Position numbers and translations under genes: made by a program. Positions 1 to 64,000 of a stretch of DNA of 64,000 bases are shown in pieces. Below the pieces are notes generated by a model. It ran no database searches. It was given only the letters and a program-made list of their open reading frames with translations, and had not been told where the DNA came from. Location: the NCBI GenBank assembly GCA_913774715.1, contig CAJYHS010000041.1, positions 1-64,000 on the forward strand, in the 5' to 3' direction. Within the stretch, counting starts at the first letter, position 1; every line of letters starts with the position of its first letter. Source of the stretch: an uncultured Siphonobacter sp. (GTDB lineage: Bacteria > Bacteroidota > Bacteroidia > Cytophagales > Spirosomataceae).

Positions 1-97
1 CAAGTAATTAGGATATTTTCACAGAATACGGAATAGATGATCCGGATGATTTGGCTTTTCGCGAGGCAGATGATCCGGATTTCTTTTTGCGTTTACC

Positions 98-1225
98 TCA
101 CCAAATCAGAAAACCCGTGAGGGGTAAAGAGGCTGAAATCAAACTAAAAATCGTAAACAGGATTTGTGTGGGCCAGCCGTAAATCCGACCCGTGTGTAAA
201 TCCAGATTGGAATTTCGCCACTTCATCGCCAGCGGTTTCTTGTGGTGGTCAATGCGGTCGAAAAATTCACCCGTTTTACTGTCAAAAAAGAAGTAACTGA
301 AACCCCGCCAGCCGTCTTGATTATGGTTGAGAATGGCGTAACACTGCATGGGTTTGTCGGCTTTATCGCTGAAGTAAATACCAATAAGTTTATAACTATT
401 CGGCACGTACTGCTGAATTTGAGCGAAAGCAAGATCTTCTGCTGGAGCCAGCGGTTGATGGAGCGAAGGCGTTTTGTATTCGCGGGCAAAGTTAGGTTTC
501 TCTTTCGCCCCTAATATCCGGTAAATACCCCCTTCCCACCACTTGAAAGACCACACCAGGCCGGTAATGGCGATGAATAACAGGAGGGGTAAGGCATAAA
601 AACCCAAGGTGTTGTGCAGGTCGTAATTCGTCCGTTTCCAGTGTCCATTCCATTTGATGGTTAACCGACTCCTCAGATTTCTGATCTGTCGGGGTAACCA
701 GAGAATAAAACCCGTTAGTAGCATAAGAATAAAAATCAGCGTGGAGCCACCAACGATGAAACTGCCGATGGGTTTGGAAAGTAACAAGTGCTGATGAATT
801 TGCCGATCTACATTGAAAAACTCGTATTTCCGATTGACTACACCTAGAACTTTTCCCTGATACGGGTCCACGAATACGTCATTCCAGTAATCTACCTGAG
901 AAAAATAGGTAAGGCTTACTTTCTCCTTAGGCGTCACTTTCTGAGCGGAGAAGATATAAGGTTCAGCCGCATCCCCGGAAATTTCCACCGATGTGAGTTT
1001 CTTTCCGGGGATGGCCTGAGCCGCTAGCGTTCTTAACTGCGATAGATTCAAAGGCTTCCCCAAGGGTTTCACCCGATATAATTCCGAGTGAAAGACTCTG
1101 AAAAGCTCTTCTTCGAATACGTAAACCGTACCAGTAATGGAGACGATGAAAACCACCAGTCCCGTGAAGAGGCCGAGCCATAAGTGAACGACTCTGGTGG
1201 CTGCTTTGAATCTACCTTTTGCCAT
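98..1225 (-). CDS. PepSY-type inner-membrane protein next to a siderophore receptor
   Basis: Iron-regulated PepSY/PepSY_TM membrane protein, a family often encoded beside TonB siderophore receptors and thought to help reduce or release imported ferric chelates. I place the start at the ATG giving MAKGRFKAATRVVHLW (375 aa); the track start lies inside the receptor gene. Four hydrophobic segments are visible, near residues 15-40, 145-175, 205-230 and 350-375, with family-type histidines (VVHLWLG, IHQHLL, DLHNTLGFY, DLHTGRIYGW). The start ATG overlaps the receptor stop (TAATG), which suggests translational coupling. Oddity: the frame ends FLIW-TGA, yet the same frame continues GKRKKKSGSSASRK... 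to a TAA at 8-10, just like the basic tail expected after the last helix. This may be a nonsense change of a second Trp codon. Function is inferred from family and context. Confidence 0.85.
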   Translation of the reverse strand: MAKGRFKAATRVVHLWLGLFTGLVVFIVSITGTVYVFEEELFRVFHSELYRVKPLGKPLNLSQLRTLAAQAIPGKKLTSVEISGDAAEPYIFSAQKVTPKEKVSLTYFSQVDYWNDVFVDPYQGKVLGVVNRKYEFFNVDRQIHQHLLLSKPIGSFIVGGSTLIFILMLLTGFILWLPRQIRNLRSRLTIKWNGHWKRTNYDLHNTLGFYALPLLLFIAITGLVWSFKWWEGGIYRILGAKEKPNFAREYKTPSLHQPLAPAEDLAFAQIQQYVPNSYKLIGIYFSDKADKPMQCYAILNHNQDGWRGFSYFFFDSKTGEFFDRIDHHKKPLAMKWRNSNLDLHTGRIYGWPTQILFTIFSLISASLPLTGFLIW

Positions 1226-3708
1226 TAGAACGTATAATTTATCGTTAACAGCGAATTGGATGGAGCACCGGGGAAGAGGCGGATGTAATCGTAACCACCT
1301 ACCCAATACGTTTTATTGGTAATATTATTCAGGTTATACTGAAGCTGAACCTTACCCACATTGTAATACACCGCCGCGTTAAACAGCAGGTACGAAGGAA
1401 TCGTCTGAGCGAGGTTAATGGAAAGATTACGCTTATCCACAAAATTGGTACCCAGACCAATCCCCAGCCCTTTGAAGGTCCCATTTGCGATAGAGTAGCG
1501 GGTCCAGAAATTTGCTAGGTTGCGGGGAGCGTTGGGTTTCTGAATGTTACGCTCGGACTCAATCAGCGTTTCGGTAATTTGAGCTTTATTATACGCATAA
1601 GAGGCAATCACACTCCAGTTAGGCAGAATCCGTCCGATGATGTCAAATTCGACCCCGCGGGAAACCTCTGCACCTACCTGACGTAATAAATCAGGATTCT
1701 GAGCATCATTGGCGTTATAGAGTGTGTTCCTTTGTTTGATTTGATAGATCGCAAAAGAACCCGTCAGACGATCTTCGAGCCAGCTTGTTTTTGCTCCGAA
1801 TTCAGCCATGTTGCTTTCCATGGGATCAAAGGGACCGCCAGCATTAGGGTTGGCAATCGTAGAAGCCGTTTGTGGATTATACCCCTGTACATAGGTACCA
1901 TAGAGGTTAATATTTGAGTTAGCCGTAAATACTAAGCCAAAACGAGGTAACCACACAGACTGATTCGTTTTCTTCTCCGTAGCCATTTTATATGCGGCAA
2001 AGTCTGTATAGTTTTCATACCGAACCCCTAGCAATGCCTGGAATCGACCAATCTTAAGTTGCTCCTGAATGTATCCAGCATTGAGATAGTAATACGTAGG
2101 ATCAAATGAACGCTGGGCATAGAATAACTTGCTATCATCCTGAATGCGTTGTGAATTCAGAATAGCACTCAGATCAAAATGAGGGACATTGGGCACTGGA
2201 TTTCCACTGGCATCAAGTAAGTATCGGGATTTATTAGCCGGGTTATATGTAGCAATGAATCCGTTATTAGCCGCATTTCGGTAGCCACTGGCCTGCAATT
2301 GCGAACCACCCACGGGTAGTTTTTCACTGCCATAGTCATAGCCCACCACTAAACGATGTTCGAGGGGGCCCGTAGAACCTTCCACATTGAAGTAACCTGA
2401 GAAATTATCAATATATCGGTTTCTTTTTCGCAGGAATACCTGCATGGCCACTTTGTCGGGTAGAGCGGCTCCTGCCGCATCCACGCCGTAAGCATTGGCG
2501 GAGCGGTGTTCGTACAGATCTTCCGAATACCCGGTTCTCATATAGGCCGCATTGAAACTAAGCCAGTTGGTTAGTTTCCGATTGAGCGACAACGATACAT
2601 TGTACGTCTGCTCATTCAGGTAATCATTACCTGTACTCAAAGACAGAGAAGTAGGCGTAGAATACAAATCGTTCGTACCCATAACCGACTGCCCACGATC
2701 CAATCGACTTCTGGAATCATTATACACCAGGTCAAAATTGATACGGGTTTTGTCATTCGGCACGAAGGAAAACGATGGAGCAATAATTAGATTTTTATCA
2801 AATTGTAGATCGCGAAACGACTGCGTATTTTCATATCCCAGATTCAGACGATATAATAGTGTACTGTCCTTGTTGGCGGGGCCAGTAAAGTCGGCAAGAG
2901 CACGGAAATTATTAAAACTCCCCAGCGAAAAACTTAATGATTTACGATTTTCATCCAGTGGTTTTTTCGTTACCCGGTTTACCGTACCTCCAGGGCTGGC
3001 GTTACCGAACAGAGCTGAAGAGGGCCCTTTTAGTACTTCCACGCGTTCCAGGTAATTCGCCAGGGGTTGTTTCCAAAATCCTGTACTGGTACGTAGACCA
3101 TTGATTAATTGGGTATTAGATTGACCATTAATGCGGAATCCACGTATAGTCAGATCATCGTAAAAAGTAAATTGAGTAACACCGCTGAAGTTTTTCACTA
3201 CTTCACCAACTCGCATCAAGCCCTGGTCAGCGATAAGTTCTTTACTAGCGTAGGAAACCGACTGAGGAATATCCTTAATGTCTGTGGCTGACTTACTCCC
3301 AATAAAGGTGGTCGACGTTTTATAAGTCGTTTCTTTTCTGCCAATAATTTCTACCTGCTGTAAAGAAGTACTACTGGAACTTAAGGTAAAAGTGTATTCT
3401 AGTCCTCCTGAAGTGGATGTTTTGATCTGATGGGAACCAGGTTCGTAACCAACAATGGAAAGATTTAGTGTATAGGATTTCCCTGGTTCAAGGGCTAGTT
3501 GAAAATGACCTTTTTCATCAGTAGTTGTTCCTGATTTCGAAGGAGAAACCATCACGTGTACGCCTTCAAGGCTTTCACCAGCAGCAGTTTTGATGATGCC
3601 TTGGATAGTTCCAGGAGTTAGGTCAGCATTCTTTTTCTGCGAAAAGGCTGCATTTGACCAAAGTAATAAGCTCAAGTAAACAAATGGGAGATAGAACTTC
3701 TTATACAT
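1225..3708 (-). CDS. TonB-dependent siderophore receptor (FhuA/FecA type)
   Basis: Outer-membrane active transporter for a ferric siderophore, energised by TonB. The 827-aa product has a signal peptide cleaved near AFS-QKK, a carboxypeptidase-regulatory-like domain at about 32-112 (GTIQGIIKTAAGESLEGVHV, DEKGHFQL), a plug at about 125-245 (DIPQSVSYASKELI, LTIRGFRI, RVEVLKGPSSALFGNASPGG) and a C-terminal barrel ending in Phe (LLTINYTF). The plug wording is that of the siderophore-receptor subfamily rather than of SusC. The stop codon overlaps the start of the PepSY gene. A -7-like element and an AT-rich inverted repeat lie directly upstream, so iron-responsive repression is plausible but not shown. 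The exact ligand cannot be read from sequence. Confidence 0.93.
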   Translation of the reverse strand: MYKKFYLPFVYLSLLLWSNAAFSQKKNADLTPGTIQGIIKTAAGESLEGVHVMVSPSKSGTTTDEKGHFQLALEPGKSYTLNLSIVGYEPGSHQIKTSTSGGLEYTFTLSSSSTSLQQVEIIGRKETTYKTSTTFIGSKSATDIKDIPQSVSYASKELIADQGLMRVGEVVKNFSGVTQFTFYDDLTIRGFRINGQSNTQLINGLRTSTGFWKQPLANYLERVEVLKGPSSALFGNASPGGTVNRVTKKPLDENRKSLSFSLGSFNNFRALADFTGPANKDSTLLYRLNLGYENTQSFRDLQFDKNLIIAPSFSFVPNDKTRINFDLVYNDSRSRLDRGQSVMGTNDLYSTPTSLSLSTGNDYLNEQTYNVSLSLNRKLTNWLSFNAAYMRTGYSEDLYEHRSANAYGVDAAGAALPDKVAMQVFLRKRNRYIDNFSGYFNVEGSTGPLEHRLVVGYDYGSEKLPVGGSQLQASGYRNAANNGFIATYNPANKSRYLLDASGNPVPNVPHFDLSAILNSQRIQDDSKLFYAQRSFDPTYYYLNAGYIQEQLKIGRFQALLGVRYENYTDFAAYKMATEKKTNQSVWLPRFGLVFTANSNINLYGTYVQGYNPQTASTIANPNAGGPFDPMESNMAEFGAKTSWLEDRLTGSFAIYQIKQRNTLYNANDAQNPDLLRQVGAEVSRGVEFDIIGRILPNWSVIASYAYNKAQITETLIESERNIQKPNAPRNLANFWTRYSIANGTFKGLGIGLGTNFVDKRNLSINLAQTIPSYLLFNAAVYYNVGKVQLQYNLNNITNKTYWVGGYDYIRLFPGAPSNSLLTINYTF

Positions 3709-3712
3709 AGAA

Positions 3713-3736
3713 TTTAATTAATTTAGATTAATTAAA
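3713..3736. promoter_or_regulatory. AT-rich inverted repeat, possible operator of the receptor gene
   Basis: TTTAATTAA and TTAATTAAA are perfect 9-bp inverted arms separated by 6 bp. The site lies between the predicted -7 element and the ATG of the siderophore receptor, where a bound repressor could block initiation. A Fur-type or other metal regulator is an inference only; AT-rich palindromes also arise by chance. Confidence 0.35.
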
Positions 3737-3738
3737 AA

Positions 3739-3746
3739 CAAAGGTA
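3739..3746 (-). promoter_or_regulatory. -7 promoter element of the siderophore receptor
   Basis: On the minus strand TACCTTTG matches the Bacteroidota -7 consensus TAnnTTTG exactly. About 20 bp upstream is TTTAG, a weak match to the -33 TTTG. The predicted 5' UTR is about 25-30 nt. Confidence 0.45.
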
Positions 3747-3834
3747 TATGTGTTCATTCTTTCTAAATATAAGTTAACCTACTAACCCCAATCTTTTAAT
3801 CTCATTTTAATAATTGAGTACTGTTACTTAATGA

Positions 3835-3868
3835 AAAAGGTCGTGCATTACCTAATGCACGACCTTTT
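3835..3868 (-). terminator. Intrinsic terminator after sppA
   Basis: A 14-16 bp perfect stem (AAAAGGTCGTGCAT / ATGCACGACCTTTT) follows the sppA stop by about 20 bp on the minus strand and ends in a T run. It separates sppA from the receptor gene. Confidence 0.8.
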
Positions 3869-3886
3869 ATTAAATGAACCGTAGTA

Positions 3887-5659
3887 TTAACGAATGTTGA
3901 TTTCGTAAGGTAAACGAGCCTGTAAACCGTTCATCGTCTGTAGTTTCTTCAGTTTCTGAACGTAAGGAACCAGATCTCCGAAGGTTGAATTCATAAGGCG
4001 AGCTTCCTGCTCGGCATCTACGGTATCAAATAAGGTTTCGAAGAATTCTTTTTTAGCGGGATAACGAACCCGGTATTCACCCGTTTTCAGTTTTGCCTCG
4101 GAAGCAGCTATTGAAATAGCTTTATCCAAGCCACCCAGTTCGTCAACCAGACCGTTTTGTTTGCCTTCTAAGCCCGACCATACGCGACCGCCAGCAATGG
4201 CTCTGAGCTGTTCAACGGGCATTTTACGACCCTGAGCGGCTTTGTTAGTAAATACCTCATAGAAGCGATCCGTTGAACGCTGGAAGTGAGCTTTTTCAAA
4301 ATCATCCATCTCACGAGTCAGCGTTGGATAATCCGAATGAGCGTTGGTATTCACACGGTCAAAGGTGATCCCTAACTTATTTTTCGTGAATTCATCGATG
4401 CGGAAAAACAGAGAGAAAACGCCAATGGAACCCGTAATGGTGGTAGGCTGAGCCACAATTTTGTTACAACCCATTGCCAGATAATACCCACCCGAAGCGG
4501 CATAATTGGACATGGAGGCAATCACTGGTTTTTTCTCACGAGCCAGTTGAATTTCCCGCCACATTACTTCCGAAGCCAGGCCAGAACCACCGGGGGAGTT
4601 AATACGTAAGACAATGGCCTTTACATTCTTGTCTTTACGAGCCTTACGAATTTCAGCGGCTGTTTTTTCAGAAGCAATCTGTCCGTCGCTATTGTCACTG
4701 CCATCGACAATGCTACCTTCAGCTACGATCACGGCAATTTTGTTATCGGTATTGGGAGAATCCGTATCGGAAATCGTTTTCAGGTACTTATCCAGGCTTA
4801 CGTAATTAACTTTTTTATCATCCTCGATTTTCAGAACCTTATGGATTGCAGTATCAAACTCATCGTAATATCCGACGTTGGTAACCATCTTATTCTTCAG
4901 AGCATCGGTAGGCTCATAAGCTTTGAGCGAATCAGCGATGCTTTTCAATTCCATAACTGAAATTCCACGACTTTTAGAAACTTCATCCAATACCTGATTA
5001 TAAATGGAATTCAAGAAAGATTTGGTCTGCTCGCGGTTTTCTTCGCTCATATTTTCGCGAAGGAAAGGTTCCACGGCACTTTTATAATTACCCACACGGA
5101 AAACTACGGGCTTAATATCAAGCTTATCGAAAGTGCCTTTATAAAATTCGTATTCGGCATTTAATCCATTAAAATCAATACCACCGGATGGATTGAGGTA
5201 AATCTTATCGGCTACGGAAGAAAGGTAATACCCTTGTTCGCTGTAAGTTTCACCGTAAGAATAAACGAATTTGCCTGATTTTTTGAAGTCGATCAGAGCA
5301 TTACGAACTTCTTCGAGAACGGCCCATCCCGTGCTGGGAGAATTCGCTTTCAGATAGATACCTTTGACTTTCGCATCCGTTTTAGCGTAGGCCAGGGCTT
5401 GCTTTAACTGAACGACTCCCACCTGACTTTTGCTACTCATGAAAGGTCCACTCAAATCAGACAAAGGATTGGACACATTATCGTGTTCAGTAAAACTTTT
5501 GTTTAAATCCAGTTTTAATACGGAATTGTCATCAAGGGTTACGTTTTCACTAGCCGAGCCAACGGCTGAGGCAATGCCAAAGATTATGAAAAACGCAACG
5601 ACCGAAAAGAGTACCAGTCCTACAAGGGTAGCAAGTACATATTTCAGAAACTGTAGCAT
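3887..5659 (-). CDS. sppA: Signal peptide peptidase SppA (67K type)
   Basis: Membrane-anchored serine protease that degrades cleaved signal peptides. The 590-aa protein has an N-terminal transmembrane segment (about 8-33) and two tandem S49 domains, the long E. coli-like form. The catalytic Lys is in the first half (VGNYKSAVEPF, K193) and the nucleophile Ser in the second (NYAASGGYYLA, S389), the Lys/Ser dyad expected of the family. Other S49 wording is present: INSPGGSG and GSIGVFS. The gene is monocistronic by appearance: the ppa terminator lies upstream and its own terminator downstream. On the minus strand TACTTTTC at 5690-5683 is a near match to the -7 element. Confidence 0.95.
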   Translation of the reverse strand: MLQFLKYVLATLVGLVLFSVVAFFIIFGIASAVGSASENVTLDDNSVLKLDLNKSFTEHDNVSNPLSDLSGPFMSSKSQVGVVQLKQALAYAKTDAKVKGIYLKANSPSTGWAVLEEVRNALIDFKKSGKFVYSYGETYSEQGYYLSSVADKIYLNPSGGIDFNGLNAEYEFYKGTFDKLDIKPVVFRVGNYKSAVEPFLRENMSEENREQTKSFLNSIYNQVLDEVSKSRGISVMELKSIADSLKAYEPTDALKNKMVTNVGYYDEFDTAIHKVLKIEDDKKVNYVSLDKYLKTISDTDSPNTDNKIAVIVAEGSIVDGSDNSDGQIASEKTAAEIRKARKDKNVKAIVLRINSPGGSGLASEVMWREIQLAREKKPVIASMSNYAASGGYYLAMGCNKIVAQPTTITGSIGVFSLFFRIDEFTKNKLGITFDRVNTNAHSDYPTLTREMDDFEKAHFQRSTDRFYEVFTNKAAQGRKMPVEQLRAIAGGRVWSGLEGKQNGLVDELGGLDKAISIAASEAKLKTGEYRVRYPAKKEFFETLFDTVDAEQEARLMNSTFGDLVPYVQKLKKLQTMNGLQARLPYEINIR

Positions 5660-5725
5660 AAGGTATGATATGGTGTGTTTTGGAAAAGTAGTATAAGCTA
5701 ATGCTGTTGTATTCTATAAAAATAA

Positions 5726-5749
5726 CAAGCCCGTCTTGCAACGGGCTTG
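5726..5749 (-). terminator. Intrinsic terminator after ppa
   Basis: Stem CAAGCCCGT / ACGGGCTTG with a 6-nt loop, about 55 bp past the ppa stop on the minus strand and followed by TTATTTTT. Confidence 0.75.
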
Positions 5750-5803
5750 AAATAAGTCTGAGCGGGATTTCCCGCGGATGAAAGGACGTCAGAAAGGTTC
5801 TCC

Positions 5804-6433
5804 TTAGATAAGGGCCGTTTTAGACGTTAGAGTTTGGTAATCCTGACGGCTCTTGCGAATGACTTCATGAGCTACGTCACGACCATATACGCTATCGATT
5901 TCGATAATCGCTTTGGCTTCACCCGGAATATTTTTGTACGTCAGGAAGTAGTGAACCAGACGATTTAATACGCTTTTAGGGCAATCGTTCAGATCAGTCC
6001 AGCTACCGTAAACGGCATCGTTTTTCAGAACGGCGATGATTTTATCATCCGCTTCGCCTTTGTCGATCAGGCGAATACCACCGATGGGGATGGCCTGAAG
6101 GATAATGTTACCGTGAGGGATGGTTTTTTCTGCCCATACACAAATGTCCAGCGGATCTCCATCACCTTCAGGAATGTCACGACCTGACTGCTCCGTAGCG
6201 TACTGAGCGATGGCGTCGCCGCAGTAGGTTTGGGGCAAAAAGCCGTACAGACAAGGCATATAGTTAGAGAAAAGCTGAGGACGGTCAATTTTCAAAAAGC
6301 CCGTTTCTTTGTCAATTTCATATTTAACCGTATCCGTGGGTACAATCTCAATGAAGGCGGTAACAACTTCGGGGGCATTTTCCCCGATGGGGACCCCGTG
6401 CCAGGGGTGTGCAATTTGGGTCGAAAAACTCAT
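5804..6433 (-). CDS. ppa: Inorganic pyrophosphatase, family I
   Basis: Cytoplasmic hydrolase that splits pyrophosphate to two phosphates and drives biosynthetic reactions forward. The 209-aa protein carries the family I metal-binding signature as DGDPLDICV (D91, D93 and D96 are the expected metal-ligand aspartates), preceded by YGFLPQTYCGD, the usual family segment. Length is slightly above the roughly 175 residues of the E. coli enzyme, as is common for Bacteroidota versions. It is flanked by its own terminator downstream; the next gene upstream ends 89 bp away and could be on the same transcript. Confidence 0.95.
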   Translation of the reverse strand: MSFSTQIAHPWHGVPIGENAPEVVTAFIEIVPTDTVKYEIDKETGFLKIDRPQLFSNYMPCLYGFLPQTYCGDAIAQYATEQSGRDIPEGDGDPLDICVWAEKTIPHGNIILQAIPIGGIRLIDKGEADDKIIAVLKNDAVYGSWTDLNDCPKSVLNRLVHYFLTYKNIPGEAKAIIEIDSVYGRDVAHEVIRKSRQDYQTLTSKTALI

Positions 6434-6522
6434 AGGATAATAACCGATTTAATGCGGCTTGACAGACAATAGTCGCTAAAATTAATTAATTATATGTTAT
6501 AAATGACTCAGTATTAGAACGG

Positions 6523-7503
6523 TTACACTTTTTCTTCCATTCCTACTTTTTCCCGAAGCTTGTATTCCGTCGTTCGTTCGGCATTGGAGGCCATTAATTC
6601 ACCGAGAAAACCGGCCAGAAATAATTGCGAACCAACAATGATAGCCGTAAGGGCCAGGAAAAATTTCGGATCGTCGGTTAAGTTACGGAATTTATGACCC
6701 GCAGCAATGCTGTAAACCTTGTCAATGCCCAGCCAGGCTGTCGCAACAAAGCCAAGTAAAAACGAAATTACTCCAAAAGTACCAAATAAGTGCATCGGCC
6801 GCTTTCCAAAACGGTTGACGAACACAATGGTGAGCATATCCAGCAGTCCGTATATAAAACGCTCTAAACCGAATTTGGTTTTGCCATATTTCCGGGCCCG
6901 GTGCTGAACGACTTTTTCTCCAATTTTTGAAAAGCCGTTCCATTTGGCCAGAATGGGGATATTCCGGTGCATCTCGCCGTATAAACGTACGGATTTTGCC
7001 ACAGGAGCGTCGTAAGCTTTCAGTCCGCAATTGAAGTCATGCAACTGAACGCCCGAAACCCAGCGAGAAACGGCATTAAATAATTTCGTTGGAAGAGTTT
7101 TGGTCAGGGGATCGTACCGCTTCTGTTTCCAGCCCGAAATAAGGTCGTATTCTTCTTCAGTGATGAGACGATATAATTCAGGAATTTCGTCGGGACTGTC
7201 CTGTAAGTCAGCGTCCATCGTAATAATTACCTGGCCTGACGCTGCCTGAAAACCGGTATATAACGCGGCTGACTTACCGTAATTTCGACTGAAACGCATA
7301 CCCCGAATGTGCGGATTCTGGAGGGAAAGCTGGCGAATCACCCGCCAGGAGTGATCGTTACTACCGTCATCCACCAGAATGATTTCATACGTAAACAGAT
7401 GTTCATTCATTACCCGTTCAATCCAGGCACAAAGTTCAGGAAGTGATTCCTCTTCATTGTACAGGGGGATGACAATGGATAACTGATAAAGGTATGGTGG
7501 CAT
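6523..7503 (-). CDS. GT2 glycosyltransferase, DPM1/GtrB-like, with C-terminal membrane anchor
   Basis: Predicted to transfer a sugar from a nucleotide donor to a polyprenyl phosphate at the inner membrane, feeding envelope glycan or lipid modification. The 326-aa protein begins with a GT-A fold: SIVIPLYNEEESLPEL, the metal/nucleotide motif ILVDDGSND (about 43-50), and MDADLQDSPDEIPEL near 100. HDFNCGLKAY follows at about 170. Two hydrophobic helices lie near 235-260 and 285-308, typical of bactoprenol glucosyltransferases (GtrB) and ArnC. The exact sugar is unknown. No partner flippase or GT is adjacent. Confidence 0.88.
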   Translation of the reverse strand: MPPYLYQLSIVIPLYNEEESLPELCAWIERVMNEHLFTYEIILVDDGSNDHSWRVIRQLSLQNPHIRGMRFSRNYGKSAALYTGFQAASGQVIITMDADLQDSPDEIPELYRLITEEEYDLISGWKQKRYDPLTKTLPTKLFNAVSRWVSGVQLHDFNCGLKAYDAPVAKSVRLYGEMHRNIPILAKWNGFSKIGEKVVQHRARKYGKTKFGLERFIYGLLDMLTIVFVNRFGKRPMHLFGTFGVISFLLGFVATAWLGIDKVYSIAAGHKFRNLTDDPKFFLALTAIIVGSQLFLAGFLGELMASNAERTTEYKLREKVGMEEKV

Positions 7504-7607
7504 TCTCGTAATATCCTGTGAATGAAAGTTTTCTATATAAACTCAGCGAAAATGCAGATATAGAGTAACGTGAATAGATACAAATTTGATCTACGCTGAG
7601 GGTTTAT

Positions 7608-8330
7608 TTAGAAAATCAGGTAATAATCTTTTAGCAAATTTACGAATTCCGGCGTGTACTCGTCCGCTTCGTTGCGGATACAAAGCATTTCCGGGGTAAT
7701 TTCTTTCGGGCTTTGAGATTTGCTGAAGGTAGAAACCATCCGAAACGGAGCTTTAGCGGGTGCGTTTTTCAGGATTAGCTGTTCCTGCAAATGAAGATCG
7801 AACGAAGCTAATTCCTTACTTAATAATTCGGTTTCAAAAACGGGTAATAAGACCGTAAATCTTCCCGCTGGTAATAGATGTCTTTCAACAGCCTGAGCTA
7901 ATTCCGGAAAACTCAAACGTTCGTCGTGAGCGGCTCGATTTCTTCCTTCTTTTGGCGAACGTAAGGAATTCTGAAAAAAGGGAGGGTTGGAAATAATTAA
8001 CTCATATTTTTTGTCAGCCTCTACCTCCTGAATGGCTGCTTCAATCACGCGGATCTGAGCTGAAAATGGACTCTGAGCAATGTTCTGACGAGCCTGTTCG
8101 GCGGAATGGGCGTCAATTTCTACAGCGTCAATCTGATACTCTGATTCCTGAATTCGTTGGGCGAGCATGAGAGGTAACAAACCCGTGCCGGTACCAATAT
8201 CCAGGATTTTACGCGTATCCGTAACCTTGGTCCAGGCTCCCAGCACGCAAGCATCCGTGCATACTTTCATGGAAGTCTGCTCCTGATGAATGGTAAATTG
8301 CTTGAATTGGAAAAAAGAGTTACGCGGCAT
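7608..8330 (-). CDS. trmN6: tRNA1(Val) (adenine-N6)-methyltransferase family protein
   Basis: SAM-dependent methyltransferase of the YfiC/TrmN6 group, which in E. coli methylates A37 of tRNA1(Val). The SAM-binding loop is DIGTGTGLLPL and the catalytic motif is NPPFF, the (N/D)PPY-type sequence of N6-adenine methylases. The opening FQFKQFTIHQEQTSMKVCTDACVLGAW is typical of this subfamily. I chose the ATG for MPRNSFFQFK (240 aa); the track's longer start would overlap the RNase H gene. The gap after the RNase H stop is then 22 bp, so the two genes are probably co-transcribed. Confidence 0.87.
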   Translation of the reverse strand: MPRNSFFQFKQFTIHQEQTSMKVCTDACVLGAWTKVTDTRKILDIGTGTGLLPLMLAQRIQESEYQIDAVEIDAHSAEQARQNIAQSPFSAQIRVIEAAIQEVEADKKYELIISNPPFFQNSLRSPKEGRNRAAHDERLSFPELAQAVERHLLPAGRFTVLLPVFETELLSKELASFDLHLQEQLILKNAPAKAPFRMVSTFSKSQSPKEITPEMLCIRNEADEYTPEFVNLLKDYYLIF

Positions 8331-8352
8331 GCTGTAATGAATCAGACGGAAG

Positions 8353-8985
8353 TTACTTACGACCAAAATCAGCGGGATTTTCACCCCAATATTCGGTTTC
8401 CCATTTTAACACCCGGGTTGTGTACGTATTATTTTTTAACCAGGTTTCAGCCCGGTCAATTAACTCGAAAAGGACCTTGTTCGCTTCTGTTTCGGGAAGT
8501 TTGGTGTTCGCAAGCTTATTACGAACCCAGCTAATAGCCGTTTTGGAATCAGAGTAGAGGGGCAGCTGACTATTTACTTTTTTGAGATGAGCCAAGCCGT
8601 GAACGATGGCCAGAAACTCGCCGACGTTATTGGTGCCATCCGCAAAAGGGCCCATTCTGAAAATCAGGGTACCGGACGGATATTCAACACCCTGATATTC
8701 CATCACGCCAGTGGAGGTATTCCAGGCTGCATCAACGGCTAGGGAAGGGGTAATGGGTTTACCTACGAGAGCCGAATGCTTAGGAGTGGTTACGGCTTTC
8801 TTTGCCGTACCGATGTACTTGCCAGGCCCATCCCTAAGGGCCATGACGGCCTGTTGTTTGTCTTCAAAAGATTTATACTGAGCTCCATTGAAGCCCTCAA
8901 TCTGGGCTTTGGCGTCATCCCAGTGCTCAAAAATTCCGGTATGCCGTCCCTTCCAGACTACGTAATATTTGGTTTTCTTACTCAC
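8353..8985 (-). CDS. rnhA: RNase H with N-terminal hybrid-binding (viroplasmin) domain
   Basis: Endonuclease that cuts RNA in RNA:DNA hybrids during replication and R-loop removal. The 210-aa protein has an N-terminal caulimovirus-viroplasmin-like hybrid-binding domain (about 6-50, KYYVVWKGRHTGIFEHWDDA), a linker, then a type 1 RNase H domain (about 80-210). All four catalytic carboxylates are visible: D85 (LAVDAAWN), E123 (NNVGEFLAI), D146 (LYSDSKTAI) and D206 (NPADFGRK). In many homologues the first Asp is followed by Gly, here by Ala. A perfect -7 element sits only 6 bp before the ATG. It is followed closely by the TrmN6-type gene. Confidence 0.93.
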   Translation of the reverse strand: MSKKTKYYVVWKGRHTGIFEHWDDAKAQIEGFNGAQYKSFEDKQQAVMALRDGPGKYIGTAKKAVTTPKHSALVGKPITPSLAVDAAWNTSTGVMEYQGVEYPSGTLIFRMGPFADGTNNVGEFLAIVHGLAHLKKVNSQLPLYSDSKTAISWVRNKLANTKLPETEANKVLFELIDRAETWLKNNTYTTRVLKWETEYWGENPADFGRK

Positions 8986-8990
8986 GAGGG

Positions 8991-8998
8991 CAAAAATA
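8991..8998 (-). promoter_or_regulatory. -7 promoter element of the RNase H gene
   Basis: On the minus strand TATTTTTG matches TAnnTTTG exactly and ends 5 bp from the start codon. If it is active, transcription would start at or near the ATG, giving a leaderless or nearly leaderless mRNA. No clear TTTG is seen at -33. Confidence 0.4.
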
Positions 8999-9113
8999 CG
9001 ATAGAGTTTGGAGTTAAGGGTTTTGAGGGTAGAGTTTTCTACTTCTTAGCGTTGATTACTACTGTTTCCTCATCTGCCCCGGGACAGCAGAAATTAAAGC
9101 ATTCTAAAAAGAA

Positions 9114-9137
9114 ATGGCTGGTGCAAACACCAGCCAT
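9114..9137 (-). terminator. Intrinsic terminator of the ABC exporter gene, beyond the tandem array
   Basis: Perfect 10-bp stem ATGGCTGGTG / CACCAGCCAT with a 4-nt loop. On the minus strand it is followed by TTTCTTTTT. It lies directly after the tandem array, so the array is inside the predicted 3' UTR. Confidence 0.75.
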
Positions 9138-9261
9138 AACCCTAAACTCATAACCCTAAACTCATAACCCTAAACTCATAACCCTAAACTCATAACCCTA
9201 AACTCATAACCCTAAACTCATAACCCTAAACTCATAACCCTAAACTCATAACCCTAAACTC
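9138..9261. repeat. Telomere-like 14-bp tandem array (8 full units plus a partial one)
   Basis: Unit AACCCTAAACTCAT repeats head to tail at 9138, 9152, 9166, 9180, 9194, 9208, 9222 and 9236 without a mismatch. A ninth partial copy runs into the stop codon of the ABC exporter gene. On the minus strand each unit reads ATGAGTTTAGGGTT, so the transcript carries regularly spaced GGG runs. A degenerate copy in the opposite orientation (GAGTTTGGAGTTAAGGGTTTTGAGGG) lies at about 9006-9031, near the RNase H promoter. The 14-bp period rules out a coding repeat. Confidence 0.97.
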
Positions 9262-11021
9262 TACACTAACTCTTTATACTGCATCCGGTGTAGATTGGCG
9301 TAATGGCCTTCTTTCATTAGTAACTCTTCATGGTTTCCCGCTTCGACGATCTTGCCTTTCTCCAGTACCAGAATCTGATCGGCGTTTTGAATTGTGCTAA
9401 GGCGGTGGGCAATGACAATAGCGGTCCGGCCCTTCATAAGTTTAGTAATGGCATTCTGAATCAGTTCTTCGGTTTCGGTATCGACAGAAGCCGTGGCTTC
9501 ATCCAAAATCAGAATGCGGGGATTACGTACGAGTGCCCGAACGAATGAAATCAGCTGCCGCTGACCCACTGAAAGGGTAGCTCCGCGTTCCATAACGTTA
9601 TAACTGTAAGTGCCTGGTAACTTCTGAATAAATTCATCAGCCCCCACCAGCTTGGCTGCTTCGATTACCTGTTCACGGGTAATGTTCGGATCACCAAGAG
9701 TTATATTACGTTCGATGGTATCTGAAAACAGAAAAACATCCTGTAGCACTACACCAATACGGCTCCTCAACCAGCCTAACTCATAATTTTTCAGATCGAC
9801 ATCATCAATCAGAATTTGGCCTTTCTGAATTTCGTAGAAACGGCTCAACAGGTTAATCGTCGATGATTTTCCTGCTCCCGTAGCTCCCACTAATGCGATG
9901 GTTTTTCCTGCAGCGACGGTGAAATTGATGTCTTTCAGAACGAATTCCGGTTCATTATAAGCAAACCACACGTTCTTGAATTCTACTTTTCCATGCAGTT
10001 CTTCGGGCGTGTAGGTACCTTCATTCTGCGTATATTCATCTGAATCCAGCAGTTTCAAAATCCGATCCGTACTTACTACGCCCATTTGCAGGGTATTAAA
10101 GCGATCCGCCAGCATACGAATGGGGCGGAAGAACAGGTTAATGAACATGATGAAGGCCGTAATCGTACCGTAACTCGTCGTTAGGCCAATCACTTCTTTC
10201 GCTCCGTACCAGACAATCAGACCCGTTGCCATAGCCGAGATTACTTCTGCCACCGGATAGTATACCGAATAGTAAAGAATAGACTTGACATTCGCATCTT
10301 TATGTTCTTTATTCAAAGCCTCAAACTTCTGGTGCTCAATGGGTTCGGCACTGAAAATCTGCACGATACTCATGCCCGTGATGTGCTCCTGAACAAACGA
10401 GTTCAGGTTAGAAACGGCAGTTCGAACGATATTGAAAGACTTTTTGACCTTCTCTTTAAAGATGTAGGTCGAAACCAGCATGAGAGGAACGGTGCTCAAA
10501 CTGATTAAGGAAAGCCGCCAGTCTGTATAAAACATGACGCTGATAATCAGAACTAACTGAAGAATATCACCAGCGATATTGGCAAGGCCTTCCGAAAATA
10601 CGTCAGCCAGGGTTTCAATATCAGAAATAGTACGAGTGACAAGTCGGCCAATGGGCGTATCGTCAAAAAACTTTAAACGTAGGTAAAGGATTTTTTCATA
10701 GAGTTGAACCCGAATGTCTCGAATAATAGTCTGACCTAACCAGCCCGAAAGGTAACTGTTGGCAAATTGAGCAATACCCTGAACCACCAATACGACAATC
10801 ATGAGGGCCATCATAGTAGTTAAGCCCGCGTGATCGTTCGTAGTAATGTGATGATCAATGGTATAGCGAATCAAAAGTGGAGTTAAAGGAGCCAGAATTG
10901 CTCCCAATAATATCAGAACCACCAAGCTGATAAATTTCGTTTGATAAGGCTTGATAAACTGAAACAATCGTTTGATGATGTCCCAGTCAACGATCTTACC
11001 ACTAACTTTTTCTTCCGTCAC
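9261..11021 (-). CDS. ABC exporter, fused TMD-NBD (MsbA/multidrug type)
   Basis: Half-size ABC exporter expected to act as a homodimer moving lipid or drug substrates out of the cytoplasmic leaflet. The 586-aa protein has a six-helix membrane domain (about 25-320) and an ATPase domain with every motif: Walker A GATGAGKSST (near 380), Q-loop VVLQDVFLF, signature LSVGQRQLISF, Walker B ILILDEATASVD and H-loop IVIAHRLST. The intracellular-loop wording (LRLKFFDDTPIGRLVTR) is typical of the MsbA/LmrA/YheI group. Substrate cannot be assigned. Its stop codon abuts the 14-bp tandem array, and a -7 element lies about 45 bp upstream. Confidence 0.93.
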   Translation of the reverse strand: MTEEKVSGKIVDWDIIKRLFQFIKPYQTKFISLVVLILLGAILAPLTPLLIRYTIDHHITTNDHAGLTTMMALMIVVLVVQGIAQFANSYLSGWLGQTIIRDIRVQLYEKILYLRLKFFDDTPIGRLVTRTISDIETLADVFSEGLANIAGDILQLVLIISVMFYTDWRLSLISLSTVPLMLVSTYIFKEKVKKSFNIVRTAVSNLNSFVQEHITGMSIVQIFSAEPIEHQKFEALNKEHKDANVKSILYYSVYYPVAEVISAMATGLIVWYGAKEVIGLTTSYGTITAFIMFINLFFRPIRMLADRFNTLQMGVVSTDRILKLLDSDEYTQNEGTYTPEELHGKVEFKNVWFAYNEPEFVLKDINFTVAAGKTIALVGATGAGKSSTINLLSRFYEIQKGQILIDDVDLKNYELGWLRSRIGVVLQDVFLFSDTIERNITLGDPNITREQVIEAAKLVGADEFIQKLPGTYSYNVMERGATLSVGQRQLISFVRALVRNPRILILDEATASVDTETEELIQNAITKLMKGRTAIVIAHRLSTIQNADQILVLEKGKIVEAGNHEELLMKEGHYANLHRMQYKELV

Positions 11022-11067
11022 GTTGAGAAAAGATTATTTTTACTCCTATTAATACTGGTGATACCGG

Positions 11068-11075
11068 CAAAAGTA
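11068..11075 (-). promoter_or_regulatory. -7 promoter element of the ABC exporter gene
   Basis: Minus-strand TACTTTTG matches TAnnTTTG exactly, 47 bp before the start codon. The surrounding GCAAAAGTACTTTGC is nearly palindromic, so a plus-strand element (TACTTTGC) for the divergent antiporter gene may overlap it. Confidence 0.4.
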
Positions 11076-11200
11076 CTTTGCTAAATTAACAATTAATAGC
11101 AGTAAAGCAGGCGGAAGAAACCGACCGCTCTGTATGATTTTTTACGTATGCAACCAGGGATATAGCTACAATCACATTGCTATCATAAAAGTTTCAGCGA

Positions 11201-12433
11201 ATGAATTCCAATTGGGTTTTGATTATCAGCAGCAGCTTGATTCTGATATCGTATCTGTTCAATTTTATTACCAAGAAAACTAACATTCCATCGGTATTAT
11301 TACTGATTGGCCTGGGCATAGGGATGCGTCTGTTTGCGGATGGCAGAGGATTTAAGCTAGGTAGAATCAACGATATTCTGCCCATTCTGGGAACGGTTGG
11401 GCTGATTCTGATTGTGCTGGAAGGAGCGATGGAGCTGGAGCTCGACCGTAAGAAAAGTAAACTGATCTGGCAATCGCTGGCCGCGGCTCTGGGCATTTTG
11501 CTGGCTACGGCTTTTACAATGGCGACACCGTTGGCCATTGCTTACGGCGATTTTCATCGCGGGTTACTCAATGCCGTACCTCTGGCAGTTATCAGTAGTG
11601 CCATTGCCATTCCCAGTGTGGCTCACCTAACGGACCCTCATAAGAAGGAGTTTATTACTTACGAAAGCTCTTTCTCGGATATACTGGGTATTATGCTGTT
11701 CAATTTCGTATTGGTTAACGACGATTTTACCTGGGGGTCTTTGGGGCACTTTCTGGGCGAAGTCGTGTTAATTCTGGTGATGTGTACGCTGGGATGTATC
11801 GTTCTGGTGTACCTGATGAGTCGCATTACCCAGCACGTTAAATTCTTTTTGATTATCGCTCTTTTGATTCTGGTCTATTCGCTGGCCAAGCTCTTTCACC
11901 TTTCGCCATTATTACTGATTTTGGCTTTTGGACTGATGATGAACAATATTAATCTGGTGATTCCACCGTTCCTGCAGAAATACCTGGTTCAGGAAAAACT
12001 AGAGGAAGAGTTACCCATTTTTAAATCCATTACGGCGGAAAGTGCCTTCCTGATTCGGACTTATTTTTTCGTTCTCTTTGGTTTTTCTATTGATCTGGCT
12101 TCACTCACTAACCCCAAAGTCTGGTTGATTGGCGGTATTATGGTCGTCTGTTTGTACACCATGCGGGCTATGTACCTGAAGTGGATACTAAATATCCCTT
12201 TGTTACCCGAAGTATTTATCGCTCCCCGGGGGCTGATTACCGTATTAATATTCTTCGGTATTCCGGCAACGATGATTTTACCCGACTTCAGTGGCGTGTT
12301 ACTATTTACAATCATAGCCACGAACATCATCATGTCGGGTGGACTTATCCTGTATGGTCGGCAAACGGGTAAAGTTATTGCCCCGCCCGAATTGTCGGAT
12401 ACCAGCGATTTACCCGCCGTAGGTGAGCAATAG
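11201..12433 (+). CDS. Cation/proton antiporter (CPA1-like)
   Basis: Polytopic inner-membrane antiporter, likely exchanging Na+ or K+ for protons. The 410-aa protein is almost entirely hydrophobic helices (12 or so). The region YESSFSDILGIMLFNFV (about 155-170) matches the transport-core helix that in NhaP-type proteins carries the ion-binding Asp; here one Asp is retained in SFSDILG. The second core helix is replaced by AVISSAIAIPSVAHL. It lacks the C-terminal cytoplasmic domain of larger CPA1 proteins. A second, longer antiporter is at 49.5 kb. Ion specificity is not predictable. It converges on the RhaT-type gene across a shared terminator. Confidence 0.85.
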   Translation: MNSNWVLIISSSLILISYLFNFITKKTNIPSVLLLIGLGIGMRLFADGRGFKLGRINDILPILGTVGLILIVLEGAMELELDRKKSKLIWQSLAAALGILLATAFTMATPLAIAYGDFHRGLLNAVPLAVISSAIAIPSVAHLTDPHKKEFITYESSFSDILGIMLFNFVLVNDDFTWGSLGHFLGEVVLILVMCTLGCIVLVYLMSRITQHVKFFLIIALLILVYSLAKLFHLSPLLLILAFGLMMNNINLVIPPFLQKYLVQEKLEEELPIFKSITAESAFLIRTYFFVLFGFSIDLASLTNPKVWLIGGIMVVCLYTMRAMYLKWILNIPLLPEVFIAPRGLITVLIFFGIPATMILPDFSGVLLFTIIATNIIMSGGLILYGRQTGKVIAPPELSDTSDLPAVGEQ

Positions 12434-12450
12434 AAATCTACTGTACTATA

Positions 12451-12490
12451 AAAAAAAGCCTCAGCTACTTCAAGTAACTGAGGCCTTTTT
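12451..12490. terminator. Bidirectional terminator between convergent genes
   Basis: A-rich flank, stem AAGCCTCAGcTACT / AGTAaCTGAGGCCTT with one mismatch, then TTTTT on the plus strand; the A run provides the T run on the minus strand. It serves the antiporter (plus) and the RhaT-type gene (minus). Confidence 0.8.
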
Positions 12491-12504
12491 GAATCTTTAT
12501 GTAC

Positions 12505-13563
12505 CTATTCGCTTAGATAATTACCATAGCCTACGATCATAACAGAAAGGATAATGACCCCAATGCCCGTTAAAATCGTCCGGAAGGTAGCCGGACGAAC
12601 CCCTTTCCATTCTTGCAGGTATAAGCCCCAAAGGTTGGAAATGATAATGATACTGGCCGTATGTAAAATCCAGGAACTGGCTCCATTACCCAGTTTGCTT
12701 TCGCCCATGCCGTAGAAGAAAAACTGTAAAAACCAGGTAATACCTGCCAGAGCCGAGAAAATGTAATTATTCAGTAGAGGCGTTTTAGCATCCGTATAAT
12801 TACCGTAGGTTTTATTACGAATATTCAGCAGGACGGACCAGAGCAGGTTAGTGGTTAAACCGCCCCAAAGTACAACTACGAAAATGACGTTATTTTGAAA
12901 CAGGGGGTTACAACCTGCCGCAACGGCTTGCAGAGCCATGGGTTTTCCGGCTTCGATACCAAAGTTGAAACAGGCACTCAGAATACCCGAGAAGGTAGCA
13001 ACGATCAGTCCCGTCCAGAGGTTAAATTCCTGAACACTGGCTTTCTTTTCTTCTTCGGAAAGCTCGCCTTCCTTCATTATTCCAGCCTTCCCGCAAATGA
13101 TAATACCGATCACACAAACCAGCACACCTAATAACACGACCTGACCGCCCGTCGAGTTAATCATTTGTGTAATGGTACCCTCAGTACTGGAAGTAAAAAA
13201 GTCTCGATAAATGGGAGGAATCAGGGCACCGAAAACCGAACAGAAACCTAATACTACGGATTGTCCGAGTGATAAACCCAGGTAACGAACGGATAAGCCA
13301 AAGGTAAGTCCGCCGATGCCCCAGAGTAAACCCATCACGTAGGTCCATAAAAGCGTATCTGAATCGGTACGTTCAATGATCGACATAAAGTCGGGGATGG
13401 TAAGCCAGGCAGCTACGTAAGGAGCTATTAACCAGGAAAATAAGCCACCGATGATCCAGTAACTTTCCCAGGCCCAGGCTTTAACTCGTTTGAAAGGAAT
13501 GTAAAAACTACCGGAAGCGAAACCGCCAATGAAGTGAAATATAACACCTAAGAGAGCCTGCAT
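12505..13563 (-). CDS. rhaT: L-rhamnose/proton symporter RhaT-like permease
   Basis: Inner-membrane sugar/proton symporter of the drug/metabolite transporter superfamily. The 352-aa product (E. coli RhaT is 344) has ten hydrophobic helices and RhaT wording: GVIFHFIGGFASGSFYIPFKRVKAWAWE, GLLWGIGGLTFGLSVRYLGLSLG, TWFLQFFFYGMGESKLG. I start at the ATG for MQALLGVIFHF, which aligns with the RhaT N-terminus; the track's extra 48 residues are polar and belong to the leader. No rhamnose catabolic genes are adjacent, so the substrate could be another deoxysugar. The leader holds an inverted repeat and a terminator-like hairpin. Confidence 0.88.
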   Translation of the reverse strand: MQALLGVIFHFIGGFASGSFYIPFKRVKAWAWESYWIIGGLFSWLIAPYVAAWLTIPDFMSIIERTDSDTLLWTYVMGLLWGIGGLTFGLSVRYLGLSLGQSVVLGFCSVFGALIPPIYRDFFTSSTEGTITQMINSTGGQVVLLGVLVCVIGIIICGKAGIMKEGELSEEEKKASVQEFNLWTGLIVATFSGILSACFNFGIEAGKPMALQAVAAGCNPLFQNNVIFVVVLWGGLTTNLLWSVLLNIRNKTYGNYTDAKTPLLNNYIFSALAGITWFLQFFFYGMGESKLGNGASSWILHTASIIIISNLWGLYLQEWKGVRPATFRTILTGIGVIILSVMIVGYGNYLSE

Positions 13564-13908
13564 AAAGTCAAATGTAGAGGTATACTTAATTCCCAAAGCT
13601 AGGGAAGTTCCCGGATTTTCACCATCCCGTACTGTCAGGGAAATAGGGTTTTTCGTGTGTAAGGTTGAATTTTTTGAGTAATGAAAAATGCCACTTATCA
13701 GGAACAAGTGGCATTCTGACGAACCTTCAACCTTTTTCTATACTTCACGCAAAACGAATACGTGGATTTGCACCAGAAAAAATACTAATGTGCAAACTAT
13801 AGTAAGAACGCGTAGGAAGGTAAAAAGTAGTATATAGGGTTTAAGGGAATAGATAGAGACGTAACAAAAAGGGATGAATAACTGCAAAACGTAGAAATCG
13901 GCTTGTGT
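13564..13908 (-). other. Leader region of the RhaT-type gene (no gene)
   Basis: 345 bp with no credible ORF. On the minus strand it holds, in order, an inverted pair of 7-mers (TTTGCAC and GTGCAAA, 13767-13796) and a terminator-like hairpin at 13687-13715. This is the likely control region of the symporter gene. I see no known riboswitch fold. Confidence 0.5.
13687..13715 (-). terminator. Terminator-like hairpin upstream of the RhaT-type gene
   Basis: Perfect 10-bp stem AATGCCACTT / AAGTGGCATT, followed on the minus strand by TTTTTCATT. It is 194 bp past the stop of the FemAB-like gene and 124 bp before the rhaT start. It may end the upstream transcript or act as an attenuator in the symporter leader. 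Confidence 0.55.
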
Positions 13909-14850
13909 TTAGCCGAATAAAAGCTCATAGCTGTGTTTGACGGACTCCATGGCTCCGAGATTTTTCTTGAAGCGAATTAACCCCTCATTACGAATGCCGT
14001 TTTCAGTCGAAATCCCCAGATCCAAAAGCTGGAATCGATGATTTTGACAATAGGTATAGATTCCGGCATTGACGAGAATGAGTGGGCTTAAGGATAAAAA
14101 TTCGGGATTATCAGCAGGATATAGCGTGTACAGAATGCGGTCATTAATGCGAACCGTTACCGTCAAAGCGGCCAGTTTTCCCGATATGCGAGCCGTAAAT
14201 ACCTGAAAAATACCAGGTAGCTGAGTTACGGAAGCTTGCAGGGTTTCCAGCGACATGGTCATGGGGCGTTGCTTGCGTTTGCGGGCAGCGGCAATGAAGG
14301 CGTGAACTTCTGTCCAGTCTGGGCTTTGCCATTCTTCAAAAACTAAACCTTCCCGAAGGCTTTTCTGTAAGCGACGACGAGTAGAGTCGTGGAGATTGAT
14401 GTTCTGCTGGCCTACGTCAAGGTGTTGATTCAGCTCAGTGCTGGTAACGGTGAAGCCTGCCTGAAGGTAAGCCTGGTGCAGTACACGGGCTAAAGCTGGG
14501 TTTAATCCTTCTGGAAATGATCTGATTACCAGGCGGGCAAGTCCTTTGCTTCGTAACTTATTCACCGCTTCCTGAAGAAAAAACTGGAGAGCTTTCGCCG
14601 GAATATCCGGGTAACTTTCAACGCCTCCGAAGGTAGCTCGTCTGGGACTCATTCCCTGATCAGTAGCGATGAAAACGGTTAGTCTGGCATGGGTGTAGTC
14701 ATCTTTTCGCAACAGAAACGTCAGTATCTCATCACCGGGTTGTGCCTGTCCCTTAATGTGATGCGTTTCATTGAAAAGAAATCGCTCGAACAGTGGCGAA
14801 GGAATGGTTTGAGGAAGTTGAAGTAGTTGAACGGTGTAATGGTCATTCAT
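13909..14850 (-). CDS. FemAB/BioF2-like GNAT-fold acyltransferase
   Basis: A 313-aa soluble protein resembling the double-GNAT FemAB/BioF2-like family, whose members transfer acyl or aminoacyl groups to cell-wall or exopolysaccharide targets. The conserved C-terminal half is seen in RISGKLAALTVTVRINDRILYTLYPADNPEF and LLDLGISTENGIRNEGLIRFKKNLGA, the usual end of these proteins. No signal peptide or membrane helix is visible. It lies 21 bp downstream of the 3-methyladenine glycosylase gene, so the two are probably co-transcribed, but no shared function follows from that. The substrate is unknown. Confidence 0.75.
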   Translation of the reverse strand: MNDHYTVQLLQLPQTIPSPLFERFLFNETHHIKGQAQPGDEILTFLLRKDDYTHARLTVFIATDQGMSPRRATFGGVESYPDIPAKALQFFLQEAVNKLRSKGLARLVIRSFPEGLNPALARVLHQAYLQAGFTVTSTELNQHLDVGQQNINLHDSTRRRLQKSLREGLVFEEWQSPDWTEVHAFIAAARKRKQRPMTMSLETLQASVTQLPGIFQVFTARISGKLAALTVTVRINDRILYTLYPADNPEFLSLSPLILVNAGIYTYCQNHRFQLLDLGISTENGIRNEGLIRFKKNLGAMESVKHSYELLFG

Positions 14851-14871
14851 AGAAGCAAGATAAGCAGAAGC

Positions 14872-15495
14872 TTAGCCTTTTTTACTAACGAAAGCATTAT
14901 TCCTGATGTAAAAGCGGTAAGGCAATTCTACCCCCACCTTAATACCAATACGGGTGGTCTGTACGACTTCAAAATCAGTAAGGACGGAGGGCTCAATACT
15001 GAGCGGGCTATCCTGAATCATCCAATAATTCATTTCTTTATGAATCCCCATGGCGTGCACCAGGCTCGCCGGGCCTTTGCATAACTCCGTAGGCTTTAGT
15101 GTTCGCTCTGCGTACGTTTTTCCGAAAAACTGCTGAATGCGTTGCTGAGCGGCAATGCGGCGGGCTGCCATTAAATCCAGTCCCTCCGTAGGTTGCAGAG
15201 CCCGGATTAAAACGGCTTCTCCGATATTTTCGCCGCCGCTGGAAATATTTACGCAGTAATACTGACCGTAAATCTGATACACATAAATCATCCCTACGGG
15301 ACCAAACATGGGAGCATTTCGCGTAGTTTTATTACGATAGGCATGGCAAGCCGGATCGCCAGTAAGGTACGCTTCTGTTTCAACAATAATACCTGCGGTA
15401 CGACCTTCCGGACTTTCATGAATCAGGACGCAACCCAGTAGATTCCGGGCTAACTCCAATGAAGGTTGTTCGTAAAATTCGGTTGACAGCGGCAT
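14872..15495 (-). CDS. mpg: DNA-3-methyladenine glycosylase (AAG/Mpg family)
   Basis: Base-excision repair enzyme that removes alkylated purines such as 3-methyladenine and hypoxanthine. The 207-aa protein has the AAG core: LLGCVLIHESPEGRTAG, VETEAYLTGDPACHAYRNKT with the catalytic Glu in ETEAY, TRNAPMFGPVGMIYVYQIYGQYYCVN, and LCKGPASLVHAMGI. Length and motif order are normal. A YicC terminator lies upstream, so the gene probably has its own promoter, and it runs into the FemAB-like gene 21 bp downstream. Confidence 0.94.
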   Translation of the reverse strand: MPLSTEFYEQPSLELARNLLGCVLIHESPEGRTAGIIVETEAYLTGDPACHAYRNKTTRNAPMFGPVGMIYVYQIYGQYYCVNISSGGENIGEAVLIRALQPTEGLDLMAARRIAAQQRIQQFFGKTYAERTLKPTELCKGPASLVHAMGIHKEMNYWMIQDSPLSIEPSVLTDFEVVQTTRIGIKVGVELPYRFYIRNNAFVSKKG

Positions 15496-15526
15496 AACAG
15501 ATACTTAGAAATAGGGCTAAAAGAAA

Positions 15527-15561
15527 ACGCGGAGTAAGGAATAAAATTCCGTACCCCGCGT
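15527..15561 (-). terminator. Intrinsic terminator after yicC
   Basis: Stem ACGCGGaGTAaGGAAT / ATTCCgTACcCCGCGT with two mismatches and a 3-nt loop, followed on the minus strand by TTTTCTTTT. It closes the pdxA-yicC unit. Confidence 0.75.
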
Positions 15562-15576
15562 CAGTAGATGTTGGGC

Positions 15577-16455
15577 TTATAATACGTTAGCCGTCTGCTC
15601 TTTTATTTTTTCGAGATCGTCTTTCATCCCTACGACCAGTCGCTGAATGGTTGCATCGTTGGCTTTGGAACCAATGGTATTAATTTCCCGCCCAATTTCC
15701 TGAGCCATGAAGCCAAGCTTTTTGCCATTTCCTTCTTTTAGGACTTCCCGGAAATAGTCCAGGTGCGTCTGAAGGCGGACTTTCTCTTCGGCGATGTCGT
15801 ATTTTTCTACATAATACACCAATTCCTGCTCAAAGCGGTTTTTGTCGAAGCCATCTTCTCCCAGTAAATCGGTGATACTTTTCATTAATCGCTCGCGAAC
15901 GGCTGGAATCCGAAGGCCATCCTGTTGAGCTACCTGCTTCAGACCATTTTCTATACCGTTGATACAGTCACCAAAGATGGTGGTCAAGACCTGACCTTCG
16001 CGGTTTCTGAATTCCTGACATTCCGCTAAAGCCGTGCGAACCGCCTGGATAACCAATTGCCACTCCGCCTCCGATGATTCGCTTACCGTTTCGGTATTTA
16101 AAGCATTAGGCCAGGACATGGCTATTTTAAACATTTCCAAATCATCGAACGATTCCGTAATGTGGTAAAAACTTTCCCGTAAATCCTGGAAGTAGGTTTT
16201 TACTAAAGGACGATTTACTGAAACGGAAGCTTCGGCCTGAGCCGTTTTAACGACCTGTACTGAAAGTTCCAGCTTACCACGCTCGAGTTCCGTAGACAAG
16301 AGGTTTCGTAGTTCAATTTCCCGACTGGAAAAGCTACGAGGTAATCGGCAAAAAATATCTAATCCCTTTGAATTGAGAGTTTTAATTTCGGCAGTAACCT
16401 GTAAGCCATCCGCTTCAAGCACGCCCCGGCCAAAACCGGTCATGGATTTTAACAT
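15577..16455 (-). CDS. yicC: YicC/YloC family endoribonuclease
   Basis: Member of the YicC/YloC family, whose characterised members are endoribonucleases involved in RNA turnover. The 292-aa protein has both family landmarks: the N-terminal MLKSMTGFGRG with EIKTLNSKGLDIFCRLPR, and the C-terminal GKKLGFMAQEIGREINTIGSKANDATIQ. It starts 27 bp after the pdxA stop and ends just before a terminator, so the two form a unit. Pairing an RNase with a PdxA that bears an arginine-rich, RNA-binding-like tail is worth noting but may be chance. Confidence 0.93.
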   Translation of the reverse strand: MLKSMTGFGRGVLEADGLQVTAEIKTLNSKGLDIFCRLPRSFSSREIELRNLLSTELERGKLELSVQVVKTAQAEASVSVNRPLVKTYFQDLRESFYHITESFDDLEMFKIAMSWPNALNTETVSESSEAEWQLVIQAVRTALAECQEFRNREGQVLTTIFGDCINGIENGLKQVAQQDGLRIPAVRERLMKSITDLLGEDGFDKNRFEQELVYYVEKYDIAEEKVRLQTHLDYFREVLKEGNGKKLGFMAQEIGREINTIGSKANDATIQRLVVGMKDDLEKIKEQTANVL

Positions 16456-16482
16456 AACAAAACGGGTAGTAACGGGAACAAC

Positions 16483-18273
16483 TTATGCTTCGGGGTTCTC
16501 GTCTGTTTTAGGTTTAGGTGGCGTTTTGGCAAACAACAGCGACTGAGAAATCTCCAGCAATTTCCGCTGGGTTTCTTCGGGCGTTTCCTGATTTCGTTGC
16601 TGACCCTGTTTAGGTTGCTGCTGACGAGGAGCTTCCCGTCGTTCCTGACGGTTTTGCGGTTCTTCGCGTCGTTCCTGATTGTTTGCGTTACGCTGGAAGC
16701 GATTGTTGCGATTCTGATTCTGACGATCTTCCCGACGTGGACGTTCACGGGGTTGTTGCGAGTCGTCTGAATTGCTAGCTGCTGGTTGCGAAGGCTGCTC
16801 CTGGCGATTGGGGCGATCTTCGCGTCGTTCCTGATTATTATTATTACGCTGGAAGCGATTGTTCCGGTTTTGACGATCTTCCCGGCGAGGCCGATCATTC
16901 TGGCGGTCTTCTCGACGGGGCTGTTGCTCCGGTGAAGGCTGTTCGTCAACCGGGCTTTCGGTTAGCTCAGGTAAGGTTTCAATAACTTCAGAAATGGTTG
17001 GCTGAGTTACCTCAATGACCACTTCTTCTGAAGCAACGATTGATTCCTCTTCCTGTGGCTGCTCTTCTCTTTTCGGACGATCCTCTCGACTGGGTTTCTC
17101 CTCTCTATTCGGACGATTATCCCGACGGCGATCTTCCCGGTTTTGTGGACGTTCGCGAGGCTGCTCATTACCCAGTTTCGGATCACGTTCCTGTTGGGTC
17201 GGAATCTCGATTACGGGAGGCGTGGCGTTCGCCCGTTCGGCTTTGTCCGCTTCAATTTCATCCCATTGCTCCCGGTTACGCACAATGTCCAGAGCCGTGT
17301 AAATGGCGTGTAACATTGAGCTATGATCGGCCAGATTTTTTCCGGCAATGTCATACGCCGTCCCGTGATCGGGGCTGGTGCGAACAATGGACAATCCCGA
17401 AGTGAAGTTTACTCCATCTTCAAAGGCCAACATTTTAAAGGGCATCAGACCCTGATCATGATACATGGCCAGAATGGCGTCGAATTTCTTCCAGTTATTG
17501 GCTCCGAAGAATCCATCGGCCGGGAAGGGTCCGTATACCAGATGGTTATTCTTGCGGTATTGATCAATTACGGGGATAATCACTTCTTTCTCTTCGTTAC
17601 CCAAAAGCCCGTCTTCGCCCGCGTGTGGATTCAACCCAAGCACGGCAATGCGAGGTTTATTAATACCAAAATCTTTATGTAAAGACTTGATAATCTGATT
17701 CAGTTTCTTGGAAACGGCCTCCTGACTGATGTTGGAACGCACCCGGCCCAGCGGAACGTGACCCGTCACCACACCAATTTTCAAACGTTCCGAAACCATA
17801 AACATCAGATATTCGGAGGACTGGAAAGCTTCGGCCAGATACTCGGTATGTCCGGGAAATTTAAATTCCTCAGACTGAATGTTGTACTTATTGATTGGAG
17901 CTGTTACCAGTGCCGAAATCAAACCCGCTTTGAGGTCTTCTACGGCTTTGGCCAAGCTTTGAAAGGCTGCCTGACCGGCTTCGGGATGCACTTTACCAGG
18001 TTCGACGTTAGTCTGGCTGTCATCAAAACAGGTAATCACGTTTACCATCTTATGATTCAACTGATCGGCTGAGGGAGCCGGGTTCAGTTGCCAGTCTTTC
18101 ATATCGTACAAATGTTTGTAACGATTCAGAACCCGCATGGATCCGTAGATCACGGGTGTAAAGTGTTTATTGAGGTGATTTCCGTGTAAGGCCTTGAGAA
18201 TTACCTCCGGGCCAATGCCGTTGTAATCACCCATACTGATGCCAATTATCGGCTTTTGTGCTTGCTCGCTCAT
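16483..18273 (-). CDS. pdxA: 4-hydroxythreonine-4-phosphate dehydrogenase PdxA with long disordered C-terminal tail
   Basis: Catalyses NAD-dependent oxidation of 4-phosphohydroxythreonine in pyridoxal phosphate synthesis. Residues 1 to about 345 are a complete PdxA: ISMGDYNGIGPEVILKAL, TAPINKY, metal-binding His in GHTEYLAE (H142), TGHVPLGRV (H172) and AMYHDQGLMPFK (H272), GLNPHAGEDGLLG and RTSPDHGTAYDIAGK. Residues from about 345 to 596 are low-complexity, rich in Arg, Glu, Asp, Asn, Gln and Pro (RREDRQN, NRNNRFQRN), closing with a more ordered TQRKLLEISQSLLF. Typical PdxA is 330-360 aa. The tail is in frame with no stop and uses ordinary codons, so it is probably translated. Tails of this composition are usually seen on RNA-associated proteins. 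Confidence 0.93.
   Translation of the reverse strand: MSEQAQKPIIGISMGDYNGIGPEVILKALHGNHLNKHFTPVIYGSMRVLNRYKHLYDMKDWQLNPAPSADQLNHKMVNVITCFDDSQTNVEPGKVHPEAGQAAFQSLAKAVEDLKAGLISALVTAPINKYNIQSEEFKFPGHTEYLAEAFQSSEYLMFMVSERLKIGVVTGHVPLGRVRSNISQEAVSKKLNQIIKSLHKDFGINKPRIAVLGLNPHAGEDGLLGNEEKEVIIPVIDQYRKNNHLVYGPFPADGFFGANNWKKFDAILAMYHDQGLMPFKMLAFEDGVNFTSGLSIVRTSPDHGTAYDIAGKNLADHSSMLHAIYTALDIVRNREQWDEIEADKAERANATPPVIEIPTQQERDPKLGNEQPRERPQNREDRRRDNRPNREEKPSREDRPKREEQPQEEESIVASEEVVIEVTQPTISEVIETLPELTESPVDEQPSPEQQPRREDRQNDRPRREDRQNRNNRFQRNNNNQERREDRPNRQEQPSQPAASNSDDSQQPRERPRREDRQNQNRNNRFQRNANNQERREEPQNRQERREAPRQQQPKQGQQRNQETPEETQRKLLEISQSLLFAKTPPKPKTDENPEA
16662..16889. repeat. Internal imperfect direct repeat in the PdxA tail
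   Basis: Two copies of about 70-77 bp begin with the same CTTCGCGTCGTTCCTGATT at 16662 and 16818, a 156-bp offset. Both then share CGCTGGAAGCGATTGTT and TGACGATCTTCCCG. They encode RREDRQN...NRFQRN...NNQERRE twice, so the tail has grown by duplication. Confidence 0.8.
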
Positions 18274-18728
18274 ATCATTTCATCGGGTCAGCAATTTCGG
18301 TTTACTGACGTAAATAAGCAGTTCGTGAAGCGAAGTTACACCATCCACCCAAGAATTAGACCAGTTCGCGGATTTTTCGGAAATTCTAAGTCGAATAAAG
18401 GGTGTGGGGGTGGATTTCGAGGAGGTTTGATTAGTGTTTGAAAGTTTGATAATTTAGATAAGGTCAGGGCTGGCGGAGTTATGCTATTTAACAGTAGAAG
18501 GGCTATTCGGTAATAATAGGGTTACTGCGTAATTTTTCAAACCTTCTTAACTTTTCAAACGCCACTCAAACCTTCAAACGATATCCAACGATTCAAACCC
18601 AGTCCTGCGTGTGGTTTTTTTATAAAATCAAGCGAACTTTGGAGATTAGTATTAGGGTTATCCTAAGCAGGCACAATTACTTTTTTGAATGCTATGAAAG
18701 CTCAGCTCAGCGACTGGGCCCCTTTACC
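18274..18728. other. Intergenic control region between divergent pdxA and the dehydrogenase gene
   Basis: 455 bp with no credible gene; the track's 40 extra N-terminal residues of the dehydrogenase fall here and look non-coding. The region must hold both promoters; a weak minus-strand TAACTTCG at about 18332-18339 is the best -7 guess for pdxA. At about 18538-18600 a degenerate CAAAC/TTCAAAC-rich stretch recurs, similar in style to that at 33.6 kb. Confidence 0.5.
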
Positions 18729-19667
18729 ATGAAGAAAATTTTCATTTGCGATGAGATGCACCCCAGTCTGTTCGAAATGCTCGAAACGGCGGGGCTTGAC
18801 TATAGCTATCAACCCAAAGCCAAACGTGAAGAAATTCTGGAGCAGATCGGTTCTTATGAAGGACTGATGATCCGTAATAAAACGCGGATAGATGAAGCCT
18901 TTTTACAGGCCGCTCCCAAGCTGGAATTTATTGGAAGAGCCGGAGCAGGACTGGATTTGATTGATAAAGAAGCCTGTGACCGGCATAAGGTTCGTCTCTT
19001 TGCTGCCAATGCGGGTAATATGGATGCTGTTGGCGAGCATGCCATGGGCATGTTACTGGCTCTGATGAACCACATTCACACGGCTGACCGGGAAGTACGT
19101 CAGAAAATCTGGTTACGCGAAGCCAATCGTGGGACCGAGCTGGGCGGTAAAACGGTGGGATTGATTGGCTATGGACATAACGGTTCGGCCTTTGCCAAAC
19201 GCCTGAGTAGCTTTAATGTGAAGGTGCTGGCGTATGACAAATACCGCGACAACTATTCCGATGCCTACGCCGAGCAGGCTACGATGGAGCAGATTTTTGA
19301 AGAAGCCGATGTTTTAAGCCTGCATATCCCGCTGACGGAAGAGACGAATTATCTGGTGAAAGAAGAATTTATTGCTCAATTCAAAAAGCCTTTTTACCTG
19401 ATCAACTGCTCGCGGGGCGAAATTGTGAAACTGGCGGCGGTACTCAAAGGACTGCAATCGGGAGCGGTCTTGGGAGCGTGTCTGGATGTGCTGGAAAATG
19501 AAAAACTGCACCAGTTACCCGATGGCCCGGACGAAGTTTTTGATACTTTGATTCAGTTACCCAACGTCATTTTTACTCCGCACGTAGCCGGATGGACACA
19601 TGAAAGTTACGTGAGAATCAACGAAGTGCTGGTACGGCAGATTGCTGATTCAGTTTTGAATAATTGA
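18729..19667 (+). CDS. D-isomer-specific 2-hydroxyacid dehydrogenase (SerA-like)
   Basis: NAD-dependent dehydrogenase related to 3-phosphoglycerate dehydrogenase, the first step of serine synthesis. I start at the ATG for MKKIFICDEMHPSLFEML (312 aa). The Rossmann motif is GLIGYGHNGSAFAKRL, and the catalytic triad is present as Arg in NCSRGEIV, Glu in LDVLENE and His in FTPHVAGWT. There is no C-terminal ACT domain, so it is the short form without serine feedback. Substrate within the family cannot be fixed: phosphoglycerate, glyoxylate or another 2-keto acid are all possible. The next gene starts 36 bp downstream but has very different composition. Confidence 0.88.
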   Translation: MKKIFICDEMHPSLFEMLETAGLDYSYQPKAKREEILEQIGSYEGLMIRNKTRIDEAFLQAAPKLEFIGRAGAGLDLIDKEACDRHKVRLFAANAGNMDAVGEHAMGMLLALMNHIHTADREVRQKIWLREANRGTELGGKTVGLIGYGHNGSAFAKRLSSFNVKVLAYDKYRDNYSDAYAEQATMEQIFEEADVLSLHIPLTEETNYLVKEEFIAQFKKPFYLINCSRGEIVKLAAVLKGLQSGAVLGACLDVLENEKLHQLPDGPDEVFDTLIQLPNVIFTPHVAGWTHESYVRINEVLVRQIADSVLNN

Positions 19668-19703
19668 GTGAGAGAATGATTGAATAAAATAACTACTTAA
19701 GCG

Positions 19704-20837
19704 ATGCTTCATTCCTTAGAAATTAAAAACTACCGAAACCTACGTCATCTGGTTATTCCGAAATTAGGTCGGGTTAATCTGGTGATTGGAAAGAATAATA
19801 CGGGGAAGAGTAGTTTGTTGGAGGCGGTAGCGATATATATTATTTTCGGAAGTAATAATTTTTTTATTAGACTTATTAATTTCCAAATGATTAGAGGAGA
19901 AATTGATTTTTCTTCTGATTTGAAAATTATTAATGAAGCTAGTAACAATCCTCAAATAGTATTTAACAAACTTAATGAAATTCATTTTTTGTCTTTGTTT
20001 TATAACAGAGAAATAGATAAATATTTGAAAGATGGGAAAAGTATATTTATTAGTTCAAATAGAGGTATTTTTGAATTAAATATAGTTAAATCGTATTTTA
20101 ACGAAAATAATGAATTTAAAATAGCCTCAAAAAAAGACGAAATTCCAGGACTATCATTTTCAACTGAGGTATTTGCTGGATTGAGAGTAGGGAAAGATAT
20201 AGATTATATGGCTCTACCTATCAGTGGTAATACTAATTATGGGCAAAGATCAGAAATTAATAAAAAGTTAAATAATACATGCGGGTTTGTGTCATCCAGT
20301 TTTAATCCGTTATCTGAGTCTTCAGACAGAATACATTGGGGAGCAATTGTTTTAACTGAAAAAGAGAAGTATGTAATTGATGCATTAAAAATAGTAGAAC
20401 CAAGAATAGAACAACTATCATATGCAGGTGACAATCTTGGAAAACCCTATGTTAGATTAAAAAATGAATCAATGCCAGTACCACTTCGGAGTATGGGAGA
20501 TGGTATTAATAGAGTATTGAAAATCATTCTTTCAATGGTCGTCTGTGAGAATGGAACATTTATAATCGACGAATTTGAAAATGGTTTACATTATTCCGTT
20601 CAGGAAAAACTGTGGGAGATTATTTTTCAATTAGCCGATAAATTAAATATTCAGGTTTTTGCTACTACGCATAGTAATGATACAATTAAATCATTTGAAT
20701 CTATTGTAAATAGTAATGAAAGCTATAAAGATAGCCAGTTGATTAAGCTAATAAATGTAGATGGAGATATCAAACAGGAAACTGCCGATGCAGAAGATTT
20801 GGAAATAATTGTTGACGGCAATATCGATCCTCGTTAA
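19704..20837 (+). CDS. OLD/AAA_15-type ATPase of a split ATPase-TOPRIM module
   Basis: A 377-aa SMC/ABC-like ATPase of the AAA_15/AAA_21 group found in OLD, Gabija and PARIS-type proteins. N-terminal LEIKNYRNLRHLVIPKLGRVNLVIGKNNTGKSS holds Walker A (G29-S36). A signature-like LRSMGDGINR lies near 262-270, Walker B is TFIIDEFENGLH (about 285-296), and the switch His is in FATTHSNDT (H323). No nuclease domain is fused; the TOPRIM partner is the next gene, overlapping by TAATG. From about 19836 the DNA is far more AT-rich than its neighbours, whereas the first 130 bp look host-like. Likely acquired. An anti-phage role is inferred from architecture; no activity is known. Confidence 0.85.
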   Translation: MLHSLEIKNYRNLRHLVIPKLGRVNLVIGKNNTGKSSLLEAVAIYIIFGSNNFFIRLINFQMIRGEIDFSSDLKIINEASNNPQIVFNKLNEIHFLSLFYNREIDKYLKDGKSIFISSNRGIFELNIVKSYFNENNEFKIASKKDEIPGLSFSTEVFAGLRVGKDIDYMALPISGNTNYGQRSEINKKLNNTCGFVSSSFNPLSESSDRIHWGAIVLTEKEKYVIDALKIVEPRIEQLSYAGDNLGKPYVRLKNESMPVPLRSMGDGINRVLKIILSMVVCENGTFIIDEFENGLHYSVQEKLWEIIFQLADKLNIQVFATTHSNDTIKSFESIVNSNESYKDSQLIKLINVDGDIKQETADAEDLEIIVDGNIDPR

Positions 20838-21496
20838 TGAAAATAGAAGAGAAATTTAATCAGAAATTATTAGTTGAAGGGAACGATGATCAACATGTAA
20901 TTTGGTCTATCTGTGATAAAAATAAAGTTACTGAAAGTTTTGATATTATCGATTGCGGAAGTGATTCTCAATTATTAAGACAATTATCAAGAAGAATTAG
21001 ATTTAACGCTGATAAGGTCAAAGCGATTGGAATATTACTCGATGCAGATACAAGTTTGCAGAAAAGATGGAATGAGATAAAAAAACAAGTCAAGGATTTA
21101 GGTTATGCTTTACCTGATGTTCCAGACGCAAATGGCACCATTATTGAATCTTCCAGTTATTATCCACGTTTAGGCATATGGCTGATGCCTGATAACTTAC
21201 AAAGTTCTGGGATGCTGGAAGATTTCGCTAAAGTATTAATTCCAGAGCAGGATGAATTATTGATGGAGGTAGAGCAGGTATTGATTAAAATAGAAACTGC
21301 TCCCCGAAAAGCTATCTATAAAGATATTCACAAAGCAAAGGCTTTAATACATACCTGGTTAGCCTGGCAAGAAGATCCCGGAACGCCGATGAGTTTGGCT
21401 ATTACTAAATCGTATCTGAATCACAACCACGAATTAGCCATTCGTTTTGTAACCTGGCTAAATGCCCTTTTTAATCCAACAACAAACAACCAGTAA
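20837..21496 (+). CDS. DUF3226-type TOPRIM-fold partner protein
   Basis: A 219-aa protein resembling DUF3226, a family with a TOPRIM-like fold. The TOPRIM glutamate is in KLLVEGNDDQHVI (E14) and the DxD motif in GILLDADTSLQKRW (D69, D71), the metal-binding set used by OLD-family nucleases. RLGIWLMPDNLQSSGMLEDF is the other family-specific stretch. Its ATG overlaps the ATPase stop (TAATG), so production of the pair is coupled. The middle is AT-rich, while the last 200 bp return to host-like composition. I infer a nuclease or RNA-cutting effector controlled by the ATPase. It differs from the DUF4435 partner of PARIS. Confidence 0.78.
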   Translation: MKIEEKFNQKLLVEGNDDQHVIWSICDKNKVTESFDIIDCGSDSQLLRQLSRRIRFNADKVKAIGILLDADTSLQKRWNEIKKQVKDLGYALPDVPDANGTIIESSSYYPRLGIWLMPDNLQSSGMLEDFAKVLIPEQDELLMEVEQVLIKIETAPRKAIYKDIHKAKALIHTWLAWQEDPGTPMSLAITKSYLNHNHELAIRFVTWLNALFNPTTNNQ

Positions 21497-21513
21497 CAAA
21501 CAATTCAACTACG

Positions 21514-23976
21514 TTGCTTTATCCTAAAAACATAGAAGAAAAACTCGGATTCGACCGGATTCGTCAGATGCTTAGCGAGGCTTGTCTGTCTTCGCTGGGA
21601 CGGTCGTTTGTGGAGAAAATACGCTTTTCTGACCGCTTTGACCAGATTCAGAAGATGGTCGGGCAGGTGGCAGAAATGAAGGAAGTCGTGGCTCACGAGC
21701 CCGATTTTCCGCAGTCAAATTACATTGATGTTAACCAGCAAATTGCCAAAGCTCGTATTGAAGGGGCTTTTTTAACCGAAGAAGAATTCTTTGATCTTAA
21801 ATTATCGCTGCGAACGATTCAGAGTATCCAGCGATTTTTTGAGACGAAAGAAGAACCCAGTTTTCCGCATTTACGGGAGCTGACCACGCAGGCTTTTCAG
21901 GAACGCAAAACGGATGATGAGGACAAACCCCGTCGCAACAAGAGCGATGAATTGTCGCTGTTACTGAAAGAAATAGACCGGATTATTGATGATCGCGGTC
22001 GCCTGCGGGATAATGCGTCGGCGGAGTTGCAGCACATTCGCCGGGAGCTGATTTCCGAGCAAAGTCGCCTGCGGAAAACGCTGGATTCCATGCTACGGAC
22101 GGCTCAGCAAAATGGCTGGGTGCCCGAAGGGGCTACCATGACCGTACGGAATGGCCGGATGGTTATTCCGCTCGTGGCCGAGCACAAACGCAAAATTCGC
22201 GGCTTCGTGCAGGACGAATCAGATTCGGGAAAAACGGTCTTTCTGGAGCCTGCCGATGCCCTGGAGTCGAACAACGAAATCCGGGAACTGGAATCGCGAG
22301 AACGCCGGGAAATTGTACGGATCTTGATGGAATTAACTTCCAAAGTCCGGCCTCATACTGAAGAACTCAAGCGGGCGTATACCTTTCTGGGAATCGTCGA
22401 TTTTATCCGTGCCAAGGCAAAACTGGCTTTGGAAATGGACGCGAACGCCCCGCATTTTGTGCAAAAACCGCTGGTTGACTGGCACGGTGCCCGGCATCCT
22501 CTGTTACTGATGAGTTATCAGAAACAGGGCCGAAGTGTTGTGCCTTTGCACGTAAAGCTCGATCACGAAGAACGGATTTTGCTGGTTTCCGGCCCCAATG
22601 CCGGGGGGAAGTCCGTCATGCTGAAGACGATTGGTCTGATTCAATACATGTTCCAGTGCGGATTACTGGTTCCGGTCGATGATTTCTCGACGATTGGACT
22701 CTTCCGCAATCTGTTCATGGATATTGGTGATGAGCAAAGTCTGGAAAATGACCTTTCGACGTACTCGTCACACTTAACCAACATGAAGCACTTTCTGCTT
22801 CATTCGGATAAAAAAACGTTGTTCCTGATCGACGAATTTGGAACGGGAACGGAGCCCAGTTTGGGCGGAGCCATTGCTGAAAGTATTCTGAACGAAATCA
22901 ACCGTTCGGGAGCCTATGGTGTGATTAACACCCACTATTCCAACCTGAAAACCTTCGCTGACCGGACGGATGGACTCGTAAACGGGGCCATGCGTTTTGA
23001 CGCCGAACACCTGGAACCGCTCTATCAACTGGAGACGGGCAAGCCCGGCAGTTCGTTTGCCTTTGAAATTGGTCGGAAAATTGGCTTACCCAAGCCTGTA
23101 CTTGATGCGGCCCGTCAGAAGCTGGATCGGCATCAGGTCAATTTCGAGAAGCTTTCGAAAGAACTGGAAATTGAGAAAAAGGTATTTCAGGATCGAAATA
23201 CTCAGAATTTACAGCGGCAAAACGAACTGGATAAGTTAACCGAACAGTACCAGACGCTGAAGAACTACCTCGATACGGAGAAAAAACGCTTACTCAACGA
23301 AGCGAAAGCTCAGGCGAAGGAGTTGCTGCGGGAAGCGAATGCGAAGATCGAGAATACCATTCGGGAGATTCGCGAGCAGGGAGCCGAAAAACTGGCCACG
23401 AAAGAAATTCGTCAGCAGTTAACGGATTTCTCCAGCAAGCAACTCCAGCCAGAGGTTATCGCTCCACCGAAAGCGGCTCCCGTTAATGAGGTGGAAGTCG
23501 TAGGTGGCGTAATTACTACGGGTTCGCTGGTGCGGATAAAAGGCCAGAACACCGTAGGCGAGGTGCTGGAGCTGAAAGGCAAAGACGCCGTTATCGCTAT
23601 CGGTGATTTACGAACGACAATCAAAGTAAATCGCCTTGAAAAAGTTAGTCGCAAAGAATTCAAGGCTGCCACGGGTGAAGATAAACCGCGGGCTAAATTG
23701 ACCGGCGTTGATCTGAATGAGAAAGCGGTAAATTTCTCGTTCAATCTGGACATTCGCGGACGACGCGGCGAAGAAGCTATGGTGGAAGTCGATAATTTTA
23801 TGGATGATGCCATCATGCTGGGGTATCCTGAATTACGGATTGTCCACGGAAAAGGTGACGGGATTTTACGTCAACTTATTCGAAATCACCTGCGTAGTTA
23901 CTCGCAGGTTTCCCGCATGACCGACGAACACCCGGATCGGGGTGGAGCGGGAGTGACCATTGTTGAAATGAAATAA
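21514..23976 (+). CDS. mutS2: MutS2 family ATPase with C-terminal Smr domain
   Basis: Homologue of MutS2, which suppresses recombination or rescues collided ribosomes depending on species. The 820-aa protein begins with a TTG codon (MLYPKNIEEKLGF aligns with the usual N-terminus and no nearby ATG fits). A lever/clamp region precedes the ATPase: Walker A GPNAGGKSVMLKT (about 360-372), DIGDEQSLENDLSTYSSHL, Walker B FLIDEFGTGTEPSLGG (about 437). A coiled coil follows (about 540-640). The C-terminal Smr nuclease domain spans about 740-820, with LDIRGRRGEEA and VHGKGDGIL. The gene starts 17 bp after the TOPRIM gene and is followed by a strong terminator. Confidence 0.95.
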   Translation: MLYPKNIEEKLGFDRIRQMLSEACLSSLGRSFVEKIRFSDRFDQIQKMVGQVAEMKEVVAHEPDFPQSNYIDVNQQIAKARIEGAFLTEEEFFDLKLSLRTIQSIQRFFETKEEPSFPHLRELTTQAFQERKTDDEDKPRRNKSDELSLLLKEIDRIIDDRGRLRDNASAELQHIRRELISEQSRLRKTLDSMLRTAQQNGWVPEGATMTVRNGRMVIPLVAEHKRKIRGFVQDESDSGKTVFLEPADALESNNEIRELESRERREIVRILMELTSKVRPHTEELKRAYTFLGIVDFIRAKAKLALEMDANAPHFVQKPLVDWHGARHPLLLMSYQKQGRSVVPLHVKLDHEERILLVSGPNAGGKSVMLKTIGLIQYMFQCGLLVPVDDFSTIGLFRNLFMDIGDEQSLENDLSTYSSHLTNMKHFLLHSDKKTLFLIDEFGTGTEPSLGGAIAESILNEINRSGAYGVINTHYSNLKTFADRTDGLVNGAMRFDAEHLEPLYQLETGKPGSSFAFEIGRKIGLPKPVLDAARQKLDRHQVNFEKLSKELEIEKKVFQDRNTQNLQRQNELDKLTEQYQTLKNYLDTEKKRLLNEAKAQAKELLREANAKIENTIREIREQGAEKLATKEIRQQLTDFSSKQLQPEVIAPPKAAPVNEVEVVGGVITTGSLVRIKGQNTVGEVLELKGKDAVIAIGDLRTTIKVNRLEKVSRKEFKAATGEDKPRAKLTGVDLNEKAVNFSFNLDIRGRRGEEAMVEVDNFMDDAIMLGYPELRIVHGKGDGILRQLIRNHLRSYSQVSRMTDEHPDRGGAGVTIVEMK

Positions 23977-23995
23977 AGCTCTGATGACAAGTTCT

Positions 23996-24040
23996 GGGGG
24001 TGGGGTTATTTCCGAATAGAAATAACTCCGCCCCCTTTTA
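23996..24040 (+). terminator. Intrinsic terminator after mutS2
   Basis: Stem GGGGGtGG-GGTTATTT / AAATAACtCCgCCCCC ending in TTTTA, 20 bp past the mutS2 stop. Confidence 0.78.
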
Positions 24041-24074
24041 TGTTTCATCCTGCCAGAGATTCGCAGGAAAATGC

Positions 24075-24081
24075 TATTTTG
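24075..24081 (+). promoter_or_regulatory. Possible -7 promoter element of glgB
   Basis: TATTTTG resembles the Bacteroidota -7 element with one base missing from the spacer (TAnTTTG). It lies between the mutS2 terminator and glgB and would give a 5' UTR of roughly 175 nt for the ATG start. No convincing -33 box is seen. Confidence 0.25.
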
Positions 24082-24264
24082 CGTCCCGACGATTGAAGTA
24101 CTGGTTCAGAATTTTTGATTAACTGGAGGATCCCTAAAAGAAATGAAAGAGTTAACCAAAGTGATTCATTTTAGTTACTTACACTAGAAGTGGAACACAC
24201 GCCAGTCGGTGATGCTATCTTTTTCATCCCAAACGATTCGTTTATTCATTTGCAGCCCATCCTT

Positions 24265-26244
24265 ATGGCGAAGTCAAGCACCAAACCTCAACCTCAGGAG
24301 AGTATTCCCGAAGTTTCGGCAGAAATACCTGTCATCTTTAAACCTGTAGAACCCATTAGCCGGTTTACAGAATTTGATATTCACCTGTTTGCTTCGGGCA
24401 AGCACTTTAAATTATACGAAAAACTCGGCTCGCACGTCATGCAACATGACGGAGTAACGGGAACATATTTCGCCGTTTGGGCACCAAACGCCCGTTACGT
24501 ATCGGTCATCGGGAATTTCAACTATTGGGATCGCGGAACGCATCGGTTATACGTTCGTCATGATAGTTCAGGCATTTGGGAGGGATGGATTCCGAACGTA
24601 GGAAATGGAGAAGTATATAAATATTTTATTGTTTCCAATTCTGGTGAAGAACTGGAGAAAGGCGATCCTTATGCGTTGCGTTGGGAAGAGCCACCCTCCA
24701 CGGCCAGCGTGGTTTGGGATACCTGGTACGAGTGGAATGATCATGAGTGGCTACAAATCCGGGGAGAAAAAAATAAACTGAATGCTCCTATTTCAGTCTA
24801 TGAAGTGCACTTGGGTTCCTGGTTGCGTGATCCTAATGATCCCGACCGTCGGTTGAAAATTCCTGAATTCGCGGACCGTCTCGTCGAGCACGTCAAGGAG
24901 TGTGGCTTTACGCACGTAGAGTTTATGCCTTTGATGCAACACCCATACGAACCTTCCTGGGGGTATCAGATTACCGGCTATTACGCGGCTAATACTAAGT
25001 ATGGCTCACCTCAGGACATTATGATGTTGATTGAAAAACTTCATCAGAATGACATTGGTGTGTTTCTGGACTGGGTGCCTAGCCATTTCCCCGGCGATTC
25101 CACGGGACTCTATCGATTTGATGGTTCCCATTTGTACGAGCATGCCGATCCCCGTCAGGGATATCATCCTGACTGGAAATCATACATCTTCAATTATGGT
25201 CGGAATGAGATCAGAAGCTTCCTTTTATCCAACGCTGTTTTCTGGCTGGATCGTTACCATGTGGACGGTCTTCGGGTAGATGCGGTGGCTTCGATGCTCT
25301 ATCTGGACTACTCACGAAATGCCGGAGAATGGGTTCCCAATATTCACGGCGGTCGTGAAAACCTGGAATCAATTTCTTTATTCAAGGAACTTAATACCAT
25401 CATTTACCGGGAATATCCTGATACCCAAACCATCGCGGAAGAATCAACCGCTTTTCCCGGCGTTTCCCGTCCTACGTATACGGGTGGTCTGGGTTTTGGT
25501 ATGAAATGGATGATGGGCTGGATGAACGATACGCTCAAGTATTTCGAAAAAGATCCTGCTTACCGCAAGTACCACCAGGATCAGTTTACGTTCAGCACGG
25601 TGTATGGCTTTACAGAAAACTTCATGTTACCGCTTTCGCACGATGAAGTGGTGTATGGCAAAAAGGCTCTGGTTTCTAAAATGCCTGGCGATGAGTGGCA
25701 GCGTTTTGCTAACCTTCGTCTGTTGTACACCTACATGTTTACTCACTCGGGAACGAAGCTGATTTTCATGGGTGGTGAATTCGGACAAACCAGTGAATGG
25801 AATTTTACTCAATCCCTCGATTGGCATTTATTACAGTATGCTCCGCATCAGGGCATGAAGAACCTGATTTCGGAAATTAATGCCCTCTACAAGAAAGAGC
25901 CAGCTTTATACGAGAAAAGCTTCACTGCCGACGGGTTTGAGTGGATTGATACACAGGATAAAGAGAATTCCGTAGTGATTTACTCACGGAAAGGTAATAG
26001 TCCTAAAGAAACGCTGGTGATCGCTCTGAACATGACACCCGTACCGAGAACTAATTATCGGATAGGGGTGCCCATGCAGGGAATGTATACCGAAATTTTC
26101 AACTCTGATTCTATTCGTTTCTGGGGTACGGGTCAGTATGAAAATGGAACGTATATGGCCGAAGAAATTGCCTGGCAAGGAAAAGCTTACTCCATCGGTA
26201 TCAACATTCCGCCTTTATCAGGGGTAGTGTTTAAAGTATGGTAA
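24265..26244 (+). CDS. glgB: 1,4-alpha-glucan branching enzyme
   Basis: GH13 enzyme that adds alpha-1,6 branches to glycogen. An N-terminal CBM48 domain (about 65-160, GTYFAVWAPNARYVSVIGNFNYWD) precedes the catalytic barrel. Region I is DWVPSHFP. Region II is GLRVDAVASMLYLDYSR with the nucleophile Asp near 337. Region III is IAEESTAFPGVSRP with the acid Glu near 391. Region IV is LPLSHDEVVYGK. A C-terminal beta domain follows. I prefer the ATG for MAKSSTKPQ (659 aa); the track's GTG start at 24190 adds 25 residues not typical of the family. No other glycogen gene is adjacent. It converges on susD across a strong terminator. Confidence 0.95.
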   Translation: MAKSSTKPQPQESIPEVSAEIPVIFKPVEPISRFTEFDIHLFASGKHFKLYEKLGSHVMQHDGVTGTYFAVWAPNARYVSVIGNFNYWDRGTHRLYVRHDSSGIWEGWIPNVGNGEVYKYFIVSNSGEELEKGDPYALRWEEPPSTASVVWDTWYEWNDHEWLQIRGEKNKLNAPISVYEVHLGSWLRDPNDPDRRLKIPEFADRLVEHVKECGFTHVEFMPLMQHPYEPSWGYQITGYYAANTKYGSPQDIMMLIEKLHQNDIGVFLDWVPSHFPGDSTGLYRFDGSHLYEHADPRQGYHPDWKSYIFNYGRNEIRSFLLSNAVFWLDRYHVDGLRVDAVASMLYLDYSRNAGEWVPNIHGGRENLESISLFKELNTIIYREYPDTQTIAEESTAFPGVSRPTYTGGLGFGMKWMMGWMNDTLKYFEKDPAYRKYHQDQFTFSTVYGFTENFMLPLSHDEVVYGKKALVSKMPGDEWQRFANLRLLYTYMFTHSGTKLIFMGGEFGQTSEWNFTQSLDWHLLQYAPHQGMKNLISEINALYKKEPALYEKSFTADGFEWIDTQDKENSVVIYSRKGNSPKETLVIALNMTPVPRTNYRIGVPMQGMYTEIFNSDSIRFWGTGQYENGTYMAEEIAWQGKAYSIGINIPPLSGVVFKVW

Positions 26245-26269
26245 TGGAGCTTAATGTTTTGAGTTGAAT

Positions 26270-26307
26270 AAAAGAGAGGCTCGGTTTAAAAACCGAGCCT
26301 CTCTTTT
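26270..26307. terminator. Bidirectional terminator between glgB and susD
   Basis: 17-bp perfect stem AAAAGAGAGGCTCGGTT / AACCGAGCCTCTCTTTT. It ends in T runs on both strands, so it can serve both convergent genes. Confidence 0.88.
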
Positions 26308-26310
26308 ATT

Positions 26311-26340
26311 GCCGTTGCCAGCTTTTCCGCTGGTAACGGC
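26311..26340. repeat. Second hairpin with CCAGC-T-rich-GCTGG core
   Basis: GCCGTTGCCAGC / GCTGGTAACGGC forms a 12-bp stem with one G-T pair and the loop TTTTCC, directly after the terminator. A similar hairpin with the same GCCAGC core is at 46740-46762. It may be a repeated intergenic element or an accessory terminator. Confidence 0.5.
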
Positions 26341-26389
26341 CTGTAACTAAAAAACCATAAACTGAAGACTGACAACAGAAAACTGATAA

Positions 26390-27841
26390 CTACAAAGGAT
26401 TTTGCTTCAGATTCGGGTTCAGTACGATTTCCGATTCAGGAATTAAATGCACGACCTGTTTATCCGTGGGAGGAACCGTTTGCTGACCAGTTTGGGTGTT
26501 ATGATACCCCGGATAATTCCGCACCAGACTTCGGTTATTACGATACAGATCAAAAGCCCGGTGTCCTTCAAAAGCCAGTTCCAACCGACGTTCTTGCAAT
26601 ACTACGTCCAGAACGGTAGCTAAGCCTTTCAGGTTACCCGTGGTAAAAAGCTCGTTACCCGTCAGACCCGCCCGCGTGCGGATTTTATTAACGTCGGTGA
26701 GGGCCTGTTCATTCTGCCCTTTTTTTGCGTAGGCTTCCGCCCGGTTTAGATACATTTCCGATAAACGTAAGACGACGGGAGAGCTTAACGTAGGAATACC
26801 GCCCTGATTGGAAAACTTGGTAATGTAAACCTTATCAATCCCGTTTCGTTTTTCCTGAGCACCCGTTGAGGTTAACTTCCGAACCAGAAACGAACGACGT
26901 TTATCATTGGGAAATTGATTAATCAAATCCTGATACGCCTGTGAGGCATACACCTCTCCCCAACCTACACCGCCCGGCGAGGTATAATACATCGAACCGA
27001 TGGCACTCCAGGTTCGGTCATCCTTAAGGGTATGCGTTATTGCAAAAATAGTTTCTGGATTTTGCTGATTTTCAAGGGTATAATAATCAGGAACCTGCGT
27101 GGGAGTCGCCAGTGTATATTGGCCGCTGTTAATGACTAAATCCGCTTCCTGAATAGCCAGATCATTTTGGTTTTGATACAAATAAACCCTTGATAATAAG
27201 GCATGAGCTACTGCCGCCGAAGCATAACTACTGGTTTTATCAATCGTCATCAGTGTCGCCGCCTTCTTCAGGTCCGTTACAATAAAGTCGTAAACTTCTT
27301 TTACCGTTGCCCGACTGGCGTTATCATCCGGCGTTAAATCCGTTTTGATAATAACTCCGGGGTTACTTTCCGGGCTTTGGGTATAAGGTCTTCCGAAAAG
27401 CCGGACCAGGTCGAAATGAATCATGGCCCGCAGGAAAAGATTCTCCCCAAGAATCTGATCCGTTTCCTTCGCTTGCCCTTCGTTAATCGCTGTAATTACT
27501 TTATTACAGCCAATGATAGCAGCGTAGGCTTTTCGATAAATTTGCAGAGCATTTCCCTGATCAGACGTATGCCGATAGGTGTAAGTCAGAAACAGAGGGT
27601 CGGTCGTCGTTCCGCTGAGTGTGATATTATCCCCCTGATACTCATTCATGATGTACAGGTTCCTTGTGTAATCTTCCTGTTTGATAATGGAATAATTTCC
27701 ATCCGTTGCAGCCCGTAACCCCTGCGTGTTCGTTAATAACTCCGATTCTGAAAGACCATCGTAAGGCTTTTTGTCAATGCTGCACGAACCCAGCAGGATC
27801 AGACAAACGGGTAAAAATCGTAGGGTATGAAAAGTCTTCAT
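26390..27841 (-). CDS. SusD/RagB family nutrient-binding outer-membrane lipoprotein
   Basis: Surface lipoprotein that forms the lid over its SusC partner and captures substrate. The 483-aa product starts at the ATG for MKTFHTLRFL (the track uses a TTG two codons earlier), 6 bp after the SusC stop. The lipobox is LLGSC, with the mature Cys followed by SIDKKP. Helical repeats of the SusD type follow, with AMIHFDLVRLFGRPYT (about 140-155) and the C-terminal EMYLNRAEAYAKKGQNEQAL and VLQERRLELAFEGHRAFDLYR. No glycoside hydrolase or peptidase gene is adjacent, so the substrate is unknown. The gene probably responds to the same operators as susC. Confidence 0.93.
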   Translation of the reverse strand: MKTFHTLRFLPVCLILLGSCSIDKKPYDGLSESELLTNTQGLRAATDGNYSIIKQEDYTRNLYIMNEYQGDNITLSGTTTDPLFLTYTYRHTSDQGNALQIYRKAYAAIIGCNKVITAINEGQAKETDQILGENLFLRAMIHFDLVRLFGRPYTQSPESNPGVIIKTDLTPDDNASRATVKEVYDFIVTDLKKAATLMTIDKTSSYASAAVAHALLSRVYLYQNQNDLAIQEADLVINSGQYTLATPTQVPDYYTLENQQNPETIFAITHTLKDDRTWSAIGSMYYTSPGGVGWGEVYASQAYQDLINQFPNDKRRSFLVRKLTSTGAQEKRNGIDKVYITKFSNQGGIPTLSSPVVLRLSEMYLNRAEAYAKKGQNEQALTDVNKIRTRAGLTGNELFTTGNLKGLATVLDVVLQERRLELAFEGHRAFDLYRNNRSLVRNYPGYHNTQTGQQTVPPTDKQVVHLIPESEIVLNPNLKQNPL

Positions 27842-27847
27842 AGGCAA

Positions 27848-30775
27848 TTAGAAACTAAGTTGAATACCAAAGACAAACTTCTTGCTAAAGGGATATTTTG
27901 TTCCGACCTCGCCCGTTCCGGGAACATCGGGATCAATCCCGGAAAATTTAGTGATCGTAAACAGGTTATCCGCGGAGGCCGTCAGGCGAAGACCCGCGAG
28001 TTTGGCCTTCTGCATCACTTCCGAGGGGAAATCGTAGCTTAGGCTAATGTTACGCAGCCGGAGGTAATTCCCATTTTCAATAAACCGAGAAGAAGGCCGC
28101 TGTGAGTTATTATTACCACCCAGTACGTATTTGGGATGCGTGGCCACATCGCCTGGCTGCTGCCAGCGGGACCAGCCATTAGGAAGAGCCATTAAACTAT
28201 AGCGATCATAAGCCCCGTCACTGTCGAACAACTGACGGTCGCCGTTGTAAATCATGGCTCCCGCTGAATACGTAAAGAAGGCATTCAGTTCCAGATTTTT
28301 CCAGGTAAAAACCTCCCGAATACCACCAAAGAGTTTAGGGTTCGCATTCGTGCCGATGAACTGCAGGGTAGCTTCGTTATAATTAGTAGTTGAACTGGTG
28401 CTACCGTCCGTATTTAATTTTTCCCAGGTAGGGCTACCCGTTTGTGATTCTACGCCGAGCCAGCGGCGGGTATACCAGCTGTTTAGCGGCTGATCAAGAG
28501 CAAAGGGACGTAAGCCATTCGCCACAAACGTACGGTCTCCGTACAATTCGGTTAACTTGTTCCGGTTCATGCCGGCATTCACTTCCATGAGCCATTTGAA
28601 GTCCTTTTTCTGGATGATGTCGCCCGAGAGAACGATTTCCAAGCCCTGGTTACGAACGGCTCCGATGTTCTCGGTGATGTAGGCATACCCACTGGTTCCC
28701 TGCAAGGGCCGATTGAATAAAAGGTTATTCGTCAGTCGGTTGTAAATATCGGCGGTGATGGAAAGGCGTTTCCAGAGCGTCAGATCTACTCCCAGGTTAG
28801 CATTATTGGAAACTTCCCAGGACAGATTCGGATTTTCGATACGGGTAGGGTAGGCCGAGGGAATGCCCGCATACTGATCAGTCAGGTTATACAAACCCTG
28901 AGCGGCGTAATCGCTGATACCGTCGGCATTACCCGTAGTTCCATAACTGGCTCTAAATTTCAGTAAACTAATGGTTTGATTATTACTTAGAAAAGCCTCG
29001 TTACTGGCGTTCCAGGTTAAGCCCACCGCGTAGAAATTTCCGAATTTCTTACTCCGTCCAAACTTGGAAGAACCGTCCCGCCGGAACGAAGTCGTTACAA
29101 TGTACTTATCGTTATATCCGTAGTTAGCCTGAAAAAGATAGGAAGAAAAGGCGTTGTCAGTCTTGGTTCCTTCGATGCTTTCGGGTTGGGAGGTGGCATC
29201 CAGAATGTCGAGACCCGAGTAAATACCCTTACCCGTTGCTCCCAGCGATTGGTAATAGTAAGTCTGATACTCATAACCTGCTAGTCCGTCAATGCTATGT
29301 CCGCCAGCAAACTCATGTTTGAAGCGTAGCAAATTAGAGGTTAGTAACGTGTAATTTCGACTATTGAACTGACTTAGCCGGCCCTGCACGTCAGCCGCAC
29401 TATTACCCCGGGCATCCTGGCTACTTTCACTGTAATAAATGCTGGTCTGAGCCCGGTTGGTTGTTGAAAGCGTCAACCAGGGTAATAATTCATATTCAGC
29501 CTTAAAAAGCAGATCACCCGCCAAGGTGTTTTCATTGAATTTTTCAAACTGCTGGTTATAAATGAAGTTGGCATTGTCGCGTCCGAACCAGCGTTTGGCT
29601 CCGGTAACGGGGTTGTAAGGCTGTCCTTCGTAATAAGGATCGTCGTAAGGCAGATAGGTATACGCTCCGTACAGCGAACCACCGCTGTTGTCGTACCCAC
29701 GAGTATACGTTCCGGCAGCATTAACGGTGAAATGCAATTTATTTGTTACATCATGGTTGAAGTTCAGCCGGGCTCCAAAACGATCCAGTCCCGTTTCCTT
29801 CAGAATCCCTTCTTCCTGATAATAGTTACCGCTTACGAAAAACCGACTCTTCTCTGAGCCACCTGAGGCGTTGAGTTCGGCTAACGTATTAGAAGCCGTC
29901 CGAAAAGCCTGATCAAACCAGTTGGTATTCGCATTAGCTTCAGGAGTAGGCAGAAAGTCATTCACATTCTGACCGGGGCGGTCACGTTCAAAAGCCTGTT
30001 TTTGCAGAGCATATAATTCCGAGCCATTCATTAACCGAAAATTTCCCAGACTCAGCTGCCCCACGCCTTTATTGAAGCGGGCGGTTACTTTCGTTTTTCC
30101 CGCTGCTCCCCGTCGCGTTGTCACTACGATTACCCCGTTGGAAGCTCTGGCTCCGTACAACGCCGTTGCGGAAGCATCTTTCAATACGGTAATGGACTCA
30201 ATATCACTCGGATTGGGAATGCCTCCAATCACGCCATCCACTACGTAGAGCGGATCAGAACTGGCCGTAAGCGTACCCACGCCACGGATAATGATTTTAG
30301 GAGCACTTCGTGGATCGCCCGAGTTAGTACCTACCTGAACCCCCGCAGCTTTACCTTGTAACATTTGCGAAACACTGTTAGCCGTTACATCTTTCAGGTT
30401 CTTGGGCGTAATCGCCTGAGCCGAACCCGTCATGTTTTTCTGCGTCGTGGAGCTATATCCCATCACGACGACTTCGTTCAGCTGGGTATCTGATTTAAGT
30501 AGAGAAACATCCAGGGAGCTGCGGTTTTCAATGGCTACGGCTAAATTCTGATATCCTACTGAACTAAATTCCAACGTAGCTGTCGGACTTACCTGAAGGG
30601 TAAATTGACCATTGGCGTTGGTAGTCGTACCTTGAGTGGTGCCCCGAACTAGAATGTTTACACCTGGTAGCGGCTGTCCGGTATCATCTCGAACCGTTCC
30701 GGAGAGTGATAATTGCTGGGCGTAACTCCACAGACTTATCATCAGCCCAAGTAAAACAAGGGAGAATTGTTTCAT
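27848..30775 (-). CDS. SusC/RagA family TonB-linked outer-membrane protein
   Basis: TonB-dependent importer paired with the adjacent SusD. I start at the ATG for MKQFSLVLLGL (975 aa), giving a signal peptide ending near SYA-QQ. A carboxypeptidase-regulatory-like domain (about 20-100, LSGTVRDDTGQPLPGVNILV) leads into the TonB-proximal segment NEVVVMGYSST. Then comes the plug with KAAGVQV, YVVDGV and the SusC signature VLKDASATALYGARASNGVI (about 200-220). The barrel ends GIQLSF. There is no N-terminal extension for sigma-factor signalling and no sigma/anti-sigma pair nearby. Control by a LacI-family repressor is suggested by tandem operators about 360-390 bp upstream. Confidence 0.95.
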   Translation of the reverse strand: MKQFSLVLLGLMISLWSYAQQLSLSGTVRDDTGQPLPGVNILVRGTTQGTTTNANGQFTLQVSPTATLEFSSVGYQNLAVAIENRSSLDVSLLKSDTQLNEVVVMGYSSTTQKNMTGSAQAITPKNLKDVTANSVSQMLQGKAAGVQVGTNSGDPRSAPKIIIRGVGTLTASSDPLYVVDGVIGGIPNPSDIESITVLKDASATALYGARASNGVIVVTTRRGAAGKTKVTARFNKGVGQLSLGNFRLMNGSELYALQKQAFERDRPGQNVNDFLPTPEANANTNWFDQAFRTASNTLAELNASGGSEKSRFFVSGNYYQEEGILKETGLDRFGARLNFNHDVTNKLHFTVNAAGTYTRGYDNSGGSLYGAYTYLPYDDPYYEGQPYNPVTGAKRWFGRDNANFIYNQQFEKFNENTLAGDLLFKAEYELLPWLTLSTTNRAQTSIYYSESSQDARGNSAADVQGRLSQFNSRNYTLLTSNLLRFKHEFAGGHSIDGLAGYEYQTYYYQSLGATGKGIYSGLDILDATSQPESIEGTKTDNAFSSYLFQANYGYNDKYIVTTSFRRDGSSKFGRSKKFGNFYAVGLTWNASNEAFLSNNQTISLLKFRASYGTTGNADGISDYAAQGLYNLTDQYAGIPSAYPTRIENPNLSWEVSNNANLGVDLTLWKRLSITADIYNRLTNNLLFNRPLQGTSGYAYITENIGAVRNQGLEIVLSGDIIQKKDFKWLMEVNAGMNRNKLTELYGDRTFVANGLRPFALDQPLNSWYTRRWLGVESQTGSPTWEKLNTDGSTSSTTNYNEATLQFIGTNANPKLFGGIREVFTWKNLELNAFFTYSAGAMIYNGDRQLFDSDGAYDRYSLMALPNGWSRWQQPGDVATHPKYVLGGNNNSQRPSSRFIENGNYLRLRNISLSYDFPSEVMQKAKLAGLRLTASADNLFTITKFSGIDPDVPGTGEVGTKYPFSKKFVFGIQLSF

Positions 30776-31130
30776 AGTTTGTAAATAAGTTAGTGAACGT
30801 AACAATCAGAAAATCAGGGTGTATTTTCCCTTTGAATCCACTCCTGAATGGATTCAGTATTGAAATTTTTGAGTACAACGGCGTGAATGCTGCAGTCAGT
30901 CAGCACCAAAGTGAAAGCGGAAATGATCAGCTACGATTAAGCTTTAGGGAACACTTCCGGAATTGATTAAATAAGGTTTAGAGTGAAGTGATTTCTGGAA
31001 TTAGTTTCGGGTGAATAATCAGGAAAATAATGGCGGCTATCAGGAGTTTCTGCTATGAAATTACGAAGCAAAAAGAGGAATGCAATAGGCTCTGAGAGCC
31101 TAGAAATGAAGAATTAAGGATACCGGGCAT

Positions 31131-31146
31131 GTGCAAACGGTTGTAC
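31131..31146. promoter_or_regulatory. LacI-family operator, imperfect copy
   Basis: GTGCAAACGGTTGTAC has half-sites matching at six of eight positions around a central CG, the layout of LacI/GalR-family operators. Its centre is 22 bp from that of the next site, about two helical turns. The regulator is not encoded in the window. Confidence 0.55.
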
Positions 31147-31154
31147 TTCCCATA

Positions 31155-31166
31155 GCAAACGTTTGC
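31155..31166. promoter_or_regulatory. LacI-family operator, perfect palindrome
   Basis: GCAAACGTTTGC is a perfect 12-bp palindrome with the central CG and GCAAAC half-site that LacI/PurR-family repressors bind. It is followed by ACA, extending the right half-site to GTTTGCAC as in the neighbouring copy. Confidence 0.65.
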
Positions 31167-31481
31167 ACAAAAAATAATAATTTTTTAACAGCTTTCACTT
31201 TTACAGGCTTTAGGGTTACTATAATTAATAGTCTTGGCTGAGAGGTGAAATTATTTACCTATCAGAGCGACTAGTTCGAAATTATATTTTGTTAAATATA
31301 AACATTGATTACTTTTTAAATGGTATAAAGCGTTTTCTGTTAAAATAGGTCAGAACGGATAATAGTTTGGTTTAATTCAAGAGCACAGTCTTTTCTTCGG
31401 TGGAATGCATATTCCTGAAAAAACTTTCCCGAACTTTGCCGACCCCTGACGCGTTCGGGGGTTTGGAAACAAGATACACGA

Positions 31482-31832
31482 ATGTTCCTGACTATTATGA
31501 AATCAAAGCTTCACCGCGTTCGGGTAACGCAGGCGGAGCTGAATTACGTAGGTAGCATCACCATTGACGAAGACCTGATGGAGGCCGCTAACCTGCTGGA
31601 GAATGAAAAAGTACAGATTGTTAACAATAACAATGGCGAACGTTTTGAAACGTATGTAATTGTGGGCGAACGGGGTAGTGGTACGATTTGCCTTAACGGA
31701 GCCGCCGCTCGTCGGGCTCAGGTAGGTGATATCATCATTATCATGGCCTATGCCCTGATGACACCCGAGGAAGCAAAAGTACATAAGCCAACGGTAGTCT
31801 TCCCGGATGCTAACAATCGTCTGGTTAAATAG
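31482..31832 (+). CDS. panD: Aspartate 1-decarboxylase proenzyme
   Basis: Makes beta-alanine from aspartate for pantothenate and coenzyme A. The 116-aa proenzyme aligns residue for residue with the E. coli N-terminus, placing the self-cleavage site at G24-S25 (NYVGSITID); S25 becomes the pyruvoyl cofactor. Other family stretches are [19 protein letters not shown] and [25 protein letters not shown]. An internal ATG (MKSKLHR) is possible, but the first ATG reproduces the E. coli spacing. A promoter-like element for the flippase gene lies downstream, so the two may be only partly co-transcribed. panC, its pathway partner, is 11 kb away. Confidence 0.96.
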
Positions 31833-31922
31833 AGTAGCTTTTCAGGAAGTAGCAGATCGGCGAAAAATGAAAAGAGCACAACAGTTTTAAGCAGAGGTGA
31901 TTCGGAAACGGGTCACCTCGTT

Positions 31923-31930
31923 TATTTTTG
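31923..31930 (+). promoter_or_regulatory. -7 promoter element before the flippase-like gene
   Basis: TATTTTTG matches TAnnTTTG exactly, with TTCG 18 bp upstream as a weak -33. The predicted 5' UTR is about 25 nt. Confidence 0.45.
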
Positions 31931-31960
31931 CCGGAAACCTATCGTTAGGAAGTAATAACA

Positions 31961-32962
31961 ATGAAGAAAACACTTCAATATTTAGTATTTATAGGTCTGG
32001 CTGTTGGTCTGATCTGGTTTGCCATTCATTCCGGTACGATTAATCCCATACAGCTATGGGCCGATGTATCACAGGCCAACTTTGGTTGGGTAGCCGTGAT
32101 GATTGCTTTAACCTTCGTCGCTCACGGGAGCAGGGCGGCCCGCTGGCGAATTCTGCTGGAACCGATGGGGTATACGCCTTCTTTTTTTCGTACCAACACG
32201 GCCGTATGGCTAGGATACTTTGCCAATAACCTGGTACCCCGACTAGGAGAAGTAACCCGGTGTAGCTCGCTTTACAAAAGTGACGGAATTCCCATTGAAA
32301 AGTCCCTGGGAACGGTTGTTACCGAACGAATTTTTGATGTAGTCTCATTGTTTTTGTTACTGGGCCTTAACCTGTTACTGGATTTTGACCGGTTACTAAC
32401 CTTTATTCAGGGATCAACTTCAGCCACTCCAAAATCAGATGCGGGTGTACCCGTATTAATCTGGATCGCCTTAGGAATCGTTGTAGCGGGAGGTTTAACC
32501 ATTTTCTTTCTTTGGGAACGACTGCTGCAATTGGCAATCGTTCAGAAATTAGCAAAGGCTGGGCAGGGTTTATTATCAGGATTGCTCAGCATTCGTAATC
32601 TGCGTCAGCCCGGCTGGTTTCTGTTTTATACGGCTATGATCTGGGGCATGTACTGGCTTATGGGTTACGTCTTGTTTTTTGCCATCCCTAAATTTGCCGA
32701 TCTTTCTCCGTTGGTTGCCTTAACTACCCTAACCGTCGGGGCGTTGGCCATGATTTTGCCCACACCGGGTGGCGTAGGCTCCTTCAACGCTTTTGTGGCG
32801 TTTGCGTTGCACTCCATTTACCAAATTCCCGAAGTGGACAGCGGCACACTGGCTACTTTTATTCAGAGCTCGCAAATGATCAGCACCTTGGCGATCGGAT
32901 TAGTTTTCCTGCTGGTTTCGCTGTTGACGAATCCCCGCCCGAAAACAATTGCCGAGGAATAG
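31961..32962 (+). CDS. Flippase-like integral membrane protein (LPG synthase TM / UPF0104 family)
   Basis: Polytopic membrane protein of the lysylphosphatidylglycerol-synthase transmembrane family (AglD/YbhN-like), thought to move lipid-linked molecules across the inner membrane. The 333-aa protein has about eight hydrophobic helices and family wording: GSRAARWRILLEPMGY, NNLVPRLGEVTRCSSLYK, EKSLGTVVTERIFDV and LPTPGGVGSFNAFVAFAL. It lacks the soluble aminoacyl-transfer domain of true MprF. In many Bacteroidota this family follows panD, as it does here. Its substrate is unknown. Confidence 0.88.
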   Translation: MKKTLQYLVFIGLAVGLIWFAIHSGTINPIQLWADVSQANFGWVAVMIALTFVAHGSRAARWRILLEPMGYTPSFFRTNTAVWLGYFANNLVPRLGEVTRCSSLYKSDGIPIEKSLGTVVTERIFDVVSLFLLLGLNLLLDFDRLLTFIQGSTSATPKSDAGVPVLIWIALGIVVAGGLTIFFLWERLLQLAIVQKLAKAGQGLLSGLLSIRNLRQPGWFLFYTAMIWGMYWLMGYVLFFAIPKFADLSPLVALTTLTVGALAMILPTPGGVGSFNAFVAFALHSIYQIPEVDSGTLATFIQSSQMISTLAIGLVFLLVSLLTNPRPKTIAEE

Positions 32963-33047
32963 TTATTGTAGAATTACTTAAGGAATAATAATCAGTACTT
33001 CAGGCAGTGATGTAATCCGCAAGTATTGTCCCTAGAAAACACACCTT

Positions 33048-33530
33048 ATGAATACCGCTTCCAAGATTAAAACCGTGGCCGAGGCCATTCCGCAATTAGT
33101 AGAATGGAAAACGAGCGGGCAGAAGATTGTCTTTACCAACGGTTGTTTTGATATCGTTCATTTAGGCCACGTAGATTACCTCGAAAAAGCCCGGGATCTG
33201 GGCGATCGGCTAGTGTTGGGATTGAACACCGATGCTTCGGTTTCACGCATTAAAGGACCGCTTCGTCCGGTAGTGAACGAATATGCCCGTGCCCGACTGA
33301 TCGCGTCGCTCGCTTTTGTTGATACTGTCATTTTGTTCGATGAACCCACGCCAAAAGAGCTGATTGAGGCCATAAATCCTGACATTTTGGTCAAAGGAGA
33401 CGACTATAGCATAGAAACAATTGTTGGTTCAGATTTTGTGTTAAATAATGGAGGAGAAGTGAAAACCATCCCTTTAGTACAAGGTTTTTCTACTTCTTCG
33501 TTAATTGAGAAAATCAAGAATAACTTTTGA
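33048..33530 (+). CDS. rfaE2: D-glycero-beta-D-manno-heptose 1-phosphate adenylyltransferase
   Basis: Nucleotidyltransferase that adenylates heptose 1-phosphate to build ADP-heptose for lipopolysaccharide core. The 160-aa protein is the free-standing C-terminal half of HldE: VFTNGCFDIVHLGHVDYL holds the HxGH nucleotide-binding motif (H38 to H41), followed by RIKGPLRPV, ILVKGDDYSIETIVG and the closing GFSTSSLIEKI, the ISSTxII-type motif. Separate kinase and adenylyltransferase genes are usual in Bacteroidota; no kinase gene (rfaE1) is in the window. The reading frame and length are normal. Confidence 0.93.
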   Translation: MNTASKIKTVAEAIPQLVEWKTSGQKIVFTNGCFDIVHLGHVDYLEKARDLGDRLVLGLNTDASVSRIKGPLRPVVNEYARARLIASLAFVDTVILFDEPTPKELIEAINPDILVKGDDYSIETIVGSDFVLNNGGEVKTIPLVQGFSTSSLIEKIKNNF

Positions 33531-33704
33531 TGAGTTTGAAGAAGTTTGATCGAATTCTGGATTTGATGTAGTTGGAGAAAGTATGATCTGATAACTTTTT
33601 ATGGTTGATTCAAAGGTTGTTACCATTAGAGTTAAACCATTTAAACTTCAAACAAAATCAAACCCTCAAACTCAAGCAGAGTAAGTTAATAAACTACTAT
33701 AACT

Positions 33705-34391
33705 ATGGCAGGAGCATATTTAATTGGTATAGTCGTCATGATCGTTAGCTCGCTAGTGAGCTGGCGTTTACGCAGTAAATTCACTGAATATTCGCAGGTA
33801 GGCTTGGCCAATGGCCTTTCGGGAAAAGAAATTGCCGAGAAGATGCTACACGATAACGGTATTTATGACGTACGGGTATTATCCGTAGAAGGCCAGTTAA
33901 CCGACCACTATAATCCAGCGGATAAAACGGTTAACTTAAGTAATGATGTTTATTACGGAAGAAGCGTTTCAGCCGCCGCCGTCGCTGCTCACGAATGCGG
34001 TCACGCCGTACAACACGCAACGGCTTATAGCTGGCTGCAATTCCGTAGCTCAATGGTGCCTTTCTTAAGCATCGCGTCCAGCTGGATGCAATGGATTATT
34101 TTGGCGGGTATCTTTTTGCTCAATACGACACCAATTCCCCTGGCTATTGGGGTGGCGTTATTTGCAGCGACCACATTATTCAGCTTCATTACCCTTCCCG
34201 TAGAATACGATGCATCCAATCGGGCTTTGGCCTGGATTGAACGCACCGGAACCGTAACGCGTGAGGAACACGTCATGGCGAAAGACGCTCTGAAGTGGGC
34301 AGCTCGTACTTACGTCGTAGCAGCCATCGGTTCTTTAGCTACGTTATTGTATTATGTTAGCCTACTAATGGGCGGTCGCCGGAGCGATTAA
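33705..34391 (+). CDS. YugP-type zinc-dependent membrane metallopeptidase
   Basis: Member of the neutral zinc metallopeptidase family of B. subtilis YugP. The 228-aa protein has an N-terminal membrane helix (about 2-20), the zinc-binding HEXXH as AAHECGHAVQHA (H96, H100), two or three further helices at about 118-165, and EYDASNRALAWIERTG, where a downstream acidic ligand is expected, then a final helix. The YNPADKTVNLSNDVYYGRSVSAAAVAAHE segment is typical of the family. Substrate is unknown. A terminator follows 20 bp downstream. Confidence 0.92.
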   Translation: MAGAYLIGIVVMIVSSLVSWRLRSKFTEYSQVGLANGLSGKEIAEKMLHDNGIYDVRVLSVEGQLTDHYNPADKTVNLSNDVYYGRSVSAAAVAAHECGHAVQHATAYSWLQFRSSMVPFLSIASSWMQWIILAGIFLLNTTPIPLAIGVALFAATTLFSFITLPVEYDASNRALAWIERTGTVTREEHVMAKDALKWAARTYVVAAIGSLATLLYYVSLLMGGRRSD

Positions 34392-34412
34392 TCCCTGATA
34401 TTGATACAATTG

Positions 34413-34445
34413 AAAAGTCTGACTGTTGCGAGTCAGACTTTTTTT
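34413..34445 (+). terminator. Intrinsic terminator after the YugP-type gene
   Basis: 12-bp perfect stem AAAAGTCTGACT / AGTCAGACTTTT followed by more T residues. Confidence 0.88.
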
Positions 34446-34559
34446 ATGTATTATCGTCGATAAAAAGAGCTTTGGCATAGTATTTTAGGCATAGTTGGAA
34501 TACTATCAGGCGAGCTAGATACGTTCTTGATTGTATAACCATTCAATACCGTAAAAGCC

Positions 34560-34712
34560 ATGAATTATTCCTTCGCTACTCGTCGCTTATTTATCAAACT
34601 TGGTTTAGTTTTTAAACCAGTTCGAAACACATCAACTCTTCGTAAGCCCAGCTTACCGATGAGTGTTTCAGGAGATAAGTTCTTTAACGACTGGAAACTT
34701 CTAAACGGTTAA
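34560..34712 (+). CDS. Possible small ORF, 50 residues, unrecognised
   Basis: ATG to TAA frame of 50 codons starting MNYSFATRRLFIKLGLVF and ending DKFFNDWKLLNG. It lies between two terminators, with codon choice like that of real genes here and a basic, partly hydrophobic N-terminus. Upstream TTTGGC followed 17 bp later by TAGTTGG is a weak promoter guess. No family is recognised and ORFs this short arise by chance. Confidence 0.25.
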   Translation: MNYSFATRRLFIKLGLVFKPVRNTSTLRKPSLPMSVSGDKFFNDWKLLNG

Positions 34713-34758
34713 CGTGGGCTTTTGGTCTGAGCCAAAAGAAAGAAACTTATAAATTATA

Positions 34759-34792
34759 AAAGGGCGGCTGGGTTATTATCCAGCCGCCCTTT
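34759..34792 (-). terminator. Intrinsic terminator after the RidA gene
   Basis: 13-bp perfect stem AAAGGGCGGCTGG / CCAGCCGCCCTTT, followed on the minus strand by TTATAATTT. It lies 16 bp past the ridA-like stop. Confidence 0.85.
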
Positions 34793-34807
34793 GTATTAAG
34801 TCCCTTC

Positions 34808-35251
34808 TTATTTCCTGCGAGCAGCGATTATGGTAATTTCTACACTGGCTCCGGCGGGTAAGTCCGCTACACCAACCGTTGTGCGAGCAGGGTAATTCTT
34901 ATGAAAATATTTTCCGTAAAGCGTATTGATTCGTTGAAAATCGGATAAGTCTTTGACGTAAATGGTAGTGTTAACAATGTCCGTGTAATCTAGTTTCGCT
35001 GCTTTCAAAATCGCTAAAATGTTTTCCATGATTTGAGGAACTTCAGCTTCTACACCACCCGATACCAGCTTTTTAGTGTTCGGGTGCATTCCAATTTGTC
35101 CAGCCACAAACACTAAGCCATTCGCTTCCACGGCCTGGCTATAAGGTCCAATAGGAGCCGGAGCCGTTTCCGAATGATAAATTTTCTTCTGAGCCCAAGT
35201 CAGGCTGGAACATCCGAGAATACTCGTAATTAGGAATAAGCGTCGAATCAT
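34808..35251 (-). CDS. Exported RidA/YjgF family protein
   Basis: RidA-family enamine/imine deaminase fold, normally cytoplasmic and protective against reactive enamines made by PLP enzymes. This 147-aa version starts MIRRLFLITSILGCSSLTWAQKK, a clear signal peptide (or lipoprotein signal, ILGC), so it should act outside the cytoplasm. RidA landmarks follow: IGPYSQAVEANGLVFVAGQIG, VNTTIYVKDL, and the active-site Arg in NYPARTTVGVADLPAGASVEI. The track's start 8 codons earlier (MSSINFDC) is possible but lies only 5 bp from the permease stop. It is downstream of, and probably co-transcribed with, an amino-acid permease, which suggests a role with amino-acid-derived compounds. Confidence 0.88.
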   Translation of the reverse strand: MIRRLFLITSILGCSSLTWAQKKIYHSETAPAPIGPYSQAVEANGLVFVAGQIGMHPNTKKLVSGGVEAEVPQIMENILAILKAAKLDYTDIVNTTIYVKDLSDFQRINTLYGKYFHKNYPARTTVGVADLPAGASVEITIIAARRK

Positions 35252-35280
35252 ACAGTCAAAATTAATACTACTCATTAGTC

Positions 35281-36873
35281 TTACTTTGCCAGCTTCGAAT
35301 GTTGACGGCCGTAGCTAAAGTAAATCACCAGTCCAATAATCAGCCAGGCTACGAATGCTCCCCAGTTGAGGATGCCCAATTCAGTCATCAGGTACAGGTT
35401 CGTAAGAATACCTAAAACGGGAAGTAATGAAAAGTTATAACGATAACTCATCACGGAAAGCGTAGCGAAAACCAGCCAGAACACGAATAAGAGCGGTTTT
35501 TCTTCCATCGCCATTACATAATGATCGGAATAAATCGCAAAAGCCATAGCAATGACAAAACCAATTCCTACAATGTATTTTCCATTGACATAAGGTACCC
35601 GAAACTTAGAGTAACTACTCAGGCCCTGGTAGTCCATATACAAAACGCCGCCGCAAACCAGAATGAACGCGAAAAACGTACCTACGCTGGTCAGGTCGAT
35701 GAAGAAACCCATATCGAAGAACATGGAAGGAACCGCTACCACAATTCCGGTAACAATGGTAGCGAACGATGGCGTATGAAATTTAGGGTGAATTTTGGAG
35801 AACATCGGCCATAACAGACCGTCACGACTCATCGTCATCCAGATACGCGGCTGACCCAACTGATACACCAGCAAGGCACTGGTAATGGCAATAACAGCCG
35901 ATACCGAAATAACTCCGGCGATGAAATCGAACCCTACTTTATGGAATACATACGCTAGTGGATCATCAACGTTTAACTCTTTATAATGCACCATTCCCGT
36001 TAATACCAGCGTAATTAATACGTACATGATTGTACAGATAATCAGGCAGTAAATCATGGCCCTAGGCATGTCGCGTTGGGGGTTTTTACATTCTTCAGCG
36101 GTAGTCGAAATCGAGTCAAAACCAATAAAGGCAAAGAAAACGGCCGCTACGCCACTAAGTACGCCACTTACTCCATTCGGGGCAAAAGGTGACCAGTTTT
36201 CAGGTTTTACGTAAAAAGCACCTGCCCCAATCACTAACAGAATTACGGCCATTTTCAAGGCTACGAGCATATTACTCACGTTCTTGGATTCCTTGATGCC
36301 GATGTACACCAGAGCCGTTACTGATACTGTAATCAGACCAGCGGGAAGATCCAGAATCAGTTTAATACCACCAATCGTGGGGGCAGAGGCCTGAGCCGCC
36401 TCGCTGGCAGAAAAGGGATTGGACGTTAACCAGTCGGGGATATGAATACCGAAGCCCACCAGCATGGAGGAGAAGTATTCCGACCAGGAAATGGCTACTA
36501 CCATGTTGGATACCGCGTATTCCAGGATCAGGGCCCAGCCGATAATCCAGGCGAAAATCTCACCGAATGACACGTATGCATAGGTATACGCACTACCCGA
36601 AACCGGAACCGTAGACGCAAACTGAGCGTAACTCAGAGCCGTAAAGACGCAGGCAATAGCCGTAAATACGAAGAGTAAGGAGACCGCAGGACCGCCGTCA
36701 AAACTAGCCCGGCCGATGGTACTGAAAATCCCGGCACCGATAATGGCCGCAATACCCAGTGAAGTTAAATCCCGAACGCCAAGGATTTTGGTCAAGCCAT
36801 GCGACTCGCCCGTGGCGTCGTTAGAAAGAACTTGTTGAATTGATTTTTTACGAAAAAGGGAGTCGTTGGCCAC
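35281..36873 (-). CDS. APC-family amino-acid permease (cationic amino-acid transporter type)
   Basis: Inner-membrane amino-acid transporter of the APC superfamily, closest in wording to YfnA/CAT-type proteins. The 530-aa protein opens with a short basic N-tail and TKILGVRDLTSLGIAAIIGAGIFSTIG, the conserved TM1 substrate loop GAGIF. It continues with ISWSEYFSSM and SGVAAVFFAFIGFDSISTTAEECKNPQRDMP, the TM6 signature of the CAT group. Twelve to fourteen hydrophobic helices are visible. Substrate is not predictable beyond amino acids. The exported RidA gene follows within about 30 bp, so the pair forms a unit. Confidence 0.9.
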   Translation of the reverse strand: MANDSLFRKKSIQQVLSNDATGESHGLTKILGVRDLTSLGIAAIIGAGIFSTIGRASFDGGPAVSLLFVFTAIACVFTALSYAQFASTVPVSGSAYTYAYVSFGEIFAWIIGWALILEYAVSNMVVAISWSEYFSSMLVGFGIHIPDWLTSNPFSASEAAQASAPTIGGIKLILDLPAGLITVSVTALVYIGIKESKNVSNMLVALKMAVILLVIGAGAFYVKPENWSPFAPNGVSGVLSGVAAVFFAFIGFDSISTTAEECKNPQRDMPRAMIYCLIICTIMYVLITLVLTGMVHYKELNVDDPLAYVFHKVGFDFIAGVISVSAVIAITSALLVYQLGQPRIWMTMSRDGLLWPMFSKIHPKFHTPSFATIVTGIVVAVPSMFFDMGFFIDLTSVGTFFAFILVCGGVLYMDYQGLSSYSKFRVPYVNGKYIVGIGFVIAMAFAIYSDHYVMAMEEKPLLFVFWLVFATLSVMSYRYNFSLLPVLGILTNLYLMTELGILNWGAFVAWLIIGLVIYFSYGRQHSKLAK

Positions 36874-37162
36874 GGCTGCTAAATGTGTTTCGTGATAAGG
36901 TATATGGGAGCACTCGACTGATTCAATGTTTTAGGGTCTAAAAATGAACCTATTCTTTCCAGAAAAAGTAGAAATCTGCTCGCGACGAAGTGAATATTCA
37001 GGTAAAAATAGGTAATCTCGTTAAGCATTCAAGGATGAAAGTCGACGAAATGCGGGGATATAGGGAATTGTAGAAAGATTATATCAGTTTTTCCGGGCTT
37101 CGCGTTTTACTTTGTGTCCATATTTGATTTAGAGAACATTTCATTCATCAGAGCCCTCTCGC

Positions 37163-37870
37163 GTGTCTATCCTTGTCAAAGACCTTACCAAAATATACGG
37201 TTCTCAAAAAGCCGTGGATCAGCTTAGTTTTGAAGTAAAGCCCGGCGAAATCGTCGGCTTTCTGGGACCTAACGGAGCCGGGAAATCCACAACCATGAAA
37301 ATAGCAACGGGTTATCTGCATCCCACCAGTGGAACCGTGGAAGTGGCGGGCTATGACGTTACGCAGCATTCCATGGACGTTCGGAAGCATTTGGGATACC
37401 TGCCCGAGCATAATCCGCTGTACCTGGATATGTACGTAAAAGAGTTTCTGCGGTTTGTTGGCGAAATGTACGGATTGAAAGGAGAGGTACTGACGCACCA
37501 GGTAAAAGATGTAATTGAGCAGGTAGGCCTGGGGCAGGAGCAGCATAAACGCATCGGGCAGCTCTCGAAAGGCTATCGACAACGGGTAGGGCTGGCTCAG
37601 GCTCTGGTACATAATCCGCAGGTATTAATTCTGGATGAACCCACAACGGGATTGGATCCGAATCAGCTCGTTGAAATTAGGTCAGTTATCAAGGCCATTG
37701 GTCGGGAAAAAACGGTATTGTTCTCGACGCATATCATGCAGGAAGTAGAAGCCATCTGCGACCGAGCCATTATTCTGAAACGTGGAAAACTCGTTGCCAA
37801 TGACACGATCCAGTCCTTAACGCAGACGGGAAAACCCCTGGAAGCTTTGTTTAGGGATTTAACAGTTTAG
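37163..37870 (+). CDS. ABC transporter ATPase, GldA-like but short
   Basis: ATP-binding subunit closest in wording to GldA, which with GldF and GldG supports gliding and type 9 secretion in Bacteroidota. The 235-aa protein starts at a GTG. It shows Walker A GPNGAGKSTTMK, YLPEHNPLYLDMYV (a phrase typical of GldA), signature LSKGYRQRVGLAQAL, Walker B LILDEPTTGLDPNQ and FSTHIMQEVEAICDR. GldA is usually about 300 aa; here the end (GKPLEALFRDLTV) comes soon after the ATPase core, so the C-terminal domain is missing. No gldF or gldG is nearby. It could be a GldA paralogue or another exporter ATPase. Confidence 0.85.
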   Translation: MSILVKDLTKIYGSQKAVDQLSFEVKPGEIVGFLGPNGAGKSTTMKIATGYLHPTSGTVEVAGYDVTQHSMDVRKHLGYLPEHNPLYLDMYVKEFLRFVGEMYGLKGEVLTHQVKDVIEQVGLGQEQHKRIGQLSKGYRQRVGLAQALVHNPQVLILDEPTTGLDPNQLVEIRSVIKAIGREKTVLFSTHIMQEVEAICDRAIILKRGKLVANDTIQSLTQTGKPLEALFRDLTV

Positions 37871-38409
37871 TACAATATTTATTTACTTTCCAAAAAGCCT
37901 TTCCTACAACATGAAAAGGCTTTTTTTATTGGAAGATGCACAGGTGTGTAATTTATAAATTATGAAATAAAAAACGATTTTTTAAAGTATATAAGTTAAT
38001 ATATGTATAATTTATAGTTTTAATTAACCTTAAAGTGTATTAAATTTATTATTTTGGATAATGATTTAATTTAAAATTTTATATAAGTGTATGGTGTTAT
38101 TTATTAATATATGTACTGTAGTATTGGGTTTAATATGGTTTAATTATAGGTAAAATACATATTTTGTAAAATATTATTTGAAAATAGTATATGTTATTGT
38201 AATATTGGCTTAAGGTTCTGATGATATTTTCTTCAGGACTCCTTTCTTCCCGTTTATACTTAACCAAAATTATATAACAAATGAATACTACTTCACTGTC
38301 TCTTCCGAGTTAGGCTTCTCTTCTTTTTTGTTTTCAATTCCTGATTCTGCTTCTACTGCAAGAGGCGGACTGACTCCTTATTATCCACTTAAAACGAGTA
38401 GCATACACC
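37871..38409. other. AT-rich intergenic region upstream of the second susC
   Basis: 539 bp. After the terminator, roughly 37930-38230 is made almost only of A and T with many TATA and ATTT runs, unlike the rest of the window. Several degenerate -7-like strings occur (TATTTTG at 38160-38166 among them), so no single promoter can be picked. A 10-codon ATG-to-TAG frame at 38281-38313 precedes susC. The region probably holds the susCD promoter. Confidence 0.5.
37893..37927 (+). terminator. Intrinsic terminator after the GldA-like gene
   Basis: Stem AAAAGCCTTT / AAAGGCTTTT followed by a further run of T, 22 bp past the stop. Confidence 0.8.
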
Positions 38410-41400
38410 ATGAAGAAACGTTTATCTTTTCTAGTATTTCTGCTGACGAGTTTCTGGCTGCACGTATCCGCTCAGGATCGGCAGTTGACGGGGGTGGTTA
38501 CCTCGACGGAAGATGGTCAGCCTTTACCCGGCGTTTCGATTTCGGTGAAGGGAACGGCTAAGGGAACCACGACGAACGCAAACGGAGCCTATCAGATCAA
38601 TGTTAGTGCCGGAAATGTTCTGGTCTTCAGTTACGTGGGCTTTATTACTAAGGAAATTACGCTGGGCAATGAAAGCGAGTTAAACATACCTCTGCAAATG
38701 AGTGCCAGCAGCTTGAGCGAAGTCGTAGTAACCGCTTTGGGGATTACGCGGGAAAAGAAAGCGTTAGGTTACTCGGTACAGGAAATTGGTGGAAAACAGT
38801 TAACTCAGGCCCGTGAAACAAATTTAGTGAATGCCCTCTCAGGAAAAATTGCCGGGGTTCAGGTAACCAATTCCAACGGTGCTCCGGGAGCGTCGTCGCG
38901 GATGTTGATTCGCGGGGCCAACTCCATTGGCAGTAATAATCAGCCATTGTTCGTGGTGGACGGTGTGCCGATTGATAACAGTAACTACGGTTCCGGCACG
39001 GGCGTGGACTACGGAAATGGTGCTGGTGCATTGAACCCGGACGATATCGAGTCGATGAGCGTCTTGAAAGGCCCCAGTGCGGCGGCATTATACGGTTCGC
39101 GGGGAGCCAATGGTGTAGTGCTTATTACCATGAAAAGTGGAAAAGGCACCAAGGGAATTGGCGTTTCGGTGAATTCAAATACCAGCTTCGATACGCCTTT
39201 TCGAATGCCCGAATGGCAAAACGAGTACGGTCAGGGAGCGAAAGGGCTGTTTAAATTCGTAGATGGTCGCGGAGCAGGCGTGAACGATGGCGTCGATGAG
39301 AGCTGGGGTCCACGCCTCGATGGTCGCCTGATCGAGCAGTTTGATTCGCCGGTGGTGAATGGCGTTCGTACGGCTACGCCCTGGGTGGCTCATCCCGATA
39401 ACGTCAAACAATTTTTTGAAACGGGTCGCACCTATACTAATAACGTATCTCTGACGGGAGCAAGCGATAAAGGGGACTTTCGCCTTTCTCTGACCGATCT
39501 GAATCAGTCTGGTATTCTGCCTTTTACCGATTATAAACGTAAAACGATTTCCCTGAATGCGGGTTGGAATCTAACGCCGAAACTGAACATCCGGGCTACG
39601 GGTAACTACGTTAAAGACGGTAGTGATAACCGTACCAACTGGGGCTTGTATTACATCTGGTTTGGTCGGCAGGTCAATATGGAAAGTCTGGAAAACTACA
39701 CGGCCCCGGGCAGTATTTATCAGAATAACTGGAACTATAACTATTGGACGAACCCGTATTACCAGCTGGCCAATAGCAAGCGTCAGAACGAAAAAGATCG
39801 TTTGTATGGCAACATTGCAGCGACGTATAAATTCAATAACTGGCTTTCGCTGATGGCTCGTACCGGAACGGATTTTTACGCGGATCGCCGGAAAACTAAA
39901 AATGCCGCCCGGACTTCCAATCTGTTCGACAGTTATAACGAAGAGCAAATTTTCGTTCAGGAATCGAACTCTGACTTTCTGCTGAACGCGACGCATAAAA
40001 TCAATGATTTTGACATTACGGCCAATATTGGTGGAAACCATCGCCGCAATTTCTACCAGCGGGATTATATGTCGGCTGCTGAACTGGCCATTCCCCGCGT
40101 CTGGAACATGGGTAACTCCCGTTTGCGTCCGGTAACGGAAAACTCCATCAGCGAGAAGGTCGTAAACAGTTTGTATGCTTCGGCCAACATTGGTTTCCGG
40201 AATTACCTGTTCGTTGATATAACGGCTCGTAACGACTGGTCGAGTGCATTACCTGCCAATAATCGTTCGTATTTCTATCCTTCGGCGGCCGTTAGTGCGG
40301 TACTTTCCGACATGTTCAATATGCAGTCAAGGGTACTTTCGTTTGCGAAGGTGCGGGCGGGTATCGCCCGGGTGGGTAATGATACCGATCCTTATAATCT
40401 GATGCAAACCTACGAATACGCCAATGCCTGGGGTAGTCTGGCTTCGCTGAAAGAAAGTAATGGCCTATTAAATGCTGAACTGAAGCCGGAGTTAACGAGC
40501 TCGTACGAAGTAGGAGCAGATCTGAAATTTTTCAATAATCGCCTCGGTCTGGATCTGACGTATTATGACAAACAATCCTATAACCAGATTTTGAAAGTAG
40601 ATGTGTCCAATGCAACGGGCTTCTCTTCCAAACTTCTGAACGCAGGGCGTTTACAAAACCGAGGCATTGAAATTCAGTTAACCGGAACCGCCGTGAAGAC
40701 CAGTAGTTTTAAATGGGACGTGGCCCTGAACTGGGCTCGGAACCAGAACAAAGTGGTCGAATTAGCTCAGGGCTTAACTACGTATACCTTAGGAACCGTT
40801 CGGGGTATGGGTGTAGAAGCCCGCGTAGGACAGCCGTATGGAACCTTCTTCGGACAAGGCTTTATGCGGGCTCCCGATGGGCAGATTGTCTATGATCAAA
40901 GCGGTTACCCCGTGATTGACCCCGTTCGTCGGGTGCTGGGTAACTTCACGCCGAAGTGGATTGGTGGTTTACAGAACACGTTTACTTACAAGAATCTCTC
41001 GCTCAGCACGCTGATTGACATGAAGCAGGGCGGCGATATTTTCTCACAAACCATCAATATTGGCCGGTACACGGGCGTACTGAAAGAAACGACCTTAGGC
41101 CGGGAAACGGGTATTGTCGGAGCGGGCGTGGTGAATGCAGGTACAGCGGCCAATCCCGAATACGTACCGAACACCAAGAACATTTCTTCCGAAGAATGGC
41201 ACCACAAGTATTACCTGCTGACGAATAACGAAGAAACCATTTTCAACGGAAGCTACGTAAAGCTTCGCGAAGTACGTCTGACTTACGTGTTCCCCGGCAA
41301 AGTGTTCAAGCGGTTACCCTTCCGCGACATTACTCTTTCGGCCGTGGGCCGGAACCTGGCTTTGCTGCACAGTAACATTCCTCACATCGATCCTGAAACC

Positions 41401-41493
41401 AGCTATTATAACGATGGTAACCTTCAGGGAATCGAAAACGGTCAGATTCCTACCACTCGCTCCATTGGTTTTAACATCAGCCTGAACTTGTAA
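38410..41493 (+). CDS. SusC/RagA family TonB-linked outer-membrane protein
   Basis: TonB-dependent importer of a second SusCD pair. The 1027-aa protein has a signal peptide ending near VSA-QDR. A carboxypeptidase-regulatory-like domain follows (about 25-100, LTGVVTSTEDGQPLPGVSISVKG), then SEVVVTALGITREKKALGYSVQEI and the plug with GKIAGVQVTNSNGAPGASSRMLIRG, FVVDGVPI and the SusC signature VLKGPSAAALYGSRGANGV (about 220-240). The barrel ends FNISLNL. The LGITREKKALGY phrase marks the SusC subgroup usually paired with SusD-like lipoproteins of the second type, as here. No degradative enzyme is adjacent. Confidence 0.95.
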   Translation: MKKRLSFLVFLLTSFWLHVSAQDRQLTGVVTSTEDGQPLPGVSISVKGTAKGTTTNANGAYQINVSAGNVLVFSYVGFITKEITLGNESELNIPLQMSASSLSEVVVTALGITREKKALGYSVQEIGGKQLTQARETNLVNALSGKIAGVQVTNSNGAPGASSRMLIRGANSIGSNNQPLFVVDGVPIDNSNYGSGTGVDYGNGAGALNPDDIESMSVLKGPSAAALYGSRGANGVVLITMKSGKGTKGIGVSVNSNTSFDTPFRMPEWQNEYGQGAKGLFKFVDGRGAGVNDGVDESWGPRLDGRLIEQFDSPVVNGVRTATPWVAHPDNVKQFFETGRTYTNNVSLTGASDKGDFRLSLTDLNQSGILPFTDYKRKTISLNAGWNLTPKLNIRATGNYVKDGSDNRTNWGLYYIWFGRQVNMESLENYTAPGSIYQNNWNYNYWTNPYYQLANSKRQNEKDRLYGNIAATYKFNNWLSLMARTGTDFYADRRKTKNAARTSNLFDSYNEEQIFVQESNSDFLLNATHKINDFDITANIGGNHRRNFYQRDYMSAAELAIPRVWNMGNSRLRPVTENSISEKVVNSLYASANIGFRNYLFVDITARNDWSSALPANNRSYFYPSAAVSAVLSDMFNMQSRVLSFAKVRAGIARVGNDTDPYNLMQTYEYANAWGSLASLKESNGLLNAELKPELTSSYEVGADLKFFNNRLGLDLTYYDKQSYNQILKVDVSNATGFSSKLLNAGRLQNRGIEIQLTGTAVKTSSFKWDVALNWARNQNKVVELAQGLTTYTLGTVRGMGVEARVGQPYGTFFGQGFMRAPDGQIVYDQSGYPVIDPVRRVLGNFTPKWIGGLQNTFTYKNLSLSTLIDMKQGGDIFSQTINIGRYTGVLKETTLGRETGIVGAGVVNAGTAANPEYVPNTKNISSEEWHHKYYLLTNNEETIFNGSYVKLREVRLTYVFPGKVFKRLPFRDITLSAVGRNLALLHSNIPHIDPETSYYNDGNLQGIENGQIPTTRSIGFNISLNL

Positions 41494-41507
41494 TCTTCCG
41501 AATACAC

Positions 41508-42968
41508 ATGAAGCGTAATTTCTATTCGTTCCGATATAAAGCCGTACTGGCGTTCGTGCTGGCGGGATTATCTGCCTGTACGGGTAAATTTGATGAAATT
41601 AATACCAACCCTAATAACCCGACAACGGCTTCAGCTGAGCTGTTTTTACCCCACGGCATTCAGACCGCTGTCGATGCCTATTGGGGTGGGTCTTTAGGCA
41701 TGGATGTAGGTAACCTCGTACCGCAGCACTGGGCCCGGATTCAGTATACCGATGTGGATCAGTATACGACTTCCAATGACGTGGCTAATGCGGGCTGGAG
41801 CAACTTCTACATCGAAGCCATCGCCGATTACCAGCGGATTAATAAAATTGCCCAGGAAACGGGTAATACGAACTACCAGGCTGTAGCCACCATTCTTCGC
41901 AGCTGGGTTTTTACCTTACTAACGGATGTCTACGGCGATGTGCCATATTCGGATGCAGTGAAGGGAATGGAAGGCATTCTTCAGCCGAAATACGATGCTC
42001 AGAAGGATATTTATGCGGCTTTGGTTGCAGAATTGAAAACGGCGGGAGAAATGATTGACGTGGCCGATAAATCGAAAGTCATTGCTGGTGATATTCTGTT
42101 TAACGGTGATCTGACGAAATGGAAAAAATTTGCGAATTCCCAAAGCTTACGGATTCTGAACCGAATGCTAGGCAAAGCCGATGCACCAATCAATGTCACT
42201 GCCGAAATCGAACGTATTCTGAAGGATCCGACGAAGTATCCGGTACTGGCTTCCAATGCGGATAACGTTCAGTTAGTCTATCTCAACGCGGCTCCCAGTA
42301 ATAACCCCGTCAACGAGAATCGTAAAACGCGGGATGATCATCGGGTAAGTGCTACGCTGGTTGACAAATTGAAAGCATTAGAAGACACACGACTAGCGAT
42401 CTATGCTAATGCTCCGGCGGATGGCGGCGATTTTAAAGGCGTTCCGAATGGATTATCTGCCTCGGATGCGAATGCGTTAGGTTTGTCGAAAACCTCGAAA
42501 GTAGGAAATTACTTCGTAGCGTCTACGGCCCCCGGTGTTATTATGAGTTATGCTGAGCTATTATTTATCAAAGCCGAATTTGCGTATAAAGGCATTGCCG
42601 CGGCAGGTACAGCAGCGACCTTATATAGCGATGCCATCAAAGCCTCCCACGCTCAATATGGACTAACTGCTTCGGACGCGTACCTGACGACTAATGCGTT
42701 TAAAAGCGGAGCAGCGGGCTATACCCAGTTAATGGAGCAGAAGTGGATTGCCTTATATGGTCAGGGCGTGGAAGCCTGGACGGAATACCGCCGGACGGGG
42801 ATCCCCGTATTGACAGCTCCGGCCCTGAATACCAATGGAGGAGTGATTCCTACGCGATTACCTTATCCGGGATCGGAAGAATCGCTGAATTATAGCAACT
42901 TCAATGAGGCTCTGAAACGGCAGGGAGGGGCGAATGACAAAAAAATGAAGCTTTGGTTTGCTAAGTAA
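41508..42968 (+). CDS. SusD/RagB-type lipoprotein (SusD-like 2 subgroup)
   Basis: Surface lipoprotein partner of the SusC 14 bp upstream. The 486-aa protein has a lipobox GLSAC with mature Cys followed by TGKFDEINTNPNNP, a phrase typical of the SusD-like_2 subgroup. Later family stretches are ILRSWVFTLLTDVYGDVPYSDA, KFANSQSLRILNRM and VIMSYAELLFIKAEFAYKG, and EQKWIALYGQGVEAWTEYRRTG near the C-terminus. This subgroup is often linked to non-glycan nutrients, including peptides, but the substrate is not known. A strong terminator follows. Confidence 0.93.
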   Translation: MKRNFYSFRYKAVLAFVLAGLSACTGKFDEINTNPNNPTTASAELFLPHGIQTAVDAYWGGSLGMDVGNLVPQHWARIQYTDVDQYTTSNDVANAGWSNFYIEAIADYQRINKIAQETGNTNYQAVATILRSWVFTLLTDVYGDVPYSDAVKGMEGILQPKYDAQKDIYAALVAELKTAGEMIDVADKSKVIAGDILFNGDLTKWKKFANSQSLRILNRMLGKADAPINVTAEIERILKDPTKYPVLASNADNVQLVYLNAAPSNNPVNENRKTRDDHRVSATLVDKLKALEDTRLAIYANAPADGGDFKGVPNGLSASDANALGLSKTSKVGNYFVASTAPGVIMSYAELLFIKAEFAYKGIAAAGTAATLYSDAIKASHAQYGLTASDAYLTTNAFKSGAAGYTQLMEQKWIALYGQGVEAWTEYRRTGIPVLTAPALNTNGGVIPTRLPYPGSEESLNYSNFNEALKRQGGANDKKMKLWFAK

Positions 42969-43007
42969 TCATTTGAAAGGTAACTAAAGTAATTCTGATT
43001 GTTGAAC

Positions 43008-43040
43008 CTCGAAGCCCGGCCAGTATGGTCGGGCTTCGAG
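43008..43040. terminator. Bidirectional terminator between susD and panC
   Basis: Stem CTCGAAGCCCGgcC / GgtCGGGCTTCGAG with a short loop, located 40 bp past the susD stop and directly before the panC stop on the other strand. Confidence 0.75.
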
Positions 43041-43043
43041 TAT

Positions 43044-43883
43044 TTAAACGTTTAGTAATACATTATCAATCAGTCGAACCTTTCCTAAATGGGCCGCCAG
43101 ACACAAAGCAGCGGCCTGACCGGCTTCATATTCTTCCAGCGGAAGCAGATTTTCAGTATCCGCAATTTCAAAATATTCCAGACTAAAGGCTGATTGACCC
43201 GCAAAGGCATTCAGTAACTCCGCTTTGACCTGTGGTACGGTTAAACCCGCTTCTAAAGCAGCTTTCGCTTTCTGTAACTCGGCCTGAATAAAGGGAGCCA
43301 AAGCTCTTTCTTCGTCCGTCAGGTTACGGTTGCGGGAAGACATGGCCAATCCGTCGGCTTCCCGAACGGTAGGAGCAATGATTAACTCAATCGGAAAACT
43401 CAGGTCGTTAATCAGTCGCCGAACGATGAGGCATTGCTGCAAATCCTTCTGACCGAAATACGCCCGGGTAGGTTGTACTAAATGGAATAGCTTGGAAACG
43501 ACAATACCCACGCCATTGAAGTGACCGGGGCGAAAGGCCCCTTCCAGTACTCGTTCCAGCGGACCAAAGTCAAAAGTCATAACTGGAGCGGAGGGATACA
43601 TTTCCTCGGCTGAGGGAGCGAAAATGACATCGCATCCGGCGGCTTCCAGCAAGGCAGAATCCTGCTCCAGAGTGCGGGGGTAACGGGCTAAATCGTCAGC
43701 GTTATTAAACTGAATGGGGTTTACAAAAATGCTACAAACCACCCGTTCATTTTCCGCCCGGGCTTTTCGGATTAATTGTAAATGTCCTTCGTGTAGAGCT
43801 CCCATGGTGGGCACAAATCCGATGGATTGGGGCTGCTGGGCGAGAAAGGAACGTAACTCGGCAATAGTAGTAAAGAGATGCAT
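43044..43883 (-). CDS. panC: Pantothenate synthetase
   Basis: Joins pantoate and beta-alanine with ATP to make pantothenate. The 279-aa protein starts at the ATG for MHLFTTIAELR (the track uses a TTG three codons upstream). Motifs: the HIGH-type FVPTMGALHEGHLQLI, SIFVNPIQFN, LEGAFRPGHFNGV, RAYFGQKDLQQ and the KMSKS-like MSSRNRNL. Length is normal. It is transcribed away from the lone GT5-like gene, a neighbour it also has in many Bacteroidota. Its partner panD is at 31.5 kb. On the minus strand CACTTTTG at 43907-43900 is a near match to a -7 element. Confidence 0.95.
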   Translation of the reverse strand: MHLFTTIAELRSFLAQQPQSIGFVPTMGALHEGHLQLIRKARAENERVVCSIFVNPIQFNNADDLARYPRTLEQDSALLEAAGCDVIFAPSAEEMYPSAPVMTFDFGPLERVLEGAFRPGHFNGVGIVVSKLFHLVQPTRAYFGQKDLQQCLIVRRLINDLSFPIELIIAPTVREADGLAMSSRNRNLTDEERALAPFIQAELQKAKAALEAGLTVPQVKAELLNAFAGQSAFSLEYFEIADTENLLPLEEYEAGQAAALCLAAHLGKVRLIDNVLLNV

Positions 43884-44042
43884 GGACTGCAATAAATTTC
43901 AAAAGTGCGTATGCCTGAAGTCCTGAGAGTCAGGTTTAATGAAGAAGTGAACTCATGAACAGGGTACAAAAGTTCAGCTCGTCAAAAACTTGCAAGTATA
44001 GTTTTTTCTAAATTAATTCATGGATTTTAGGCGTTTTTTTTA

Positions 44043-44050
44043 TATTTTTG
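44043..44050 (+). promoter_or_regulatory. -7 promoter element of the GT5-like gene
   Basis: TATTTTTG matches TAnnTTTG exactly within TTTATATTTTTGCAAGC, 50 bp before the ATG. A -33 box is not clear. Confidence 0.5.
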
Positions 44051-44099
44051 CAAGCGAATTTGGAATATCCTTACCCATTTCGTAAACTCTTGAAGCCCC

Positions 44100-44909
44100 A
44101 TGAGTAAACTCCGGATTTTGTACGTTGCCAGTGAGATCAATCCCTTTCTTCAAATCACAGACGTTGCCGAATACGTGCGAAAACTTCCCCAGGCTATGCA
44201 GGAGCGGGGTATGGAAATCCGAATACTGGTTCCCCGTTTTGGACTGATCAATGAGCGTAAAAATCGCCTCCATGAAGTCGTTCGTCTCTCCGGAATCAAT
44301 ATTTCGGTAGGCGACGATGAGAAACCACTGGTGATCAAAGTAGCGTCCGTACCAAGTGCCAAGTTGCAGGTCTACTTTATTGACAACGAAGACTATTTCC
44401 ACCGGAAATCAGTGTTCTTCGATAAAGATGAGAAATTCTACGAAGATAACGACGAACGTGCCATTTTCTTTTGCAAAGGCGTCATTGAAACCGTTCGTAA
44501 ATTAGGCTGGTCGCCCGATATCGTTCACTGTAACGACTGGATGACGGCTCTGATTCCATTATATCTGAAAACAACGTATCGTAAAGATCCGATGTTTAAA
44601 GATACCAAGTCAGTATTCTCGGTTTATAATAATTCATTCAATTATAAATTTACCGAAGAATTACTCGACAAAGTAAAAGCTCTCGACATTAATGACGATA
44701 TGCTTTTAAGTCTTAGCTCTTTAGATTACGATGGCTTTATTAAAATCGGGGTTCAATACGCCGATGTAGTGATTAAAGCCGTTGAAGATTACAGCGAAAG
44801 CGTTAATCAAATTCTGAACGATATTCCTGATAAGAAGGTAGAATTACCCGAAGAGCAGGAAGAAATGTCGGACAAGTTTTATTCACTCTATACGGAGTTG
44901 ATGAGCTAG
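44100..44909 (+). CDS. Lone N-terminal GT5 (glycogen/starch synthase-like) domain protein
   Basis: Resembles only the N-terminal Rossmann half of glycogen synthase: MSKLRILYVASEINPF, QERGMEIRILVPRFGLINERKNRLHEV, YFIDNEDYFHRKSVF, DNDERAIFFCKGVIE and PDIVHCNDWMTALIPLYL. At 269 aa it is about half of GlgA and lacks the C-terminal ADP-glucose domain. The donor-binding K-T-G-G of GlgA is replaced (INPFLQITDVAEYV), so glycogen synthase activity is doubtful. Such short proteins recur next to panC in Bacteroidota, which argues for a conserved but unknown role. The C-terminus is acidic (EEQEEMSDKF). A promoter lies upstream and a strong terminator downstream, so it is likely monocistronic. Confidence 0.85.
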   Translation: MSKLRILYVASEINPFLQITDVAEYVRKLPQAMQERGMEIRILVPRFGLINERKNRLHEVVRLSGINISVGDDEKPLVIKVASVPSAKLQVYFIDNEDYFHRKSVFFDKDEKFYEDNDERAIFFCKGVIETVRKLGWSPDIVHCNDWMTALIPLYLKTTYRKDPMFKDTKSVFSVYNNSFNYKFTEELLDKVKALDINDDMLLSLSSLDYDGFIKIGVQYADVVIKAVEDYSESVNQILNDIPDKKVELPEEQEEMSDKFYSLYTELMS

Positions 44910-44936
44910 CAAGAAGGGTTGATCTCCTATACAGGC

Positions 44937-44974
44937 AAAGCCGCCCGTCGTCACGAACGACGGGCGGCTTTTTT
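44937..44974 (+). terminator. Intrinsic terminator after the GT5-like gene
   Basis: 15-bp perfect stem AAAGCCGCCCGTCGT / ACGACGGGCGGCTTT with a 5-nt loop, then TTT. Confidence 0.92.
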
Positions 44975-44993
44975 ATGCAATCAAATCCGGTGC

Positions 44994-45025
44994 TTCGGCT
45001 AAGTATTGGTCTTTTTGTATCTTGC
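44994..45025 (+). promoter_or_regulatory. Promoter candidate of the M28 peptidase gene
   Basis: TTCG (near TTTG) and TATCTTGC (near TAnnTTTG) are separated by 20 bp, the spacing expected for Bacteroidota sigma-ABfr promoters. The 5' UTR would be about 40 nt. Confidence 0.4.
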
Positions 45026-45069
45026 CTCTTTCGCTTTATTCAGATTTCCACTTGAGCACTTTATCACGC

Positions 45070-46713
45070 ATGATTAAAAAAATCGTTGGGCTGTTCAGTT
45101 GCGTTCTTTCGCTGACGGCTTCCGCCCAGATTCCTGAATCTATTTTAAAAGACCTTTCGAGTGTTGATTCCAACCGCATCAAAGCCCACGTAGCGTACCT
45201 GGCCGATGACAAATTATTAGGCCGAAAGGCCGGATCGCCGGGGTATAAAATGGCCGTGGATTACGTTGTAGAGCAGTATAAGAAAATGGGTTTACAGCCC
45301 GCCGGAGAAAACGGGGGGTACCTTCAGGAGGTATATCTGCGTAACTCAAAGATCAATCCTGAAACGGCTTCCTTAACCCTTACTTTACCTTCGGGCGAAC
45401 AAAAGCAGTTACAATGGGGCGTTGATTATGTATTCACCCCACACCCCGAAAAAGAATCCGTGGATTTCAACGCTCCGCTGGTTTTTGTTGGGGCTGGTTT
45501 TGATACGCCGCAAATCAATTTTGAGGATTACCGGAATATTGATGTCAAAGGAAAGATCGTGGTTGTGTTGCGGAAAATACCGGAAGACGCGGCGGCTAAT
45601 GTGAAGCTTCACCTGAACTATCCAGCTACGGCTCAAACCTTTGCGGCTAAACACGGAGCCATTGGCGTGCTGGTTTGTAACTATACCAACAGCCCGGTCG
45701 TTTTCAAAACTTCGGCCACTAATTACAGTCTCAATGGGATTAATGCCTCGGTTTCCAAATCTGGCGAGCGGGTTAGTTCGGCGGCGGCTCTGGGTGGAAA
45801 AATCCAGGTGGCCGGAGGACTCTCCGTGCAGGCTTTGCAACAATTAATGCAGGCCGAAAACATTGCCCTGGATGAACTCTGGCTGAAACTGGAACGGGGT
45901 GAATACGTCAGTCGACCGTTGAAAAGTAAAGTAAAAGGCCATTACGAAAGCAAGTTTACGAATCTGCTGAGCTATAATGTTATTGGCAAAATAGAAGGTT
46001 CGGATGCGAAGCTGAAGAAGGAATACGTCATTCATTCCGCTCACCTGGATCACCTCGGCGTAGGCAAACCCGTTGATGGCGACTCCATTTATAACGGTGC
46101 TCACGATAACGCTTCAGGCGTAGCCTGTGCTCTGGAAATGGCCCGCACGTACGCGAACCTGAAAGAGAAACCCAAGCGTTCCTTACTGTTTTTAATGGTA
46201 ACGGCAGAAGAAATGGGCTTACTGGGTTCGGGTTATTTTACGGCGTTCCCAACTGTGCCTAAGAAACAAATCGTGGCGGATATCAACACCGATATGCCTA
46301 CGTTGCTGGCTCCCCTGGAATCGGTTGCTCCGCTGGGAGCCGAGCATAGCAGCTTATTGAAAGCCGTAGAAAATGCCGCTCAGGCTCTGCATTTGGAGGT
46401 GGAAACCGATCCCGATCCTAGTGAGGGACGTTTCGTACGAAGCGATCAGTATAACTTCGTGAAAGCGGGCATTCCGGCTTTACACATTAAATACGGTTAT
46501 GCCAAGGCGAATCCGGCACTGAATCTGGCCGAAAAAGTAAAAATCTGGCGGGACGCGAATTACCACAAAGTGTCGGATAACCTGAACGATTCTTTTGTCT
46601 GGTCGGCTGGTGTTACCTACGTCCGGGTTAATTTCCTCGTGAGTTACCAAATTGCTCAAAACCCGGCTCGTCCGGCCTGGAACAAGGGAGACTTTTTTGA
46701 AGTAAAAAAATAA
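45070..46713 (+). CDS. Secreted M28 family zinc aminopeptidase with PA domain
   Basis: Exported metallopeptidase that likely trims amino acids from peptides in the periplasm or outside the cell. I start at the ATG for MIKKIVGLFSCVLSL (547 aa), giving a signal peptide ending near ASA-QIP. A protease-associated insert (about 130-290) splits the catalytic part. The M28 metal ligands are visible in order: SAHLDHLG (His), NGAHDNASG (bridging Asp), TAEEMG (catalytic Glu and ligand Glu), DINTDMP (Asp) and ALHIKYG (His). Length fits Bacteroidota M28 proteins. It has its own promoter candidate; no partner gene is evident. Confidence 0.93.
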   Translation: MIKKIVGLFSCVLSLTASAQIPESILKDLSSVDSNRIKAHVAYLADDKLLGRKAGSPGYKMAVDYVVEQYKKMGLQPAGENGGYLQEVYLRNSKINPETASLTLTLPSGEQKQLQWGVDYVFTPHPEKESVDFNAPLVFVGAGFDTPQINFEDYRNIDVKGKIVVVLRKIPEDAAANVKLHLNYPATAQTFAAKHGAIGVLVCNYTNSPVVFKTSATNYSLNGINASVSKSGERVSSAAALGGKIQVAGGLSVQALQQLMQAENIALDELWLKLERGEYVSRPLKSKVKGHYESKFTNLLSYNVIGKIEGSDAKLKKEYVIHSAHLDHLGVGKPVDGDSIYNGAHDNASGVACALEMARTYANLKEKPKRSLLFLMVTAEEMGLLGSGYFTAFPTVPKKQIVADINTDMPTLLAPLESVAPLGAEHSSLLKAVENAAQALHLEVETDPDPSEGRFVRSDQYNFVKAGIPALHIKYGYAKANPALNLAEKVKIWRDANYHKVSDNLNDSFVWSAGVTYVRVNFLVSYQIAQNPARPAWNKGDFFEVKK

Positions 46714-46739
46714 TCTTGAAATTGATACAGTAAGTGCTC

Positions 46740-46762
46740 GCTGCCAGCTTTTTGCTGGCAGC
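46740..46762. repeat. Hairpin with CCAGC-T5-GCTGG core
   Basis: Perfect 9-bp stem GCTGCCAGC / GCTGGCAGC around TTTTT, 26 bp past the M28 gene. No T run follows, so it is not a standard terminator. The core resembles the hairpin at 26311-26340. Confidence 0.5.
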
Positions 46763-46923
46763 ATTAGTTTATAGGGATTTATTAAAACAGTCAATGAATA
46801 ATCTTACTAATAATTATTTGAAAGAGGTTCGTTAACCTTTTCTGATCAACTCTATATAACACTAATGCCAAGTCATTCACTGGTCTGATCTTTTCCATTT
46901 TTTTTCGTAAAATCTGACCTGTT

Positions 46924-47607
46924 ATGATCGAATGGACGACTGTAGTTCTACGCATTGCCATAGCGGCTCTTTGCGGTGGACTGGTGGGTATCGAACGCGA
47001 ACGTAAAGAATGGGCCGCTGGCTTACGCACCCACATGATGGTTTGTGTGGGTTCATGTCTGGCCATGATAGTGTCTACCTATGGCTTTGAAGAGGTTCGT
47101 GGAACCGAGCACGTTTCAGTGGATCCCTCCCGGGTAGCGGCTCAGGTAGTGAGTGGAATAGGGTTCATCGGAGCGGGGACTATTCTGTTTCTGAGAAATG
47201 AAATTATTCGCGGATTGACTACTGCGGCAGGATTATGGACGGTTTCAGCCGTAGGCTTAGCCGCCGGAGGGGGAATGTACTTTGCCGCATTTGTAACAAC
47301 GCTTACCATATTGTTCATCCTGATGGGATTGAAACCCATTGGAAAAATCTTTTTCAAACCTAATCATCATCAGGTCATCAAGGTGAAAGCAGAGGCCGGG
47401 CAGGAATTATTTACGACACTTCAACAGATTTTACAGGATAAAGGGGTGATGATCTCATACGTCAGTACTGAAAAAAAATCAAAAGACGTGGTAATTTATC
47501 TTAAAATCAAACCGCTTAATGCGGAGCAAGACATGCTAAGCCTGATCCAACAAATTCAGTTACTGCCTGCAGTAAAAGATATCGTCTGGCATGAAAACCG
47601 AACCTGA
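46924..47607 (+). CDS. MgtC/SapB family membrane protein
   Basis: Inner-membrane protein of the MgtC/SapB family; characterised MgtC affects ATP synthase and growth under low magnesium. The 227-aa protein has four to five helices with the family core: ALCGGLVGIERERKEWAAGLRTHMMVCVGSCLAMI and GIGFIGAGTILFLRNEIIRGLTTAAGLWTVSAVGLAAGGGMY. The last 75 residues form a soluble ACT-like domain (VKAEAGQELFTTLQQIL). No known Mg2+ riboswitch is recognisable upstream. No metal transporter is adjacent. Its role here is unknown. Confidence 0.9.
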   Translation: MIEWTTVVLRIAIAALCGGLVGIERERKEWAAGLRTHMMVCVGSCLAMIVSTYGFEEVRGTEHVSVDPSRVAAQVVSGIGFIGAGTILFLRNEIIRGLTTAAGLWTVSAVGLAAGGGMYFAAFVTTLTILFILMGLKPIGKIFFKPNHHQVIKVKAEAGQELFTTLQQILQDKGVMISYVSTEKKSKDVVIYLKIKPLNAEQDMLSLIQQIQLLPAVKDIVWHENRT

Positions 47608-47690
47608 GTAAACTCAAAAATTTAAAATCAAACCAACAAATACTGAACCTCATACGTTGATTCTATACCGAACATCCCTTCCTTCACTCT

Positions 47691-49124
47691 ATGAAAATTC
47701 ATTCATTAGCTCTTTTTATTTTATTGGGAATAACCCCCCGCGTTGATACCTGCACTAATTCTTCCGAACAAACCACTCAATATACGGCAGCTACTTTTCA
47801 GCCCATTCAAGCCTTACGACTAACCAAGTTAAGTTTATCGGAAATTCCTGATTTCACCATGCCCCAGGGGTCTTTCTGGGCTGCGATGAAACTTGCTCCT
47901 GATCAAGTAGAACGGCAGCGGGAATTCGTATTAAAAGGAAATACTTTCTTTCCAATCCGGACGCTTGTTGAAAAAGAAGCGTATCAGCAAATTACCAACG
48001 CTCAGGCCCGGGCTTTTTTGAAGACCCTTCCAGCTGGAACGGGCCTATACGAAATGCTAGGGGATGATGATTTAAACAAAACGCAGGGACCCCTGCACGG
48101 CCTGTGGACGAATCCGGTAACGGTAACCCCCGTTGACGTGAAGAATTACCTTCGGGGCTGGTGGTCTTCCCGAGCGGAGAACTACGGATGGGGTAATGCC
48201 AAAATCATGTTCGATCTCGATTTGGAAAGCTTTCCGGCGGCCTGGAAAAATAACCAGGTGCTGGCTGAAGGAGTGAGGTTATTACGTCAGGAGCATCCTA
48301 ACATTGAGTTTGGAATGTACGCTTCCGGGATGGCGAATTTATACCCTGAAGGAAATGGCGGTCCGAACGAGCCGTATGGTCAGTTAGGCGGCACGTCCCG
48401 TTATAATCTTTATAAGCAAAATGGCTTTACTTATTTCGAAATGATGCCTTATGCCCACTATGAAGAGGTATTGATTGGAGAAGGAAAGCCTTACGCTAAC
48501 TTTCAGGATTACGCTCAGCGGAGTAGTTTACACGTTAAAAAATGTCTGGAATGGCTCGACCAGCGAGCTCAGTACGCTTCCAGTAAAGATTACCGGGGCT
48601 TTAGCTGGGTAATGACACGTTACGAAGGGGGCGGGCTGGAAATGATTGCTCCGCACATCTGTGAATCGTTACCTTTGTTGATGTTAGTAAGTGGAGCCGC
48701 CCGCTCCGGTGGTGGACTATGTAACTGGAATCCTGGGGTAGCTCTCAATGCTGCTGATTATGCTCTGGAAGCTGGAAAATGGCGAGCCTCGCAGTTTAAT
48801 AAGTTCTGGGAGAATCCGAAAACGGAATATAATCTGCATATCGAATTCTCGCTGGATAATGGCGAAACCTGGACCAATGACGTTGAAAACTGGCAGGCCA
48901 AAGCTCAGAAACTGGGCATAAGCTGGTTTGATTATATGTATAAAGACCCTAACCCCATGGGCGTTCGGGCGGCTATGCTGGATAATAAACTGGTAGTGGT
49001 AGCGGCCCATCGTCCTGGACTGGAAGAGGGCAAAGTCCAGAATATTCTCTGTCGGTATAAAGACAAAACCTGGAAAATGAGCCTGCCGTATCATCAGGTC
49101 GTTGCTGGAACGGTGACGCTGTAG
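47691..49124 (+). CDS. Unrecognised secreted protein, 477 residues
   Basis: I do not recognise a family. The N-terminus MKIHSLALFILLGITPRVDTC looks like a signal peptide, though VDTC is a poor lipobox. The rest is globular, rich in Trp and Tyr, and has motifs such as PLHGLWTNPVTVTP, KIMFDLDLESFPAAW, FGMYASGMANLYPEG, FTYFEMMPYAHYEEV and GFSWVMTRYEGGGLEM. The alternating strand/helix pattern with Asp and Glu after strands (FDLDLE, FEMMPY, MTRYEGG) would suit a TIM-barrel hydrolase, and EFSLDNGETWTND resembles a sialidase-style repeat. This is speculative. The codon use is host-like and the gene is 84 bp after mgtC. Confidence 0.8.
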   Translation: MKIHSLALFILLGITPRVDTCTNSSEQTTQYTAATFQPIQALRLTKLSLSEIPDFTMPQGSFWAAMKLAPDQVERQREFVLKGNTFFPIRTLVEKEAYQQITNAQARAFLKTLPAGTGLYEMLGDDDLNKTQGPLHGLWTNPVTVTPVDVKNYLRGWWSSRAENYGWGNAKIMFDLDLESFPAAWKNNQVLAEGVRLLRQEHPNIEFGMYASGMANLYPEGNGGPNEPYGQLGGTSRYNLYKQNGFTYFEMMPYAHYEEVLIGEGKPYANFQDYAQRSSLHVKKCLEWLDQRAQYASSKDYRGFSWVMTRYEGGGLEMIAPHICESLPLLMLVSGAARSGGGLCNWNPGVALNAADYALEAGKWRASQFNKFWENPKTEYNLHIEFSLDNGETWTNDVENWQAKAQKLGISWFDYMYKDPNPMGVRAAMLDNKLVVVAAHRPGLEEGKVQNILCRYKDKTWKMSLPYHQVVAGTVTL

Positions 49125-49543
49125 GGTTTTAAAAGAGAACTCGTATAGTATGAAATCTAATGAGGGTTACTTCTTCGCCATGTTGCCCGCCAAGGGTGGT
49201 GTCTTCACTAACCACGGCGTAGATTTGTTTTGAATAACCCCAGCAGAGTTTACTATGAAAAACCCCGGGTGACAACCTGGGGTTTTCTTTTGGAAAAAGT
49301 TAATCGGCATCGAAAATGCTAACAAGCTGGGAGCATCCATCCAAAAGAACAGGCGTTTGAAAGCTATCAAACGTATTTTTCAACCAATTTATAGTAAGGT
49401 TACCACAAATACATTTGGGTCTCTTCCAATAGACCGTAATAAAAAATGGTAAAGTGAAAATCATACGGAACTTTCGGGCGGCGGCAGGTCTTGTATAAAG
49501 AGCCTCCCAACATTTTATACCTTCAGATTACTCCTTTGTTTCC
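49125..49543. other. Intergenic region before the second antiporter
   Basis: 419 bp. It holds a terminator at 49258-49286 and, upstream of that, a 27-codon ATG frame (49150-49233, MKSNEGYFFAMLPAKGG...) that is too short to support alone. The rest shows no gene. A minus-strand 67-codon ORF here is judged spurious. Confidence 0.4.
49258..49286 (+). terminator. Intrinsic terminator upstream of the antiporter gene
   Basis: Stem AAAACCCCgGGT / ACCtGGGGTTTT with one mismatch, followed on the plus strand by CTTTT. It is about 135 bp past the secreted-protein gene. Confidence 0.65.
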
Positions 49544-51151
49544 ATGGAAATACTTGAACCTATCCTCATTCTAATGGCTATTCTGGCAGGTCTGTCAGCT
49601 CTGGCTCCCAAACTGAAAGTTCCTTACCCGATTTTACTGGTTATTGGAGGGTTACTGGTGGGAATCACACCCAGCCTGCCCAACGTTCGCCTCGAACCAG
49701 ACGTCGTTTTTCTGATCTTTTTGCCGCCTTTATTATACGAAGCCAGCTGGAAAATCTCCTGGCAGGAATTGAAAACTCACCGAAAACCCGTTTCTAGGTT
49801 AGCCATCGGTCTGGTTTTTCTAACTACCTCGGTTATTGCCGTCGTGGCTCATTACTGCATTCCCGGGTTTAGCTGGCCCCTGGCTTTTGTTCTCGGAGCT
49901 ATCGTTTCTCCACCCGATGCCGTAGCCGCTACGAGTGCTACCAAAGGCTTAGGCTTACCTCGCCGAACGACGACGATTCTGGAAGGTGAAAGTCTGGTAA
50001 ATGATGCCTCGGCTCTGATTGCCTATAGATATGCCGTTGTCGCCGTTGCCAGTGGAACCTTTGTTCTCTGGCAAGCTAGTATTCAGTTTTTTATTCTGGC
50101 TATTGGTGGCGTTTTAGCGGGTCTGGCTATTGGGTATGCTTTTGTGTGGGCGTTGCGAAAAGTGCAGGGCAATGCAACAGTGGAGGCCAGTTTAAATATC
50201 ATGATTCCCTTCGTTTCGTACCTTTTTGCAGAGCACATCAAGGTTTCCGGGGTATTATCAGTAGTGGCAACGGGCCTGTTTGTTTCCTGGCGTGCTTCAG
50301 AAGTGTTTTCTTTTCAGGGACGTATCCTGAGTAATAACTTCTGGGAATTACTAGGCTTCCTGCTGAATGGATTTGTCTTCATTCTGATTGGACTACAGTT
50401 ACCTTGGATTTTACAGGATATTCCTAATCAATCGCTGGGCACGCTGATTCTTTACGGGTTATTAGTCAGTGCCGCTGCAATTTTCATTCGCATGGCCTGG
50501 CTGTTTGTTATTGCCAAATTTCCCTTTGAATTTGGGTATCGTAATGGAGCCAGGCAAAGTAAAGGTGAGTTATTCATCATTGGCTGGGCTGGTATGCGGG
50601 GGGTGGTGTCGCTGGCAACGGCTCTGGCTTTACCTTTAACATTAGCAAATGGAGATCCTTTCCCTAATCGTAATATTATCCTCTTCATTACCTTCATTGT
50701 GATTCTGGTAACGCTGGTTTTACAGGGATTGACTTTGCCTTATTTTGTGAAGCGGTTGAAAGTCAGTGAAGATCCGGATAAGGAAGCGGCTCTGGAGCGA
50801 AAACTTCGGTTGTTTATGGCTCGTTCGTCCATTCAGTTTATTGAAGACGAGTTGCCTAAACTCATCGATCAGGAAGAAATTGGTGCCGGATTACGAAATC
50901 GTTTTGAACAGCAGATTCGTTACCTGTACGGCTCCATTCCGACGGATGGTATTGAACCATCGCTCAAGGAAAAGCGGGAAAAATTCAAGAAGTATATTTT
51001 CGGTGAACTGGAGGTAATCAATTTTCAGCGAAACCAGATGGTGGAGCTCATCAAAGAAAATAAGTTTCCCGAAGAGCTGGTTCGAAAGCTGGAAGGCGAG
51101 CTCGACGTCTGGAATGTTTCCGTTCAGAGCCGATTGAAGATTATGAAGTAG
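49544..51151 (+). CDS. Na+/H+ antiporter, CPA1/NhaP family
   Basis: Inner-membrane Na+ (or K+)/proton exchanger. The 535-aa protein has twelve helices with the full CPA1 core: FLPPLLYEASWKIS, GAIVSPPDAVAATSATKGLGLPRR, and the ion-binding ILEGESLVNDASALIAY with the ND pair. IGWAGMRGVVSLATALALP contains the conserved basic segment. A charged cytoplasmic tail of about 120 residues (from near 415) follows, predicted helical. Compared with the antiporter at 11.2 kb it keeps the standard motifs and the regulatory tail. It likely serves pH or sodium homeostasis. Confidence 0.93.
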   Translation: MEILEPILILMAILAGLSALAPKLKVPYPILLVIGGLLVGITPSLPNVRLEPDVVFLIFLPPLLYEASWKISWQELKTHRKPVSRLAIGLVFLTTSVIAVVAHYCIPGFSWPLAFVLGAIVSPPDAVAATSATKGLGLPRRTTTILEGESLVNDASALIAYRYAVVAVASGTFVLWQASIQFFILAIGGVLAGLAIGYAFVWALRKVQGNATVEASLNIMIPFVSYLFAEHIKVSGVLSVVATGLFVSWRASEVFSFQGRILSNNFWELLGFLLNGFVFILIGLQLPWILQDIPNQSLGTLILYGLLVSAAAIFIRMAWLFVIAKFPFEFGYRNGARQSKGELFIIGWAGMRGVVSLATALALPLTLANGDPFPNRNIILFITFIVILVTLVLQGLTLPYFVKRLKVSEDPDKEAALERKLRLFMARSSIQFIEDELPKLIDQEEIGAGLRNRFEQQIRYLYGSIPTDGIEPSLKEKREKFKKYIFGELEVINFQRNQMVELIKENKFPEELVRKLEGELDVWNVSVQSRLKIMK

Positions 51152-51173
51152 TACGTATGATTTCATCTCCTTT

Positions 51174-51210
51174 AACTTCCCGAAAGCTTGAAACTTTCGG
51201 GAAGTTTTTA
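51174..51210 (+). terminator. Intrinsic terminator after the antiporter gene
   Basis: 13-bp stem AACTTCCCGAAAG / CTTTCGGGAAGTT with a 7-nt loop, then TTTTA, 22 bp past the stop. Confidence 0.88.
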
Positions 51211-51534
51211 TATATATACAGGTAATTTACAAATTTAGAAACCTATCAAGTTGGGCAACCGTCTTTAGTAAGAATCATGGAACCCATCAGACCCCAAACG
51301 TTACTCTAATCCAAGGGAAGATGCTTCGCTCCGTTCTGAAGGACAGAGTAACAAAATAGTAACCGCCTCCACCAAATGGCTACTCCTGTCCTATCGACCG
51401 AAGGGAAAAACCTTACTTGTGAGGCGAAGTTTGGGTTAAGCAAGTGCTCTCCAGCCCCAATGCATTAACTTACGTTAGCTAACGTTACTTATGCTGAATA
51501 ACAGTAAAACTATAAGAATTTGATACAAAACAGT

Positions 51535-51563
51535 AAACGCCCCCAGCAAGGCCGGAGGCGTTT
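51535..51563 (-). terminator. Terminator-like hairpin after the TonB-type gene
   Basis: AAACGCCcCC / GGaGGCGTTT stem, 30 bp past the stop on the minus strand; the T run is only three residues, so efficiency is uncertain. Confidence 0.55.
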
Positions 51564-51592
51564 GACATCAAACTCTATGTATAAAAAAACGA

Positions 51593-54232
51593 CTATTGTT
51601 TGGGCGTAGAAGCGGCAGGTTTGTTTCCTGCGGGAGCACCCCCTGATGGAGCGGCTCCGCTGCTGCCTGAACCCTGAGTATTGTTCATATCCGCACCGCC
51701 GCCGTCGCCTTTCACGTCGTCGTTTTGAATCGACTTCGTTTTCTTCCGGGGAGACTGGATATTCATTTTGCCAATTTTGTAACTGAACGTTAACCGAACG
51801 CCACGGTTGTACATGTACATGTTGCTAACCTGCGTAAACTGAGGCGAAGTAAGTTCCGTCCGCATCCGAATGTTGGAGGTAAGGAAATTTTCTGCTGCGA
51901 CACCGATGCTTCCTTTTTTGTTGGCGAAGTCTTTCTTCAATCCTAAAGAGTAGAAGCCAAAACCACCCATGCGACCCTGTAATTGCACCTGAGGCCCTTT
52001 CATCATCCCGAAGGCCTGCAAGCCCCATCCATTCTTAAGTGTACTTTGAATACGACCTCCAACATCGAAGTTGACCCCTGAATTTTTTACGTCAAGTGAT
52101 AATCCATCTACACCCGTGGTCGTACCTTTTAATTGGGTGTAAAAGGTATTGGTAAATAAATCGAAGCTGAATTTGGAGCTTACATCATACTTGGCAAAAA
52201 GGTTAATACCAGCCGCGTGTTCCGAACCAATGTTCTGATACGTTGTTAGAATGGCACCCGCGAGCGTGTCCAGTGGGGTACGAACCTGCGTGATGGAGTT
52301 ATTCGTTACCCGGCCAAACAAAGCTGCATTGATGTAAGCTTTATTAATCGTTTTGCTCAAAGCCAGCTCTACATTATCCGTTAATTCTGGACGAAGCAAG
52401 GGATTACCCATGGTTACGTTCTGAGGGTTAGCCGCGTTGAAGTTGGGGTTCAGCTGCTGAATACCCGGACGCTGAATCCGGCGGTTGTACGCCAGTTTGA
52501 TCATCGAATTATCTTTCAGCATTTTAGAAATATTCAAACTCGGAACGAAATTGCTGTAGTTAGGAATGGCGATGCTGGAACTGGTATTCGACTGAGCATC
52601 AATGATGGTGTGCTCGAAACGGGTACCGGCTTTAATTGTGATTTTATTCCGGGTTGTATAAGTATAAGAAGCGTAACCGGCGGCAATATTCTGACTGTAG
52701 TCGAGGAATCCAGCGGGATTATTTTCCTGTTGATAATAACCACCCGTCGGACCCGCCAGCAGGTATTCGTAGTTACTGTTTACCTTACGCATGATGCCTT
52801 TCAAGCCAAACTCCAGCATCTGATTTTTCTTAATTGGGGTCTGATAATCCGTTTGTAACGTGAATTCCTGGTTAAGGTTATCGTTCAGGTTTCGCTGGCG
52901 GCCCGTTAATTCACCGACGCTTAATAAGTTAGCATCAAAGTTGTTAATCAGGTCGTTACGGCTATACAAAGCAGAGATACTCCATTCCTGCTGCGGTTTG
53001 AACGTATGGATATAATCCAGGTTCATATCAATCGTACCCGAATTATTTTTTGAGGTAACATCGCGGTTCGATTCCGTTCCTGCCACGCCGTTCGTAAAGA
53101 TCTGAGTCAGGTAATCCTGTTGGGTCGTTCGATTCCGAACGCCGTAGTTAATACCCGCTGAAATGCTCTGGTTCTTTGAGATATCAAAATCCCAGCCCAG
53201 GTTATAACGGCCCATTAAGCCACGGTTCGTACCATCGCCCGTCTGGCGGGTCAGGATTGAGTTATTATCAACAATACTGGTCTGATCCAGCGAAGAGCGG
53301 GTTTTGACATTATACTCTGCCCGACCAAAACCGCCGAGGGTAAAGCCCATTTTGCCCGAACGATAGTTCCCGCGTAAGCCCAGCATGGAGCCCCGGTTAC
53401 CCACGCCTGTATCCAGATTCAGGTTAAAGCCCTGAAGGTTATTTTTCTTAGTGATGATGTTGATAATACCACCAGAGCCTTCAGCATCATATTTGGCGGA
53501 AGGTGAAGTAATTACTTCCACCGAGGCAATTTCATCGGAAGGAATTTGCTTCAAAGCGTCAGCTACGCTACCCGCTACGATGGTTGAAGGTTTGTTATTA
53601 ATCAACACCCGAATATTGCTGCTTCCCCGCATGGAAACGTTACCATCCAGATCGACCGATAACATGGGGACTTTCCGTAAAATGTCGGAAGCGTCGCCCC
53701 CTTTCGAGGTAATGTCTTTCTCCGCATTGTAGACCAGACGGTCTACTTTTTCTTCAATCAAAGCTTTCTGGGCCGTCACGGTTACTTCCTGTAAGGTCTT
53801 CGAATCAGATGTTAACTTAATAACTCCCAACTCCAGCGGACCGCTAACGGTAACAGGATCAATTCGTTTACTTTCGTAACCAACAAAAGTTACCTCCAGA
53901 CGATATTTTCCGGGGGTAACATTGCTAATGGCAAACTGGCCTTTACCGTCAGCTACCGTACCGGTTACCAACTGGTTAGTCTGCTTATTATAAAGAGCAA
54001 CACTTGCAAATTCAACGGCTTTACCTGAAGTAGAATCCACCAGAAAACCCGTTACCGTTGGATTGGTCGCCACCACTGGAGCAGGGGTTGCCGTCGGTAT
54101 CGAATCTTGAGTAAGAGGAATGGTTTTTAGCGAATCAGGGGCTGGACTTACCACCTGAGCGAAACTCTGACTGGAACCCGCAAGTCCGAGTAGAGCCGAG
54201 AGTAAGATTGAAGAAATATAATATCGTTTCAT
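51593..54232 (-). CDS. TonB-dependent receptor-like outer-membrane protein (OMP_b-brl_3 type)
   Basis: Outer-membrane beta-barrel with TonB-receptor layout. I start at the ATG for MKRYYISSILLSALLGL (879 aa; the track uses an upstream TTG), with a signal peptide ending near SFA-QVV. A Pro/Thr linker precedes a carboxypeptidase-regulatory-like domain (about 60-145). The plug has EVTVTAQKALIEEKVDRLVYNAEKD, ILRKVPMLSVDLDGNVSMRGSSNIRVLINNKP and SVEVITSPSAKYDAEGSGGIINIITKK. The large barrel is of the OMP_b-brl_3 class. After the barrel a Gly/Ser/Ala/Pro-rich tail (about 845-879) is unusual, since these barrels normally end near the last strand. Ligand unknown. The upstream gap carries the TTTTGGG array. 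Confidence 0.9.
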   Translation of the reverse strand: MKRYYISSILLSALLGLAGSSQSFAQVVSPAPDSLKTIPLTQDSIPTATPAPVVATNPTVTGFLVDSTSGKAVEFASVALYNKQTNQLVTGTVADGKGQFAISNVTPGKYRLEVTFVGYESKRIDPVTVSGPLELGVIKLTSDSKTLQEVTVTAQKALIEEKVDRLVYNAEKDITSKGGDASDILRKVPMLSVDLDGNVSMRGSSNIRVLINNKPSTIVAGSVADALKQIPSDEIASVEVITSPSAKYDAEGSGGIINIITKKNNLQGFNLNLDTGVGNRGSMLGLRGNYRSGKMGFTLGGFGRAEYNVKTRSSLDQTSIVDNNSILTRQTGDGTNRGLMGRYNLGWDFDISKNQSISAGINYGVRNRTTQQDYLTQIFTNGVAGTESNRDVTSKNNSGTIDMNLDYIHTFKPQQEWSISALYSRNDLINNFDANLLSVGELTGRQRNLNDNLNQEFTLQTDYQTPIKKNQMLEFGLKGIMRKVNSNYEYLLAGPTGGYYQQENNPAGFLDYSQNIAAGYASYTYTTRNKITIKAGTRFEHTIIDAQSNTSSSIAIPNYSNFVPSLNISKMLKDNSMIKLAYNRRIQRPGIQQLNPNFNAANPQNVTMGNPLLRPELTDNVELALSKTINKAYINAALFGRVTNNSITQVRTPLDTLAGAILTTYQNIGSEHAAGINLFAKYDVSSKFSFDLFTNTFYTQLKGTTTGVDGLSLDVKNSGVNFDVGGRIQSTLKNGWGLQAFGMMKGPQVQLQGRMGGFGFYSLGLKKDFANKKGSIGVAAENFLTSNIRMRTELTSPQFTQVSNMYMYNRGVRLTFSYKIGKMNIQSPRKKTKSIQNDDVKGDGGGADMNNTQGSGSSGAAPSGGAPAGNKPAASTPKQ

Positions 54233-54551
54233 CGCTTTGTCGTACAAGAAAAAGAACTATACAAAAGTGCTTCCAAACCTGAGATCTGCGAAACGAAACT
54301 TTCCGAGTGCCCAATAAGTAGCGACGAATGACGAGTTTTGGGTTTTGGGTTTTGGGTTTTGGGTTTTGGGTTTTGGGTTTTGGGTTTTGGGTTGAAAAGG
54401 AAAATCCGTAAAGGTAGGGAGGAATAGGACGAGGGTTAGTGCCTGCCATGTCATCAAATACTGAAAAACAGCCAACCAAAAACTGAAAACCAAACTGACA
54501 GATTTTAAACAGAATTGCTTTGTTACTTCGTCCTTTAGAAATTGAACGACT
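54233..54551. other. Divergent intergenic region with a 7-bp tandem array
   Basis: 319 bp between the TonB-type gene (minus) and the response regulator (plus). It contains eight TTTTGGG units (54336-54391). On the minus strand CACTTTTG at 54269-54262 is a near match to the -7 element for the TonB-type gene, placing the array about 70 bp upstream of that promoter. The plus-strand part holds AAAACTGAAAACC-type degenerate sequence and no clear promoter. Confidence 0.5.
54336..54391 (+). repeat. Eight perfect TTTTGGG tandem repeats (G-quadruplex potential)
   Basis: TTTTGGG repeats head to tail eight times with no mismatch. Eight GGG runs with 4-nt T loops on the plus strand satisfy the usual G-quadruplex pattern twice over. 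Such short arrays can change length by slippage. The ORFs drawn across it (NPKPKTQ repeats) are artefacts. Confidence 0.97.
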
Positions 54552-55247
54552 ATGAAAATTCTACTGGTTGAGGACGAAAAGTTACTTTCCGACAGCATTC
54601 GTTCGGCGTTGGTTCAGGAAGGTTTCTCCTGCGAAACAGCTTTGTCCTTTCTGGAGGCCCGGGAAAAACTGACGGATAAAAGCTATGACGTAGTCGTCCT
54701 GGATATAAATCTGCCGGGTGGCCTGGGTTTTGATCTTTTCGCTGATATACAGAGTATGGATTCGCATCCTGGCGTGCTCATTATTTCGGTGCGAAACAGC
54801 CTCGATGACAAATTAAAAGGACTTAATCTGGGAGCGGATGATTACCTCGTGAAACCTTTTCACCTAGATGAATTAATCGCCCGGATTCGGAGTATCATTC
54901 GCCGTCGGCACCCGCAGGAAGAAGAGGAAATGGTGTATTACAACCTGTCTTACGACCTGATGAGTAACCAGGTGAAAGTCAACGGACAGGAGTTGAAACT
55001 GACCCACAGCCAGCTTCGAATTCTGTATTATTTACTGATGAACAAAAACCGCACGGTTTCTAAAGAATCCCTGTCGGATTACGTACTGAAGGATAATATC
55101 GACATGGTTGATTCCTTCGATTACATTTATACTCACATCAAAAATCTTCGTCAGAAGCTAAAGAAAGAAGGTTGCGAAGTGAGTATTGTGACCATGTACG
55201 GAATGGGTTATACCTTAAAAAAAGCAGATGGCAACCAGTCAGTATAG
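54552..55247 (+). CDS. OmpR/PhoB-type response regulator
   Basis: Transcription factor of a two-component system. The 231-aa protein has a receiver domain (1-120) with the acidic pair in LLVEDEKLL, the phospho-acceptor D51 in VVVLDINLPGGLG and the conserved Lys in DDYLVKPFHLDEL. A winged-helix DNA-binding domain follows (about 130-225, LKLTHSQLRILYYLLMNKNRTVSKESL, YIYTHIKNLRQKL, VTMYGMGYTLK). Its stop overlaps the kinase gene by 20 bp. The pair sits immediately upstream of an RND efflux operon, a common arrangement for a local regulator, but the target is inferred only. Confidence 0.95.
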   Translation: MKILLVEDEKLLSDSIRSALVQEGFSCETALSFLEAREKLTDKSYDVVVLDINLPGGLGFDLFADIQSMDSHPGVLIISVRNSLDDKLKGLNLGADDYLVKPFHLDELIARIRSIIRRRHPQEEEEMVYYNLSYDLMSNQVKVNGQELKLTHSQLRILYYLLMNKNRTVSKESLSDYVLKDNIDMVDSFDYIYTHIKNLRQKLKKEGCEVSIVTMYGMGYTLKKADGNQSV

Positions 55248-56571
55248 CAAGCGTTTCATTACCAAAATCAAGAAGGTTTACGTCGTTGCCCTGCCCTTGC
55301 TGCTGGTGGTGACTATTCTGTTTAACAACTATGTTATTGACGTATATTACCGGGTTTTTTATCGAATTCGGTTTAAAAATCAGGTTGAGGTTATTGCTAG
55401 TACGGTAAAGCAGACCGGGAAATTACCCATTCGGGATGGCGTTGCGTATCAGTTACTACCCCCCGATGCCAAGCCGTATTCTTACTTTACCTATCAGTTT
55501 TACGATCTGGAAGATGTAAACAATACTTTTAATTTCTGGACGATTTTTTCGCTGAATCAGCATCTGAATAACAAGCGAATTAAAGAATATATCCGCACGA
55601 TTCCAGTGAAGGATCGGCTATATGAAGTAACGATTACGGAGGTAACCATGAACGAGCCGGGCGGTCCCGAGAGTGAGGCGGTGATCTTTGCTGTAGCCTT
55701 CAGTCTGGTTCTGTTTTTTATTCTTAACTGGGCCTTTTTTCAGATTAACCTCAATCGGGTTTCGTATAATCTCTGGCGACCTTTTTATAATAACCTCCGC
55801 CGGATCAAGTCCTATAATATTCGGAACAAAGAGCCTTTGGTTTTGCTGAAAACCAACGTTCGGGAGTTTGAATTATTCAATCAGGCCGTGCTTGATTTTA
55901 CGAATAAAACGCAATCCGCTTATAACCAGCTACGGGAATTTACGGAGAATACCGCCCATGAATTACAAACGCCGCTGAGCATATTACTCGCTAAAGTCGA
56001 GCTGATTCTGAAGCGAACGGGACTCGAATCTGAAGAGCGGAAAGAGTTAGTGGACATTAAAAAAACCATCGTTCGATTATCGGGAATTCATAAAGGGCTA
56101 AACCTGCTTTCTCGCATTCGGAGCATTCAATATGCCGGGAAGATCGCTAGGATGGAACTTAATATTAATGAAATCATCAGCGAAAGTCTGGAGACGTATG
56201 AAGAGTTAATCGAGTATCGGAATATCGAAGTTCAGTATGAAAGCAGCATTCAGCACCGAATTTCCTCGAATGAAGAACTGGTTCGAATCATGGTTGATAA
56301 CCTGCTCCGAAATGCTATCCAGCATAATATCAACGATGGGCAAATTTTGATCATGTATCAACCCCATGGCTTCGAGATTAGTAACACGGGCGTAAGTAGT
56401 GAGGTAACGGGTGAAGATATTTTTTCCAGATATCATACAAAATCAGCCGACAATGGCCGACTAGGATTAGGTTTGGCTATTGTCGAGGCTATTTGTGAGA
56501 CGCTGGAGTTTTCCTGTGTCTATCAGTATCAGCATTCACAGCACTGCATTCGGATTAGTTGGAAAAAATGA
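55228..56571 (+). CDS. Membrane sensor histidine kinase
   Basis: Cognate kinase of the upstream regulator. The 447-aa protein has two membrane helices (about 16-36 and 150-170) enclosing a sensor region of about 110 residues. No HAMP motif is obvious, but a helical segment follows. The HisKA domain carries the phospho-acceptor in ENTAHELQTPLSILLAKVELI (H244). The ATPase domain shows the N-box NLLRNAIQHN and the G-box GRLGLGLAIVEAICE. The start overlaps the response-regulator gene by 20 bp, so expression is coupled. The signal is unknown. Confidence 0.94.
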   Translation: MATSQYSKRFITKIKKVYVVALPLLLVVTILFNNYVIDVYYRVFYRIRFKNQVEVIASTVKQTGKLPIRDGVAYQLLPPDAKPYSYFTYQFYDLEDVNNTFNFWTIFSLNQHLNNKRIKEYIRTIPVKDRLYEVTITEVTMNEPGGPESEAVIFAVAFSLVLFFILNWAFFQINLNRVSYNLWRPFYNNLRRIKSYNIRNKEPLVLLKTNVREFELFNQAVLDFTNKTQSAYNQLREFTENTAHELQTPLSILLAKVELILKRTGLESEERKELVDIKKTIVRLSGIHKGLNLLSRIRSIQYAGKIARMELNINEIISESLETYEELIEYRNIEVQYESSIQHRISSNEELVRIMVDNLLRNAIQHNINDGQILIMYQPHGFEISNTGVSSEVTGEDIFSRYHTKSADNGRLGLGLAIVEAICETLEFSCVYQYQHSQHCIRISWKK

Positions 56572-56621
56572 AACGGTAGTTTACTGAAAATTAATACGTA
56601 AGCAAAATCTGTTCAGAAACG

Positions 56622-56658
56622 CAAAATCCGTCAGAATCTCGACAGATTTTGTTTTTTT
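56622..56658 (+). terminator. Intrinsic terminator between the kinase and the efflux operon
   Basis: CAAAATCcGTC / GACaGATTTTG stem followed by seven T residues, about 50 bp past the kinase stop. The efflux genes therefore need their own promoter. Confidence 0.8.
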
Positions 56659-56659
56659 A

Positions 56660-56692
56660 TTTGAACGCTGAAATCACCGAAAACTAGTTTTA
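56660..56692 (+). promoter_or_regulatory. Promoter of the RND efflux operon with an overlapping palindrome
   Basis: TTTG at 56660-56663, a 21-bp spacer, then TAGTTTTA at 56685-56692 (seven of eight matches to TAnnTTTG). A perfect 12-bp palindrome AAAACTAGTTTT (56680-56691) overlaps the -7 box and may be a regulator site. The 5' UTR would be about 70 nt. Confidence 0.5.
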
Positions 56693-56769
56693 GCCGACCT
56701 GACGAAACAAATTTCAAAGACGCTCGGTTGTAGATCACAGAATAATACAAGTTTAATAGCCGAAGAGTA

Positions 56770-57960
56770 ATGCATTTTATCCCATTTCGATCGCCATTTT
56801 CAACCCGTAGGATTGCTGCAAGCATGGGTCTGTTTATGTTGGTTTTTGCTTTTTCCTGCGGAAAAAAAGACGAAAAACAGCAGGCCGCTCAACAGCCTCC
56901 CGCCCCTAAAGAATATCCCGTAATGACCGTTGAGGCTCGTGCAACGGATATTTACACGGATTATCCCGCCACTTTACAAGGCCAGGAAAACGTAGAAATT
57001 CGCCCCCGCGTGGACGGATACATTGAACGCATCTTCGTGGATGAAGGAGCATTAGTACGCAAAGGTCAGGTATTGTTCCAGATCAGTGCTCCCCAGTACG
57101 AGCAGGATTTGCGGACGGCTCAAGCCAGCATCAAAATTGCCGAAGCCGACGTGAACGCCGCTCAGATGCAGGTGAATAAAGTGAAGCCGCTGGTGGAAAA
57201 AGACATCATCAGTCATTACGAACTGGAATCGGCCGAATATACGCTTCAATCGAAGCAGGCAGCTCTGGCTCAGGCGAAAGCGACGCTGGCTAATGCCAAA
57301 ATCAACATTGGCTATACCCGGGTCGTGAGTCCTGTGAATGGAGTAATTGGTTTATTACCGCTGAAGCTGGGAAGTCTGGTAAGTCAGTCTACTACTACGC
57401 CCCTGACGACGGTAGCCAATATTGGTAACGTATACGCTTATTTCTCGCTTAACGAAAAACAACTACTTGATTTCTTTCGGGATACCAAAGGCAATACCCT
57501 CCAGCAAAAGCTGGCGACCTTACCCAGTGTGTCACTCGTACTTTCCGATGGATCCGTGTATTCAAAACCCGGTCGTGTTGAAACGGCTAGTGGTTTGATT
57601 AGTACCGAAACCGGGTCGGCCAATTTCCGGGCGACGTTCCCCAATACAGACGGCTTTCTGCGGAGCGGTAGCACGGGTCAGGTTCGAATTTCTTCCCACA
57701 TTGAAAACGCCTTGATTATTCCTCAGAAATCTACTTATGAGTTACAGGGAAAACGCCTGACGTATGTGGTAGCTGAAGGTAACAAAGTGAAAAGCGTAGA
57801 AATCCAGGTGAAACCAACCACCAATGGGAAATCTTTCATTGTTACTCAGGGTTTGAAAGCGGGCGATAAAATCGTAGTAGAAGGCATTGCTGCTCTTCGG
57901 GATGACATGGAAATTAAGCCGGGAGCCGTGAAAGCAGATACCACTGCTAACGCTCAGTAA
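56770..57960 (+). CDS. RND efflux periplasmic adaptor (AcrA/MexA type)
   Basis: Membrane-fusion lipoprotein linking an RND pump to its outer-membrane channel. The 396-aa protein has a signal peptide with lipobox FAFSC, a Gln/Ala/Pro linker, and a first beta-barrel/lipoyl segment (GQENVEIRPRVDGYIERIFVDEGALVRKGQVLFQI). A helical hairpin follows (about 110-180, TAQASIKIAEADVNAAQMQVNKV), then the second lipoyl half (YTRVVSPVNGVIG), the adaptor beta-barrel and membrane-proximal domain (IPQKSTYELQGKRLTYVV). First gene of a three-gene operon; the pump starts 53 bp downstream. Confidence 0.94.
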   Translation: MHFIPFRSPFSTRRIAASMGLFMLVFAFSCGKKDEKQQAAQQPPAPKEYPVMTVEARATDIYTDYPATLQGQENVEIRPRVDGYIERIFVDEGALVRKGQVLFQISAPQYEQDLRTAQASIKIAEADVNAAQMQVNKVKPLVEKDIISHYELESAEYTLQSKQAALAQAKATLANAKINIGYTRVVSPVNGVIGLLPLKLGSLVSQSTTTPLTTVANIGNVYAYFSLNEKQLLDFFRDTKGNTLQQKLATLPSVSLVLSDGSVYSKPGRVETASGLISTETGSANFRATFPNTDGFLRSGSTGQVRISSHIENALIIPQKSTYELQGKRLTYVVAEGNKVKSVEIQVKPTTNGKSFIVTQGLKAGDKIVVEGIAALRDDMEIKPGAVKADTTANAQ

Positions 57961-58013
57961 GGTTAGGAGGTAAAGGGAATTCCCTGGCTAATAAGCCCAA
58001 AATCAACATTTTT

Positions 58014-61000
58014 ATGCTTAAGAGATTTATTGAACGGCCGGTATTATCCACCGTTATATCCATCATTATTGTCATGCTGGGGATATTGGGGCTGGTAACG
58101 CTACCCGTTTCTCAATATCCTGAAATTGCTCCTCCGACGGTTCAGGTGCAGGCAACCTACACCGGAGCCAATGCGAGTGTAGTATTGAGTAGTGTGATTG
58201 TACCGCTCGAAGAGCAGATCAACGGGGTAGAGGACATGACTTACATGACTTCTACGGCCGCTAACGACGGTACCGCTACGATTACGATTTTCTTCAAGCT
58301 GGGTACAAACCCTGATTTGGCGGCGGTAAACGTGCAGAACCGCGTGTCGCGGGCCACGAGTTTATTACCGCAGGAAGTAACCCGGGCGGGGGTGATTACC
58401 AGCAAGCGTCAGAGTAGTAACGTATTGATTTTCACGCTGTATAGTGAAAATAAAGCCTACGAACAGACCTTCCTGCAAAACTACGCTAACATTAACATCG
58501 TCCCTCAACTAAAACGGGTAACCGGGGTGGGGGATGCAAGTGCGTTTGGTCTTCGCGATTACGCCATGCGGATCTGGCTGAAACCTGATGTGATGGCTAC
58601 GTACGGTCTGATTCCCGACGACGTTTCGGCGGCTCTGGCGGAACAAAACGTCGAAGCAGCTCCGGGTCAGTTTGGCGAAAGCAGCGATCAGTCTTTCCAG
58701 TATATCATCAAATATCCCGGTCGTCTGAAAGATCCGGCGGAGTTTGAAAACATGATCATCCGTTCAACGCCCGGCGGTCAGGTCTTACGTCTGCGAGACA
58801 TTGCCCGGGTGGAATTGGGAGCTCAGAGTTATGCCAGTATTTCCACCTCACAGGGATACCCATCGGTAGCACTGGCCATTAACCAGACGGCGGGTTCGAA
58901 TGCTCAGGAGGTAATCGAGAATTCATTGAAAGTAATTAAGGAAGCCGAAAAATCTTTCCCTCCTGGGGTGCATTACGCCGAGCTGCTGAATGCTAATAAC
59001 TTCCTGGATGCCTCGATTGAAAAAGTAATTCACACCCTGATTGAAGCCTTCATTCTGGTATTCATCGTGGTGTTCATCTTCCTTCAGGATTTCCGTTCGA
59101 CGCTGATTCCCGCCATTGCGGTTCCGGTAGCCATTGTCGGGACGTTCTTCTTCCTGAACCTGTTCGGTTTTACGATCAACCTGCTGACGCTGTTCGCCTT
59201 AGTACTGGCGATTGGTATCGTAGTCGATGATGCCATCGTCGTAGTAGAGGCAGTGCACGCCAAGCTGGATGAGGGATATACCTCCGCCCGTAAAGCATCG
59301 ATTGATGCCATGGGAGAAATCAGCGGTGCCATCATTTCGATTACACTGGTAATGGCAGCGGTATTCGTTCCGGTAAGTTTCATCAGTGGCTCGACCGGGG
59401 TGTTCTACAAACAGTTTGGTCTGACGCTGGCAATTTCCATTATCCTGTCGGCCATCAACGCCCTAACGCTAAGTCCGGCCCTTTGTGCGATCTTCCTGAA
59501 ACCTCACGATAAGGAGCACAAAAAAGGATTCATGCAGCGGTTTTACACGGCCTTCAACACAGGTTTTGATGCCGTAACGACTAAATACTCCCGCTCGGTA
59601 ACCTTCCTTTCGGGTAAAAAATGGATGGCCCTGGGAGCTATTGCAATATCTGCCGGAGTTTTCGTCTGGTTACTTCGTACCACGCCTTCCGGTTTCGTAC
59701 CCAACGAAGATCAGGGAACCATCTTTGCCAACATCACTTTACCCCCTGCTTCGTCCGTAGAACGGACCACGGCTATTGCGAATGAAGTAGATAAGATTGC
59801 CCGAGAAATGCCCGCCGTTCGGTTCACGACGCGTCTGGCAGGGCGGAGTATCATCAGTGGTAACGGTAGCTCATATGGGATGGTAATCATCGGTTTGAAA
59901 GACTGGAAAGAACGCCCTGATCAGGATATTAACGCCGTTATTCGGGATCTTTTCGCAAAAACCGCTCACATTCGCGGAGCTGAAATTGTCTTCTTCTCGC
60001 CGCCAACCATTCAGGGTTTTGGTACCAGTAACGGTTTTGAATTACAGTTACAAGATCGGGCCGGTGGAACGATTGACCGACTTTTTGAAGTGGAAAAAGA
60101 CTTCATGGCGGCTTTATTACAACGTCCTGAGATCCAGTTTGCTACGACGACGTTCAACCCGACATTCCCTCAATATATGGTGAATGTAAACGTGGCCCGG
60201 ACGAAAGAAGCAGGACTGACGGTTAATGCCGTGTTAAGTGCTTTACAAGGGTATTTCGGTGGAGTGTACGCGTCCAACTTCAACCAGTTTGGTAAGCAGT
60301 ATCGGGTGATGATTCAGGCCGATCCCGCCTACCGGGCCAGTCCTTCCAGTCTGAACTCCGTATACATCAGGAACGCCAACGGAACGATGGCTCCCATCTC
60401 GGAATTCGTGACGATGGACCGGGTATATGGACCAGAAACCATCACTCGATTCAACCTCTTTACTTCAGTGTCCATCACGGGTACGCCGAAAGCAGGGTTT
60501 AGTTCCGGGGATGCGATTAAGGCTATTCAGGAAGTGGCGGCTGAGAAGTTACCAGCCGGTTATGGATACGAATTTTCGGGTATGACGCGGGAAGAAATCC
60601 AGAGTGGTGGGCAGACCATTTACATCTTTATGCTTTGTCTGGCCTTCGTTTACTTCCTGTTGAGTGCTCAGTATGAGAGTTATATTCTGCCCTGGGCGGT
60701 ATTACTTTCTTTACCTATCGGTCTGGCTGGTACGTTCATCTTTGCCCGGATTTTCGGCATTGATAATAACATCTATCTGCAAATTACGATTATTATGTTG
60801 ATTGGTCTGCTGGCTAAAAATGCCATCCTTATCGTAGAATACGCCGTTGAACGACGACGACACGGGATGGACATTGTGAAGGCTGCCGTCGATGGTGCCG
60901 AAGCTCGTCTGCGACCCATTTTGATGACTTCCTTCGCCTTTATTCTGGGTCTGGTGCCACTGATGCTTTCGTCTGGTGCAGGTGCTTTAGGTAACCGTTC

Positions 61001-61175
61001 CATTGGTACGGGTGCCGTTGGGGGGATGTTGATTGGTACGCTGCTTGGGGTATTTATTATCCCGGTACTATTCATCATCTTCCAGACTTTGCAGGAGAAA
61101 ATCAGCGGCTCACCCAAGCAATTGCAAACCGAGGACAAATCACATGCAGATCTGATGGCCGGCCAGGGTCGTTAA
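58014..61175 (+). CDS. RND multidrug efflux permease, HAE-1 (AcrB-like) family
   Basis: Proton-driven inner-membrane pump that exports hydrophobic drugs, dyes or bile-like compounds through the adaptor and channel. The 1053-aa protein has twelve helices and two large periplasmic loops. It starts MLKRFIERPVLSTVISIIIVMLG with LPVSQYPEIAPPTV, the HAE-1 signature. Proton-relay residues are present: D405 and D406 in IGIVVDDAIVVVE and K935 in LLAKNAILIVEYA. The repeat-like GSTGVFYKQFGLTLAISI is also present. Length is normal. Substrate range is not predictable. It follows the adaptor gene and precedes the channel gene on one transcript. Confidence 0.96.
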   Translation: MLKRFIERPVLSTVISIIIVMLGILGLVTLPVSQYPEIAPPTVQVQATYTGANASVVLSSVIVPLEEQINGVEDMTYMTSTAANDGTATITIFFKLGTNPDLAAVNVQNRVSRATSLLPQEVTRAGVITSKRQSSNVLIFTLYSENKAYEQTFLQNYANINIVPQLKRVTGVGDASAFGLRDYAMRIWLKPDVMATYGLIPDDVSAALAEQNVEAAPGQFGESSDQSFQYIIKYPGRLKDPAEFENMIIRSTPGGQVLRLRDIARVELGAQSYASISTSQGYPSVALAINQTAGSNAQEVIENSLKVIKEAEKSFPPGVHYAELLNANNFLDASIEKVIHTLIEAFILVFIVVFIFLQDFRSTLIPAIAVPVAIVGTFFFLNLFGFTINLLTLFALVLAIGIVVDDAIVVVEAVHAKLDEGYTSARKASIDAMGEISGAIISITLVMAAVFVPVSFISGSTGVFYKQFGLTLAISIILSAINALTLSPALCAIFLKPHDKEHKKGFMQRFYTAFNTGFDAVTTKYSRSVTFLSGKKWMALGAIAISAGVFVWLLRTTPSGFVPNEDQGTIFANITLPPASSVERTTAIANEVDKIAREMPAVRFTTRLAGRSIISGNGSSYGMVIIGLKDWKERPDQDINAVIRDLFAKTAHIRGAEIVFFSPPTIQGFGTSNGFELQLQDRAGGTIDRLFEVEKDFMAALLQRPEIQFATTTFNPTFPQYMVNVNVARTKEAGLTVNAVLSALQGYFGGVYASNFNQFGKQYRVMIQADPAYRASPSSLNSVYIRNANGTMAPISEFVTMDRVYGPETITRFNLFTSVSITGTPKAGFSSGDAIKAIQEVAAEKLPAGYGYEFSGMTREEIQSGGQTIYIFMLCLAFVYFLLSAQYESYILPWAVLLSLPIGLAGTFIFARIFGIDNNIYLQITIIMLIGLLAKNAILIVEYAVERRRHGMDIVKAAVDGAEARLRPILMTSFAFILGLVPLMLSSGAGALGNRSIGTGAVGGMLIGTLLGVFIIPVLFIIFQTLQEKISGSPKQLQTEDKSHADLMAGQGR

Positions 61176-61254
61176 CAGGAATGAGAAGCAGGTGAGGCAA
61201 CGATTGAGGAAATGAAAACCCTGCTTTTCCGTCAACCATTGACATTTAATACAT

Positions 61255-62646
61255 ATGAATAGGAAACTTTTGTGGCAGTCGTTCGCGGTGTTGATTCTTC
61301 TGCAAGGACTTGCTGCCTGCAAAATAACACAGAACTATAATCAGCCTAAGGTAAACTCCGATGGGCTGTATCGGGACGGAAGTACGGATACTACCAGCAT
61401 GGCAAATATGCCCTGGCGGAATATGTTTTCCGATACCACCTTACAAAGTCTGATTCAGGAAGGGTTGAATAAGAACCTGAACCTGAAGTCAGCCATTACC
61501 CGAATCGAAGTGGCGGAAGCGAATCTGTATCAAAGTGAAATGAACTTCTTCCCGAATGTAACTGGTAATGGAACGGGTTCATTTGCCAAGGTACCTAACG
61601 TACCAAGTGCGGCAACGGGCTTCGCCAGACGTCAGTTTCAGTTATACGCCAATGCGAGCTGGGAAGCTGATATCTGGGGTAAGTTAAGAAGTGCGAAGCG
61701 TTCGAATCTGGCTTTATTACTGCAAAGCGAAGCTTCGAAACGAGCCGTACAAACGCAGCTAATCGCTGATATTGCGAATGCGTATTATTCGCTTTTAGCT
61801 TTAGATGCTCAGCTGGCCATTACGCAGAGAAACGTAGACATCTGGGTATCGAATGTGGAGACGATGAAGGATTTGAAAGAAGCCGCGGTAGTAACCGGAG
61901 CAGCCGTCGTGCAAAGCGAAGCCAGCCAGTACGCGGCGGAAGTAACGATTCCTACGTTAAAGCAAACCATTCGCGAAACAGAAAATGCATTAAGCATATT
62001 ACTGGCTCGTGCTCCTGGAGCGATTACTCGTACGACGCTGGAAGCCCAGGTACCGATGGAGAGATTATCAACCGGAGTATCAGCTCAGTTACTGAGTAAC
62101 CGCCCCGATGTGCAGGCAGCGGAATATGCGTATCGCAGTGCCTTCGAAGTTACAAATGTAGCCCGGACTTACTTTTATCCAGCCTTAACCCTTACTGCAA
62201 ACGGCGGGCTTTCGGCTCTTACCTTAGGAGGCTTGTTCTCAACTACATCCATCTTTGGTAACCTGGCAGCGGGTATAGCTCAGCCAATCTTTGCTCGCGG
62301 GACTAACAAAGTACGTCTACGCATAGCCAAAGCAGACCAGGAAAATGCTTTACTGAATTTTCAGGGGAGTTTATTAAACGCAGGTCAGGAAGTATCTAAT
62401 GCCCTTTTTGCCTACCAGACCGCTACTGAACGGGCCATGATTCGTGGTCGTCAGTTGAATTCGCTGCAAAAATCAGTAGATTTCACGAAAGAGCTCTTGA
62501 AGTATAGCTCTGCTAATTACACGGAGGTTCTGGTCGCTCAGCAAAGTCTGTTGTCGGCGGAATTGAGCAGTGTAAGTGACCGTCTACAGCAGCTACAATC
62601 GGTCGTATCATTATACCGGGCGTTAGGCGGTGGCTGGAAAGAATAA
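61255..62646 (+). CDS. Outer-membrane efflux channel (TolC/OprM/NodT type)
   Basis: Trimeric channel that completes the tripartite pump. The 463-aa lipoprotein has a lipobox GLAAC (mature Cys followed by KITQNYNQP), then two OEP repeats. The first covers about 60-240 (TLQSLIQEGLNKNLNLKSAITRIEVAEANLYQSE, ANASWEADIWGKLRSAKRS), the second about 270-455 (LLSNRPDVQAAEYAYRSAFEVTNVARTYFYPALTL, FARGTNKVRLRIAKADQENALLNFQGSLLNAGQEVSNAL). ASWEADIWGK and PDVQAAE are typical of the NodT group. It lies 79 bp after the pump gene and is followed by a terminator. Confidence 0.95.
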   Translation: MNRKLLWQSFAVLILLQGLAACKITQNYNQPKVNSDGLYRDGSTDTTSMANMPWRNMFSDTTLQSLIQEGLNKNLNLKSAITRIEVAEANLYQSEMNFFPNVTGNGTGSFAKVPNVPSAATGFARRQFQLYANASWEADIWGKLRSAKRSNLALLLQSEASKRAVQTQLIADIANAYYSLLALDAQLAITQRNVDIWVSNVETMKDLKEAAVVTGAAVVQSEASQYAAEVTIPTLKQTIRETENALSILLARAPGAITRTTLEAQVPMERLSTGVSAQLLSNRPDVQAAEYAYRSAFEVTNVARTYFYPALTLTANGGLSALTLGGLFSTTSIFGNLAAGIAQPIFARGTNKVRLRIAKADQENALLNFQGSLLNAGQEVSNALFAYQTATERAMIRGRQLNSLQKSVDFTKELLKYSSANYTEVLVAQQSLLSAELSSVSDRLQQLQSVVSLYRALGGGWKE

Positions 62647-62674
62647 TATTAGTTTTATAGGTGTATAGATAAAG

Positions 62675-62702
62675 GTCTGGTGGTTTCCGCCGGACTTTTT
62701 TT
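62675..62702 (+). terminator. Intrinsic terminator of the RND operon
   Basis: GTCTGGTGG / CCGCCGGAC stem (two G-T pairs, loop TTT) followed by a seven-residue T run. Confidence 0.8.
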
Positions 62703-62793
62703 ATAAACGAAGACGAATAAGGCATAGGCGGGGCTTAACAACGTCTGAGGATTCGCAGTTCGTCCATACGACAACTGTAAACGCCCTGACGTA

Positions 62794-63330
62794 CTAAACG
62801 AACTCACTCTTTAGCTTTGAATACACCACAATATCTACGTACACTCCATGAAGAAATTCAGCCTGGCGAGCAATGCCCTCTTTAGTGAAGCCGAGACGCT
62901 CAGGAACGGCCTGACTTTTTGTATTACCTATCGCACACTTGAGCTCAATGCGATTCAGTTTTAACTCTTCAAAACCAAAGGTTAACAACCGCTGGGTTGC
63001 CTGCGTGATCAGACCTTTGCCCTGGTTGGAAGAACTAATCCAATAGCCGATTTCTCCGATGTGGTTCTGCGTATCGATCTTATAAAGTCCGATTCGTCCT
63101 ACTATTGTATCGTTCTCTTTTATAACAAAGGCAAACTCTCCACCATGTTTTCGACGCAGTTGAGAAGCATCTGCGTAGTTGTCAAAAAACGAAGGAGCCC
63201 GTACCAATCCAACCCAGGGTAACCAGGGGCTGAGGTACGCCTGATCTTCTATAACTAATTGAAAGATAGAATTACTATGCGTACGATCCAGCGTATGGAG
63301 CGAAAGGTGATCATTGATCGAAAGAATCAT
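62794..63330 (-). CDS. GNAT N-acetyltransferase (RimJ/RimL type)
   Basis: Acetyl-CoA-dependent acetyltransferase of the ribosomal-protein-alanine (RimJ/RimL) group. The 178-aa protein shows LVIEDQAYLSPWLPWV near the N-terminus, FVIKENDTIVGRIGLYKID, HIGEIGYWISSSNQGKGLITQATQRLLTFGF with the acetyl-CoA loop (QGKGL), LNRIELKCAIGNTKSQAVPERLGFTKEG, and a final VYVDIVVYSKLKSE. In the usual N-S-x-x-V-x-E-R-x-G-F motif a Gln replaces one conserved position. The acceptor is unknown: ribosomal protein, antibiotic or small metabolite are all possible. It is separated from the LytTR gene by 96 bp. Confidence 0.9.
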   Translation of the reverse strand: MILSINDHLSLHTLDRTHSNSIFQLVIEDQAYLSPWLPWVGLVRAPSFFDNYADASQLRRKHGGEFAFVIKENDTIVGRIGLYKIDTQNHIGEIGYWISSSNQGKGLITQATQRLLTFGFEELKLNRIELKCAIGNTKSQAVPERLGFTKEGIARQAEFLHGVYVDIVVYSKLKSEFV

Positions 63331-63426
63331 GGGCAGTAGGTTTCAAAAAAGTATCCGGTTGGAATGTAATTTCTGATGGTAATAAGTGAAGAAAAAAGGA
63401 TACCTAAACCTACGATTTTAGCCGGA

Positions 63427-64000
63427 TTAACGACCCAACCAGTTCTTGAAATCAGTAATACGATCACCACTAACGAATACTTCCGCCCGTGCTTCGGGGG
63501 TTAACTCTAATTTCAGCTTTCCCGCTGAATAGGTATGGATGGAGTCAATGGATTGAAAAGCCACCAGAAACTGACGGTTCACCCGAAAGAATCGGGAAGG
63601 ATCGGTTACCTGCGTTAGTTTATCAAGGCTTAGTTCCAAGGGTAACTTCTGACCGTCGTGGGTAACTAGAAAGGTGATTTTTTCTTCCGAAAAAAAGTAC
63701 GCAATCTGATTGATTTCAATGCTATGAATTTTCGTACCAATGGAAACCATGAACCGCGTTTTATATTCTGTTTCCTGCGGTTTCTGAATTAGGTGAAGGA
63801 TATCCTTCAAATCGGGAGCGGGTTGACGCAACGATTTGAATTTATCAAGAGCCGCTTTTAATTCCTCAAAATCAATGGGTTTTAATAAGTAGTCTACGCT
63901 ATTGACTTTGAAAGCCTGAATAGTGTATTCGTCGTATGCCGTCGTGAAAATGATCGGAACTTTCAGCGAAATTTGATCGAAAATGGCGAAAGCAAGCCCG
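63427..64000 (-). CDS. LytTR-type response regulator, cut by the window end
   Basis: C-terminal 190 residues or so of a LytR/AlgR-type response regulator. The frame stays open to the window edge: ahead of the track's ORF it reads LKVPIIFTTAYDEYTIQAFKVNSVDYLLKPIDFEELKAAL, the end of a receiver domain with its conserved Thr and Lys. The LytTR DNA-binding domain follows (MVSIGTKIHSIEINQIAYFFSEEKITFLVTHDGQKLPL, RFFRVNRQFLVAFQSID). The track's start at 63831 is an internal TTG and is not the gene start. The phospho-acceptor Asp and the likely partner kinase lie beyond the window. Confidence 0.93.
   Translation of the reverse strand, partial: GLAFAIFDQISLKVPIIFTTAYDEYTIQAFKVNSVDYLLKPIDFEELKAALDKFKSLRQPAPDLKDILHLIQKPQETEYKTRFMVSIGTKIHSIEINQIAYFFSEEKITFLVTHDGQKLPLELSLDKLTQVTDPSRFFRVNRQFLVAFQSIDSIHTYSAGKLKLELTPEARAEVFVSGDRITDFKNWLGR

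What the first reader, a model, noticed from the sequence alone, without database searches (positions are those of the whole stretch)
16483..17240. PdxA fused to a 250-residue arginine-rich disordered tail
A complete PdxA is followed in frame by a low-complexity Arg/Glu/Asp/Asn/Gln/Pro tail with two duplicated blocks and an ordered final helix. Known PdxA proteins end near residue 345. Such tails usually occur on RNA helicases and other RNA-associated proteins. The downstream gene encodes the YicC endoribonuclease. A vitamin B6 enzyme with RNA-binding or condensate-forming ability would be new.
Basis: partly seen in the sequence, partly recalled or inferred. Interest (0 to 1): 0.6.

Follow-up and report, generated by a model that had tools for sequence, protein, structure and literature searches.

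The report
Vitamin B6 enzyme with charge-balanced tail
A vitamin B6 biosynthesis enzyme in a group of environmental Bacteroidota carries a long, selectively maintained, arginine-rich but charge-neutral floppy tail; the same kind of tail sits at the opposite end of the same enzyme in sister genera, which suggests the tail has a real but still unknown job, probably in where or how the enzyme assembles.

Summary
Window 16483-18273 (-) encodes one 596-residue protein: complete PdxA (1 to ~345) plus a ~250-residue disordered Arg/Glu/Asp/Asn/Gln/Pro tail ending in a predicted helix. All six held species of the genus have the tail in frame, with dN/dS 0.07-0.26, so it is not an artefact or neutral read-through. 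Unexpectedly, sister genera (two named: Fibrivirga, Rudanella) carry the same kind of region at the N-terminus of PdxA instead (50-360 residues, 45 sequences); most other genera of the family and the rest of the phylum lack it. N- and C-versions share composition, not sequence: Arg 16-19% with little Lys, average net charge within 1% of zero, charges alternating more evenly than in shuffles. This is the profile of an arginine-enriched mixed-charge domain, rare in these genomes. That make-up argues against simple RNA binding, and the YicC neighbourhood is shared with tail-less genera, so the RNA link is weak. Best reading: a position-independent, composition-selected zwitterionic domain that governs PdxA assembly or localisation (condensate/scaffold client), with a solubilising bristle as main rival. 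Function is untested.

The parts
16483..18273 (-). pdxA open reading frame, 596 aa, core plus tail
   Evidence: single locus in the genome
17239..18273 (-). PdxA catalytic core, residues 1-345; His172, His217 and His272, aligned with E. coli-type PdxA chain positions 166, 211 and 266 and likely metal ligands (role from memory), are invariant in the 28-sequence alignment
   Evidence: TIGR00557/PF04166, PDB alignments, invariant columns
16486..17238 (-). Arg-enriched mixed-charge disordered tail, residues 346-596 (R 17%, K 3%, D+E 21%, N+Q 24%)
   Evidence: composition; AF2 pLDDT <50; dN/dS
16918..17055 (-). acidic block in the tail (residues ~407-452, net about -9 per 30 residues); an acidic block also in L007, but not aligned in L005/L006
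   Evidence: charge profile; alignment
16799..16873 (-). repeat block copy 1 (RPRREDRQNRNNRFQRNNNNQERRE region)
   Evidence: direct repeat D3; conserved in 5 species
16643..16717 (-). repeat block copy 2; the first 48 nt of the two copies are identical in sister species L004, suggesting recent conversion or re-duplication there
16534..16581 (-). predicted terminal helix, residues 565-580 (EETQRKLLEISQSLLF region), followed by conserved AKTPP...DENPEA
   Evidence: AF2; 59% identical L002-L005 over the last 40 columns
15577..16455 (-). yicC, next gene downstream, 27 bases from the pdxA stop; same strand, likely same operon

Best explanation
The gene encodes an apparently intact PdxA (4-hydroxythreonine-4-phosphate dehydrogenase) with a C-terminal arginine-enriched mixed-charge domain. 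SHOWN: it is in frame, maintained by purifying selection at the protein level, conserved through the genus, and matched by a compositionally equivalent domain at the N-terminus of PdxA in sister genera. INFERRED: because composition, charge balance and charge mixing are kept while sequence, length and even the end of attachment are not, the domain works by bulk physical chemistry rather than as a specific binding motif. As PdxA is a dimer in its family, each particle carries two such chains; the likely job is to set how PdxA particles associate, by weak multivalent Arg-acid contacts that make it a client or scaffold of a cytoplasmic assembly. The terminal helix of the C-type may add a docking contact.
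For: Same-genus conservation. N-type in 45 sequences of six genera plus a short ME[PQ]RQ seed in ten more. dN/dS 0.07-0.26 for C-type and 0.05-0.22 for N-type versus about 0.01-0.08 for cores. Arg 18.6 and 16.0% with Lys 3.1 and 1.7% (cores: Arg 3-5%, Lys 5-7%), net charge per residue -0.6 and -0.2%. Net charge/sqrt(charged residues) rms 0.27 and 0.41 where random signs give 1; 50 of 51 domains more evenly mixed than their shuffles. Rare elsewhere: ~850 sampled genes in three genomes gave, besides the window's own PdxA, one strong hit (a probable outer-membrane protein) and one weak one. Literature class: Arg-enriched mixed-charge domains localise proteins to condensates in animal cells (PMC12629991, PMC9324279).
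Against: No experiment. Alternating Arg/Asp peptides did not phase separate on their own in vitro (PMC9324279), so self-condensation is not assured. The tails are diluted with Asn/Gln/Pro (fraction charged ~35-45%), unlike the most charged animal examples. PdxJ, the next enzyme, has no room for a tail, so no B6-pathway assembly is indicated by shared tails. The 51 sequences are not phylogenetically independent.
Confidence: 0.4

Rival explanations
1. Zwitterionic solubility bristle: the tail is a hydrated, non-sticky polyampholyte that keeps PdxA soluble or spaced under crowding, cold, desiccation or salt, and does not mediate assembly.
For: Net neutrality and better-than-random local mixing are what is expected of an expanded, poorly interacting zwitterion; PMC9324279 describes alternating sequences as easily hydrated and poorly interacting. 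Indifference to the end of attachment fits.
Against: Strong Arg-over-Lys preference is not needed for solubility; Lys would serve as well. Rare among other proteins of the same genomes.
Confidence: 0.25
2. RNA-binding or moonlighting PdxA: the tail binds RNA, possibly together with YicC or the degradosome.
For: A similar Arg-rich segment on a DEAD-box helicase of the same genome; local net-positive stretches (+3 to +5 per 30 residues) around the repeat blocks; yicC immediately downstream.
Against: Net neutral, locally alternating; RG content low and no RGG-type architecture; yicC adjacency shared by tail-less genera; no literature on RNA-binding PdxA found.
Confidence: 0.17
3. Nearly neutral low-complexity expansion: slippage and duplication of GC-rich repeats, tolerated because both PdxA termini are free; purifying selection only removes stops and aggregating or charge-imbalanced variants.
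For: Length varies in codon steps, block duplication and homogenisation in L004, domain GC 58-60% versus core 50-53%, graded N-type lengths 16, 50, 75, 130-360.
Against: dN/dS well below 1 even in gap-free close pairs such as L076-L080; charge balance and Arg-over-Lys bias shared by N- and C-types; no held species of the genus has lost it.
Confidence: 0.15

Closest known systems
PdxA (TIGR00557, PF04166; E. coli 1PS6/1PTM)
   Same: Core over full length, family cut-off passed, conserved histidines, predicted fold
   Different: Solved PdxA-family chains are 316-367 residues; in a phylum sample of 158 genomes (155 with PdxA) no comparable tail was seen outside the window's own
Arginine-enriched mixed-charge domains of nuclear speckle proteins (Greig et al. 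2020, cited in PMC13269538; PMC9324279; PMC12629991)
   Same: Arg used instead of Lys, balanced by Asp/Glu, near-alternating charges, disordered
   Different: Animal splicing-related proteins versus a bacterial metabolic enzyme; here diluted by Asn/Gln/Pro; condensation untested
Disordered region of Bacteroides thetaiotaomicron Rho (PMC13269538)
   Same: Lineage-specific disordered region added to a conserved protein in Bacteroidota; charge conserved
   Different: Rho is an RNA enzyme, its region is Lys/Glu-rich with distinct positive RNA-binding motifs and a prion-like part; here Arg, alternating, on a non-RNA enzyme
Arg-rich segment of a DEAD-box helicase (L151 of this genome)
   Same: R/N/D/G-rich low-complexity segment in the same proteome
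   Different: Sits within an RNA protein and carries RG/GG elements; the PdxA tail has few RG

Membership tests
PdxA, 4-hydroxythreonine-4-phosphate dehydrogenase | passes the equivalog model cut-off | tested here: met
   TIGR00557 382.5 vs 290.35 bits
PdxA, 4-hydroxythreonine-4-phosphate dehydrogenase | conserved metal-site histidines (three in E. coli PdxA, role from memory) | tested here: met
   His172, His217, His272 align and are invariant
PdxA, 4-hydroxythreonine-4-phosphate dehydrogenase | enzymatic activity and homodimer | not testable with these tools
   needs purified protein
Arg-enriched mixed-charge domain (R-MCD) | Arg strongly preferred over Lys | tested here: met
   R 18.6/16.0% vs K 3.1/1.7%; cores the reverse
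Arg-enriched mixed-charge domain (R-MCD) | Arg balanced and interleaved with Asp/Glu | tested here: met
   net charge ~0; 50 of 51 mixed more evenly than shuffles
Arg-enriched mixed-charge domain (R-MCD) | sequence made up primarily of charged residues | tested here: inconclusive
   about 35-45% charged, the rest mostly N, Q, P, G, S
Arg-enriched mixed-charge domain (R-MCD) | drives recruitment to a condensate | not testable with these tools
   microscopy needed
RGG/RG-type RNA-binding region | clusters of RG/RGG | tested here: not met
   8 RG dipeptides in six C-type tails (about 1,480 residues); RG not among the commonest pairs of the N-type
Rho-type Bacteroidota condensing region | Lys/Glu-rich with discrete net-positive RNA-binding motifs | tested here: not met
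   Lys 2-4%; local maxima only +5 per 30 residues

The most novel reading that the evidence does not exclude
A central vitamin B6 enzyme of one bacterial family is organised into a cytoplasmic assembly by a portable, position-independent Arg-enriched mixed-charge domain, gained separately at, or moved between, its N- and C-terminus: a bacterial metabolic counterpart of the nuclear-speckle domains.
Probability: 0.25. Interest if true: 0.8.

Novelty: new variant of a known kind. Interest (0 to 1): 0.55.

Why it matters
PdxA is a textbook housekeeping enzyme, normally ~330-345 residues. Here its orthologs in one family carry the same physical type of disordered domain at opposite ends, with charge neutrality and Arg usage conserved while sequence is not. 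That is a natural replicate experiment: it makes testable whether bulk properties of a disordered region, rather than motifs, are selected, and whether bacteria use Arg mixed-charge domains to organise metabolism. It would widen the known reach of such domains beyond eukaryotic RNA-processing proteins.

Tried and rejected
Assembly or sequencing artefact: rejected, six species. Neutral read-through after a lost stop: rejected by dN/dS and simulation. Fusion of a formerly separate small gene: in tail-less relatives yicC follows pdxA closely in the same order and no donor was found in the genome. Functional tie to YicC: adjacency also in tail-less genera, so uninformative. Tail shared with PdxJ: no, the PdxJ stop-to-stop frame is 272 aa. 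Genome-wide habit of Arg-rich tails: not seen in ~850 genes sampled, nor in a whole-genome scan for the codon pattern of R-E-D-R, where 6 of 10 hits lie in this gene and the other 4 equal the control. Single origin versus two: the PdxA tree needs 4 label changes in all and 2 for extended versus not, with the C-type a 100%-supported clade, but an AU test does not reject all extended PdxAs as one clade (p 0.448), so left open. Other long open frames in the phylum (G362, G254, G270, G274, G285) have no Met-led N-extension and short C-ends; G311 and G305 were fetched too but not parsed by the script used. Literature: no paper on a disordered or RNA-binding PdxA found in the held library. Genus name of the window: not established; records of its genome or near it may be left out of the named collection.

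Full report
What is there. Window 16483-18273 on the minus strand is one open frame of 596 codons, the only PdxA place in the 5.7 Mb assembly. Residues 10-330 match the PdxA equivalog model at 382.5 bits (cut-off 290.35) and Pfam PF04166 at 371 bits; nothing in Pfam or NCBIfam matches the tail. PDB PdxA chains align up to residue ~334; His172, His217 and His272 align with positions 166, 211 and 266 of E. coli-type PdxA and are invariant in a 28-sequence alignment, so the enzyme looks intact (the metal role of these residues is from memory). AlphaFold2 gives a confident core, pLDDT below 50 for nearly all of 370-562, and a helix 565-580 at 65-69. The tail contains a block present twice (75 nt, 80% identical, 156 nt apart); in sister species L004 the first 48 nt of the two copies are identical, so the block is occasionally homogenised.

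It is real and selected. All six held species of the genus carry the tail in frame at 234-267 residues. Nei-Gojobori dN/dS is 0.07-0.26 in the tails against about 0.01-0.05 in their cores. The estimate leans on protein alignments of low-complexity sequence, but close pairs with few gaps agree (L005-L006: 0.17). A neutral simulation of the tail's DNA at distance 0.26 keeps the frame open in 0.4% of runs, and in none at 0.5 or more.

The unexpected part. In sister genera of the family, PdxA has no C-tail but an N-terminal extension of the same kind: 45 sequences of six genera (codes g3, g5, g9, g19, g26, g29) with 50-360 residues starting mostly MEQRQ or MEE/MEQQ, and ten more (g17, g26) with only a 16-21 residue ME[PQ]RQSEK-type seed. 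Two named genomes show it too: Fibrivirga algicola (L169) and Rudanella sp. (L171). N-type regions also show dN/dS 0.05-0.22, which argues that they are translated. In g3 and g9 there is a further insertion near core residue 87. Other genera of the family, including Runella (named loci L167, L184), and a phylum-wide sample (155 of 158 genomes with PdxA) have core-length PdxA or short ends; the long open frames there that could be parsed were upstream read-through without a methionine-led extension. A Rikenella MAG has a ~69-residue end with a few RG/DRG elements (L187). The PdxA tree makes the C-type a fully supported clade separate from the N-type clade, 4 label changes in all, but joining all extended PdxAs in one clade is not rejected (p 0.448), so independent gains versus one gain with relocation is open.

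What is conserved is physical. Averages for C-type/N-type: Arg 18.6/16.0%, Lys 3.1/1.7%, Asp+Glu 22.3/17.8%, Asn+Gln 18/23%, aromatic 1%, Cys 0; net charge per residue -0.6/-0.2%. The cores have a far lower Arg:Lys ratio. Net charge divided by the root of the number of charged residues has rms 0.27 and 0.41 against 1 for random signs, and 6 of 6 plus 44 of 45 domains mix their charges more evenly than their own shuffles, at scales up to ~10 residues; at 30-60 residues the C-type is no different from shuffles, because an acidic block (about 407-452) alternates with mildly basic stretches. Sequences within the family are related, so the counts are not independent, but N- and C-types agree without evident shared ancestry of the domains. 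This is the profile of an arginine-enriched mixed-charge domain.

How special to PdxA. In samples of 274 kb (own genome, with the window), 400 kb (same genus) and 400 kb (an N-type genome), about 850 genes, the only strong hits were the window's PdxA and a probable outer-membrane protein of the N-type genome. A codon-level motif scan of the whole own genome places 6 of 10 hits in this gene, the other 4 equalling the control. Among 16 DEAD-family matches of the genome one helicase has a comparable Arg-rich segment (L151). PdxJ has none.

Mechanism. The composition argues for a physical role. Alternating Arg/Asp domains are described as zwitterionic, well hydrated and poorly attracted to RNA, while blocky versions bind RNA and phase separate (PMC9324279); in animal cells such domains send proteins to nuclear speckles and drive their cohesion (PMC12629991). 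The best-studied Bacteroidota case, Rho of B. thetaiotaomicron, uses different chemistry: Lys/Glu-rich with discrete positive RNA-binding motifs (PMC13269538). I therefore favour a composition-driven assembly or localisation role (0.40), then a solubility bristle (0.25), RNA binding (0.17) and near-neutral expansion (0.15). The steps shown are fusion, disorder prediction, selection, recurrence at both ends, and charge statistics; everything about function is inference.

yicC does lie 27 bases downstream on the same strand, and YicC-family proteins are RNases (PMC10793500), but pdxA-yicC adjacency, with a divergent serA-like gene upstream, is found across many tail-less genera too. The neighbourhood is probably older than the tail and does not tell what the tail does.

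Noticed in passing
L032, L033, L105, L106, L109 (genera g3 and g9): PdxA of these genera has an additional low-complexity Ala/Pro/Glu-rich insertion of up to ~80 residues inside the core near residue 87, besides the N-terminal region; shorter insertions there in g17, g26 and g29.
   Followed up: partly
window 9135-9261: Perfect array of 9.1 copies of the 14-mer CATAACCCTAAACT beside an ABC transporter gene and an RNase H-like gene, essentially intergenic.
   Followed up: no
window 54335-54393: Perfect array of 8.4 copies of the 7-mer GTTTTGG between an outer-membrane-receptor-like gene and a response regulator gene.
   Followed up: no
L258:18078-19049 (N-type genome G009): A probable outer-membrane protein with an even denser Arg/Asp mixed-charge stretch (22 Arg and 22 acidic in 60 residues, no Lys).
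   Followed up: no
L187 (Rikenella MAG): PdxA with a ~69-residue C-terminal end containing Arg-rich NDRGDRP...GRGRRPERD, possibly another independent extension.
   Followed up: no
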